From Phorcus lineatus (taxonomy: Eukaryota > Mollusca > Gastropoda > Trochida > Trochidae), in contig OV121081.1 in NCBI GenBank assembly GCA_921293015.1, positions 66,233,022-66,297,021 of the forward strand: a stretch of DNA of 64,000 nt, in the 5' to 3' direction. A program made the position numbers and the translations under genes. Shown one piece after another: positions 1 to 64,000 of the stretch; positions within the stretch are counted from its first letter, which is position 1; every line of letters starts with the position of its first letter. The notes under the pieces were generated by a model. The model saw only the letters and a list, made by a program, of their open reading frames with translations. It did not search any database and had not been told where the DNA came from.

Positions 1-2509
1 ATGCACAATAACCATGTGCTAAGTTTTTTACTATAAAGTTGTAAAGCGGTTGCATTGGTTGAAACAAATGTAGACGAATAGTAATGTAGGGTAGTGTAAG
101 AAATAGGATGCACAAAAACTAAATGTGGAAATTGATCTTCCTTTATTCAAAATGTAGTTATATACATTCCAAATATTGAGTATCATCAGTTAATCACAGC
201 AGATTGTCAGCACTTTACTCTACTCATTTTACAAGAACAGATCTTTTTGACCATCCTTTGAATGACAAAAATACTGAAAGCTTAACATGTATCTAAATTG
301 TACTTTCAGAATATTAACACTTTCAAGGGAAGTCTGTTTATCTGTTTGTTCAGTAATCCTGTCTGCCTTGGTCTTGGCTTGGTCCATAGCTATCATAAAC
401 TTGTCAATTAGTGTGAGTTAAAACACTGCACACTTTTCTTTGTATGCTTTTGACCTCAAATCAAATATTATATCAAGGAAATCATATATTACTGACAATA
501 CAAATGATAAAAATACCAAATATCCCCCTCCCCACTTGCTAAAATATCAATGAAAAACCAAGACAACGACATTGTTTTTTTTATTAGTTTCCCTTTTTCG
601 GAGGAATTCCAAATTCAATTAAGGCGAATTGTCCTATAAATGAACAGCAGTGCAATATTGAATGTGCGGCTCAATAAATAGACGTCAATGTACATGAACT
701 AAGATTGTCTTCGACTGTGGTAGTCTGAGAGAGCAACAACAAGAGGACTGCCATGGAGGTCACTAAGAAGAGCATGCAAGATAGAGGGGTCTAATGCTTC
801 TAGTCAGGCAAGCATGTCAAATACGAACAGTAGAATTATCCTTAACAAGGCACAAAGAAAATAGTTTCCATGGTAACTATAGTAGAATTTAAAACACCAT
901 GCAAATTCTCAAAAGTATCTACCTTAAAAAAACTAATTAATGTCTTACATAAACTTCAAAAAGTATTATCTATAGCTAAGCTATGTAGCTTTTCTCTTTA
1001 TTGCTTATGTCTATTACCAGATATGTTCCTAAAACCACAGGCTGCTAACTAAAATTACAGAGATGGTTATGATAATGTTTCAACTGATGAAATAAGCAAG
1101 AGAGACAAGTTACAGATGGAGAAGCTGGACAGAAACACACTTACAGCATCAAAGTTTTACATACAACTGAGGAATAGTAACTGTTTTAACTTTTAATTTT
1201 CAATCTGATATAAAAACATTTAATATATATTGTTTTGAGTATGTCATTGTTTATAAGTTTAAACATTGTATAACATTGTTGTATTGTTTAGTGGGTCACA
1301 CTTACACTTGTTTTATAGTCTTAGCTGGCAGTGTCTAGAATCATCTATTCTAGACTGTTCTATCTATTTCATGATTGCTTGAGTTGGCTACTTCTGACTG
1401 GAGTTTGTCAAGGAACTTTAAAGAACATTCTGGAAGGTATCTAACCTATATATCTAATCTTGCTTCTTACAATCAACTTTGCGATCATCTGCCGTGCCAC
1501 TGTTTTTGGATACCTTTACAAGCCGGATTCATCTATCTCCTATCAAGACCCACTGACTGTTTTCTACATTCATCAACTGTGTGATTCATAAGGACTGGTA
1601 AATATATTCATTTAACTAATTAGTGTGACTCATTTGATATTGTATTATTATTTGTATTAGTTTGATATTGTAATCTTAAACACATTGTTTATTACTTCAT
1701 ATATTAAATTGTAATTAATATACAATTGTCTTGTTATATTTTGCTGGTTTGACTGGGGACATTTTACTATTCCAAATTATTTCGTAACAATATATATATA
1801 TATTGTAACTTTCCAATAGTGACCTAAAATGCAGCTGTTTTATTTATCTTGCATCTATACAAATATGATAACTGTGGTTTGATCAGCATTTAAATTGAAA
1901 CCATAAAATGATAGCTCAGTCTTGCAAGCAAAACACAATGTCTTTTATTTCAGAATGGAAATATTTGTGACTTTGCAACTTTAAACTCAGGTGGTCATCC
2001 AATGGTTTATAAACAGACCATGGCCCCAGTGGGAACTGTTCGTACTTGACACATTGCCAGAAACATAAACTAGCAGACATATTCACTCCACAAGCTGCAG
2101 GCATCTATGTCAGGCCTACCATACAAGCAGAGAAGAAATCCTCAACATTGAACTAATATTCACCAAAAAAGAACCGAAATTATCAAAATTTAAAAATGAA
2201 CATTGATAGTAACAATTCATAGAAATAGCAAGTAGATAGCGATTTATCTTAAAAACAAAACAAGGACATCTATGGTAGGAAAACAAACATTAAAGATATT
2301 GAAAGAGCTTATTTACAGACTACAAAAACAGCCAGAGGATGGTTGCTGTACATGGCTACATAGCAGTCAAAGCACTCAAAATGGAGAAAAAATCTCATGC
2401 TCAATTATGACATGGCATGACAAGAACAAAACCCTTATGTTTCCATCTGAGAAGCATTTGTTTCATTTTTAAAGATAATTGTTGCAGTTATCAGAGTTAT
2501 ATGCTATAT
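1..2509. other. Region downstream of the last traced RIM exon
   Basis: No C2B exon is visible, so this is probably intron of RIM. A phase-compatible candidate terminal exon on the minus strand (799-699) is listed in the findings. Otherwise the DNA is AT-rich and featureless. Confidence 0.5.
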
Positions 2510-2514
2510 ATACT

Positions 2515-3433
2515 CAGGGTGCGAAATCGTCATTTAAACACTGCACCAGTGCAGGTGAAAATCGTCTTGTGCAGTCTAAATTAGTTACTGGACTGCACCG
2601 GGTGCAGTTTGAAAAATAACATATTTTCAAATACCTTTCGCATATAACTGTTCCAATCATGAATGTTTTTCTTAAATTTCACAAACAGCTTTAATCATTC
2701 CAATATTTTATAAAGGCAAACTTCCGAGAATCGTCAGTGACGATCGCCATGTTGATATTTTATGCTCTTACTATTTACTCCCTCTGTAAATTTCCCATTC
2801 TCCGGCATGCTGTTGACAGTGTTATGAGTTTGTTTAACGAGGGTGGCAAAAAGAATAGCCCCTCAAATATGCCATGTGCTCTGTCGAAGTGTAAACAAAA
2901 AGTTCTATCGGCATTTCAAGGGTATAACAAAATTTTGTTGACTCTAAAAATACACTATATGTACTATGACTGCTTGGAATAAATGATAAGATCGTAAGTT
3001 TTTTAATTTTACTCTGCATTTTACAATTTTGCCATCGCTATTGAAAATATCAACATCGTTTGACTTGGTCTATATATTCGTTTCTGGACTGCAACCAGTT
3101 TGAAAGATCAGCTTATTTCTTATTTCCAAGATTAGTTTTAACTTTATTCAATTGAAAACGATAACAAAAAGATTTAAATTGTTTATATCTTTTGAACAGG
3201 TGACTTACATTTTTATAATTTTTAACATGCTTGAAAAATGTGTAACCCTCCAGATTTCATTAATTATGAATAAAGATAAACAACAAAAGAGATATTGTTG
3301 ATATTTTAATATGTAAAACTAAGTCACCCATTGTGATGATCTTTGGTGCAGCCAGAGAGACACAGGTGCAGTCTGGTAAAATCAGTTGACTGCACTTGGT
3401 GCAGGGCATGAAAAAAAACGAATTCGTACCCTG
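2515..3433. mobile_element. hAT-like non-autonomous element with CAGGG ends and 5-bp target duplication
   Basis: The 919-bp element begins CAGGGTGCGAAATCGT and ends ACGAATTCGTACCCTG, imperfect terminal inverted repeats. It is flanked by ATACT on both sides (2,510-2,514 and 3,434-3,438). The first 100 bp and last 110 bp carry nine short GTGCAG/CTGCAC motifs, typical of subterminal transposase-binding repeats in hAT elements. No transposase remains. A CAGGG start fits the hAT superfamily; a 5-bp rather than 8-bp duplication is unusual for classical hAT. Confidence 0.75.
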
Positions 3434-3589
3434 ATACTATATACTATATACTATATTGATGATTTCTGTTCTTTCTTGGTACATATAAGTTTAATTTTGA
3501 GGATTGCCTCAGCGTTTGTACGGTTGGCTTGTAGGGGAGACTACTCTGAAGACTATGACACCGGTCTAGCTACTGTACTGGGTGTCTAC

Positions 3590-3757
3590 CTGTTCCACTG
3601 CGACATCGAATGCCAGGGGGAGAATCATAGCCGCCGCCATGGTGCCGTGCGTGGTGGCGCCCGTTCACATCGGAGAGTTCATCAACGCCCGGTGGGGTGT
3701 TACATGAACTTCCGACCGAACTTACGCTAGCACCGTCACAGCGACCGATATCGCCAC
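3590..3757 (-). CDS. Rim: Probable RIM exon 15: Gly/Ser/His-rich linker
   Basis: The segment is 168 nt with a CACTAG acceptor and an AACAG|GTAGAC donor. It is open when entered in phase 1, the exit phase of exon 14, and leaves in phase 1, so it could be a cassette. It encodes a polar sequence including SVSSVGSSCNTPPG and HHARHHGGGYDSPPG. Its position and Ser/Pro/Gly content resemble the vertebrate stretch after DDGIGVV, but similarity is weak. It stands out by GC content from its intron. An open frame on the other strand over the same DNA has no splice or family support. Confidence 0.6.
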
Positions 3758-6700
3758 CTAGTGATCAATACCATGGAAACTATTTTCATTCTCATTACAA
3801 GCAAATTTGTTTTGGGTGTTGGAAATTTGTTTAATACATACTGTTTTATGTTTCTACTTCTATACAATAATGTTAAGGTAATTGATAAGGAGATGAGAAG
3901 AACATAATTTTCATCCCTAAAAAATGAAAGAGAAAACAGTTACTATTCTGAAGAAAAATCCCATGCACTTGGCAGAATAAATGGGTAACAAGTCACTATT
4001 GCCCATCTGCTATCTTTACATTCAATCAAATGAAACAGAATAGATAACAGTGCTTTATACTTGATATAATTAGCTTTTTTGACATTGTTTTTCATAAAAT
4101 GTTTTCATTTACTGTCAAACAAACAAATTCAAGGTAAGGTCATGTCTTCGTATAGAATTGTGTAAATTTAGTCACATCCAAACTGCAGATGATAAAAAAA
4201 TCACAAGACTGAACAAATAATTTTTAGTCAACAAGGCATAATACAAATAAGATATCAATTATAAATTACAAAACATATTAAAGCAATGCTGAGAATGAGA
4301 AGATTAGCACCTGGGCTCAAGACAACTAATAAGCATTCCAAATATTAGAGAAGAGAGATAAAAAAAAGAGTTCAAGGCATTGTTGACATCTCATGATCTT
4401 AGAAGAACATTATACCAATCTTATCCCATTAAAAAGTGTTTTTGAGTGATCTTACTACTAAGATCAGAAAGTTCGAACAAAAAGCCAAGAGGCCACTTGT
4501 ACAAATATCCCTACAAATGTTCAACCCCTTACTACCAAAGTACACAAGAACCTTAAATGTAACTATTACTTTTGCAAAAAAAAGTTGAAATTTCCTATTA
4601 ATCATTTTCTCAAAGGTGCCCTATCCTGGCAACTGATTTCCCAAAGCCCCGGGTCCCGTTGGACAAAACAATGACAAGTGACTGTAAAGCTACAATTGAT
4701 TGTCACCAATGTTAAGAGAATGGGTTCCAACTGATTGAAACTCTTCGACTGCTTTGTTGAAAGGCACCCTGTACAGTGAGAGAGAGAGCCATAGAAGTAA
4801 GTGACACGCACCTTGAACAACACCGATGCCATCATCGAAGTCTAGTTCAGAGAGGTCACTATCGCTAAGACCACGTGTGCTGACGGGAGGAGATAGGTGG
4901 GCCTTGAGATCATAGGGGTCCTGGGATGTCTTCTGTAAAATGCAGCATTGGTCAACAGTCAGTGAACTCCTCATTAGAAATGTGACAATTAATGGTAATA
5001 TAGATAATTATTCTACTTAATCTGACGATATACATACATATATATATATATTGTATGATATTGTATATATGTACATGATACATACAAGTTTTTTGTCAAA
5101 AGAGAACAAAATTTCTGCTTAAAATACCCTGAAAATTGGTTATCATGCCATTATCATATAGCATCGTATAGTTCTGATAAATCGGGATAGATATTTCATC
5201 ATTAAATTTCTGTTATGTCACACATCTTCTCCTAGTCATATTATGAGTTCGTTGATTATGTTCTCCTCTTCTTAGCAATTTGAAGCTGGACTTTGTTCTG
5301 GGTTCTATACTACCAACCTAAATAATTGACCAAAAATAATTCCCAGCAATAGTTATAGGATGAACTTACATTTTCCTGATCAATAACGGTCAAAGGCATG
5401 CCACTTACGGTTCTGGGTGAGGAGGCAGGCAGTGGGATGCTGGCATCATCATGATGGCCAAGTTGGTACCAGTACGGCTCATCGTTGAGGTTGGCAGCTG
5501 TCAGATCTATCAGAACCTACACACAACAGAGCTGGCGTAATACTACCTGCACAGTTAGCATTATTAAGGTCACCTGATCTCATAATGATAATGAAAACAA
5601 TTTTAACGCCCAATATCCAGTCCAGGACTGCTCAATGGTCTTACAATGAACATTATCAGCCCAAAGGGGTCAATGGTATACTTGGTAGATAGTTCTTCTA
5701 CAGTTGAACTAATCATAACACAATCATACAATAATCATTCAAATTTAATACATTTTTCAAGTCCGATAAACCCAATAGTTTTAAATGTATTACATGTGCA
5801 CAGAATAACATTTCTCAGTTGTTTGATGTGTTTTTCAGGACAACAGAGAACATTGTGATTGAATGCTCCTAGTGCAGCTTGAAAATTAAGGGTCTATTAA
5901 TGGAACTGGCAATGTCAAATATATGGACCATGATTTACAGTTTGCAGACACTTTGGACAAAAGACAAAAGTATGGTAGAGCTCTGTGAGTCTGGGACGCC
6001 TCTAATCTAAAGGAACTTAGTACTCTTTGGCCTGGATTAATTAATCATTTACAAAGCTAGGATGATGCCACATCCCATATACCAATCAAATGATAAGTAG
6101 GAATATATATATATATGTGCTCCCCCCTCCCAGGACATGTAGCAAGCCGACAGTGAGGGTTAACTAGTTGATACCACTCCCCGAGTCAGCTGAAACAAAA
6201 GGCACCTGACAGCGGTGTCCTCAGTGCTAGAGGTTCAATAAATGATTCCACACCAAAGGTACAACTGAAAAGAATGACACACTCTCCCAGCAGCAGAAGA
6301 AGATGTATGAGACGTATGAGTATGAGATTCATCTTGGTGATGCCATGTCTCCTGTACAGCTGAAAAGGAGCATTAGCTTGGTAATATGGTCCCTTTCGAG
6401 TCGAAAGTAAATGAGTATGTGCTTGTTCAGAAATAAAGCTGTAAAAATGTCATACAGATACAAGGCACCGCACCCAGCAACTGAAAAGGAAGTCATCCAC
6501 AGACAGCACAGGGTTAGCAAGGTGATGTGTTACCTCCCCTAGGAACTCGCTGGCGCCGATACGGTCGTAGTCCCAGACCGTTATCTCCAGAAGTCGGTCG
6601 CGTAAGTCAGACTCCTTCACTGGGCAGTAAATGAACGTTTGGTTCCAGGTTGGCTCGATGGTGTTTGCGATGGTTTTCGTGCGTCGTTTGCTCTTCTCGC

Positions 6701-9700
6701 TAGAATAAGTAGGGTTGCGTCTAATTAGAAACAACCGGTTAAGTTAGTACCTGTTATGATCAGGCTGCCCCTTGCCATGGTGAATGTCCGAGCACAGCGT
6801 GGCCGTCGTTACAGCCCTACTCAAGATTTTTAGTTAATTAAGCGTAGGTTAAACAATAAAAATATTTCAATATCCAATTATGCAGAACCAAAATTTTCTA
6901 TAAAACAATTCTAAAAGAAACTTGAAAGAAGAGGTTTTGAAATCTAAAATTATTTTTTTTCAAACTTATAAAATTAATAAAAGAGCTTGGATAAAGAAAA
7001 GGGATAAAGGATTTTGAAAACATTCAAGAAAAAACTACGAAGCACTATAACAATATAAAATTGAGACTACAACAAAGTGGAACGGGCTGACTGATGTCTG
7101 TGGGTACGGACGGCTACTTGTACTGTGGAGAGTGTCGACGGATGGATGGACGGACGGACGGCCACGATGGGAACCAAGCTAGATGCATTTACAGCCTGCC
7201 AATAGTCACCACCACCATGATCATAACAACACATAACATTAACACGGCATTCGTTGTCAAACAAGCACTTCAACATTTAGGGTATGTGGATCAAAGCATT
7301 AACTTTCAGGGGTTCAAAATAAGTTTTTATAGTTTGCAATTGATGCAATGTAGTATGAAAAGTCAGCAGCAATGTTCAAAATTATAATTCAAAGCTCAAA
7401 TTGAAATAGCATTGAATAAAACTGAATAGTGAGCAACCTTATTTGTAATTGCAAGTCTAATTATTGATGTTAGTTGCCTAATTTTGAAATTCAGTTGTAA
7501 CCAATTCCTAGTAGTGAACCCCTGGAGGTACAAAAATAACTGAGGCCAGAAACTTTATGAAATTATTCAGATCATTTCAAATTTGTTCAGAAATTGCTTC
7601 ATTAGAAACGCAAAATTTGTATAAGTAACTCATTGACATATGTGTCTGGCATCAGGTAGTAATCATAAATGTATGATAAAATTACTCAAAGATTTTAAGG
7701 AGCCATGCCATTTTATGAAGTTATCTTGAAATTAACAAATTTGGTATGGTTAAAAGCTACGGCTCCTCAATAAATCTTTAGGAATTAAGAGAAACAAAAC
7801 TATATTATGCCATGCTTTTCCAAAATTAGTAGCATGATTTGAGATGTTTTGTATGAAACTGTTGCTTATCAAGGAATCAATGACCACTCCCAGGAAAACA
7901 TAATTCAGCATGGCATAACATATCGTTTCAATTTAAATAGTGCATAAAAATGTATCAAAATGAGTAAAATTCAGGATTTGATAGAGACTTTGATGTGTAT
8001 ACGAGTACTGACCCACAACATGATATTAATATTGTCTTTCCAAATTTAGTTTTCCAGTTTGTAAATTAAAACAAAAACTATCAAACAAAAAATCTCTTGT
8101 GCAATATTCTGAAAATAAATCTAATTTGCTTTTATAAGAAAATTTGTTGTCACAAGGATAAAAAATAAAAGTCAACAGTCTCCTTTCTCAGTTTTTTTAT
8201 CCTCTGAATTAGTAAGTGCCAAAATTCATAATTGCCTGCATGACAGGAAATCCTATTTGTATGAACATCACACGGTCAGAGCAATATCTGATTGAAAGTT
8301 GATCTCAATACAGATAATATATTCATCTTACCAAAAAAATAGCATCATATCTCCAAGGTCTTTATGGTTGTGAGTTAGTACTTTGGTTAATACAAATCTT
8401 GATTAGAAGAGAGACTAAACTAGAGAACCGATGATGAGTGGAAGTAGCGAGAGAGGACCCGGGAGTCCTGTATGTCCCCGGGATACAGATGTACATGTAT
8501 GAGGAGAGAGAGAGGTGACAACAGAAGGGAGGGGATGTGAGGGAGGAGGACAAGGAGGTGCTCAAGAGTCCACAGTGACACCAACACTGGGATCATACAA
8601 TAAGGTTCTAAAAATACTGCCCACAGATCCAGTTCTCATTGAATCAATGATTGATGGGTTTGGGTGGAACAGTGACTATTCATTTAAAAGTTGGAGAGGG
8701 TTCTGAAGGGGAGATTGGGTCAGGCAAGATAGGTCTGGAAACTTATTTTAATCTTCTTTTTTTAATCCAAACTAGTTGCTGTCACTACAGTTAAGGGAAT
8801 AGCAATGGTTCAATGGAAGGTATTATCAATAAGACCATTCATAGATGGGTCAAATAGTTCTATAATGTATGGGAACTGACAAGATGGGGCAATTTGAGGT
8901 TGTCAGATATACATAGGAACTTGGTGATCTTCTGCGTGCCGAGGAGGACCTAACTGTTATCAGGTACAATGACCGTTATCAGATGGACTTTGGTCACCTG
9001 TTGGGAAGTGACAGCAAGGGGATCGGACTGTTGATAATCCTAGAGTCAGGAGACTGAACTATGATTATAAATTTAGGTTAGAACTTATCATCCTTTGAAG
9101 AAGCTTGACAGGGTGGAGACCATGTGACAGGGACTAGATGAAGTAGACATTTTGAAGCGAAGGGACGTGGTCAATCAATGTGTGGGGTAGGGGTTCATGT
9201 ACGGGAGTAGGGTCAATGAGTGAGGTGGGGTCAATGAGATGGGTAGGAGTTCATGTGACAGAGAGCAGGGCTTACCTCCTGTCTGGCAGCAGGTACAACT
9301 TGCAGTACGGGTTGCGGAACTTCCCGTTGTCCGTCAGGGGGAGCTCTATGGCATTGATGACGGTGACTATGAGTTGATAGCTCTGCATATCATACCATAG
9401 TTTTATCTGAAAAGTCAAAGAAAATTTGATACCATTTTGTAGCACCATGTCAAAAACCTGCCAAGAACACTGTCAACATTTGTCAATAAATTTCTGATCT
9501 TGATCAGCTCCTCACCATAAGGCTTATTGCAGAGTCTCACATTCCTTGGCCTTAGAAGTGCTCAAGAAAATCATTTCGTAATTCATGGCCTGAAGACAAT
9601 ATAAATGGAGGTAATGTATTATAACTAAAAGATGCACGTACCTGAAGCTTCCCTGTTATTTGCGGGGTGTGAGGTCTTGACCTCATGCCCGGAGATCCCG

Positions 9701-12700
9701 GTGATGTTACGGTCACACTTGGTCGGTTCCGTGACTCGCGCATTGGTATTGCTTCCTTCAAACCATAATCTGGAAAGACATGCAAAATTTAGCACAGATA
9801 GCTACAATAGTTTCTGGACCATTTCTAACTTCACGAGCATAATTTCAGTTAGAAAATTTTAATGAAAGAAAGCTTTGATTTGTATTTAGAATTCTGTATG
9901 AGATGATAAGAAAGTAATGTAATGGACCATCCATTATGACTGAATCTGTTTTTACTGAAATGTAACTGAAACAGCAGTTGAAGAAGTGTAAGTTGATTTA
10001 CAAGACGGAAAGAAATATTTGCATCTGAGTAAGCCAAGATGAGATGAGATGAGGTGATCTACAGTTTAAAGCCACTTTCAAGATTATTTCACTTATATCA
10101 TTGCTGCTAGTAATGTTGCAGGGAGAAAACCTGCAACACCATTGTTGCTATGCATTGCAGTGAAACCTGCTAACATCTGCTGAAACTAGTGAACCATGGG
10201 TTGTAATGCGCTGAAATTCAGTGAAGCATTGCACCCAAACCTTACTGCGTGTAGAACAGGCCTCTACTGCAGACAAAGTTGCTGAGCCCCTGGCGAGATT
10301 CAAACTCCAGACCTCTTGATCTGAAGCTGAACGCCCTAACTACCATGCTGTCCCGCCCTCAGTAAGCCAAGAAATATGATATATGACTATGACTATGACT
10401 GCAAGCATATCAAGTGACATATCTATCATATTTTGCTTTGCAGCACCATACATACCATGTTTCCTTGTTGATGGTCACTTCTTAGTCATCCAAGTTCTTT
10501 TAACAATTAACTCAATGTTTCATATATGCATTAAACCTCTGAATTTTCCTCAACTTTTATAACAAGTAGAACATACCCTCTGCTATATTGTGTTTTTTGC
10601 AATGAAGTACAAAATTTTATGGATATTCAAGAGATTAGCGACGTTTCAGTTAAGCTCCTTAAACAGTTTTCAAGTATATAAACACTACAACTTCTAGAAT
10701 GCCAGTAAAAGAGTTCATGCTTTTCTCAAAAACACCTAAACAACAGTCTTGAGTAGTAGTCCTCCAACTTTTAGCATTATTTCAATGGTAAATGCAAACA
10801 CGAGTCAAACCTGTCCCTTCATTTAGAAGCTAGTTATCTGAGGAACACGAAGCAAGAACATAGACCTCATCCATCGCTGTCGTGCATTACAGCCAGAATT
10901 CACATGAGGAAAACTTTCGAATGAGTTGTCAGTGAAAGCAAGGGCAAGTTAGAACAAGAGTTAGTAAGTAACACATTATTTACAATGTTGGGCTTCAGTA
11001 AGAACCTTTGCCAGACAGCATACTTACAAGGTAACTTGCTCAAGTGCTGAATTGTAGATATCAAAATAGATAAAATCATTTACTCAAAATGTATAAATTG
11101 ATATAATATAATTGGAAGCTAATACTATAACCAATACCTTATACATCTAGAAATAGCTACAATCAGGGCTTACAACTCATCTAAGGGCTAAATTTGGTAA
11201 GTTGAAGGGCTCTCAGGCTGACAAAGTTTGTCTTTCCTCCTGTTGTTGACGAATTAAACTTTGGCCTTCCAACTTATCATGCTTTTTGACATGATGATAT
11301 AAGAAAATCAAAATTAAATTATCTTAAGACCTAATTATAATATATCGGAGTTCTGGAGAAAGGTTGGACCCAGCGCAATATGAAGATGAGACAAGGAGAT
11401 ATACATACCTCTGGCATGATCGGGTTGTGAGGTCTGGATGGCTGGGGGTGCCTCACCAGTTCTACAATACAACGATAGCATGTTATTTTCTTCTTTGAAA
11501 CGTTGTCCATATTAGTTAGAAATGTTACAAATAATCCAATTCCTTAAAATTCAGATCCTTAATCTTAGTGAAAGTTATGATAATTGGTGCAATGATTTTA
11601 AAGTGTAAAGAGTCAATGAGCTTTATAACTCTAAACTCACATTATAGACCATGTGTTGAGAAGGCAGATTTTTTAAACATGTGAAAACTCTTGACACCAA
11701 CTATTCTTAGTGCTCAACTGTTTCTCAATTATGAGCCCCAATACTTTTAACTAATGATTGTAGCCCTATAAATGAGGGCTTTCACATACATGTAGGATAT
11801 GACTTTATAGAACCTGAAGAAGGAGCAATGTCTGTGATCAAAATATTGGATTTCCTAAGAATCATATTGTAAAAACATTTTTTATAAACACAATTCATAA
11901 GTAGTAATCTGTCTTTTCATTATAAAAATTTGTTAAATTAATTTATCAACTTACTCTACACTACGATGAACTATAAGTTCCACTTGTGGCTCTTGTTTAG
12001 ACTCGAGTATTATCTCGTAGACTTCTTCATAGGTGGCGCCCTGCAGCGACCTTCCATTCCATTCAACTACCTCGTCACCTGAAATAGGGCGAGTCATTAC
12101 TCAGTCAACCTGTTTTGTCTTTCATATCTTGAAGGGGAATATTTGGCAATTAATAACCAGTGGGAATAAATTCTGTCATTATTTTCCTTGAAGTTACCCT
12201 TTTATTTCTAACACTTACCAACGATCTTAAAGCTGATTGAATGAGAAATTATGGATATATCATTAAAAAAAAACATTAATAACAAAGCACATGAACATGT
12301 AAAATTTTCGTTTGTTGTTGAATAAGGCATTATAATATCATATTAGGAAAATATAAATTCATAATAATTATAATATGAATATTGCAAATTGGCTATTTAC
12401 AAAAAATGAACTTTCCATTTCACAGATTGAATGTTCTTAACATCTTAATCAACAAGTAAAATCCAAAATGATCCATTATTCTTACACAACTTCACTCCAT
12501 TGCTGATATTGTCATTTAACATACCTGGACGTAAATGGCCGACTGTATCCGCTATGCTTCCTTTCTTTACCTTGGCAATGAAAGCCCCTAATTTACCTTT
12601 ATCAGACAGCTTTCCACCAATCACTTTCAATCCTGTGACAAGAATGATAGGTTTGTTTAGAACTAAATTAAATTAATACAATTTCAGAAAGAAACTATGA

Positions 12701-15700
12701 CCAGAAACTATAATGTGAAATTGTAAAAAGAAAGTTAAAATTCTTGTTGTTAGACAAACATTCTGTTCCACAAAATAGTAGTCATAATGCAATGTTAAAA
12801 GAGAGCACTCACTTAAACCGTATTGTGTTTCAAGTTTTGTTGTGCAACGACCCCCCGGACAGATATATTGAAAGCTTACCCAGCAGAGAGATAGTCCTCA
12901 TACAAAGACAATGCATGATCTTTAAGACTACCTTTACATTATAGGAAGCATGAGAAAGATGTAAAGGCTGTGGCTGGCTATTCTAAAGGTGATCCTTGCT
13001 CTACAAACTTATTAACCCTTTCTTAACAATGACCCAGGTCTTGTTTCCCATTGACGGTTTTCATAATGCTCCTTTACATGGAAAGAGTTAAACCATTATT
13101 ATCCAGGTCAACATTTGTGATATTATTTCAAAAAGAAGCTTCATTGAACTTTATTAGTTATCATCTTGGAATATGAAAGGAGGGAAAGAGTTTAACCTTT
13201 TTTTTTAGGGAACATTTGTGACAATTTTGTTAATGGTGTTAGTTACTACCATGCCAATGGAAGGATTGAAGGAGCAATATGATCATGATGAAAAGGGAGT
13301 TAAATGGTGAATTTTGTTTATAAAATCATTTTTTTAACTTCAGACAGAGTTTAAAAGAGGTTTGATGATACATATTATAGTTACCTAGTATTGCACTTGA
13401 GTCGCTCTTCTGCCCTCCACCAGCATCTAGCGGAGTTTTCTTGAGTATCATGTGACCAATCCACTTCTTGCCATCATTTGAGGGCTGCCAAGTCACCGGG
13501 TGCTATGAGACAGACATATTGTTAGAACCACTTCAAGCATAGATATATAACTCCAAGCCTACAACATTCTCCACACACACGACTGACATACCTTGATACA
13601 CAACTGACATACCTTGGCACACAACTGACATACATTGATACACCATGTTTCCTGTGATAATGCCTCGTATCCAAACAGCAAGACATGAATTAACCTGTAT
13701 GTTTCCTAAAAGCATACCCCTCAATATATCATGTTATCATGTGTTTCGTTTGAATTTAAGACACATACTCATGAATCTTTTTAATAAATTTTATATTTAA
13801 ATGCAGCATCCCTTACAAACATCAAGTCCGAAAGTTGCTAATTCATAAGCCACAAGCACTCATAAAGGAAATTATGGTTGTCTTAATGTCATGAGAAGAA
13901 CCTTATGGATTTACTCCTATGACAAATGTATTGTAACTTCTACCTTAGGCCTTAGCAGTGAGTAGCCAGGAGAGAACTAATATTTTGAGTATTAAGCACT
14001 TAAAAACATACAAACCAGACAGCATTCAATCATTTTAACTTCAATAGAATCTGTAACCATTTTAATACATATGTTTTAATTCTGAAGTTTTTCAAAATAG
14101 TCTCACCCTGGCAATGAAGGAATAAATATGAAAATAATTAAATATTTTGTGGATCTCATTCATAAAACATGATATGCAACATGCATATCAATGTGGATGC
14201 TTTGGTAATGTTGAAACAATCACTCAACAAGTAACATTTTCTGTAAGAATTAAAGGTTAGAAAAATTCATCCAAATCACATTTAAAAATTTAAAATACAA
14301 TAACATTGCAGTACATGTAATTTCAAAATATCACTCATATTCCAAAGCTTTCATCACTTGATACATATAATATGTTGGATTTACTAATATTTCTAAATAT
14401 TGCAATAAAATTGTTAAGAGAGTTATTTGTTCCATTTGAATTTTATCATTTAAGAATTTTGCAGTTATAACTTCAAAGATTTAACACTTGCTCACTGAAG
14501 AACAGTTTCATTTATCAAGTGTTGAATGTTTATCTGCACATCCTGTGTACACGAGAAGAGTTTGTACGGACGGGTATGTCCTGTGATGTGTCCAATGTAA
14601 GAATGACAAGCGCTGACCGACTTGTTCCAAATTTGACACTAATCATTTAAGAATGAATATCAATTACAATGAAAATTTTGAGAAACTTAAAAGATAATTA
14701 TAAAAAGATATATACAGGATGTAATATTGAATTCTTCAATAATTTTTCACAATTACACAAAATGCAAAACATTAATTGTAAATAAATGCATGATCCCATA
14801 AACTGGGGCCTCCACCCAATGTTAAAAAGTGCATGAAAGAGAACCTTGCACCTAAAACTGTAATCATTGAAACAAAACTGCAACATAATGTTTAAAGACA
14901 AATTACAGAAATTTTTTTAATGATGTGAGAGTAAAATTACATCCAAAAAAAAGAATCCATAGCAAATTTTAGTAACAAAATGAAAAGTTTAGAATTAATT
15001 TATTGAGTAATAATTTCTTCTTCAAATCTTATCACTTCAATGAATATTAGAATTCCATTTAAAAAACAAAATAACACAAGAATAAATCTATGATAAGAAT
15101 TGCAAGCAAATGCATTTAAAACACACATAAAATATGAAGCATTAAATGAAAGAAGGCAAAATATAATCACTGCCTAGTGCTTGTACCTTAAAAAAGTTAA
15201 GGAGGTCTTCATTCAAAGTTTGATTACTACTGGAAAAGCCAGTGTCTATGCCTGAATCTTTTATTTGACGGTCCGACGACCCACTCTCATCATCGAGGGA
15301 GCCGCCACGCCCTTGCTCAAATTGCAACATTTTAGCATGTCTATTTGAAGGCCGGGACGACCTAAGTGAGCAGCGGTCGCTGGTGCTTTCTAGATCCCCT
15401 AGAAAGACGAGAAAACATCACGTCAGCGTGCGGTCTCACCAAACCCTTTTTGCCATCTGTCCTGGGCCCTCCGAATATGCCATCAAGCTAATACAAGCTC
15501 AGAATTAGCCCGCCCCATTCATCATCAAACCTCAACATGAGTGGGTCACCCTTTGAAAATCATTTAGGGTAATATAGCAGTCAATTTCATCTAAAATCTT
15601 TGAACTGTTTATCACAGCTTTAAACAATTGAACAATCTTTGAAAGGTCTCTGAATGTAATATTTTTGCACCAATGGTAAGTGAAGACCCAACCTATTGAA

Positions 15701-18700
15701 GCTGAATGGTGAATGAAACAGCGGAAGAGTCCTGACAGGATGGGCTTAAACAACATACATTCTGCACAACTCACCGACAGAAATTTTTTGATTTTGGCAG
15801 CCAGTATTTCATCCCGTTTCCACTGTTCATCTCCAACTTCATACTCCCCTAGATTCAAAAATCAAAATAGTTGTTTCTTATGCTATTTGACAAAGTCCGA
15901 AACTCCTTATTTCAACAGATGTCTATTAGGGCACATGATCTAAGATTTCAGTCCATTTTTTCCTTTTTGAATAAACTCTATCAAGAAAACAAATGATATT
16001 CTTTTCATTTAGATAAAAGGTCAGAGTTCACCCTGTAGACATCTGTGTGAAAATATCGTGAAATGATTTCTTTATGAAAAAAATACTCATCCTGAATCCT
16101 ATTCACATAGTCAAAAATATTAACATTCATTTAGAGGGTTAAAAATTGGTGCATATGAAAGCTACTCAGCTCTATCCAGAGTTGGCTACTACAAGGTAAG
16201 CTGAAATCAAAGCTGGTTGGTTATATGGGACAACATGCACATGGTAGATGTAGATGTATATATAAATATATATATGACACTACATGCAACAGGGTGTTCG
16301 TGAGTCCTCCCCCACACACAAACACAACTTCTGGAAGGAGGAACCTGCTTTCATCAGATCACTGCACTACAAAACATGCTCTATCACTGCTACAAAATGA
16401 AAACAATAACAGTTACATGGGAGGATATTCAAAATGCATATAAAAAGAAACCTTTTGTGAATGTTATCTAACAACTAAATCCTCACCTTGAAATGTGGCA
16501 TAACTCTGATATGCATTTTGTTATGCAATATTTATGATGACTTATAAATCTTTAAATGTCATGACCTTATGATATTGTTAGGTTATGATTCCATCAAAGA
16601 AAATGTCAAATTGTTTTGCATCGTGGGCCAAAAGTATGATGGATAATATTTATGAGCACTGTCAATGTCTATTTATTCCCTGTTCATATTGAAATCTAGC
16701 GAGCACTTAATACTCGCATATATACTACAGCTTGTATTCAACAATGGGCAATGCACATTGTAAGAATCCTACTTGAAGCAACCACACAGATCATTGGTTG
16801 ACCATTGACCAATGAATGTCTACTGTGAACCAGAAATGCTTCACAGTTGGAAATGGATGGAAGGAGACCTCCATTGAAGTGCTAACAAGGAGACCTTGTC
16901 AGTGATACTGGGAGTCAGCAATCATGATGTGTAGAGACAGTGGAAGCACATGTAGATGAATGCACATGTGAATTATGATATGTGTGCAAACTGATGTGGA
17001 GAAACACCATTTGGCTTAGTCAGATAACCCGACAATGCACATGTGTGTGCTGACCTTCTCACATCCCTAACAGATGCACATGCATACACTGACCTTTCAG
17101 TAGATGCACAATAGTGTAGAATTGGGTGCACTCATGTGAATCGACTCCACGGGGACCTGATGGTCCAATTCCCTTACATTGGGCACTAAGAATCATTAGA
17201 GAAATGCATAGATATTACCTCTCTTTCTCATGGTATATCCATCTGTTTCCCTACAGAACCAAGTCCTTTATTGTGGAAAGAAATCCATTCATCCTTGTTT
17301 TTCTGCTAGTTTGTCACTCACTTTACAAAGTTGGCTGACAGGCAGCCTACTGTTTCTTGATTGCACTAATTACTTGATGACGTCAGTAATCATATTACAA
17401 AGGTATCTGGAGCAATCGTTACTATATTACTGGTAAAAAATGAATATTATTTAACGTGTCAAATATATATAAATATATACTATATATATATGTATGAATC
17501 TGCACATTGCAACTTTGAAAGAGAGATGACTAAAAACATAGTTTGCTATGAAATTAAATTTGTATGCATCCAATCATTCTGTAGGGGATGTTCATATTTC
17601 ATTTCTGAGGCACATGAAATAGAAACTCAGAATTCATGCATGAAGATATAGATTGTAGTAGTCTTTGAAGGTCATTTTACCAATGGGTAAATTTATAAGT
17701 ATTTCTTCATCTATGATTAGAGGAACTAAGGTGCAAAGCCGGGCAAAGAAACAAAGTCAATATTGTTAAGAACATGCAAGCTAGCTAGCCTCAGGTCTTT
17801 CTGTCTGTCTATACAAGTGTCTGTCCATCCATCAGTCTGTCATAAATGTGTCTATCAATTACATCTGTCCAGATCTCTGTCCATTGATGAGTGAGTCAAG
17901 TTTACCAACCCAACCTTCATCACTTCTACCAACAAGACAGATGAATGGACAAACAGACTATTGGATGCATGGACAAACAGATGAATAGACAATTGGCCGT
18001 TCTGCCAATTCTGCTAATTGACCAAGCGCACGTCTCAACACTACACATGGTTCTGTCTTGACACAATTATCCCGTTTCAGCTGCAGTAATTCTGCAAAGG
18101 CTAAATATAAGCCGTTACGAATATATTGTCAGTATCTCAAAATGTGTAATATATTCCATACAACAGATTTTATCATGTAATTACCCTAATACAGTATTTG
18201 CAAACTTACTTTCCACTGATTCCTCACATTTAAGTCATGGCTCCAAAATGGCCTTGAAGAGAGGGTTCTATCTTGTATTTTTTGACAGAATGAAATATGG
18301 GGGACATTCTACTTGAAACACATCACTTTGAGTATTTTCATGCTTGCTTTCTTTTCACAATTTTACAAAAATGTATTGTGCATTCATTAAGAAAAAGCTT
18401 TGAGAAATGAAGCAATTCATTGGAGTTAGAAGTGTGAAAAGCTTTGCTAGTATAATGAATTGTTTTATCTTTAGTTATTAATGAATTTGTGAATATTAGA
18501 ACAATCTGTACACATGTTTGATGTTTTATAGGTTGTGACAATTAGTATTAGTAATTTAACAAATACAATAAAAAGATGACATAAAGAAAGCTCATAGAAC
18601 CCTCTCTTTAATGATGCATTACATATTATCAACAAAGAAATACCGGTAGTGTGTGTATGAGTTACGGGTATCAGGTAAGGTTTTCATGAGTTTGAAGCAT

Positions 18701-21700
18701 TGAAACAATGTGCCTTGAGCTAGTCTATGCAGTGGAGAAAAATAGCTTTTAAATAAGCCAGCCTTACAGCTTCACACTGTCAAATTTTTACAAAATCTTA
18801 AACATAAGAAGCCAGTTTTGGACCAATCTAAATAAATTTAGATCAACAATTTTTAATATCACGTCATACCATTGATCTAACATTGACCGGTAATAACGGC
18901 TGTCCCAAAGAACTTTGACATTTTCCCACTAAGCCAATCAGAAAAGATGACTGAACTCGCCTGGGCCTTCTCGAGACTCAAAATGTTGTCATATTGTTTG
19001 GTGCTGCATGGAGTTTAGCTACATTCGGAAAGCTGCGAGCAACCACTATGAGTATCTCGATGAATATTCTGATTGCACAGATTTATCTATAGATATCAAT
19101 TCTTAATTTACAGATTTATCTATAGATATCAATTCTTAATTTACAGATTTATCTATAGATATCAATTCTTAATTTACAGATTTATCTATAGATATCAATT
19201 CTTAATTTACAAAGGTTTTGTTCGGTTTCTAGACATTAACGACTACACATCGCAAGAACTCAAGTTATAGATAATAATCTCCTTGTTAGAGTAGAAACCT
19301 GCATGCTTAAATTTAATATTTTAAAAAATACTTTTACCGACAGATAACTCTAACAAGAAAAACAATTTCTAATGATCTTTCAATTTCTGTCCAAAACAGA
19401 TATCATTTCATTCAACCAAAGTACCATCACACTTTTTTGGAAGTAATAAAAAGTCATTTGATTATTTACATGCATTTGCTGATGCACTGTTATTGAAAAC
19501 TAATAAATAATGAGTTCATTGTGTCTGGCCAATCTGGCGTTCATCTTTGTACCTGTTGAATACACCAAACGTGATTGGTCCTTTGCTCATGAAAGGGTAA
19601 CAGGCCAATGTAAGATCAAAAACTTTAATTACATAATGTAGAACTGTTACACTAAATTCATTTATATTGGTTTTGGACTGGCCTATATTCTAATACTGTT
19701 CTATGTCAAGACTGGCCTATATTCTAATACTGTTCTATGTCAAGACTGGCCTATTTTCTAATACTGTTCTATGTCAAGACTGGCCTATTTTCTAATACTG
19801 TTCTATGTCAAGATGGGTATGTTGAAGAGTGCACTTGGTGGTAAGTGTTTTAAACAAATAAAAGCAAGCTCCAATCTGAATCTTACATTTGCGTGATCGC
19901 AGCCTGGACCCTACACCAACGGCCATTGCAAGATGAAAGGAAAATGAAAGCCAGTTGAGAACAAGGTAGGAATGAAACTGGCAATAAACACTCAAATGCT
20001 ATTATTCAGTAATGCAAGTAACAGCATCCACAATATCTTGTCACAGAAGTTAGCAGGAGGAAATAAGAAATAAAATAGGTGCCAACATAGAAAATAAAAA
20101 ACAAAAAACAAAATTTAAATATTGTTTGTATCAAATTGGACAATATGACTATTCAAAAATATTTCTATTTGATTTACTTTCAGACTTCTCTGTTTCTGCT
20201 TTCGTATTGTATAAGACTTCAAAAGAAAAACAAATAATCGCTAATATCTCCATAACTGAGACAGCTACGAACTACATGAACATAGTAATTTCTCATGAAA
20301 AAAGCCTCAATGGTACAATATGCATTTTTAAACTAGAACTAAGTCAATTGAAAAAGTTTTCAAACTTTCCATCAATTATTCTTGGAATATCAAGCCTTCC
20401 TAAGTATTTCTTTTATTGTTTATCTCTGAAGAAATTGAGAGATGAAATAATTTTCCCAATAAACAAAATAAAACATAACAAAAGGCAATGATCACAAAGG
20501 CACTGCATTTTGAGAATCATAATTGACATTGTTACTGTTTTTTCTACGATGAGAATTCCATGGAATATGCATTTCATCTGTGTTTGATAATATTCACATG
20601 CGTTTGATAATATTCACATAATCTAGCTACCGGTAGTTGATACACAGTGCTCATAAAGTTTAATATACTTTGCATTTAGCACGCAACAACAAATGTTACA
20701 AATTGTTGACATAAACAATCTTATTACAATTAGCTCTTTTGATTAGTCACATTGTGTTATTTCACATAGGTCAGACTTTCCATCTAAAGAATAAATTAAC
20801 CCAATGCAGTTGCTGTGGTATTCAATGCAGTCAATCCATAAGACCACCAACTCTTACCCTGCATCCTAGAGTTTTCCAAACTTGCTACTCACAACACTTG
20901 ATAATCTTATGTTTGCATTTCTCAAGAGCTGTACATAAAAAATCTTGTATCGTATCCTCATTCGCATTCTTTCCCTTCATTGGTCACTCAAATCATTTCT
21001 TCCCACATAACCAGTATTACAAGAGGGACCAATTTAATGACTTTGGCAAAATTCCCTAGCAGTGAAAGTCTGTTCTATAGATTGTTCTTATTTCTATTCA
21101 AATCAAAAATCATCTTACATCTAAGTTGACCTTTTATCTGGTAAGAAATATGTTCTTACTACACAGGTTGACTTTGCCCATTTAGAAACATTAATGATAG
21201 CAGAACTAACTTTGATTGCAGTCAATCAGAACTCTCAAAAGCTAGTGAAGAAACCACTCCACTTGTTACAAAGGATATGTGGAAAAGACAGAGGAAATGG
21301 TATGAGTAACCTCTGGTGGAGATAATAGTTCAGTCAGGCCTAAACATGTGATAGCATGGTTTTTTAAAGGTTGATATTTTCACTTTAAATGGTGTTTCAG
21401 GATTTGTAAAGTGAGACCTATTAGACCTATAGTAATAAGCATTAAAGCAATAAATAAACAATATTGTACCAATACAGGAGCGTAGCTACCATTCTGTGGA
21501 CAGTTTAACATATGAAACCACAATTTCTAGATAACAACTTCATTGATCATTTGTAGTAATATATCAATGGATTTTTCATACTTAGTTTTGTAATCCGCAT
21601 ACCATTGATGGTAATTACATCATTTGCAGAATTGCCTTCAAAATGACCCTGCAGTACACAAATAACAATATGATCTTCTGAATGAAGCAATAAAGCCAGA

Positions 21701-24700
21701 GAATGTTGATTACCTTTTTCGCTAACGCTTTCACTCTCGATCTCCTGCTCTTCACAGCTAGAACATTCGGGTGTCGAGCGGATCTCGTCATCCGAGCTAC
21801 TCAGCGAGTGCTGCCGCTGTTTCTTACCTCGTTTGTGTTTGTGAGGTTTCGGTGGGGGTGGGCGCACACAGTCCGAGGGATCAGAACTAAGGGAATCATT
21901 ACGTAACATACTCTCTAACTTCTTACGATTGTTTCTTGTTGTCCTTGAAGCAGCAGAACTAGGATCTAAGTGTTGCTTTTTGTCATAAAATCGGTCAGGT
22001 TCCTCAGATGCAGTTAACTGTGAATCACTTGCACGATCAATTATTATTCTATGCCTTGGCACTTGAGAATCTTTAAAGTTTTCAATCTCTAAGTCTTTGT
22101 TATATCGGTCACCTCGCTCCCGACTGGGAGACCTTCGTTGGTCCTTGAGACTCCTGTCCCGATGGTGCCTGTTGCTCCCCCGGCGCTCCACCCTCCCCTC
22201 TTCTCCTTCCCCCCCTCGCCCCTCCACCCTCCCGTCACACAGGTCACCAGAGTCTATCCTCTCCCGCGATCCCCTGTAGTCCTCCCCATACTCTCGGCGC
22301 CCATTAACAGGTGATTGTCTGTATCTGTCCGACTGTCCATCTTTCCGTCTGTCTTTACCACCATCTCTCCTCCTATCAAGGTCACGGTCATCCTGGCGTT
22401 CATGACGCCTTTCATGTGAAGTTTGAGAAACAAGTTCCCGTCCATCCCTGGAAAGCACAAATAAATGATGCTAAGAAACAAATGCAATAATATCAATAAC
22501 CATATATATAGTTGCACATAAGCCTGGGTGTTGTTTTAAAAACAATACTTCAACATACCTATGTCTTTCGCCTTTCCTCTCAGCACCAATTTCTCGATGC
22601 TCCTTCCCACGTTGTGCAGTTCTGTCTGAAGAAACATCCCTCGACCTCTGACCTCTATCGCCATGACGTTCACGTTCTGTATGATGGTTATCTGCATAAC
22701 CATCCCTATATTTACGGTCTGTCTCGGAGACCCTACTCTCACTGTGGTACCTCTGTCTGGCGGGACTGCGGTCCTTTCCCCGCCCGCGCTCAATCTGCCC
22801 ATGATCACGAAGCTTTTCCTGTTCTGAGATGATCCGGCCATCACCAGCAGACCCCGGGCCTGCCGGGCTGTTGCTCACCTCAGAGGCTTTCTTCTCTGTT
22901 AGCGCATCAGACATGGAATACTGTCTCTTGAGTTCCCTACCCTGTAAACTACCCGTCCTACTAAACGTTGCCTTCTCAATATTTTCCTTCTCCGAGCCTT
23001 GGCTACCATCTTGCTGCAACATCCGCTGTTTCTTCTCATTAGGAGGACTTGTGTCCGTCCTCATCACTGGCCGTATTTGTCCTTGTTGATTTTGTTCAGC
23101 AATATCTAAAGCTACTGGTCTTGCCATGCCGCCATGATACCAAGCCCCTGTCTTGGCTAGAAGTTCTTGTTTTTTCTTACATAAGTTGCATGCCCATATA
23201 ATCTGAAATTGGTAAAGTTCAAATAGAATTACTTTGTCAAATGTTTAAATCATTTCCCACAGTCAAGTATCCAAAAATTTATTGTCATATCTCAACATCA
23301 ATGACATTTTCAACACTAAAAAATTAATAATGTTTCTTTTTCTATACATTTTATTTTATGTATGAATTATAGATGTTTATTAATCCATTTCGATTCCATC
23401 AATTTATTCCATGCAAAATGCTTGCCATAGTTATAACATATATATCTTTAACCTAAAATAATGACCAAAAAGAGTCTTAAACTTGTATTGATTAAATTAT
23501 CTATTGCATGGGTTCTTGTAAAAAGCAGAACAAAAGTACAAACAAAGATTAAAACCACGTATCATTCTGAAAAGTAACTTAGCTATCTATGAACAATCTT
23601 TGTATTTTTCTCTTGACAGCAACGTAATGTTGTCCAAGACATGCATTATACCATGAATTTTAATTTACGTCTTAGCATTAAGCAGTTAACTTTGTGCAAA
23701 GTTTAAATAATAATTCTGCTGATAAAAAAAATTTTTGGCAACAGAACAGTGCAAGAAATGTAACAATTTGAATCAATACTTATAACATATATTTTGATAT
23801 TTTGGCAATAATATGATTTTTAAGAGAATATCTATTACCAGGGGCGTAGGAACAGGGGGGCCCCCCCACTTTTTTTTTAAGCCCCCCCCCCCCCCCCCCC
23901 CCACTTTTTTTTCGAAATGTTTTTTTCAAATTGATTATTTTCCCCTTTCTACTACATATTTCCCAATAACTGGTCTAGTATTGTTACAAAACAGCTACTA
24001 TGCACTACTTTGAGGGTAGTTTCTAAAACTACTCTGAGCGTAGAACTAAAACATCCAATCATCCTAATTGACGATAAGATGGGGTAAGCAGTAAGTTTCC
24101 TTTTTTTTTTTTTTTTGGTTACAAAATTTCAATCCAAGCCCCCCACTTTCAAATTCGCTCCTACGCCCCTGATTACAAATATATACCCTTTGAGGTGATA
24201 AATTATCATGCTGTCTATTAAACTAATGTAATACACATATTATGGCAAGTCAAAAAGAACTGAAGTAATATGATATTTCTGGGATCAAGAATCTACAAGC
24301 AGTGAATCATGTGACTTTACAAGCAAACTCTTGGCGGTCACTTATTTCCACAGCATCGAGCTTACCCTTGGGCAAACCAGCAACCTTCTAATTGTGAGCT
24401 CAAGCCCCATAGGGCACCCATCCCTCAATTCTCTCAGGGTTGAGACCTCACTCATAGGGCAACCACCCATACCCTGTTCGGACAAGCTTACATTTAGTCC
24501 GTCCACTCACTGTGGATCCAAGCTTAACCACCAACCAACTCCCTGTTGGTTAAAGCTTACCAACAGACACCCACCCACTTCATTGAGGTTCCTAGCTTAC
24601 CCAGCAACCCAGTAGCTGTGGGCTTAAGCTTACCCACAAGGCAACCACGCAATTCAATGTAGGTTCAAGTTTTCCTCCAAGTCACTCTGGGCCCAAGCTT

Positions 24701-27700
24701 ACAAGCTTAACCACCAACCAACTCCCTTCTTCAGCTTACCAACAAGGATACAATCCACATCATTGTAGTTTTTAATTTACCCGCACCCATTCAATCTGGG
24801 CTTCAACTTACTCCCAAGACCCCCCCCCCCCCCCCACACATTAAGTTTTGTTTAAGTTTACCCACACAACCAGTCACTGAAGGCATAAGCTTACCTTCAG
24901 GGAAACCCACCCACGTCATTGTAGATTCAAGTTTACCCACCAAACCAGTCATTGTTTGCCCACCCAACCAAATCCCTGTGGGCTCTAACTTACCCACAAG
25001 GAACCCACCCACATAATTGTAGATTCAAGTTAAGTTTACCTACGACCAGCTCTACAACAAGCTAATATACATGCATGCGTTTAGTCTGCAATGTGTCATG
25101 TTTATTTGTGCTAATTATCCCAAAATCGTTATGAGTTGAATACTTACTAATTCCATAATTACTATACAAGGTATGATTATCCACTGTTAGATGCCAGACC
25201 TACCACTTGACAATGCCAGTGTTGATCAATAAAGCTAACACTAATGAATGGTGTTATGGGTAATCATAATGCACTCATTTGGGAGAGATTACTACACATT
25301 CAACTTACAATAACTGATGTGTACATTTCCCTAAACAATAACTCATATCCAAATCTATAACCTATCTACTCAAAAGAAGAACTGTTCATTTATCATCTCA
25401 AGGTTTTTGGCTGCAATGTGCAAAATCAGCTATATAAAATAAATAATCCTGGAATATAGAGAAAAACATTAATTGATGCTACTTTAAACAAACTGAAAAC
25501 ATAAACCACACAAAGCAATAGCCATTTATGTTTGGTCTCAATTTGATTCTCCGTTTATCATAATATGTAAGAATTATCATCTATAGACAATTTGGTTCAT
25601 AACGAAAGATGTGACTAAATCTTACTGAACTATTCTCCCTGTTACATTCAACTGACAACATTGTTTTGAAATGTTCCACATGGTAATAGAGATATATGTA
25701 TAACATCCTACAAATGATTGAAACTAAAGTTAACTGTGCTGGTGATCAAACATTGCAGATTATAACTAGTGTAAAGGTTTTTTGAAGATGTGTGATATTA
25801 CAGAAAGTGAGTTAAGTTTGAAACCTACAAATCCTAGGTTATATCGAACACCTCTTATGACATACGACGCCAAAACGGACGACGAATATCTAACTCACCA
25901 TTACAGGGCAGTTGGGCTAAAATGGAAAAGTTCATTCATTTTAATATAATGAGTGATCTTAAATATGATATTTGCATTCCTATTTATCAAAGATTAATTT
26001 TATAAAAACAAGTTGGCTTAATGAATAATTTTTTATCTGACAGTGAAATTCATTGGTAGAGGGCATTATCAATCAAAAGGTTATAAAAATGTTTAATCAA
26101 CTGGTCTAATCTGCCAACAAATAAACAATGACACAATGCTATAAAAATACGCTTACTAAACTAAATTACAGTAATGAACATAACAGTTTTCTACAATGCA
26201 AAAATAAATTGACTCACAAAAATGCACTCTTCAGTAACTCATTGAAAATAATGGGGGAACAATATATTTCAAAGAATGTTACTAATCTGGTTTAGGATCT
26301 CTATAAAGTTTTGGTCACTCTTTTAGAATTCCTATTGTTTTATGATTAATTACTGGTTGTCCGATTGCTCTGAAGACCAGGTGGTGCAAGACTCATTGAA
26401 AGTCTCGGCAGATTCAAACCTCTCCTAGTGATAGGAACGACAAAATTAATCATTTACACTGACTTGGACGTACCTTAGTGCTAAGTGAGCTTTACAAATA
26501 TAAGCCCTTCAAGTGTACAAGATTTGATATGAATTTCCAAAACTCTATCAGTGCTAAGATCGTCTGAGTCATTGTACGATATTGTATTATGGACGTGTTT
26601 ATGGAGGAGAGAGCTACTCTTCCAAAGTTCTTTTAGCACAGAGATAGTTGTTGGCACCATACATGAACTTTGGCTTAATTACTACTAGTTCAGAAGAACT
26701 TTGAAAATCTAAGTTCTCGTCTTTAGCACTTAGAGTGGAGAATGCAAAACTCTGGTTGAAGCCTACAGTGGGAAAAGGGACAACCAGGGGACAACAGAAT
26801 CTTTTTGTCTTCACTGACATTATTCCAAGACTCGCCCCTTGTAACAGTCATTAATCTCCTGATTTTCATGTGCAAATACTCGGGTGGGTACATCAAAGTT
26901 TGTTAAAATATAACTCTTGGTGAACAAAATTGCAGGTGCCAATGTATCAAATCTGTAACACTGTGACGCATGCTGGATTAAGATGAGTATCAGTACAGAT
27001 GTGAATAACACAGAAAATAGTTAAAGTCTAGGCTAATAATAATGATGACAATCATAACAGGCAGGTGATTGTGATTCCTTTTGGTTCACAAACATCAATT
27101 TTACTGTCTCAAAAAACACTGTCATAACCCCCTTGTGATCATTATCAAGATGATTAACCCTTTACTAGCCAGTTTGGTGTCATTCCAGCTCTAATTGCTG
27201 CATTCTCCATTTTTCCATTTCTATTGAGTATTGGTGCAAACAGTCAGCCACTGCAGTGCATGTTGTTGTGTTAATAAATTTGAACAGCAGTTAAAGGGTT
27301 AACATTGATAATTGATAGGGTTTTTTTAAAGCGAGAGTATCAACAAGAGCACAATCACTGCCCTATACTACCAAGCAGACACTGAGATTGCAGACACAAG
27401 TGCGCAAGATGCCACAACACTGATGGGTCTGGGAAATGGAGGGAGGGGAGCAGGCAGGAGCAGGGGGACACAGATAAGGGAGGGGAAGGGGGACAAAGAC
27501 AAGGGGGAGGAGGAGGGACCATTACCTTGGGCTCCGCTGTCGCACTTGCCCCTGCAGCAAACCCGCCGGGCTGAAACACCACAGCAGTGTCATACATACC
27601 GCACCAAACCGACAAGAGATTTATCTAGCGCCAACACATGCATAAGGCACGGTTGATGCATCTTGTTCTGTCATCATATCATTTAGGCTACCATTGCATT

Positions 27701-30700
27701 ACCTCCATTGAGTTATTCACCCCTAAGAAACTAATAACATATACGCTTTAAAGCCTGATTTCAGGCCTATAGGGGTGAAAACGTTAAACCATTTACACAA
27801 GTAGAACCGTACCACATACGCTATCTAAACATCTATTGCATTATACAAATATTAAACAGTGATAGGAAAGAACACTCACAGATAAAGCAAGTTCAAAACA
27901 AGGCATTGAGATTGTGGATCTAAGGTGACCCATGAAAGAAAATGCAGATACCATAAATCTGCAGATAGAATACCATATCAGACTCTTCCTCTTATCTACT
28001 ACACACTCAAAACCATAGACACATCCATTATGCAGCAACATAACCATTGCCTTGCAATCTGAAGTTAAACAAAATGTTGCTTCATCCTGATCTCTCCCTT
28101 TTGTATATGACAGCAAAATTGTTCTCAAAACTACTTAAATATCTACACTAAACAACAGAAAACTTCAGTGCAACTCTCTCACATTGAGTACTTAGGAATA
28201 TAAGAAAAAGCCAGATGCCCTAATCAAACAGCCTTACACCAGTTGGATCAGTCAAGGCTTATCCAACCAACCAAACCCATAGTGAACCAGCTGGATGTCG
28301 AGGCTTTCCCAACCGAGTCTCGTTGTGAACTAGTTGGATGTCCAGGCTTACCCAACCAAGTCTCATTGTGAACCAGCTGGATGTCGAGCCTTACCCAACC
28401 AAGTCTCATTGTCAACCAGCTGGATGTTGAGGCTTACCCAACCAAATCTTATTGTGAACCAGCTGGATGTTGAGGCTTACCCAACCAAGTCTCATTGTGA
28501 ACCAGCTGGATATCCAGGCTTACCCAACCAAGTCTCATTGTGAACCAGCTGGATGTCGAGCCTTACCCAACCAAGTCTCATTGTGAACCAAATGGATGTC
28601 AAGGCTTACCCAACCAAGTCTCATTGTGAACCAGCTGGATGTTGAGGCTTACCCTTCCCTACCAAGTCTCATTGTGAACCAGATGGATGTCGAGGCTTAC
28701 CCTAACAAGTCTTATTGTGAACCAGCTGGATGTCGAGGCTTACCCTACCCTACCAAGTCTCATTGTGAACCATTCTCATTGTGAGGCAGCCCAGTTGAAA
28801 GGAGACTAGCAGTGCACATGACTATGTTTGAGTTGTAACTGGGTTAGCAGTAACACACTCACAGGCTCACAGATCAATATACAAGAGGAAGTCCTAATCA
28901 ATCAATACTAATTAACTGCAGCAAGCCGAGCCTCTTCCCTTGCTGACCGCTACTAAAGCTTGTCAGTGCAATCGACGGTAGCTTTTGACATTGAACAACT
29001 CTCTCCTTCCTCTACATGTTAGTAGAATCAACAGAAGCTTCACATCCTGATTGTGTCTCTACACAAACTTCAAGTTGTACTTATTCAGGGATACCTGTAA
29101 ATGCTTTAAGGCAGCCCAGATGATGGAATGTTTCCGTCAAGCACTGGTCGGTATCTTTTAACTGTTCTATGATCCATCAAGTTCAAATTCCTGTAAAAGT
29201 CTCCATACATACTTGGATGTCTACAAAATCAGTGTTCAACTTCATAAAAGCTTTGTGGCAATCCAAATGATGGTATTCCTCTGTCAGAATTCTTGTTTGT
29301 ACCCTTTGTCCTCTGTCAACATTCTTGTTGGTACCCTTTGTCCTCTGTCAACATTCTTGTTGGTACCCTTTGTCCTCTGTCAGTGTTCTTGTTGGTACCC
29401 TTTGTCCTCTGTCAGTGTTCTTGTTGGTACCCTTTGTCCTCTGTCAACGTTCCTGTTGGTACCCTTTGTCCTCTGTCAACGTTCTTGTTGGTACCCTTTG
29501 TCCTCTGTCAACGTTCTTGTTGGTACCCTTTGTCCTCTGTCAACGTTCTTGTTGGTACCCTTTGTACTCTGTCAGTGTTCTTGTTGGTACCCTTTGTCCT
29601 CTGTCAACGTTCTTGTTGGTACCCTTTGTCCTCTGTCAACGTTCTTGTTGGTACCCTTTGTACTCTGTCAGTGTTCTTGTTGGTACCCTTTGTCCTCTGT
29701 CAACGTTCTTGTTGGTACCCTTTGTCCTCTGTCAGTGTTCTTGTTTGTACCTTTTGACACCAGAAAACACACTTCTTCATGTTCACAGATCGTACAGCAG
29801 TTTCACATCTTGCTTCAGTTACTACATTGACTTCAGTGTCCACAGAATTAGTGACAGAACCTCATAAATTTATCCTAAAGATATCTATATCTGTCTACTT
29901 GTCAGTAGCTATTGATACTGCACAAATCTCCATAAATAAATCAACATCCTCAAAGTTGCATGTCTGCAAAATTATGGAAATATCGCTGGTATTTTCTTCG
30001 TCAGTCCCCTTTTAGTAGCTTTTGACACTGGAAACCTCTCTCCCACTTCCATGTTTGTAGATCCATCAGCAGTTTCAAGTCTTGCTAGACTCCATAATTG
30101 TATTTGATGTCAAAAAATCAGCCACAGATGTTGTATGGGTTCAAAATCTTTTGGAAAGGGCAATAGGACATTCTTTCATATGCATATACTTTTGATTCTT
30201 AATGCCATTAAAAACTCCAGCAGCAGTCTGTACATGCACCGCCACTGCATCTACACTGTCTCAGGACATTTACTTTGCTTATAAGTGCAGTGTATGAAAT
30301 AATGCCCATCTGCCAGTCTGTAAACTGGTGAGTTTGAGCCAAGCTGGTAACTTTTGAAGGTTTTTCTTTAATTCAATTCCTTATTTTTTCCTTTCCTTAT
30401 TTGATAAAAGCACACTTTTGGACTGGTATTCTTTTAGGCTAATTTTATACACTGCACATTATACATTTTATATATATATATATATTTTTAAGCTCTCTCA
30501 GTGCTAAGATAGAAAATTTTAATGTGTGGTACTTACGACAATATTAGAACTAAGAGAGCTTAAAAAGTCTAGGTCCTGGTAAGTCATTTAAAGCACATTG
30601 ACATGAGAAGTTCAGTACAAGAACTGCAATACATACAGAGTGAGTTGATAAAAAGCTGCTGTTCTTCCAGTAACATCAATGAAATCAATATGAGTACTAA

Positions 30701-33700
30701 AGGTTTCAAATATTCATGATGCCAGGTGGTAATTATCAAATATATACTTTTGGCTGAGATGGATGGCTAATTTGTCCAATTAGAATAGTGTGATTACTAA
30801 CATTATACTTAGCATGAGTCAAATTAGATGACATATACTAATGACTCAACAAATCAGCATGCATTGTAAGTGAAATATTGGACAGTGTACACCTGCCAAT
30901 GAGGGAACCTTACAGTTTGATAACAAATCATATCACCATACCTTGAAACAGTAAAATATGATATATACATATACATATAATATATATATAAAGATATTTT
31001 GTTTTTAGAACCCATTTTCTTAAGAAATTAAATCTTGAAAGCATTGATTGTGTAGTCACTGTCATACACAGGGTACAAGTAAGGCAGGCAAGAGTAGCTG
31101 ACAATTAATGGTGTTCATTAATATAATTTATACTTAACCATGATATTAAAGTATCAATAAATATACTTATTCTTTTTCAACATTCTTACACATATTTTCT
31201 GTTTGAACCACATGTGAGGAAAACTATTGAAACATATGTTATCCCTCCCAGTTATCATCCATTAGGCACCATATTATGAATGTTGTCACGCCTCCTTCCA
31301 GACTGGGATCTCGAGTTATAAGATTTAGTCAAACTTAACATTACTTAACGTTTCAGAATTATACTGGCATCATTAGTAGTTACTTCATTATCAGTGACAG
31401 TGACATAGGCCTTAAAACTGCGAGAATTGACAGAAAATCTCTTACCCAACAACTTCAAAGAACAGAAGAAGAAGGGAACTTTGAGACAAGGGGAATTTCT
31501 TCATAACTACATTAGTTGTGCATTTGAATGAGCTACAACAGCATCAAAGCATATTTTTGGTCTATTAAGCCTACCATATTCATGTTAGTATTTCAAACAA
31601 TTTTGTTCATAATCTAAATGTTTTTCTATATGGCCATTATTTTAAATAATAAAAGTGTTGAGTTGTGACCTTAATTTCTGTGCTTATCCTAACAATACCA
31701 AACTGAGGCTTCTGTACAGCAATCAGTGCTAAACCTAAGGTAAGTAGTCTTCACCCCTGACAGTGCTCTTTAAGTGGTATCTCATTGTTTTCGTGAAGGC
31801 ATGTTCTCACAATGTACAGAAATTAAACAACTAGAAGTTGTTACCATAAACTCACAGTGAGAAAGTGTGTACAAGAGATACAAAGCCACTGCAGAACACA
31901 GAAGACATAGTTTTCACTCATTCTGATTCACAAACAACAGCAGTAGGCATAACCGGCATATATACATATATATATATATATTATATATATTTATAGTTTT
32001 CACTCATTCTGATTCACAAACAACAGCAGTAGGCATAACCGGCTTATATACATATATACATATTATATATATTTATAGTTTTCACTCATTCTGATTCACA
32101 AAGAACAGCAGTAGGCATGACCGGCATATATACATATATATATTATATATATTTATAGTTTTCACCCATTCTGATTCACAAACAACAGCAGTAGGCATGA
32201 CCGGCATATATACATATATATATATGTTATATACAAGACCACGGAGGCACTATTGACTGTTAAATCCTTTTTGTTAAACAATGTTAAAACATTAAACAAC
32301 TATAATCATGGAACTCTGCAACATTTATCATTATCATTGTGATAAATGTACATTTGCAAGAACTTATATAAATAAATTGTTGTTGAACTTTAAGTTCAAA
32401 TGACATTTATGAAAATAGAACTCAGTGGTTGTTTCTGTAACAAATTCGAAACAATGATAATAATCAGAAAAGTCAGGACTGCTGAACAGATTCCGAAGAT
32501 CACAGGCAAGAGCAGCATATCGAGCACGTCAAAGATGGCCGACATACAGTCGCAAGAGTCCTTCACCGACCCTATCACTTAATTTGGTTGACCTGGTTTC
32601 CGTTTTTATATATATATTGATACAAGAATAAATATTAAAGCTTATAAGTTTAATACTGTCCCATATTGAAACATACCAGTGCATGAAGAATCAAACAAAA
32701 CAGCCATTTTTAAAAATGTCAAATGCGAATTGCATATTAAACCTTAAATCGATGCCAGATTGCCAGATCAAATCCACATTTTCAAGGTTATGAACTGCCA
32801 AAGGGACTATGTTTCATACACTGGTTAACAAGCAATGAATACAAGTACCCAACACCAAAGTAAATGACAATAAGACTAGCTCACCTTGTTTGAGCGCAGT
32901 GCCATCTTGCCGCCACATCTTGCACAGGACTTGAGGTGGCAGTAGTGGCAGCTGTGTCCAACGCCGTCTGCAAACTTGGTCTTGTGGCATATCTGGCAGA
33001 CGGCCCCCTCATCTTGCAGGGGGATCTTTGGCGTCTGCTCCGTCAGCTTCTTCACCGTCTGTTGGTAACTCTCGAAGTCATCCTGCATTTGTCTGAAAGA
33101 TATTTAACACTCAGTCAACCTCAGATATCAGCATTTAGATAAATAAATTACTTTCATTTGGTATTTGCCAACAAATTTTTCTGAAAATCTGTGTCTGTCT
33201 GAAAATCCCATTTTTGTATGATTTAAAGCCGTGTACACTCTGTCTGTCTATTCATAGAAACCAAGCTTACAATTAATATCATGTTTGCCTTAACTATTAA
33301 TTCTATCTGAAAATGATAGTTTGTCTGAAAATCCTGCAGTTTGCTAACTGTGTAAAGCCATCCTTTGGTAGGCAGGTACATATACTACAATAAGCTAACA
33401 GGTGCCACGGCTAAAGCAACAGCCCAAGAAGGCCTAGCTGTGTATTCAAAGATCACATCTTATTCAAATTAATGTATTTTGTTTTCTACCATTTATCTCA
33501 AGAAAAAATGTTATGCTATGTTACAATAATGGAATAATAAAAATGTTTCTCCGCTTGAACTCCGCTTTTCAAGATTACATCCCTCAGCAACTGTGACTAG
33601 AAGATTAAACTGAATTAAAGATCTCAGAGATCTAAGTCATGGGCCTGCATTTAAAAATCTCCCATTGAGTATAGATAGTTTTAAGTACAATGCATTGCCT

Positions 33701-36700
33701 TAAGATCTCCCAATACATAGAGGATATTTGACATTTCTCATCGAATACCATGGATATTTCATTGAGTGAAGTAGAAATTTATATTTTCACGAGTGGCGTA
33801 GCCATGAGTGTAAATGTATGATTTTCTACTTCACGAGATGAAATATTCTTGGTATTCGACGAGAAATGTCAAATGGTCTATTTATTATGTTTCCCAAAAC
33901 CCCGTAAACGACCCTAACTATATGAATGGAGAAGCTAAAATGCTTGGCTAGCGCGGCCGTTGCATTACGTCATTCAATTGTTTCGTGATGTCACAGACGA
34001 CGTCATATGATTGTTGCATCATTTCACTGAGTAGAATACCATTTTTATTTCACTCAGTGAAAATACAGGTTATATTTTCACCAATAAATGGCATATTTCA
34101 CCATTCGAAATATAATAATAATAGAGCTTAGACAATTTATGCGCAATATATCCTGTCACAAAGTCGCCTATACGCTCATGCATGGGCCTGTCTTAACAAC
34201 TCTCCCATTGAGTATAGATAGTTTTATGTACAATGCATTGCCTTAAGATCTCCCAACACTAAGAGAGCTTAGACAATCTAGGCGCAAATATATCCTGTCA
34301 CAAAGTCTCCTATCTGCTCATGCATGGGCCTGTATTTACAATTCTCCCATTGAGTATAGACTGTTATATGAACCATCCATTGCCTAAAGATCTCCCAACA
34401 CTAAGAGAGCTTAGACAATCTAGGCGCAAATATATCCTGTCACAAAGTCTCCTATCTGCTCATGCATGGGCCTGTATTTACAATTCTCCCATTGAGTATA
34501 GACTGTTATATGAACCATCCATTGCCTAAAGATCTCCCAACACTAAGAGAGCTTAGACAATCTAGGCGCAAATATATCCTGTCACAAAGTCACCTATACG
34601 CTCATGCATTGGCCTGTATTTACAAATCTCCCTTTGAGTATAGACAGTTTTATGTACCATACATTGCTTAAAGATCTCCCAATGCTAAGAGAGCTTAGAC
34701 AATCTAGCTCCTGCCTGTACAAGCACAAAGTCGCCTATTCACTGTATTGATCTGGGCTACATGGAGGCAGGCCACGGCTGCATATTTCATGGCAACTGTT
34801 GATGCTACAGAAGCTGGTCCATCGAGGATAAGGATAATCAAAACATGTTTAACATTCAGTCCACTTATTGACTGAAACCTATCTCCATAGAACCACTCAA
34901 TTCCATTCATATGCAGCTACTCTTGTATAACCAAAACTTCCACTCATGTCGAAACAATATGCTTTAGAATCCAACATTCGAACACTCTGAGTTAATGATG
35001 ATCAATCTATAGAAATTCTTATTTCCAAACAAGAACAAAGTCAGTAGATCTGATGGCATGGGTAGGCTTGTCAACATTTTTCAGATACCATGCATAGGAA
35101 CTTAGTAGTCAAACATGTCAATCCTTGTCATTGAATTTGCTTTGATAGTGTACTAACTGTTAATGAAAATTTCCTTGTTACAGCTAATTGGTTCAGTATT
35201 GTTATAATATATATATATAGGTTTAAGAATGTTTATTAAAATCAAGAAAAAGTACCACGGTTGGAGCCTGGCAATTAGTTAAACTAAATGTTGGAAACCA
35301 ACTATACCAGACACAAATTGCCGAGAAAGCAGATTTTGATTTGTTCATGCCCAAGGCATCACCACAACTTAGGACAAATATCATGGATAACAATTTATCT
35401 AATCTTAGACTTTCACATTTCTTTTCAGATTCTCATACCTTTTTCAAGCATGAATGACATACAAAAGATACAGTAAGACACAGAGGCAACAAGATGAGAT
35501 GTGGAGGTGAAGAGATGATTAACAATAACAACGAGTACACACTCGAAGAAAGATAACATTAGTGATAACATATACCGGAAGACAGTTCAAGTCTCCAATC
35601 TCAAGTCTCATCATGGGGAGAGAACACCAAAGTCTCTCACTGTCTAGCAACTGAGATGGTCACCCATCCACCAGGCAAACCATGTCCATTGTTGCTGAAC
35701 TTCAATAAAAGCAGTACAGGACAATGTGGCACTACCTGGTTTTTGTGAGTGAAAAGACACTTGACAACATTTTAATTTGATATTTGGTGTGAATCATGTG
35801 AGATGCTGGGGTGACCTGGGGTTTAATGCCGCGTCTAAGAGTATTTAACTTATATCATAGTTGCTAGTGTTCGAACCCCTGACTTCTTGATCCAAAGCCA
35901 AAAGCAAGAATCATGTGACAGCATCGATAACTCAGAGGATCAACTGTACAACCCTTTCAACAGTATTTACTACGAAATTGCTCCGAAGTGCGTAGAAATG
36001 TCAGGTAATTACATGAATCATTAAGTCAAAATTTATTAGCAAGTTACATTGTTTGACTCTATTACTTGTGATAGGTCACTGCATACTGTAAATGTCAAAT
36101 ATCTAAGCTAATTGGTATTAACCCAGTTACATAGGCAAAGTCTTACACAAATGAATTCACAAACATTTACAAATATCTGCTGAAAATATTGTGAGTTTAA
36201 TTTTCAAGACATCAGTGTTAACGGTCAAAGATATTTGAGTATTACATAACTTGATAAGTTTATTTTTCTAAACATGGATTTATATAGAAAAATTAAGAAT
36301 TTTATGGACTTCTTCATTGCAAAGAGATGTGATCTTTTGGTGTGTATAGCAAGAATTCTTATTCATACAGATGACCTGGACTTCTAAAATGCCACTCAAA
36401 GAATTTTTGGATTTATATTGTTTTAGGTTTGGAATATATTCTTTAAATGAATTTCCTAGTACAAGCAATAAAGAATCCTAATTAGTTCAAAGTAAGTTAA
36501 GAAATGAGAGAAAATAGGACAAGAAGTCAACTGAAAATGGAAGACTGTTTTGGATTGGATCTTTGCCACTGAAAAATTACTGCTGCTTTGATGCTTTGCA
36601 ACGACCAAGAAATATAATATTACCTAATTGTAAAAGAGTCATTTTCTGTTTTTGTGGTACAAAGCCCACTGTCAGTGAGTAAAGTCAAGGTTCAATCTAA

Positions 36701-37023
36701 AACTAAGTGACAAGATGTGATTTGTTGTTTTCTTATCTGATGCACCAAATGTTAAACGAGACCAATCTATACTGGGAACTCAACAATTGTACAAGCTAAA
36801 TTTCCAAATTGGGTGGGCCAGTGTAAGCCATTAAGTGTGCTCAGTACTGGGTTTGAATCACACCAGAGCAAATGTCTGTGTCTTGAACTGTTCCATATGC
36901 AGTTAGGTAGGGCTTAAATTGCTGCTTTAAATTCAGTGAGGTACTGGACAATTTGCTTGTTCCATGGGGTGACCCAAAGTTTCACTGCAACACATTCTGT
37001 TGTGAAATAACTTCACTCTTTAA

Positions 37024-37054
<31 letters not shown>

Positions 37055-40000
37055 TAAAAATCACGCTTGTAAAGCAATTTTTTCATTTGAGAACCTGTCC
37101 TGTGAATTAAACCTGGCATCACTTAAAAAAGTGTTCAAACATCTTTATACATAAGGTTAATGAAGAGTTATTATCAAAATATCTGTATACTTATTAACAT
37201 CATGCAAGCCAGACAGGTTTCCATGTCTGTAACAGACCTGAAGTCTATCCTGACTTTCAGAAACCACACTAGTCTATACTGTACAGATTGGAATGATGAA
37301 TTCTTGGAGAAATTGATAACTGGTTTAGTAATAGTGTCAAACACATTGTAATGACAATGAAAAACATTGTGTTATATTTAGAGCTTACAATCAATGACAA
37401 AAGTAGGTGACAATACATGAAATCTAAAATTAATGCTTATGCTTCATGTGATCACGTCAACACAAGAACCAAATCAGGTCAACCCAATTAATTACTACCT
37501 ATATTTATGATTGACTTACAATCACTGGCATGATTTTTATTAAATTGCCTTATAGCAAAACTCATTGCCAACGACATGTAGGGCAACCCTTCTAATCCTC
37601 CAAACTTATCAACTTGTAGGTGTCAAACATTAGCCAAGACCAGTTTTGTAGGGTAACCCTTCTAATCCTTCAAACTTATCAACTTGTAGGTGTCAAACAT
37701 TAGCCAAGACCAGTTTTGTAGGGTAACCCTTCTAATCCTCCAAACTTAGCAACTTGTAAGTGTCAGACATAAGCCTAGACCAGTTTTGTAGGGCAACCCT
37801 TCTAATCCTTCAAACTTAGCAACTTGTAAGTGTCAGACATAAGCCTAGACCAGTTTTGTAGGGCAACACTTCTAATCCTCCAAACTTAGCAACTTGTAAG
37901 TGTCAAAGATAAGCCCAGAACAGTTTTTTTTTATAAAATTGCCTTATAGCAAAACTCATTGCCAACGACATGTAGGGCAACCCTTCTAATCCTCCAAACT
38001 TATCAACTTGTAAGTGTCAAACATTAGCCTAGACCAGTTTTGTAGGGCAACCCTTCTAATCCTCCAAACTTAGCAACTTGTAAGTGTCAGACATAAGCCT
38101 AGACCAGTTTTGTAGGGCAACACTTCTAATCCTCCAAACTTAGCAACTTGTAAGTGTCAAAGATAAGCCCAGAACAGTTTTATAGGACAACCTTTCTAAT
38201 CATCCAAACTTAGCAACTTGTAAGTGTCAAACATAAGCCCACAACAGTTTTGTAGGGCAACCCTTCTAATCCTCCAAACTTAGCAACTTTTAAGTGTCAA
38301 ACATGTCAAACATGCTGCACATCGTAGAATCATGCCCATTGGATACAAGTGCTTAGCAACCTGTTGTAAAATTCTTTAGAAAAGCATAAAAAATGCTGAT
38401 TACATCAATAACAGCATGGTCATTGCATTAAGTATTGTAGTATTTTAGCTTGAGTGTTTGACAATTGAAAACCACATAATTTTTTAGATATGTAACCATG
38501 AGAAAGAGAACTATAAACTGAGTAATGTATGGCATAATTTGTAAGCGATCACCCTCTAGTGATGTTACACAAAAAGCCCAGCTACTATGAAGCCATATCC
38601 AATGGCACTTTATCATTATGCAATAGCAACCAATCTAATAATGCCTGCCTGAGGAATACTGTTGGAAACTCTCCAAGCAATCAATAACACTCCATTCTAA
38701 ACCAAAAGCAGAACATTTTAGCTTAAGTATAATCAAACCCATAAATAATGGAGCCAGCGCTTCTTTGGATACATTGTGTGCTTTCACAACTGAGTTTGGG
38801 CCAATGAGAGCGGATGACTATTAGCAGAAGACTAATCAGGTGTCAGATATGTTGCTGAAGTCTCTATATTCTCTGTCTGTCCGTCCGTCTGTTTGTCAGC
38901 GCTAGGGATGCAGGATGGCGCGATTGGCAACTCTTACTGTGCATTATTGATTCTGAACGCTCCCATTCATCTTTCCAAGCCAGAGGCAAATGCCCTGTGT
39001 ATTATGTGCAGCCACATGACGATAAACACATCACTCTAATTACATTCGTATAAACAATGTATCCCAAACAGACTTTTATTGAAAGACACAAAAACTGAGC
39101 AGTCCTTGTGGTAAAGTTTAGTGAGGTGGGCTAGTCTCTGGAAATTCAGCTCATGTAACCTTGACCTTCAAGCACGGACAGTCCAACCACTCGGCAAGAG
39201 CTCTTGCAAGTGCTGGAGCACTCAGGTCACAGACAGGAAAAACATGACGTAAAACCAATTTGTAGAAATTCAGTACACAAAACATCTATCATTTCATTCA
39301 ATTCAAAGAGACAGTCCTATAGAGGTATTTTTTGTGGAATTGAAAACCATTACGACATTCCTGTTTAAACATATAATTCCTAGATACATGATTATGACAC
39401 AATCCCCTTCTTGATATGTCTGCTGGTAATAGGTGGTTGCTTTTGATTTCACAATTTCACAAAGAAAATGTCAATTTGTTCAAAAAGGAAGACATTGTGC
39501 AATGATTCCTCGGTGCTACAAATGTTGAAATCCTTGCTTTAGCATGACAATTCATTGTTGATTCCTATAATTAAATGTTTGTAAATTGTGATTTTTCTTT
39601 TTTTTATCCGGAGGTTTTATTTTCTCAACCAATGCAAATAAAAGCTGATAGAACCCCCTCTTCAATGAAGAATTTTTCACAAATATTTTATAAGGGTAAC
39701 AAAAATAGATACAATTTCATTCATTTTTAAGCAGGTCTATCCAAGGGGTAAGGAATGCATGATATATCAAAAACCAATTTGTCGACCTGATGTACTGAAA
39801 ATTGTGATATTTTATCATTTCAAACAGGACTAAAGCCATATATTCATAAAGTTTTCATCTTATTTATAAAAGCTAGTATGAAATACAATCTGTTGATATT
39901 CACTATCTAGTATCTAGTATTTATATAGATTTTAAAGCAAGAGTTGGGCCTATTGGGCAGTCTGGAATAACTGAAGACATACTTTCAACCAATACTAAAA

Positions 40001-43000
40001 TGGTTTTTGAGTAAACCTTTATTGTCTTGGATTTACTCAAATTCTATTGTCATCTATTCTATCTGTCTGTCATTCTATTTTTAGCACATATCAGATTCAA
40101 ATAAATTATGACATCAGTAACCAAAATATTAGCTGGACTAGACAAAGGCTTCCATTGGAAAAGAGAATGTGATTGCAGTGGATGTATAGAGGATATTTGA
40201 TATACATTTCTAGTCGAATACCATGGATATTTCATCGAGTGAAGTAGAAATTTATATTTTCATGAGTGGCATAGCCACGAGTGTAAATATATGATTTTCT
40301 ACTTCACGAGATGAAATATTCATGGTATTCGATGAGAAATGTCAAATGTTCTATTTATTATGTTTCCCAAAACCCCGTAAATGACCCTAACTATATGAAT
40401 TGAGAAGCTAAAATGCTTCGCTAGTGCGGCCGTTGCATTACATCATTCAATTGTTTCATGACGTCACAGACGACGTCATATGATTGTTGCATCATTTCAC
40501 TGAGTAGAATACCATTTTTATTTCACTCAGTGAAAATACGGGGTTTATTTTCACCGATAAATGGCATATTTCACCATTCGAAATATAATAAATCAGTTTA
40601 CAAACATACTACCTGATGGATATTGTTCACATTTCATGAAAAACATATTTGACATTGTTCACTTTTCAAACGGTAACTACTATATTGTTTTAAAACAATT
40701 GAAAATCTTAAAACCTAGAAAAAAAATTATTGTGTGTAACGTACTTGTCAATGACACCCTTATAAATCTAATAAATCTATGTCAGTGTAATACATGCTTA
40801 ACAAATTACTTTTTCATATCTAAATAAACAATAGACCTCTACAACTTTCAGATAGGATATTCACTCAAGGTTTCAAGTTTACAAAAGTCATATATTGAGG
40901 TCTGAGTTATGTAAAGCATTTTAAATTTTTTCTTAATGTTATTCATACCAGTTCATGTTTGTACACTTCATTAGAAACATAACATTTTGGACACAGTATA
41001 AATGAATAAACAGAAAATGGAAAAGTATACTTTGTAAACAGCAAAGATTATAACATCCCAGGTATAATCATACGATGTACACGATAGCATTTGGATAAAT
41101 GTCTCAAAATAAAGAACTGGATTAGAAGTTCAGAATATTTATTCAATTATATTTGTATCTCATTTGACTGCACTGTCAAAAAACCATGATTTTCTACAAA
41201 TAATATTTTGACACACTCTATGAATAAACCAGAAGTAATTTCATTGATAATATCAGTTTACCAATTTTGACACTCAAGTAAACTGTAGATGCTATAATAT
41301 TGACACACTATGAGATGAATGGAAGTTGCCCTATAATAGTATATCAAATGAACTGTACCTGCAGTTGTTTACACAGTTGCTGACAATGTACATAAATAAC
41401 CATAAACAATAGCTAAACTGCCAATAAAAAAATTTCAACTAACAATGAACACACTACTACGCCAATACTACGTAACACATTTTATCAATAGGACAACTCT
41501 AGTCTGACAGTTTAACTATATCGAATCTCTGATGTCATAAATTTGATCTTGCAATAATGTTGACATTAGTTGAAAATGAAACAAATTAGTGTATAGCTGA
41601 GACACACTAACATATCGCGTACTACAATTCATTGTATGTACACAGATGGTGAGGGAATGAACTCCCTATTCATTGTAATGCTAGAGGCCGCATTTACGTC
41701 AGCCAATTTTCTTGTTTATCTATTTGTCCTGTTATTGCTAGCATGTCATTTAACCGCTATTTGCATAAAAATACCATATATGCGTAGTTTTCATCATTAA
41801 ACTTTATAATGTAGCCAGCTGCTAAAATGAAGAACATGTCTTTCTTTGTGTACAGGTGGTGAGAATAAATGTGAACATCACCAATATCACATGAAAACTT
41901 ACTTTTTAAATCATATCATATTTATACATTTCTTCACCAAAAAAAAAAATATTAACCTAACATTTTAATGAATTTCATTAAAGTTTGTGTCATATTATGC
42001 TTTGTTAAGGTAACAATAGAAATGTTTTCATAAAGATACATAACACAAGCTCTTATGTAATAATTAATAATAAATGTCATTATTTTAATCTCAATTGTTT
42101 ATGTTTAAAGAGTCCATCCTTTCAGCAATCAGTCCGACATGGTTTTTTGGGGGGGGAATGACATAACTTATCTTAAAACATTATGATAATAAACTATATG
42201 ATTAGATAGAATATCCACACGTTTATAAATGATTTATGATAAGACTAATCAACAATGCCTTGAAATGCAAGAATTTTCACATTCATAGCGCCGATGAATG
42301 GCTTAATCATTGTTGTGGCGTTTTTTTTACCGAGTGTGCGTTCTTATTAATAAAGTTGTAAAATCTAAATCAACCTTCAGATGCATGTTTCAACTGTGTA
42401 ATGTTATAATCATGTACTAATGATGAATATGAATGAACAGGAATGTCCCCTTTAATCTTTATTTCCATAAAAAATACACCGATAGGACCATGCTTTAAAG
42501 GGGCAGTTTTATGAAGTTTTATTTCATCAAATTTTCCCAGATTATATAATTATGCCACATGCATCACCAACAGAGGGTCAAACACCTCATTTCTCAAACC
42601 AATGTTCTGTAGTTGTAGAAGAAAGTATCAAGCATCATGCCAAAACTGCTGGCGCCAAATTTAGTGATAAGACCTTTTAATCATTCAAGGTAGACGAATG
42701 GATTTGCTTGGCTCAAACAAACATCTTACTTTCATTTGAGAACTGCTTCTTTTGAAAAAAGAATATTGACTTGCAAATGGTAACATTTATTTTCACTTTT
42801 GTGACATTACTTTGTTTACATTAAGAAATGTGCTACTGCCCCTTTAATGCAAAATAGAAATAGCTATCAAGCTTACATTTCAACTCATTCAAGATTAATT
42901 TCCATATGAAATTGTTCCCAAAAATTAGACCTTGTTTTTTATGTATTGAACTGACATATAACTCAAATACACTTTGCATGTGACAGAGCTGAAAGTAAAT

Positions 43001-46000
43001 TGTCTTTTAGTGAAAAATACTTTCAAAGATAATGCTTAGAAACTTCACATACATCTACTGATGCTTTTTAACATGACAGATCAATTGGTGAAAAACGCAG
43101 GTTAACAGCACAATTAAGTTATTTAAATGAAGTGACAAACTTTATTCTCAAAAACTGGGAGACTAAGAGCAAATGATGTTGTATTTGACTAAATGATTTA
43201 AATGTAAAACATAATATAAAATGTATCATAGGCCTTAGTTGGCAAAACATAGTAACATAACTATATTGGCATGATGAAATTCAAAGAGAATTACAACAAA
43301 ATGATTAAACAGGAAAATGATTTTTCACCCAAATTATTATTTCAATATTCCTAAAATGTTGAGAACAAAGTTTGATAAGAATTTGATGTCAACAGAGGCA
43401 TGATCCAGTTTAGTTGTTATGTTTCAATGAGGTTCTAAAAACTCAAATTTACTATAACAATGTTGCGTTCAAATCAAAGACATTTCAAGATCAGATGTAA
43501 CCTTGAAAAAAAGGTGAAGGTCAATAAAATCAATTTGGTCCTACATATTGCTTAAGATAAGCCTCCTGAATATCAAAAAGGAAACAAGTGACTAGTTCTT
43601 GAATTATCCCACTGACAGGCCTAATTTGCTATATAGTAAAACTCTTTGCTATGTTCTTGAAAATAAGGCTAGCCTAATCAAAATCCAACTCTTTTTGGCC
43701 TTTTGCTTTCCCTAGGGAAAGTTTTGTGTAAGATATGAAGTGAATATAGAGTACTGTTCTTGAGATATGAAGCAGGGCAAGGTTCCCTGATGCTGGAAAT
43801 TAAGGCCTTGATCTTAAAAATAATATCAAGGTCACCAAAACCTAAAAAGCTCTTTATCGTTTACTAGAACATGCTAGGTAGAAGATAGCATGATTGTCCA
43901 GAGACGGGTTTTTGAGATACCCTGTGGACACCATTCTGTCTCTCTCATGAACCAATGTGCAAAAATATGAAAAATATCCAGAGGACATTTCATATGTGCT
44001 GACAGATGGACAGACGCTGCCAATAACTTCACACTTTAAACACAGCAAGGGATAAAAATAAAACTAATGAGAAATTCATCATGACCTTTTCTCATGAGAG
44101 TGGTATTGTCAGGAATGGAACACAGTTTGATGGGTTTAATTAATATATTTTCTATTTTCGTTTAACTGTTTTAAAGGAAACCATGTCCAGTTCATTTTTC
44201 ATGTACATTGTTTTAAACTGATATTGATGCATGAATGAAAGTTCCATTAAATAGACACTGTAAAGGATTTTATTTTAATCAGCACAGATACCGAAGGTGT
44301 ACAAACAGGACAATCAACTGGAATTGTCAATAGTACACAAGTACTCGAGGAATAATATCTAAAACATATTCAAAATTGTTTTCTTGCCTTTTGTATCATT
44401 TGAGAAGGAGAATACTTTAGGTTATTTTCCATGCAACTTTGTCATTCTGTGTAAATCTAAATGTATAGTACACATTATAAAGGACTGTGCAATATTATTG
44501 GTGTATCGGTATATACCGGTGTAAACTGTGAAAAACAACAATCATAATATTTTCATTTTAACAATATATCGCTAAAAAGATTTGAATAGAAACACATTCA
44601 TATAAATTAGATATAACTTGTTCCAAGGGTAAAGTTGTGGGTTGAAACAACTCAAACAACAACAACAAAATGCTCTTGACATGTAAGAACATGCATTTGA
44701 CTGTATTAGAAGTGGCAGAGACTAGTTTTTAATTTGTATGAATACTTTTGTGTTTTTCGACTGATTTTTAGATCTAGAAAATAGGAAAGTCTAGTTGATG
44801 TAATATTCTTATCTATTAAGAAGCTACGAAATTAGACCGATGTGGACACTCTCCTTAACTGACTATCTTACTGTCAGTGTTGTCAGTAAGAAAAGGTAAG
44901 TAAATCCACCATCATCTTTGTGTCCTCAACATGCAGTTCAGTCTCTCCTTGCTTTAGCATGCACTGTATTTGCCAATAACAAGCTAATGAATAAAAAAAC
45001 AAAGAAAAACCTTAGTTGTTATTCAAATAACAACAATATTACAGGCATTATTTTATATTATAAAATAAATATTACTAAATGTGATACATTGTATGTTAGA
45101 TAAAATTCAATGTTTCACATTGTGTCAAAAAGTCACACCAAGAGGCATATAGTTTAAATAAATGAAAATTACCTTCTTATCTTGCAGGGATTATGTCAAT
45201 TCCAATAGTTCTACAATCACATGTATCATTCCAATTTGATTGTGACAAAATTTGGTCATGTTTTACAGTAAAAATTAATGCATGTTTTATTTACATCAGA
45301 TGAAGATATATTTGTATATTCAGTATATTTTATATCACTTTTACAATTTTCTCTTGATATAATCCATAGCCCCCTATACCTCATTACAAAATGTGATTGC
45401 AGGTTTCGTTATTATCATTTTGTCAGTCCATTCAAACCCCATGTGATAAATCGTCATGTCCTATCCCATTGTCAATATCACAACAATGTTATCTCTTCAG
45501 ACGAAAAGGTCGTCTGCTACAATCACTGGGATGGAAGAGTTATCCGCCCTTGCATTGGTTAATAGTTTCGTATTTACGTTCACTGGGACGTCTTGTGCCC
45601 CTGTTTGTACACCATAAGGACTGTTTATCACATAAATATCCACGTTTAATCCCAAAGTTCTTCCCCCTGAAGAATATCAAAATATTAAAGAAAGAAGCGT
45701 TTCCATAATCAGTCAGTCAGCCAATATGGCGTCTGAGGTGCCAGTTCTTAGTATGGTACAAGCCAATAAAAACCCACATTCAGAGTGTATTCATCAACAA
45801 CATAATCATAATCCTAGTATAGAGTTTAATATTATGTGCAAGTCCACATTAATTCATCAACACTGGACACTGTGGTTATAGCGCGAGTGGCCCTTGTTAA
45901 AACCTAATTAGTATCCCAAATGTAGGCATGTCGACTGAGACTGGCATCTTCGGTCACAGGGATGGATGCAAATCAGACCTTCTGATGCTCAATATTTTGC

Positions 46001-46330
46001 ATAATATGGACAAGTCTTATCACCTGCCTCTAGAATCAGTCAAAAGTATTTACAAGCAACAAGAAAAAACGACAAAGCATGCATATTTCATTGAAAACCA
46101 GCAGCATTAGCTATGAAGAGCCTCATTTCAGAATCCAAAATGGCGACATACTTCCTATATAAATGTATTTCTTGAGGGAATAGGGTGGTTCTGTCTCACC
46201 TGATCACCTCCTGTTCTTTCTCCTCCTCTTCTCTCTGTCGTTTGAGGACATCCTCGATGATTTTGCGTTCGTCCTCGCTCAAATGACTGAGGTCCGGCAT
46301 TGGAGGGAGTGAGGGCCGCCTGGACGACAT
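3590..46330 (-). CDS. Rim: RIM active-zone scaffold gene, 5' complete, 3' end outside window
   Basis: Orthologue of vertebrate RIMS1/RIMS2 and worm UNC-10. RIM sits at the presynaptic active zone, binds Rab3 and Munc13 through its N-terminal helix and zinc finger, binds ELKS and calcium channels through its PDZ domain, and organises vesicle docking and release. I followed it exon by exon on the minus strand. In order: start and helix (46,330-46,200), zinc finger (33,092-32,885 and start of 23,204-22,559), Arg/Ser-rich linker (to 21,714), alternative exons (15,848-15,187), PDZ (13,502-11,955), C2A (9,406-5,370), inter-C2 linker (4,932-3,590). Using exon 5b and removing one 2-nt insertion, the exons sum to 3,193 nt, giving 1,064 codons plus one base, which is what the junction phases predict. 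The C2B domain and stop codon are not in the window. The RIM identity is secure; the last exon and the microexon are less certain. Confidence 0.96.
4812..4932 (-). CDS. Rim: RIM exon 14: inter-C2 linker with SDSDLSELDFDDGIGVV
   Basis: The exon has a TTTTACAG acceptor and a TTCAAG|GTGCGT donor, phase 0 in and phase 1 out. RGLSDSDLSELDFDDGIGVV matches the vertebrate RIM segment ISDSEVSDYDCDDGIGVV. The donor reading through would add a short intronic peptide; the splice point keeps the family alignment. Confidence 0.93.
5370..5516 (-). CDS. Rim: RIM exon 13: end of C2A and following linker, with two donors
   Basis: VLIDLTAANLNDEPYWYQLG ends the C2A domain (vertebrate ILIELETALLDDEPHWYKL) and DDASIPLPASSP matches the SSLPLPxPSP linker. 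Two donors are available, both GTAAGT and both phase 0: at 5,370 (long form) and at 5,409 (short form, missing 13 codons). Either joins the next exon in frame. Confidence 0.94.
6534..6699 (-). CDS. Rim: RIM exon 12: C2A domain, central strands
   Basis: EKSKRRTKTIANTIEPTWNQ and TFIYCPVKESDLRDRLLEIT, then VWDYDRIGASEFLGE. KSKRRTKT, EPxWNQTFIY, RLLEITVWD and SEFLGE are hallmarks of RIM C2A. It is 166 nt, phase 2 in, phase 0 out (GGGGAG|GTAACA). The intron upstream is about 2.6 kb. Confidence 0.96.
6700..9275 (-). other. Rim: RIM intron 11
   Basis: AT-rich, without a supported exon. A GC- and purine-rich patch at about 8,430-8,600 (plus strand GA-rich, so pyrimidine-rich in the RIM transcript) is the only compositional feature; I see no matching splice pair there. 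Confidence 0.5.
9276..9406 (-). CDS. Rim: RIM exon 11: C2A domain, strands 1-3
   Basis: IKLWYDMQSYQLIVTVINA, then ELPLTDNGKFRNPYCKLYLL and PDR. This matches RIM C2A (IKLWFDKVGHQLIVT, NPYVKIYFLPDRS). The usual calcium-binding SDPY of C2 domains reads RNPY here, consistent with the established view that RIM C2 domains do not bind calcium. Exit is phase 2 (AGGAG|GTAAGC), with the next exon completing a Ser codon. Confidence 0.96.
9642..9769 (-). CDS. Rim: RIM exon 10: linker with SVTVTSPGSPGM block, start of C2A
   Basis: It encodes 42 codons including NRPSVTVTSPGSPGMRSRP and QITGKLQ. RPSISVTSPMSPG followed by a GQL motif is at the same place in vertebrate RIM just before C2A. Entry is phase 1 (TTCCAG acceptor), exit phase 0 (CTTCAG|GTACGT). 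Confidence 0.93.
9770..11408 (-). other. Rim: RIM intron 9, holds one full SINE
   Basis: Apart from the SINE at 10,040-10,360 the intron is AT-rich and shows nothing else. Confidence 0.6.
10040..10360 (-). mobile_element. tRNA-derived SINE with 12-bp target duplication
   Basis: On the minus strand the 5' end has a tRNA-like head: box A TGGTAGTTAGGG about 15 bp from the start and box B-like GGAGTTTGAATC about 35 bp later. The 3' end has a short (ATCTC)n tail. AGTAAGCCAAGA is present on both sides (10,028-10,039 and 10,361-10,372), a clear target-site duplication. It is in the same orientation as RIM. Confidence 0.85.
11409..11461 (-). CDS. Rim: RIM exon 9: short PDZ-C2A linker exon
   Basis: A 53-nt exon between a TTGTAG acceptor and a CAGAG|GTATGT donor. 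Phase 2 in and phase 1 out connect exons 8 and 10 exactly. It encodes TGEAPPAIQTSQPDHAR, a polar linker with no family match of its own. The call rests on both splice sites and both phases agreeing with neighbours that are certain. Confidence 0.82.
11955..12078 (-). CDS. Rim: RIM exon 8: PDZ domain, C-terminal part
   Basis: The exon gives DEVVEWNGRSLQGATYEEVY and ESKQEPQVELIVHRSV. DEVxEWNGxxLQGATxEEVY is the conserved end of the RIM PDZ domain. Entry is phase 1 from an ATTTCAG acceptor; exit is phase 2 at GTAGA|GTAAGT. All three PDZ exons are within 1.6 kb and need no correction. Confidence 0.95.
12525..12632 (-). CDS. Rim: RIM exon 7: PDZ domain, central part
   Basis: It encodes LKVIGGKLSDKGKLGAFIAK and then VKKGSIADTVGHLRP. 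With the preceding Gly this makes ILGLKVIGG, the RIM form of the PDZ carboxylate-binding loop; KVKKGSIADTVGHLRPGD is the usual PDZ helix region. It enters and leaves in phase 1 (CCAG|GTATGT). In vertebrates this PDZ binds ELKS/ERC and the C-termini of N- and P/Q-type calcium channels. Confidence 0.95.
13385..13502 (-). CDS. Rim: RIM exon 6: PDZ domain, first part
   Basis: The exon starts HPVTWQPSNDGKKWIGHMIL, almost the same as vertebrate RIM HPVTWQPS, and ends QKSDSSAIL plus one base of Gly. Entry is phase 0 after a TCATAG acceptor; exit is phase 1 at CTAG|GTAACT. It gives the first PDZ strand and the segment before the carboxylate-binding loop. Confidence 0.95.
13503..15186 (-). other. Rim: RIM intron before the PDZ exons
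   Basis: A short imperfect tandem repeat of about 21-22 bp (ACAACTGACATACCTTGATA-like, three copies) is at about 13,575-13,645. Beyond it the intron is AT-rich with no supported feature. Confidence 0.5.
15187..15398 (-). CDS. Rim: RIM alternative exon 5b: IKDSGIDT block before the PDZ domain
   Basis: The exon is 212 nt, phase 1 in and phase 0 out (AAG|GTACAAG donor), encoding 70 residues. It contains RQIKDSGIDTG and NQTLNEDL, matching the QIKDSGVDT and TLNEE elements that precede the PDZ domain in vertebrate RIM1/2. Read in phase 0 it meets TAG in the third codon, so it must follow exon 4 directly and not exon 5a. It is rich in Ser, Asp and Arg and is probably disordered. Confidence 0.88.
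15775..15848 (-). CDS. Rim: RIM alternative exon 5a
   Basis: This 74-nt segment has a CTAG acceptor and a TCG|GTGAGT donor. It is open only when entered in phase 1, the exit phase of exon 4, and leaves in phase 0, the entry phase of the first PDZ exon. It encodes EYEVGDEQWKRDEILAAK followed by IKKFLS, a predicted amphipathic helix directly before the PDZ start HPVTWQPS. It cannot be joined to exon 5b: the result reads a stop in the third codon. It is therefore an alternative to 5b. The coding call rests on splice sites, phase and helix-like composition. Confidence 0.72.
19078..19209. repeat. 33-bp tandem repeat, four copies
   Basis: Four essentially identical units starting CAGATTTATCTATAGATATC. 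Because 33 is divisible by three, a repetitive open frame appears by chance; it is not a gene. Confidence 0.95.
19676..19811. repeat. 34-bp tandem repeat, four copies
   Basis: Units begin GACTGGCCTATATTCTAATA. The first two copies read TATATTC and the last two TATTTTC, suggesting two-step duplication. Confidence 0.95.
21714..22447 (-). CDS. Rim: RIM exon 4: Arg/Asp/Ser-rich linker with conserved RIM blocks
   Basis: The exon encodes 244 complete codons, entering in phase 2 and leaving in phase 1. The first half is low-complexity and strongly charged (repeated RRD, RSR and ERR). The second half carries blocks that are nearly invariant in RIM proteins: KKQHLDPSSA, LESMLRNDSLSSD, VRPPPPKPHK, SLSSSDDE and EIESESVSEKG. 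PPPPKPHK is a proline-rich stretch and RQHSLSSS a plausible basophilic-kinase site (inference). It is separated from exon 3 by an intron of only 111 bp (22,448-22,558). The donor is AAAAG|GTAATC. Confidence 0.95.
22559..23204 (-). CDS. Rim: RIM exon 3: last zinc-finger pair, GAWY helix and linker; carries a 2-nt frameshift
   Basis: The exon starts IIWACNLCKKKQEL, giving the last CxxC pair, and continues AKTGAWYHGG, the counterpart of the SGAWF element that completes Rab3 binding in vertebrate RIM. These two halves are in different frames. Between them, at 23,156-23,163, two extra bases (an AG doublet on the plus strand, AGAG) put a stop codon in the upstream frame. With the doublet removed the exon is 644 nt, matching entry phase 0 and exit phase 2; as written it is 646 nt. 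The rest is a polar linker rich in Arg, Glu, Asp and Ser. The donor is CATAG|GTATGT. An in-frame ATG follows the break at 23,127. Confidence 0.93.
23839..24171. mobile_element. 333-bp MITE, hAT-like, terminal repeats CAGGGGCGTAGGA
   Basis: Ends read CAGGGGCGTAGGAACAGGGG and, at the right, GCTCCTACGCCCCTG, so at least 13 bp of perfect inverted repeat. ATTAC flanks both sides (23,834-23,838 and 24,172-24,176). The interior has a run of C about 22 long next to T runs and another long T run near 24,100. It has no coding capacity. Confidence 0.82.
24355..25040. repeat. Degenerate 50-65 bp minisatellite rich in AAGCTTACCCAC
   Basis: More than ten imperfect units share AAGCTTACCCAC and AACCACCCA blocks with variable lengths. 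Divergence between units is high, so the array is old. Confidence 0.75.
27526..27570 (-). CDS. Rim: Candidate RIM 45-nt cassette microexon inside the zinc finger
   Basis: On the minus strand a 45-nt segment is bounded by a TTTCAG acceptor and an AAG|GTAATG donor. It is open in phase 0 on both sides and encodes 15 residues (PGGFAAGASATAEPK). Its neighbours, exons 2 and 3, also join in phase 0, so it could be included or skipped without a frame change. Inclusion would lengthen the loop between the third and fourth CxxC pairs. Its base composition is GC-rich against AT-rich intron. No similarity to known RIM sequence is evident, so it rests on splice sites, phase and composition only. Confidence 0.42.
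28285..28775. repeat. 43-bp minisatellite, about 11 copies
   Basis: Units read approximately CTGGATGTCGAGGCTTACCC then AACCAAGTCTCATTGTGAAC. Some units differ by a few bases in length, so the apparent reading frame shifts along the array. Confidence 0.9.
29299..29755. repeat. 32-bp minisatellite, 14 copies, with higher-order pattern
   Basis: Units start GTACCCTTTGTCCTCTGTCA and differ at AACATT, AACGTT or GTGTT and at CCT versus ACT. All three forward frames are open for 150-205 codons because the unit lacks stops in any frame; these are not genes. Confidence 0.95.
31911..32231. repeat. 80-86 bp tandem repeat, four copies, with TA-rich half
   Basis: Each unit holds TTTTCACTCATTCTGATTCA and AACAGCAGTAGGCAT followed by a variable TATATACATA microsatellite that explains the length differences (86, 82, 80 bp). 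Confidence 0.9.
32885..33092 (-). CDS. Rim: RIM exon 2: zinc finger, first six cysteines
   Basis: The exon has a TTTCAG acceptor, enters in phase 2 and leaves in phase 0 at AACAAG|GTGAGC. It encodes 69 residues. A helical stretch with FESYQQTVKKL is followed by CQICHKTKFADGVGHSCHYC and CARCGGKMALRSNK. The CxxC pairs CQIC, CHYC and CARC and the KTKFADG.GH block are diagnostic of the RIM FYVE-like zinc finger, which binds Munc13 C2A. The fourth pair (CNLC) is at the start of the exon at 23,204, as expected from the vertebrate exon break after SNK. Confidence 0.96.
33639..34730. repeat. 142-bp tandem repeat, about five copies, interrupted by a MITE
   Basis: Units contain CATGGGCCTGTATTTACAAT, AAGATCTCCCAACACTAAGA and GAGCTTAGACAATCTAGGCG. 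Unit starts at about 34,179, 34,319, 34,461 and 34,603 give 140-142 bp spacing; the first unit at 33,639 is split by the MITE. Confidence 0.9.
33717..34119. mobile_element. Fold-back MITE, copy 1
   Basis: About 403 bp, 90% or more identical by eye to the copy at 40,186-40,591. The first 170 bp form a long snap-back (ATTTGACATTTCTCATCGAA pairs with its complement near 33,855-33,880). The element interrupts a 142-bp tandem array, so the other array units show the empty site. Confidence 0.82.
35802..35907 (-). mobile_element. 5'-truncated SINE with 11-bp target duplication
   Basis: It contains box B GGGGTTCGAAC (minus strand) and a tail domain (ATGATATAAGT.AAATA.TCTT) shared with the SINE at 10 kb, but lacks box A. 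GAATCATGTGA flanks both sides (35,791-35,801 and 35,908-35,918). Confidence 0.75.
36818..37056 (+). mobile_element. tRNA-derived SINE with (GAT)n tail
   Basis: A tRNA-like head with GGCCAGTGTAAGCCATTAAG and box B GGGTTTGAATCAC is followed by about 150 bp of body, a GTGAAATAACTTCACTCTTT segment resembling the tail domain of the other two SINEs, and nine GAT units. No clear target duplication is seen. Confidence 0.65.
37577..38303. repeat. 70-bp tandem repeat, about ten copies, internally duplicated
   Basis: Units start TGTAGGGCAACCCTTCTAAT. The flanking sequence GCCTTATAGCAAAACTCATT at 37,547 recurs at about 37,940 inside the array, showing that a block of about 393 bp including non-array DNA was duplicated. 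Confidence 0.92.
40186..40591. mobile_element. Fold-back MITE, copy 2
   Basis: Second copy of the element at 33,717-34,119 in the same intron and orientation. It keeps the long snap-back and a pair of CRE-like sites (TGACGTCA then GACGTCAT) near 40,459-40,480. Confidence 0.82.
46200..46330 (-). CDS. Rim: RIM exon 1: start codon and N-terminal Rab-binding helix
   Basis: The first ATG at 46,330 opens MSSRRPSLPP, followed by MPDLSHLSEDERKII and a Glu/Lys-rich helix (KRQREEEEKEQEVI). This closely matches the vertebrate RIM start, including the PDLSHL block and the charged helix that begins the Rab3-binding unit. A second in-frame ATG lies ten codons downstream, but the upstream MSS start fits the family better. 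The exon ends in a good donor (ATCAG|GTGAGAC) in phase 2. It is 131 nt long, 43 codons plus two bases. Confidence 0.95.
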
Positions 46331-46720
46331 ACTGGCAGGTCGGCAAGATCGATAGTCGCAAAGCTGACACAGTCGTTCGTTCTAACTCGCACAGAGCTAT
46401 TCCGCCTGGTGGTTACTTCCTCAGAATCATCCTACATCTCCACTACTCAGCCGTCGAGACGACATTAATCCATCTGCAGACTATCCCCACATGTAAAATC
46501 GAGGTGGTTATGACGAAGACACAAACGCGCTTCCGCCGCACCATAGCGAACCCATTCTACACTTCCAGGCAGTGAGCTAGTGGGAAAGAGAGCACACGCA
46601 TTATCTATGCGTTGTGCATAATATAAACGGTAAATTGCAGCCAATCAAACAATTCCGTTTTGTGACGTCAACTCAATCGTCCTTTAAGCGGTTGTATGTA
46701 CAAGCCTCTGTTACAGTACA
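46331..46720 (-). promoter_or_regulatory. Rim: RIM upstream region with CRE, CCAAT and TATA-like elements
   Basis: The 390 bp upstream of the RIM start codon are richer in CpG than the surroundings. Read on the minus strand, a perfect CRE palindrome TGACGTCA is at 46,663-46,670, an inverted CCAAT (ATTGG) near 46,641-46,645, and a TATA-like TTTATATT near 46,620-46,628. A start site near 46,590-46,600 would be consistent, giving a 5' leader of about 260 nt. Motif matches are seen; function is inferred. Confidence 0.5.
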
Positions 46721-48009
46721 ATTGGTGCCTTATTGATTTGGCTAAACCATTATAGTCCCTCTTCTTGCGGTACACGTGCGCTCAAAGGCCAGAGTGTTAT
46801 CTGTCTCCCCCAATACAAGATGCATCGAGCCCTGCTTGAGGTCGCGAAACACGCACCTGTCCGAGTGCGGCACCGAGTTGCTGGACAGGAGAACAGAACA
46901 AGCTCAACTAATTGTTCACACACGGTATCTTCGGGAAAGCGTCCTTCCTGCTGAAGTGATCCAGCAATTGTTATAAATAATTTAGCTCCCTATACATGTG
47001 ATGGAATTATTTATTGTTTGCTTACGGCTGACTGTTGTAGATTAGCTACAAGTTTTACAAGACGAGGAGTCACAGAGCAGACCTTCTGAAGCGCTATTGG
47101 TTGGCCACAGAAGTTGGATAAGGGCAGCTAATTGTCTAACTCAGATCTACAAGGTAGAAAGAACGGAAATATGTGAACCATTGTCACATACTCTTGATAT
47201 TTGCTTTAATGATAATGAAATTACACGAATCAGAGAATGGAGTAAGCGTGAATCAAACCAGGAATTTTATTTTAGTCACTTCCAATGACAACTTTTAACA
47301 CAAACCTAAAATGGTTACCAGCACGGATAAAGTTAAGAAAGTTGTTGGAAAGGCCTTACACTGAAATCTTTTTTAGTAACCTTCATTTTTTCTTTCATGG
47401 CAGATCAGGAATATATGGGTATTTTTATCATAAGGTTGAATATAGTTAAGAAAATAAGATGTCAGCAAAGCAATTACTTATGACGTCTCATGAAGTTTAA
47501 GTTGATATTCTCTTTTTGAAATCTTTGCTTGTGTAATTTACAATCAAATGGAATCAGTCTTGCCAAAAACATGTAGGCCTACTATTTTACAAAGCTTGTG
47601 TTCTTGGAACGTGCATGCAGAAATTCAGCCGTCGGTTGTCAAAACAAAAGTGATTGGAAGACATGAACTTGCTTATCTTTAATTATCAAAGAGACGTTAA
47701 GGAATGGAATCGAGATTTATTGATAACCTCGTGAACATTAAGATGTTTGGAGTGTACCGTATGTCCTCGAATAGAGGCTGGTTTTCGAATGTGATGCCGG
47801 GTCTTGAATAGACGCCGGGGGTACGACTTTTTGAAAACAATAGACGTCGGGTCTCGAATAGATAAACTGACTAATTGATTTTTCGGTAATCAAAGATGAG
47901 TAAGCGATCCTTCATTTACCGGAAATGATATGCATTATGCAGGCCTATATGTTCATGTCCATATAAGAAAAATATTCACCCCAAATGATTCATTTTATGT
48001 GCGTTTGTC

Positions 48010-48046
<37 letters not shown>

Positions 48047-51000
48047 ACATTAGGGTGATTTGTCTGGTAAAAAATATATAGACGCCGGTCTCGAATTCAC
48101 GCCGTGGCTGCGGGTGGTCTGGAAATATATCGTCTATTCGACACAAAGTGGCACATGTGCATTTGTTGTTTTTTTGAAAATGGGCAAATGTGAAGGGAGG
48201 TCGCATCTGGAACGAAGCTTTTTACCTCGATCTGGGCATTTCAGTCTTACGATGACGGCATAAAACTCGCCTTCCACTAATTGAAGTAACGTAGCTCTAA
48301 TTAAGAAGGTGACAGACGTAATTCCAATTTTAGAGTGGAGGTAAGTCATTTATGAATACGTTACGAGTGATACTTACCGATGTCACTTTATGAGTATGTT
48401 TATGACAGCACATATATCGAAGCTTAATGTGGCTGTGTTGATTACCTTGTTATATATTGTATATGACCTGTATCATTGTCTCCCGTGCGTGTGAGTTGCT
48501 CATCACATTAAGGCAATAATAAATTCTTGTGTTTATTCTTCATCTTCATAAAAACACCCTTCACTCTATTAATAGTTTGTAGTAAAATACTTGATAATCA
48601 ACACCTGGAAAAAGTAATGCAACACCTGTTTTTGACTGTCATGATAAAAACTATTGATATTTCATTGAGAACGGTCTCATTCATATTAAAGTGTTTGTTC
48701 CTGGTTTCACCATTTCTGGAGATAAAAAAACCCCGAACAGACTCCCCAGTAAATACCAAGTTTTTCATTTTAAAACAGTCATCGACGTTATCCTTGTAAA
48801 ACAGACACATTTCATAGATAAAAAGTGTAACAGCTATGTAATAGTGATTAGTAGAGGTAGATATAATTTACTTATTTATACTGATAACTGAAGACACAAA
48901 TACAAGAGGAACAGCTTCACTTTGTATAGCCTTAGCCAAATGAGCACAAGTGTTTGCTGCAAAATCTCGACCCGTCCATCCGTTCCGTTCCCTTTTGGTA
49001 AAGGTTTTTTTTCTAGAGCTCTGGATAACCCTAATGCCTTCAAATGTGTTTCAGAACAGGAAATATTTAAAAAAATTGGTGTTGCTAGACTTTCTTTCAT
49101 GTGTATAGCTTCAAGTTTCAAATGGTGAAAGATGTTACTCACCCCTATCTAAGTGATTGTAGTTAATAAATTGGCTGTGAGACCTTTGATCATCGTGTAA
49201 TAAACCGCGATCGTTTTAGAACATGTATAGCTCTGATTTTCACAAAATGAATTCACTCTTCTCCTAAAAGATTCTCGTATTGACATAACAATTGCATGTA
49301 AGATATATTAGTGGTGTCATGCTCTGTCGTTTATAATTGTTTGTTAGTACGAAAATAAATATATCTTTTATAAGAATAACTTTTTTATATTATTGTTATT
49401 GTTTATATATAACTTTCTTGAAATTATTTTTAGATGACAATTACTAATAATAAATTTAAAGTGATTGTAGAAAATAACTTTTTAATTTTTTTAATTGTAT
49501 CGTGGTTTGTTTTTGAAAAGTACATAATCATTACAAAAACAACCTGAGAAAGGTAAATGTATGTAGGATTTATTTGTTGGTCTCCATTATTAGGGTTTGG
49601 TTATTAATATTAATCCTGAACAGGAAGAAAGATGGTCTTGGTAAGTATTTGCAACCTATGTAAGAGGTAATGTGAGACAATTTTGAAAAAAGGACATTGT
49701 AACAATCGCTCATATACTTCTGAATTGTCGTAAGAATATTGAAGATATCCAGGCGATTACTTTTGATTTTCTCCCAACTAAATGTCTTTTAAACAATTTC
49801 ACTGATTAGCAACTTACGCTTGTGTTTGTCTATTATAGAGCAGCATTCCACACTTTGATTATCAGAACACGATGTCTTGTAACAGAATGGACTCTTCTAT
49901 TTCTGTACTCTGGCAATGGCATCTAGAGTTCTCTTCTCCTTACTTCTATCTCACCGTGTCGATCTTGAAATGATTGTTTGAATAACTTTTTGTACAGTCG
50001 TATGTTTATGATCATTCTCTCCCAGCATAGGTAGCTCCGTCATTAATTTCTATACAACACATGATATTTATAGGAATTTGGGAGAAAATAGTTTATGATT
50101 GTTTCTATAAATAATAGATGGCGGTGTGGTGGAATGTAAAATTTGATTTTTTTTACAAACAACTTTAAAATATCGGAGTGGTTTTGCTCGTCTTTTATAT
50201 TAAGATATATGGTAATGACTGTTCAAAGAATTATTTCGTGAAATATACTATTTCAGACAATTGCGAATAGCTGTATTAAAACGCCAAAAGCAAATGCTCA
50301 GGTCAACTCAAATACTAAAGAAAATTGTAACCACTCTAAAAAAAACACCCAAAAAACTATAAACGTTTAAAACAGAGTACCTTTTATAAATTTAAATCCA
50401 CCAATTTGTAAAACCAGGGACTATTGAGTTGAAATAGATAGCCAGTTTTAGAATAAATCTAAAGTTAGCAGATGGTTTTCAAGATGTTCGATCATTTTAA
50501 TATTTTTTTCTCACCAAGGTCTTCCAAGTCATAACGTGTGTTACTTTAGTACCTGTTTCCTCAAACGCCATGTGTAAGGATATGTCAAGGGTCGAATCAT
50601 GGGAAGGTTGGGTTGGAGTCTAACAAGGCATTTTGAAACGTTTGTGAGTTCAATCGATGACCGGCCTCCAGAGCTTAGCAATCACTGTAAGAATTTTGTA
50701 AACATTAAATGGCAAACCCAACGAAGTAAATGCACGTGACACAAGGGCATTTGTCGAAGTTGAGTGCTCAGTGTCTGTCCAATCAGCTGTGGAAAAGCTC
50801 TGATTACACATTTCCTATTGTGCATGAGTTCTTACCTACACGCCGACTTATTGTCTCCGGGTGGGATAACGCACCACCCAAGACTTCACTTGGAGACAGG
50901 ATTGGCGGTGGTCTAATGTGGACAGATATCGACCTTCATTGTGCATCGATGAGTTTGCTGAAGTTTCTTGCTCCGGGCTTATCAAATGTTACAACATTCT

Positions 51001-51906
51001 CCCAGAAATGATGGAACAATGCCGTGGCTTCTACTAAGTGTAGCCGTTCCTAATTTTGTGAATTTTCAAAGGTGATTCACAATATTTTGCTTTGACTTCT
51101 GGTTGTTATAAATATTGTTATCGTCAAGGGTTTGGCCAACAATGCATGTTGGAAGTTATCAAACTTATGTGTCGCATGATTTAGCGCGAGCATCATGGTC
51201 ACGTGATATTAGTTTTTTTGCAATTTCTATCAATATGCATGAATATCACTCCCTTATAAGGTATGAATGAATAAATAAAGTTTCACTTGTGCCGTAACAA
51301 ACTTTACTTAGAACATCCATAGTATTTAATGTTCAGCATTTCAGTTTTCAAAAGGTAATTTTTTTAGTACTGCTTAAGCTTGAGTGTAATTAATAGTTGA
51401 TATAATGGTGCAAACTTTACATTGAACAGTTGTGGTGGTCCTTGTAATTTTTAAAAAAGTAAATAAAGATATTCATCTGTGAACTGGACTTTACTTCTGT
51501 GATATTTTAGTTGAGGTTAAAAAATTAAAATTGTGTAATAAATTCCTTAATTGATAAAACACTAGTGTTTACAATGTTCGAAGGAAACTAATTACAATTA
51601 ATCTCCGTAAAAGAGCAACGCAGTATTATATTTACATTGTTGCACAGCCGGTATATCAACAGTTATTTCTGTTGAAAAGACTTAAGTGTGACGTTTCCTG
51701 TTATCAATTGCAAAGTGCATCGAAAAGCGAAATGTTTCAATCTTATTGTGAGTAATTGCCCTCACGGACATAGGTTATGATAAGTGATGTTTCGTGGGTT
51801 TTTTTCATATTTTCATAATTTTCTCAACGTTGTCACAAACTATTCTCGGAAATATTAGAATATAAACAGACAGGGTTTCAGTACAAGTTACTTTGTCTTA
51901 TGAGGA
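46721..51906. other. Intergenic region right of the RIM promoter
   Basis: No supported gene. It holds the 47.8-48.1 kb repeat remnant and a (TA)n run. Short open frames near 46.7-47.0, 48.5-48.9 and 50.7-51.0 kb lack splice or family support. Confidence 0.5.
47758..48145. repeat. Element with repeated GTCTCGAATAGACGCCGG motif
   Basis: Variants of GGGTCTCGAATAGACGCC occur at about 47,795, 47,848 and 48,080, and inverted CGAATAGA / TCTATTCG sit near the two edges. A (TA)n run lies inside (48,013-48,044). It looks like an old transposon remnant; the ends are uncertain. Confidence 0.4.
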
Positions 51907-51910
51907 TTAA

Positions 51911-52383
51911 AGAGCCACTCCGTGAGTTGTTGGAGTCATATATGCCAAACTTAATCAATGGTGTCATTTGATCGCCAAGTATCGACTGTAACCAAAAATA
52001 CACATTCTAAAGCTTATTGGTTTTTTTTACAGTGACAATATGAAGGTAGAACGTCGCAATTATGATCGAAAACCGGACAGTGGCGCGCGCCAAATAGTCT
52101 AACGTAATTTTGGATACTTATCTAAAACAGCCAGGAGGGCATTTGGGAGTTGATAGCGTTTGTTAGGTTATATAACTAATATCCATGTATATTGGACGTG
52201 ATATCTACACCTCTGTTCATTAATAAGGCTGTTTTTAGATTTTTTATGGAAAACCAGTATTTGTCATATATATGTCTTTTGGACATGAAAAATTAAGATA
52301 ATTTGATTTTATATCACCACATATGACATTTAGGTTCGTTTCAAAAGTAAAAAAATATGTTATGAAAATCACGGAGTGGCTCT
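51911..52383. mobile_element. 473-bp MITE flanked by TTAA
   Basis: The terminal inverted repeat is AGAGCCACTCCGTGA on the left and TCACGGAGTGGCTCT on the right, 15 bp perfect. TTAA stands at both sides (51,907-51,910 and 52,384-52,387), the target of piggyBac-type transposases. It contains the palindrome TGGCGCGCGCCA. No coding capacity. Confidence 0.8.
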
Positions 52384-52894
52384 TTAATTTAACTTATTGC
52401 TTATGATTTTACCAATTTATGTCTTTCCGCTCTGTTTGTATTTGCAAATACTTAAATACTAGATTGCACATGTTACTTTCGGAATTTGAGCATATTAATA
52501 AAAACAAGGAACAGTCACTTATTCCTTTAGTAACTCGCTTTTAAACACTAAATGATGAGTTGTTTAAGTGTAATGTTAACGGATAGGGATTAAGATTGAC
52601 AGATGAAGCGTGTCCATGTGGTTGGTTATGTTATATGAGACGACATTTATTAAGTAATAACTAAATGAACGTTGAATTATTATTTTGAAATCCATCAATG
52701 CATGTAATTTTATATCAAACACAGTAGGTATTTATTTGTTTAAATCGATAAAATATATATTAGTATATCCAGTCCTTTGAATTGTCACCTTATGTGAATA
52801 AAGTCATGTCTAAAAAAGCTCATAAAAATGATATACATTTACAACACTTGTAAAGTAGATCACGAAAAGAAAGCGGTTACCGAATAAAACGTCC

Positions 52895-52901
52895 TATAAA
52901 T
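52895..52901 (+). promoter_or_regulatory. TATA box of the compact candidate gene
   Basis: CCTATAAATACC is a consensus TATA box. With usual spacing transcription would start about 10-15 nt before the ATG at 52,938. Confidence 0.55.
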
Positions 52902-52937
52902 ACCATTGAGCTGTTATTTCCATTCACACGTTATAAC

Positions 52938-53306
52938 ATGGCATTGCATTATTGTATAGAAGCTGCCTGGATTAGTGACGACAGAATCCATTACTCACTG
53001 GCTGTCCACACGCCATATGGATCTTCGTGTCGCGCTTCTAATTTATGGCTGCCAACTGCACATTTACATAATAGTTTATTATTAAGAGGTAGTTTACCTG
53101 TTACGACAAAAGGACTTCCCCAGAACTTTGGAATGAACATTACACGACAGCAAGCTTCGGCTACAACAAATATACTTTATAAACGTGCTGTAACTAAAGG
53201 CCCACACGTGCATATTGCAATTAAGGTTGCCGATAATTATTTTCTCCGATACCGTGCAAAAAAACCAAAAACCTTTACAGTTTCAAGTTATAATAAAGTG
53301 TTGTAA
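52938..53306 (+). CDS. Compact single-exon candidate gene, 122-residue unknown protein
   Basis: A single open frame of 122 codons from a strong start context (AACATGG). A consensus TATA box lies 43 bp upstream and an AATAAA overlaps the last codons, so a full transcript would be only about 400 nt. The protein is basic, has no signal peptide or membrane segment, and includes RHIHYSLAV-like and VHIAIKVADNYFLRYRAKK-like stretches; I do not recognise a family. The segment is less AT-rich than its neighbours. It may be an orphan gene or a domesticated or retrotransposed sequence. That the TATA box, start, frame and poly(A) signal line up in one orientation is the main support. Confidence 0.5.
   Translation: MALHYCIEAAWISDDRIHYSLAVHTPYGSSCRASNLWLPTAHLHNSLLLRGSLPVTTKGLPQNFGMNITRQQASATTNILYKRAVTKGPHVHIAIKVADNYFLRYRAKKPKTFTVSSYNKVL
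53292..53297 (+). terminator. Poly(A) signal AATAAA of the compact candidate gene
   Basis: AATAAA ends seven bases before the stop codon and is followed by a T-rich tract at 53,311-53,320, the usual layout for cleavage shortly after the stop. Confidence 0.5.
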
Positions 53307-54356
53307 ATGAGATTTTTTTCAATACATCATTTGGTCACCTCTCATGAAGAATGAATTTTCAATTATTGGTACACCCTAGACGTGGAGTAGAATTATAATC
53401 GAAATCATTCACATTGAAATAAGGCCTATACAATGCAGTCGTGACAATCGACTTACATATATATATACAGCATGTCTACATCGGAAGTTGAATTCCTTCA
53501 GAGTGAGGGCGTGGTTGTTTCATTTATATGATCAATTGTCATACTCTGTTCTGAGCAACTCCTTTCAAGACGAAATGGTTTCATGTAGAGTGACAAATGT
53601 CACAATATGCTGGTTTCATACTTAAAAGATTTAGCTTCATAAGAGAGCGGACAGTATCGTCGAACTGACACTACGGTCACATCGTTTCAAATATGTTAGA
53701 ACTTCACTTTTCTTAGCATGGGCGTTATGACATAAAAGTAAGCTTCGTAATAGTATCATTCGAACATTTAAGTTTTCCAAGAAGAGGAAGACATTAGTTG
53801 CTGACGTTTTTAAACCTTTAAACACTAAACATGTGTAAGAATTGCTATCCTATTTTCGTTAAATATTTGATTGATAGGTAAGTATATATGTTTAACACGA
53901 TGTAAGTTCAAAATAGCGAAGACGTGGACAACACTGTCTTCATCACGACGAGTGCGACAGATGGCAAAATTGAAATAGTAGCACAAATATTGATTTTTGC
54001 TTTTGATTTTTGCTTTATTTGTTTTCTTCTTTCAAATCAAAATAGAAGTGACCAAAAAACAACCATAGTGACAATGTCGATAATTATATATCACTTTAAA
54101 ATATATCTTAGTTTCCATACTGCCCGTAGCGTATTCTTTCAAGTCTTCAATTCATTTTAAACTTTGAACATGTTCATATCACCTACATATTTCATTTTAA
54201 AACCCTTTTTTATATGTCATAAGATTCATAGTTCCCATATTTAAAATTATTTATCATTTCCATGTATATTTTGAATGTATGGTTACGATATGTCATATAA
54301 CTTATAGTTTCCATATCTTATATCACTTACAGCTCATACTCTTAACAATGTCTAGT

Positions 54357-54357
<1 letters not shown>

Positions 54358-54421
<64 letters not shown>
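54358..54421. repeat. (TA)n microsatellite
   Basis: An uninterrupted TA run of about 62 bp. A second of about 53 bp is at 54,591-54,643 and one of about 32 bp at 48,013-48,044. Confidence 0.98.
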
Positions 54422-54424
<3 letters not shown>

Positions 54425-54585
54425 ATATCATTTATTTATTCTTTATCACGTACATTCAATTTTACAAATGGTTTCTAGATTTCATGTATGATAACAGTTA
54501 CTCTTAACGTAAGCTTCTTTATTTCATATAATTTACAGTTTCAATACATACATAAAATATATGTTCACAATATTTCATTAATATG

Positions 54586-54647
<62 letters not shown>

Positions 54648-54689
54648 CTTTATTTAGGGTTTCGTTATTTCTTTTAATTTTTAAATTGC

Positions 54690-55056
54690 AGTTTTGTGAC
54701 AGTAATGGTGTTAAAGTCGTTGTGATCGAAAACCGGACAGTAGCGCGCGCCAATGACTCATACGTAATTTTGGAAGCTTATTTTCAACAAATACAAACAC
54801 AAAGATAGGTTGACAGTGTCACTTAGGTCATTTAACTTATGTACATGTTAATTGAACACTGAATTTATACATTTTAGCATTTATAGAGCCGTTTTTCCGA
54901 TTATCGTTGAAAAAAAGAAAATATCATTATTTTTGCTTTTGAGAGACAAGCGTGCAAGTTTTGGTAGGTGATTTAAACTTAATTTGGGTCATAAGTTATT
55001 TTGGCCTTGACTAAAGCCACATGAAAAATCATGAAACATACTCAGTGTCACTTTAG
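54690..55056. mobile_element. Diverged relative of the TTAA MITE
   Basis: It shares GATCGAAAACCGGACAGT and GCGCGCGCCA, then ACGTAATTTTGGA and a similar 3' half, with the element at 51.9-52.4 kb, in the same orientation. The left end is missing and abuts a long (AT)n tract; the right end (AGTGTCACTTTAG) is a degenerate form of the terminal repeat. Confidence 0.65.
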
Positions 55057-56615
55057 TTTTCTATGTTATTTCATTTTTAAATTAACGTGTTCAAATCAAC
55101 TATGTGTTTTATATTTTATAGATTATTTTGCACAATTCATAAAATAGCATTTTTATTATTTCATAACAAACATATTTAATTTTGCTGTAGGTCTAATGTC
55201 CATAATTCGCATCATATAGGTTTCATATCTCATATATTTGACATTTTTCTTATTTCATATGTCCAATAACTTCTATATGTATTGTCATGTACATGTTATG
55301 TTTTTATTTCAATAAATTCTAGCTCATATGACGGTTGTTTTTCATAGTTCACTCATCTCCATTTTCTGTTTGATGTCATTTATTATTTCATATAGCATAC
55401 AATTCTAAAGTTTACATAATCTTATCATCATTTTCATACTATCCAAGTATTTTATATTTGATCACATCACATTCACACACTTCTACAATTTACATATTGA
55501 ACATAGTTCAGTCATCATAATTATTTTGATAACACTTCAATGTTTCATATCATATATGTTTTTCATACTAGTTTTCAAAGTTTAATAATGAATTTCTTGG
55601 TTTCCATGTTTCATAAAATCTATAGTTTATTATTTTCAGTATGTTCAGTTTTCACATTTAATGCAACTTCCATTAATTAAGCATATCGTGTTTTTTCTTT
55701 TTAAAACAAGTTTTTCCACTGTGACATGTATTATTAAAATCAAAGGACCAGAATGTGTATATTAAGGACGATCAATCCAGCCCAAGATTTCTGAACAATA
55801 TACCTGTTGCTTTGGCTACCCTTTTGTTATCTGCTACTGACACTCGCAGTCTCGTATTGCATTGTATTGATCTTTTGTTTGACACCAAAGAAGAACTAAA
55901 GGAGTTGAAACTACACGTGAGGGAACACTCCAGTTTGTGCATTCATAATATTCATATTTTCAAAACAGATGAATGTTAATTATCAAAATTGTCACGAAAC
56001 TAAATTATATGCATTAACAATTAGCTCTAATGAACTTCAACGGATTTACCAAAGTAAGATCAAGCTGTGAAAAGTCTTAAAATTGTTAACATAACTATAG
56101 AACATTAGAACCTCGTATGAAAGACCCCTGGAGTTTCGTAATGCCTTTTCATATATGGTAATTATATCCACTGAATGCTGTGACTCCTGTAATATCGTTG
56201 CAAATGCAAATAAATGCCGTCACATTCCTGCTGTTATTTTTATTTACTTCCACTAAATAACTGAACGCATATAACTACAAATAACGGAACTGGTATAACA
56301 ATTAACTAGCAATTATAATTAATTAGTATATGAAACGATTGATGAGTGAGAGGAATCAAATATAGTTAATATTACATCAAATAGAAATCTTTAAGTGTTA
56401 ACGTTAACCATTAGATAGATAAGAAACTATTACAACAGTCAAAATTGGTAGCATTTTCATTTGCTAAAAGGGGAAAAAACAAACTCCTCAAAAATAGTAA
56501 ACTTTACATCAATAGAGATTAGCAACCACCAAATTATTACAAAAAAGTAACAAGCAGGCTTAAATGTACTTACTTACCTTTTAATTGATTTATAAGTAAT
56601 TATAGGTATGGAAGA

Positions 56616-59076
56616 TGTCCTGACCGTTACGGATTCATAACCAGAGCAAAGATTTTAAAATATGATTCAGAAAAATCTTTTTACAGTGCCATTCACATCT
56701 TCTACACTCTATAGTTATAACTTGATGGTAAAAATTGTCAACATGAATCATTAGAACAAAAAAATTTACCTTTCAGTAGCTTAACAGAAAATAACAGCAT
56801 TTTCAGAAATAGTATTGTGTTTATACTCTTTAGAAGGAAATATTAACTAAAATAAACATCTGGTGCTTAACCCATAACTTGTTTTAATGACATCTATTTT
56901 AAGAAGATTGATTCATAGATCCTTAAGGATTAATGAGATCAGTTAATTAAGACCAGTAACGGTTTGGACAACAGAGGTAACGGTATGGACAGTAATTGTA
57001 ACGGGTTGGACATAAATGATATCAATCCAATATAACATGGATTTCATGAACTTTTAAGTAACAAATTAATATCATTTAGCTTAAATGCTTACCCTTATTT
57101 GGACAGACAGTGAAATTTGAATTACAGATGGTGATTTAACAAACTTGACACATTTTCTTCAATGCCGTGGTAACGGCTTGGACATTTCTCATAATTTCAA
57201 TATGAAACTAATGAAGAATTTGGTCTTTACAAGATATACTGAAACAACTTATAAGAAAAATTAAATAACACTATCATGATAAAGGAATTACTGATAGCTG
57301 AATGAAATGTGCAGTTGTAGATCAAAAATGAAATGAATTGTAACGGTCGTGACATTTTTTGTAACAGTTAGGACAAAGCGTAAGGAATGAACCTTTTTGT
57401 CTTAAAAAGTTTAAATAAAGAAATTCTGAAAGACAACGAAACAACCACAATAATGCACAAATGGTCACACTTCACCAGCAACTGCATAGCTATTAATTAC
57501 TATCAGTAGATATGGTACAATGTAAGTTTCAAAGATTCTTTCAGTCAATTCGATACCTTTTGTATTTGTCAGTTGAGTAGTAAAAGGGAAATTGTAACAT
57601 ACATTTACAAAAATGCACAAGTTTTAGCAACACATAAAGCAACTAGGAAAAGTATTGATAAATTATATGATCATGATCACATTTAAAATCAAAACAAAAT
57701 CTTAAAAGGCTGAATACAATCAGGTTGATTTGCAAATGATTTATGTGTGAGTTCTTCACAACTCATTCTCAAAGTATATGACATAAATTGGTTACATATC
57801 AAATGCATTTGTTTTTCCTGAACAGTTAATAGGTCTTTGACCTTCTTTTGACACTCCTCAGTTTTTTTTTCTCTTAATGATTGGTTCTTTTTTGTGGATA
57901 CAGTAAGCTATTCAACTGATGCCATCTTAAGTTTTTCATCAACATTTCAAAACCATTTTGTAATAAAATAAGAAATACATGTTAAAAATGAGACATTGAT
58001 AGGTAGCAATCTAATTTCATACCAAAACTGCTAACTTGAATAAAAAAAGAAAGAAAATATTATCATGTGTTCATTATGTATTGGGATACACAGACATAAA
58101 AAGTTCCAGACCTTTACTGTACAATCTTGAAGATAGTTTCAAATAGGGAAATTTAAAAAATCACATAAAGCATTCAAATAATCATTTCCTTTTATCAACA
58201 CCAATATTGACACAGACTCATACTACTTTGAGATGTAATTAGAAATAGTAATACAAAATTCTGAAGAAAAAATTCCAAACCGTTACATTAAATTGTCCAA
58301 ACCGTTACACCATTTTCTTATCATTGATCATATAGAAAATATGAACTAATATAAGAAAATATGTTTTGTCTTTTGAAAAATAGTATCGAAATGATAATTT
58401 TATGCAATAGGCAATATGTCACCTTCCAAAATATTCTTTGAATAAAAATATATTCTATAAATGTCCAAACCGTTACCTTTTTTTGTCCAAACCGTTACAC
58501 CAAATCATTCATCTTAAAGCAACTACATCACAACCATTTTGAATAGTAAATTTATATACTCAAACAATTATCATTTTTGAAAGAATTCTGATTTTAAACT
58601 TTTCTTAATTTTTAAAAAATAACTTCATTAGTTCTTGAATTTCCAAACAATTTTGTCCTGACCGTTACTAAAACTGTCCAAACTGTTACCTTACATGATG
58701 GTAACGGTTTGGACAGGTAACGGTTAGGACAATTTTATAATAATCGGAAAAAAATAAAGAATGATCCCTAAATGATATCAAGTGACACACCATCCACCTC
58801 TTCCATTTTTGGACAATAAACTATTGTGTTCTGTGAAAAAAAAGGAATTTAATTTTATGCAAGCAACAGTCGTAACGGTTTGGACAATTAAGGTTGACGA
58901 ATTAAATTCCTACCTACTTGATGCTGATTTATTTCTGCAAAATATGCTGAATCTCTTTATTTCATATCCTACACTAGCACAGGATTTTGATCATTCAGAA
59001 ACAGCAAGTACAGATGCAGTGAAGCTCAATGGGGAAATTATTGTAGGAATTTTATGTTGCTGTAACGGTCAGGACA
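56616..59076. repeat. Array of 17 dispersed 15-bp motifs, consensus GTAACGGTTTGGACA
   Basis: Forward copies start at 56956, 56977, 56998, 57170, 57340, 57361, 58701, 58717, 58872 and 59062. Reverse-complement copies start at 56616, 58272, 58294, 58462, 58484, 58654 and 58675. Most match the consensus at 13-15 positions; the GTAACGG and GGACA halves are the most constant. DNA between copies is AT-rich and diverged, with only short shared strings (for example ACTAATGAAG about 20-25 bp after two copies). I know no named family with this motif. Confidence 0.9.
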
Positions 59077-59159
59077 CAAAATTTACGGACAGACATGTTA
59101 CACATTGTAGATTTTTAGTTTTTCAAGTTAATGAAAAATCAACTGCTCTGATGAAATAA

Positions 59160-59954
59160 ATTATCACTAATGATAAGCATGATATGATACTATTTGTTTG
59201 ATAAGGTTTATTTATACAGTTTTTGTGAACATATATACTATGACCGTCACCTCTGGACAGAGTAAACCTGTACATTTTGACCCTAAAATGTGATTTTATC
59301 AAAACTTTTAAAATGACAAGAATAAATCTTTATTTCTAGAACTGACCATTTACATCTAAATATTCTTCCTAGAAACTAAAGGCCCTTTTAAAACAAGTAT
59401 TTTTTTAAAAATCTTGATTGGACGGAAAATGACACCAATTTTGAAAACGACCCATATATATGTTACACTATGTTCCAAAATTGTTTCTGGTTACTGCAAT
59501 TGCCACATCGTTACTTTGTTCACGGTGTTGTTATACTGAATGTTCAACATTGATGAAAAAAAGTATGTGGTTAATTTATTTTCTCTTTCTCTTAGGGTCT
59601 TAATCATGAAGTAGTGAAAAATAAATAATATAAAACCATTTTTTATTCATTGAAGTTGATCATTTAATAATTATATGATGAAGTATATGTTGTGGAAGCG
59701 TAATTAACATTCAGACCGATTATAAATTATGATTATTGAAGTGTTCACTAGTTTCATTGAAAAGATCCACCTGGTTAATTGAGGCTATCACTCAGCTTTG
59801 CTGGTTTTTACTGGATAACTTGACGACACTTGTAATACACGAGACAGTGGTGCAATATAATGTACACAAGACACGCAAAAATACGATTGAGAATTCTGTA
59901 AATAGTCCATAGCAATATATCTAATATCAACCCATGATGTCATCCCCGGCGCCT
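59160..59954. other. Intergenic AT-rich stretch before the 233-residue gene
   Basis: I see no coding, repeat or regulatory feature here. Confidence 0.5.
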
Positions 59955-60057
59955 CCGATTGGTCGACTAGCTGAAGTGTTGACTACCGATTGGTCGCTAT
60001 GTTTATAAATCTATTTTTAACCCGTGACGTTATGGGGGATTTCCTGCTACATAAAAG
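59955..60057 (+). promoter_or_regulatory. Promoter of the 233-residue gene: twin CCAAT boxes, TATA, CRE-like site
   Basis: Two identical 11-mers CCGATTGGTCG (inverted CCAAT) are at 59,955-59,965 and 59,986-59,996, 31 bp apart. TTATAAAT follows at 60,003-60,010, TGACGTTA at about 60,024-60,031 and ATAAAAG at 60,051-60,057. Together they form a compact promoter for the gene starting at 60,246. Confidence 0.6.
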
Positions 60058-60184
60058 CAGACTTGCGTCAACGATAGCAACACAAACCGAAAGTCCATTG
60101 AATGTGAATACGATATCTCGATATACTCGGGGCATTTACTGTCTTGTAGAATTATATGTTCGGAAGCTAGCACTAGAAAGCAAA

Positions 60185-60340
60185 ATGGGTCGAACACGCC
60201 GTTACCGAAACTCTAATCGGTCTCCCCAAATTTGTTCCTGGGAGGATGACTGTCAGTGTCGTGTCTCCCCCACTGACCGGCCTCAACAAGAAGAAAAGGG
60301 TTTCCGTCTTTTCTCAGGAGACAAATGTCACTCCTTATAA
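60185..60340 (+). other. Upstream ORF overlapping the start of the 233-residue gene
   Basis: ATG at 60,185 in a near-ideal context (CAAAATGGG) opens 51 codons in another frame and stops at 60,340, 95 nt inside the main ORF. The peptide is Arg/Ser/Gln-rich with no family match. It would reduce initiation at 60,246 if it is in the transcript (inference). Confidence 0.45.
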
Positions 60341-60590
60341 TGCCTACGTGGGGGAGAATTTCATCGTCCATCAACATCAGTGGTTCAAAATACAGAAACT
60401 CATAATGAACACAGAGCTCGCCGGCATTGCTCACTGCGACTTCTTCCCCACAAGGAATGTAGATACGATGTCTCTCACTGAAGGGGCTGAGAAGATCCGA
60501 GATGTTCCGAATGCTGGAGGAAACTCGGTTCTTTCCGAGGTTATGTCTTTCGAAATGATGAGCAAGTGCTTCGGGGCTAAACTTGTCAAG
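60246..60590 (+). CDS. Unknown 233-residue protein, exon 1
   Basis: The ATG at 60,246 (AGGATGA context) is the first in the conserved frame; that frame is closed by TAG at 60,174. It encodes 115 codons and ends in phase 0 at GTCAAG|GTAAGA. A stronger, out-of-frame ATG precedes it at 60,185. Confidence 0.85.
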
Positions 60591-61972
60591 GTAAGAATCG
60601 GTTCTAAATGGCATGTACTTTGTAATGAAGATATGAATATAGGATATGACTATAGGTTTGTTTTGGATTAAATTTTGTGTTGGTTTACTTCAAAGAAAAG
60701 ATTTTTCCCTGTGGGTTTCCCCCAACCAAACAAGATTAACATGATTAAGATAATTCTGTTATATGAACATATATATGTAAAATCTTAGTATCTAAATACT
60801 TATCAGTCAGGAGCTATATATCAAAATTGTATCATAACTAATGATTATATGGCCTCCAATAAATGCATTCTTTAAAAGATCCTTATGGTATTTAATGATA
60901 TTTTAATGGCGAATTGGTTGTAGTGTAAATTTTGATTACGTTTGATTCATTGATCGTTATTTCTTCGAAAGGTGCCGTTCTTTTCGACTGTAGAAACTAT
61001 CAATACATTGTATTGTCTCTTCATGGGTAGTTGTACCTGCACACTTCCATTTTCAATGATTGTTCTCGCCACATTCCCCTTATATTACAGACCGAGATGG
61101 AGGTGACGTATTTCCCGACGGGTGGCTCCATCACGGACTACGTGTGCCAGGTATACGGACGGACGCTGGGGGTGTCCGTCACACGTGCCATGAAGTACCG
61201 TGGGAAGTATCTGCATGAGGACGCTCACCATCTCCTCTGCAAGAAACTCAAGGGTGAGCATACAGAAAATGTAACTTTCTATAGTTGGAAACCATATTCC
61301 TTTGTAAAGAGATTCTCCTTCCTTGTAGGAGATAACTATGTTCTTTTGTAAACGGTTGCCACGCTTCCTCTGTGGATAGCAACGTGGTCATTTGTAGAGA
61401 GTTATCATGTTTCCTTAGAGAGAGTGTCTCGTGCTTTGTAAGGACACTTATGTTCCTTGTGGGGGGATAATCGTGTTCCTATGTGGTAAATTTACTATAC
61501 TTGTAAACGATAACGATGTTCCTTTCTTATAAGTATCAAATTATAGGTCTTTATGGGTAGTTGATAGGATCGACATTTGATTACCCGCGGAGATAAGTAA
61601 ATTGAATATACTGTAGCAGAATGTGAACAATGTGTTATTATCTGACATAGAATTAACTCAAGTTAAGAGCGTCTAACTGAATTCCAAAATGAGATTAGAT
61701 ACTATGTATCGGCACTTTCTGAGACCCTCCAAAGAGTTTCCATCCCCTTCCCTAACGTTAACCTTTGTTGTGTTGCAGGTATCGTCCAGTCCAGCAGGAA
61801 CACCCAGGACTCGTGGAGCAAACAGATCCTGCACGTGTGGGCAACCAACAAGGAAGTAGCCCGAATCGTCGAACATGCGTATGAGAGTGTTCCGGAGGAT
61901 CTGAAAGTCAATACCATGGTTCTAGTTACCACGGCAACAGAGTCGAAGTTCATATTCTTGAATGCAACGTGA
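60246..61972 (+). CDS. Three-exon gene for an unrecognised 233-residue protein
   Basis: Coding exons are 60,246-60,590, 61,091-61,253 and 61,779-61,972 (345, 163 and 194 nt; 702 nt, 233 codons plus TGA). Junctions are AAG|GTAAGA with TTACAG, and AAGG|GTGAGC with TTGCAG; phases 0 and 1 agree. Exon 1 includes GENFIVHQHQWFKIQKL and LSEVMSFEMMSKCFGAKLVK. Exon 2 includes TEMEVTYFPTGGSITDYV and LGVSVTRAMKYRGKYL. Exon 3 includes WSKQILHVWATNKEVARI and VNTMVLVTTATESKFIF. No signal peptide or membrane segment is seen, so it is probably cytosolic or nuclear. The E...GGSITD...GVSVTR layout vaguely recalls PD-(D/E)XK nuclease folds, with Arg in the Lys place; that is speculation. I do not recognise the family, but the exon structure and composition make it a real gene. 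Confidence 0.88.
61091..61253 (+). CDS. Unknown 233-residue protein, exon 2
   Basis: Starts after TATTACAG, 54 codons plus one base. It contains the motif-like GGSITDYV and GVSVTRAMKY stretches that look like the core of the domain. Confidence 0.88.
61779..61972 (+). CDS. Unknown 233-residue protein, exon 3 and stop
   Basis: Starts after TGTTGCAG, completes a Gly codon and runs 64 codons including TGA at 61,970-61,972. Ends in hydrophobic strands (MVLVTTA, KFIFLNAT). No AATAAA is visible within the next few hundred bases, so the 3' UTR may be long. Confidence 0.87.
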
Positions 61973-64000
61973 TGTAGGTTGTAATTCATTGGACTTTGGG
62001 ATAAACAAGTTGCACCATGGTCGGAAGTATAGTCCATGCAGTCAGTTTATTGGTACTCCAAACTACTGATAAATGGGTTCACCCTTGACTGGCGAATTTT
62101 CACATTTGGCGTGAAGAACATCAGGAGATAAAATGACCAACGGCCATCACAGTGGAAAATACAAGAACCGTGTTAGAGCAACACCAATGACAATGCCGGA
62201 AGTCAAGACATGACATTTGTCTGTTGGCTCTTTACACCACAGGTAGATGGAACAAGCTGTAGACTGACATATGGCTTGTAGAACCAAAGATGTATATAAA
62301 CAGACCAAAGTGAATGCAAGCATGCAACAAAAACCAAGAAGAACAAAATGTATGTTTCGAGATGCTTTGGAACCACTGGTGCATATTTTACTTCATTTCT
62401 CCATTTACAGAATCTTTGACATTAGAACATTATAAAATGATATACATACATCCACCTCATTAATCCATCTCCATTACAGTGTAATTGTTCAGAATGTCAC
62501 ATGATAGAACGTTACTATGTGAGTGTGCAGAATGTCACATGATAGAACGTTACTATGTGAGTGTGTAGAATGTCACATGATAGAACGTTACTATGTGAGT
62601 GTGTAGGATGTCACATGATAGATAGAACGTTACTATGTGAGTGTAGAATGTCACATGATAGAAAGTTACTATGTGAGTGTGTAGAATGTCACATGATAGA
62701 ACGTTACTATGTGAGTGTGCAGAATGTCACATGATAGAAAGTTACTATGTGAGTGTGTAGAATGTCACATGATAGAACGTTACTATGTGAGTGTGCAGAA
62801 TGTCACATGATAGAACGTTACTATGTGAGTGTGCAGAATGTCACATGATAGAAAGTTACTATGTGAGTGTGTAGAATGTCACATGATAGAACGTTACTAT
62901 GTGAGTGTGTACGATGTCACATGATAGAACGTTACTATGTGAGTGTGTAAGTATGTGTGTATTTGTTAGAATGCGTCAAGTCTCAATTGACATTTAATTA
63001 CATGAGTATAATTATACCAACTGACTAGCATCTATATTTTGTAGAAAACGTTACAAACATCTATTATTATCCCTCAAAATCAAAACAAACAAATGACATA
63101 TTAATATCTTAAGCAGTTGCAATTTGCTTATCTTCCATTTAAAAATTGTATGAAATCAAAATTATAAGATGTTGAAAAGATTAAAACACTTTATCGACTA
63201 AATTAATATCAAATAAGGAAGCATTTTCATATATGAGAGATGATTAATCTATAAGTTTGAAATCATCCTTATTCACCCAGGGTTATTATTCTGTTTCTCT
63301 TCACGTCTTGCCCAAGAGGTTTCTTCAGAAACATTTCTAATCTAGTTAACTACCTTTGAATTTTCAAATTTGGTTAGGGAACAAATAGCCTACGAGTTGT
63401 TTTGACATAAAGTAATAGAAAAATGTGTCTTGGTATCTCGGTGTTTAAAACATCCTATTTGGCGGATGCGCAGGAACTGAGATGAATTGGAAAAATCAGA
63501 AGAATCCTTTCCACCTGGTAGGGCGAGAACACGAAAGATGTGCATGAGTTAAGACCTGGATTGCAAGCCAATTTCCTCAAAGCAATTAAAACGACGTTCG
63601 CGTAGAAGTGTCATTGGCTTACTCGTATCATGGGCAGGTAGTCCAAAAACAGATTTACATGATAAAAAGTCCCAAGGGTGATAAAGAGCAGAGTAACGGA
63701 ACATTCGGTACAAGTTAAACCGGTGAAGGATACCAATACGATTTTACTTAAATTTAATTTAATTGTATTTTCTAACTGAATTAACTAATTCTTTTGTCTT
63801 GCTGAACAGTTATTCATGAATATATTCAAGTAAGTAGGTAGCGTTGAATAATTGCAGCATGTGTCTCGTTTGTATGAAATTGTTACGAATATGTGAGTGA
63901 GTGAGCCTGTGATAATACTCCCAAACATTTCAACATTTATTTTTGTATTCACATATATTTCATTGTAAATAAACATTTATATTCAAGTTGTCTGCTTTTA
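61973..64000. other. Downstream flank of the 233-residue gene
   Basis: Apart from the 38-bp minisatellite the region is AT-rich and without a supported gene. An AATAAA near 63,967 is too far from the stop codon to assign. Confidence 0.45.
62486..62948. repeat. 38-bp minisatellite, 12 copies
   Basis: Units read GTGTGTAGAATGTCACATGA then TAGAACGTTACTATGTGA. Variants (TAG/CAG and GAACG/GAAAG) are interspersed. It lies 0.5 kb downstream of the stop codon of the 233-residue gene, possibly in its 3' UTR. Confidence 0.95.

What the first reader, a model, noticed from the sequence alone, without database searches (positions are those of the whole stretch)
56616..59076. Seventeen copies of a 15-bp motif in diverged DNA, in orientation blocks
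GTAACGGTTTGGACA and close variants occur 10 times forward and 7 times reverse within 2.46 kb and nowhere else that I could find in the window. Such a motif is not expected even once by chance here. Order is one reverse, six forward, a 0.9-kb gap, six reverse, four forward. The motif is kept while the DNA between has diverged, which suggests a protein-binding site. Options: subterminal transposase-binding repeats of an unknown transposon, an array for a DNA-binding factor (like the CENP-B box in alpha satellite), or an enhancer or boundary.
Basis: partly seen in the sequence, partly recalled or inferred. Interest (0 to 1): 0.82.

Follow-up and report, generated by a model that had tools for sequence, protein, structure and literature searches.

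The report
Spaced binding-site array in a transposon
The 17 repeated motifs lie inside a 3-kb mobile DNA element present in many copies in this genome; they look like docking sites for the enzyme that moves it, and a very different related element keeps the same spacing of sites although the DNA between them has changed almost completely.

Summary
In detail: 17 copies (10 forward, 7 reverse) in the stated order. The exact 15-mer occurs 183 times in the 958-Mb genome against 1 for the backwards control. The block is most of a 3.0-kb dispersed DNA transposon: 22 near-complete copies, 82-100% identical, window included; ends GGGTC...GACCC; 4-bp target duplications in 11 of 12 copies with both ends found; no transposase gene. 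The window copy spans 56439-59453 and lacks the outer 9 bp on the left. A second family, with almost no DNA similarity outside the motifs, has the same array and similar ends. Its 17-bp end lies beside one gene family in 17 of 18 places; one member has a 1172-aa frame with a D80D32E transposase-like core. Unexpected: 11 sites keep order, orientation and distance from the end within 3 bp over 1.34 kb in both families, while the spacers are near saturation (36% in-register identity, background 30%). Best reading: subterminal transposase-binding repeats with constrained spacing. Superfamily (Sola2-like?) and protein binding are untested.

The parts
56439..59453 (+). Non-autonomous DNA transposon, family 1 (3,015 bp in the window; complete copies such as L033 are 3,036 bp). 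The outer 9 bp of the left end are missing here.
   Evidence: Nine other copies start aligning at exactly 56439; eight of the nine reach 59435-59464, L037 stops at 59297. Ends compared; length.
56439..56458 (+). Left terminal inverted repeat, lacking its first 9 bp (GGGTCATTT in other copies)
   Evidence: (pair I14)
59425..59453 (-). Right terminal inverted repeat, ending GACCC
59454..59457 (.). ATAT, the expected right copy of the 4-bp target duplication; no left copy is visible because the left end is truncated
   Evidence: duplications in other copies:
56616..56630 (-). Outermost left motif site (reverse)
56956..57012 (+). Triplet of motif sites at 21-bp spacing (56956, 56977, 56998)
57170..57184 (+). 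Motif site
57340..57375 (+). Pair of motif sites (57340, 57361)
57376..58271 (.). Middle of the element, without motif sites except the degenerate 18th at 58103-58117; no ORF of 100 aa or more here
58272..58308 (-). Pair of motif sites (58272, 58294)
58462..58498 (-). Pair of motif sites (58462, 58484)
58654..58689 (-). Pair of motif sites (58654, 58675)
58701..58731 (+). Pair of motif sites just after the orientation switch (58701, 58717)
58872..58886 (+). Motif site
59062..59076 (+). Outermost right motif site, starting 378 bp from the right end when counted inward in copy L033

Best explanation
The motifs are subterminal recognition sites of a DNA transposon, most likely bound by its own DDE transposase. 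They are arranged as single sites, pairs or triplets (mostly 21-22 bp apart, two helical turns), separated mostly by spacers of 140-177 bp. The non-coding 3-kb element (family 1) is proposed to move when a transposase from a coding relative binds the sites near both ends, brings the ends together, cuts at GGGTC/GACCC and inserts with a 4-bp target duplication. The distances between sites, and not only the sites, appear to be under selection. Shown: a multicopy element, its ends, its duplications, the array in two families, conserved geometry, and a transposase-like frame in one member of the second family's gene family. Inferred: that this protein binds the motif, that it moves family 1, and that spacing matters for assembling the complex (possibly one nucleosome per spacer).
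For: Multicopy element with defined ends and 4-bp duplications. Exact motif 183 against 1 in the control; of the first 100 places listed, 85 lie in family 1 or its relatives and 6 beside family 2. Family 2 shares array and end type; its 17-bp end lies 1.7-2.2 kb upstream of one gene family in 17 of 18 places. A 1172-aa frame in that gene family, 466 aa of it read without a stop, with D80D32E. Register of 11 sites kept within 3 bp between the families while spacers are near saturation. 15 of the element's 30 CpGs lie in the motifs, which are 8% of its length.
Against: Excess conservation of the motif among young copies is modest: 235 of 2976 shifted masks do as well, and in several copies (L022, L025, L062, L068/L074, L073) motif columns differ more than the rest. 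No Pfam, NCBIfam or PDB family supports the transposase; D, D and E were picked by eye. 9 of the 100 listed exact sites are unassigned. The register claim rests on one copy per family (L033, L004); L001 and L078 are partly out of register.
Confidence: 0.75

Rival explanations
1. The sites bind a host transcription factor (for instance a Myb-type protein: TAACGG / CCGTTA resembles the Myb recognition element, recalled) and serve as a promoter or enhancer array that the transposon uses for germline expression.
For: The motif contains a Myb-like core (recalled). In family 2 one array lies upstream of the gene.
Against: The non-coding family 1 keeps arrays at both ends, in fixed register with the end, and family 2 also has an array downstream of the gene. 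A promoter need not be kept in an element without a gene.
Confidence: 0.12
2. The sites bind a host architectural protein (HMG-like, nucleosome-positioning or boundary factor) that helps to bring the ends together, while the transposase itself reads only the terminal repeats.
For: Spacers between sites of 140-177 bp are of nucleosome size (inference); the terminal repeats are conserved on their own.
Against: The exact 15-mer hits listed lie almost wholly in these elements (91 of the first 100); a host factor would be expected to have sites elsewhere, although diverged sites would be missed by exact matching.
Confidence: 0.1
3. The array is the remnant of an ordinary tandem repeat of about 170-190 bp, and the spacing is inherited and not selected.
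For: Regular spacing near 170 and 190 bp; other tandem arrays are common in the window. In-register spacer identity is slightly above background, so the two families' spacers do descend from one ancestor.
Against: Little similarity between units outside the motifs, orientation blocks, and spacer lengths kept within 2 bp between two families near saturation. With the indel spectrum seen between young copies, 0 of 20,000 simulated cases keep all six long spacers within 2 bp; with indels of <=3 bp only, P is 0.005 to 0.00015 for K 0.5-1.78. An assumed low rate (1-bp indels only, 0.03 per substitution) gives P 0.45, 0.15 and 0.04 for the same K, so the argument depends on the indel rate.
Confidence: 0.03

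Closest known systems
Sola2 DNA transposons
   Same: 4-bp, mostly AT-rich target duplications (Sola2: AWWT, ATAT, AAAT, ATTT; PMC3627910, passages read), short terminal repeats, large transposase, deletion derivatives.
   Different: Homology of the transposase to Sola could not be tested; no array of this kind is mentioned in the passages seen. Here some duplications are GGGT, AGGT and ATCA.
Hermes (hAT) subterminal repeats
   Same: Many short sites inside both ends (17 and 14), bound by the transposase, with phase relative to the end critical (PMC10368747, passages read).
   Different: hAT has 8-bp duplications; Hermes motifs are about 5 bp and concentrated near the tips; here the sites are 15 bp and spread over more than 1.3 kb from the right end.
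Sleeping Beauty IR/DR ends (Tc1/mariner)
   Same: Two transposase-binding direct repeats inside each ~220-bp end (PMC7827188, passages read); the ~165-bp distance between them (recalled) is close to the spacing here.
   Different: TA target and two sites per end; here a 4-bp duplication and 17-18 sites in all.
Ginger1 / Ginger2 DNA transposons
   Same: 4-bp duplications; large transposase, in Ginger1 with C-terminal extensions (PMC2836005, passages read).
   Different: Their ends follow TGTNR and Ginger1 targets CCGG or CCGT; here the ends are GGGTC and the targets mostly AT-rich.

Membership tests
Cut-and-paste DNA transposon (class II with terminal inverted repeats), non-autonomous | Multicopy element with terminal inverted repeats | tested here: met
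   (137 matches to the end pattern, control 0)
Cut-and-paste DNA transposon (class II with terminal inverted repeats), non-autonomous | Target site duplication of fixed length | tested here: met
   4 bp in 11 of 12 copies with both ends found, of 15 given; five unambiguous, six ATAT in AT-rich sequence; L071 has none
Cut-and-paste DNA transposon (class II with terminal inverted repeats), non-autonomous | Empty target site in another haplotype or relative | not testable with these tools
Same superfamily as family 2 (Repbase rule: same duplication length and positions 1-11 of the end with at most 1 mismatch; PMC4455052, passage read) | Terminal 11 bp with at most 1 mismatch | tested here: met
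   Left end GGGTCATTTTC against GGGTCAATTTC: 1 mismatch; the right end GGGTCGTTTTC has 2
Same superfamily as family 2 (Repbase rule: same duplication length and positions 1-11 of the end with at most 1 mismatch; PMC4455052, passage read) | Same length of target duplication | not tested
Sola2 | 4-bp AT-rich target duplication | tested here: met
   (mostly; GGGT and AGGT are not AT-rich)
Sola2 | Transposase homologous to Sola2 transposases | not testable with these tools
   no Pfam or NCBIfam model matched; the Sola papers sought are not held
Ginger | TGTNR termini | tested here: not met
   termini are GGGTC
MULE (Mutator-like) | 8-11-bp target duplication (recalled) | tested here: not met
   4 bp
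Subterminal transposase-binding repeats | Direct binding by the transposase | not testable with these tools
   needs a binding assay

The most novel reading that the evidence does not exclude
The transposon ends carry a spacing code: a transposase-binding array built from sites 21-22 bp apart, repeated about every nucleosome length, in which selection preserves distances to within 1-3 bp over more than 1.3 kb while the DNA between changes almost freely. Such an array would let a transposase assemble on chromatinised DNA, reading linkers between phased nucleosomes.
Probability: 0.3. Interest if true: 0.75.

Novelty: new variant of a known kind. Interest (0 to 1): 0.52.

Why it matters
Subterminal repeats are known in several transposons, but how far their spacing is constrained is rarely visible from sequence. 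Here two families that differ almost everywhere keep 11 sites in register over 1.34 kb, which gives a natural test of how a transposase assembles on long ends. If the spacers hold nucleosomes, this would link recognition of transposon ends to chromatin structure. It also gives a handle (the 15-mer and the GGGTC ends) for finding the coding relatives of such non-coding elements.

Tried and rejected
Nested insertions, rejected as autonomous copies: L071 (5.7 kb between the ends) holds a long frame that reads by eye as a LINE reverse transcriptase; L072 and L073 hold other inserts. L075-L077 share only parts of the right roughly 700 bp, the tip and one site.

FLYWCH/MULE as the transposase: L019 has a FLYWCH ORF beside an old array. 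Of the three copies of that ORF at 98-100% identity on contigs with a complete exact-motif list (C2:8261705, C5:45978912, C5:64230487), only L019 has an exact site nearby, so I read it as chance nesting; a fourth such copy, on C19, could not be judged. The MULE fragment beside L078 is not tied to the arrays by anything I found.

OTU domain: I first read the C-terminal part of the family-2 protein as OTU-like by eye. Pfam OTU does not match it, and 0 of the 83 PF02338 places overlaps the 91 places of that protein, so I dropped the label.

Rfam and ARAGORN: nothing in the window. PDB: nothing for the L078 protein, one row at E 2.1 for the transposase-like frame. Structure prediction was not tried, because its stated rule does not list loci from the genome search or the fetch from genomes.

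Literature: searches (listings seen) showed no paper on spacing-constrained arrays of this kind; the library lacks most subscription papers. Seven papers were seen in passages only.

Full report
Three more matches in the window are about the chance level (expected 1.31). In the whole genome (958 Mb, 74 contigs) the exact 15-mer occurs 183 times against 1 for the backwards control. At up to 2 mismatches the count is no higher than the control, so loose matches alone say nothing.

The block is part of a dispersed repeat. Window 56600-59100 gives 58 matches; 22 of these rows (the window included) cover at least 99% of the query at 82-100% identity, and only 40 of 295 candidates were scored, so this is a lower bound. 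Nine other copies start aligning at exactly 56439; eight of the nine reach 59435-59464 on the right, and L037 stops at 59297. Their ends are inverted repeats, GGGTC[A/G]TTTTCAAAATTGG inward, and the end pattern has 137 genome matches at <=3 mismatches against 0 for the control. Of 15 copies given, 12 had both ends found, and 11 of the 12 show a 4-bp target duplication: ATCA, AAAT, ATAA, GGGT and AGGT are unambiguous, six are ATAT in AT-rich sequence, and L071 has none. The window copy lacks the outer 9 bp of the left end. It is 3,015 bp long, with no stop-to-stop frame of 100 aa or more except one of 127 aa, and is therefore taken as non-autonomous.

Where the motif occurs: of the first 100 of 183 exact places (contigs C1 to part of C16; the rest are not listed), 75 lie in matches, 10 in more diverged relatives, 6 beside a second family, and 9 are unassigned.

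The second family (L078+L006, L001+L002, L004; 87-95% alike in the long blastn pieces) shows against family 1 only matches at the motifs and short flanks, apart from one 100-bp stretch around the outermost site (70%, E 0.027) and scattered chance-level pieces. It has the same kind of array, and two of its copies end in GGGTCAATTTCAGAATT. That 17-mer has 18 exact places in the genome, and 31 with <=1 mismatch against 8 for the control. 17 of the 18 lie 1.7-2.2 kb upstream of copies of one gene family; the one on C32 does not. On the contigs with a complete motif list, 5 of 10 such ends have an exact motif within 3 kb, and 6 of the 15 exact sites outside family 1 lie there, against 0.002 expected. 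The L078 frame (464 aa) looks like an internally deleted form: the copy on C25 has one open frame of 1172 aa in which query residues 1-38 and 35-461 lie 1.8 kb apart. The part of that frame which could be read, 466 aa without a stop, contains D, D and E in transposase-like context (picked by eye), with 80 and 32 residues between them. No Pfam, NCBIfam or PDB family matches it significantly. The array of the C25 copy itself was not read.

The most unusual result is the geometry. Counted from the right end, the sites of family 1 (copy L033) begin at 378, 568, 723, 739, 765, 786, 956, 978, 1146, 1168 and 1340. Those of family-2 copy L004 differ by +1, 3, 3, 2, 2, 3, 3, 3, 3, 3 and 2 bp, with the same order and the same orientation switch. 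The matched sites are 78% identical (128 of 165 bases). The six long spacers are 36% identical in register against 30% out of register (z 4.2), and gapped alignments score above all 200 shuffles, so they are homologous but close to saturation, about 1.8 substitutions per site by a simple correction. Their lengths differ by 1, 2, 0, 0, 0 and -1 bp. With the indel spectrum seen between young copies, none of 20,000 simulated cases keeps all six within 2 bp; restricting indels to <=3 bp gives 0.005 to 0.00015; an assumed low rate of 1-bp indels (0.03 per substitution) gives 0.45, 0.15 and 0.04. The conclusion therefore depends on indels being reasonably common, which 19 young copies show (42 distinct indels against 306 distinct substitutions). 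On the left, the first reverse site is followed after 340 bp (family 1, L033) or 338 bp (family 2, L078) by a triplet at 21-bp spacing; further in, the left arrays differ. L001 and L078 have parts of the right array shifted out of register, so the register claim rests on L033 against L004.

Conservation between copies is modest. Over 27 family-1 copies (of 52 loci given, 51 mapped; duplicate, short and diverged ones were dropped) the diversity is 0.038 in motif columns and 0.049 elsewhere, 0.029 against 0.048 without CpG columns, and 235 of 2976 shifted masks do as well. In nine of nine full-length copies aligned to L033 the motif columns differ less than the rest, but in L022, L025, L062, L068/L074 (one place) and L073 they differ more. 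Half of the element's CpGs (15 of 30) lie in the motifs, which are 8% of its length, although CpG columns vary most.

Mechanism. Shown: a mobile element with an array of sites near both ends, shared by two families with related ends, one of them linked to a gene family with a transposase-like member. Inferred: the transposase binds the sites, brings the ends together and moves family 1 in trans; distances between sites are constrained because the bound subunits must meet, or because nucleosomes occupy the spacers (140-177 bp). A host transcription factor or architectural protein remains possible, but does not readily explain why a non-coding element keeps both arrays in register with its ends.

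Known systems. Subterminal repeats whose phase matters are established for Hermes (PMC10368747, passages read). The 4-bp AT-rich duplication fits Sola2 (PMC3627910, passages read), but transposase homology to Sola could not be tested. I therefore place this as a new variant of a known kind: an ordinary type of element with an unusually long array of apparently constrained spacing.

Noticed in passing
L078:4536-4798 (G000:C1:39471935-39472197): In family 2 the sites occur as 63-bp modules of three degenerate 21-bp units, two such modules about 200 bp apart.
   Followed up: partly
G000: FLYWCH-type frames at 53% identity to the L019 query occur in 19 rows with the same score (117.1 bits); several have a MULE domain close by, for instance C16:48008245 and C16:48008997. 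It looks like a separate, recent Mutator-like expansion.
   Followed up: no
window 28267-29756, 31907-32233, 34119-34707, 37577-38304, 62491-62949: Several unrelated tandem arrays with units of 43, 32, 82, 142, 70 and 38 bp.
   Followed up: no
L055 and L063 (G000:C25:2708023-2708585 and C13:2877151-2878379): Internal deletion derivatives of 563 and 1,229 bp that keep both ends and the duplication; L055 keeps only the outermost left site. Whether they moved on their own or shrank in place is unknown.
   Followed up: partly
L075-L077 (G000:C1:40411600, C7:39297300, C1:59223700): An older repeat whose similarity extends 70-100 bp outside a GGGTTATTTTCAAAATTGG end, as if one of these elements had been carried along inside another repeat.
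   Followed up: no
window 59975-62046: Overlapping stop-to-stop frames of 100-164 aa right of the element; the two tested have no Pfam match.
   Followed up: no
L005:1756-2304 (-): A frame beside a family-1 relative matches the REJ domain (E 2e-12), which suggests an animal host.
   Followed up: no
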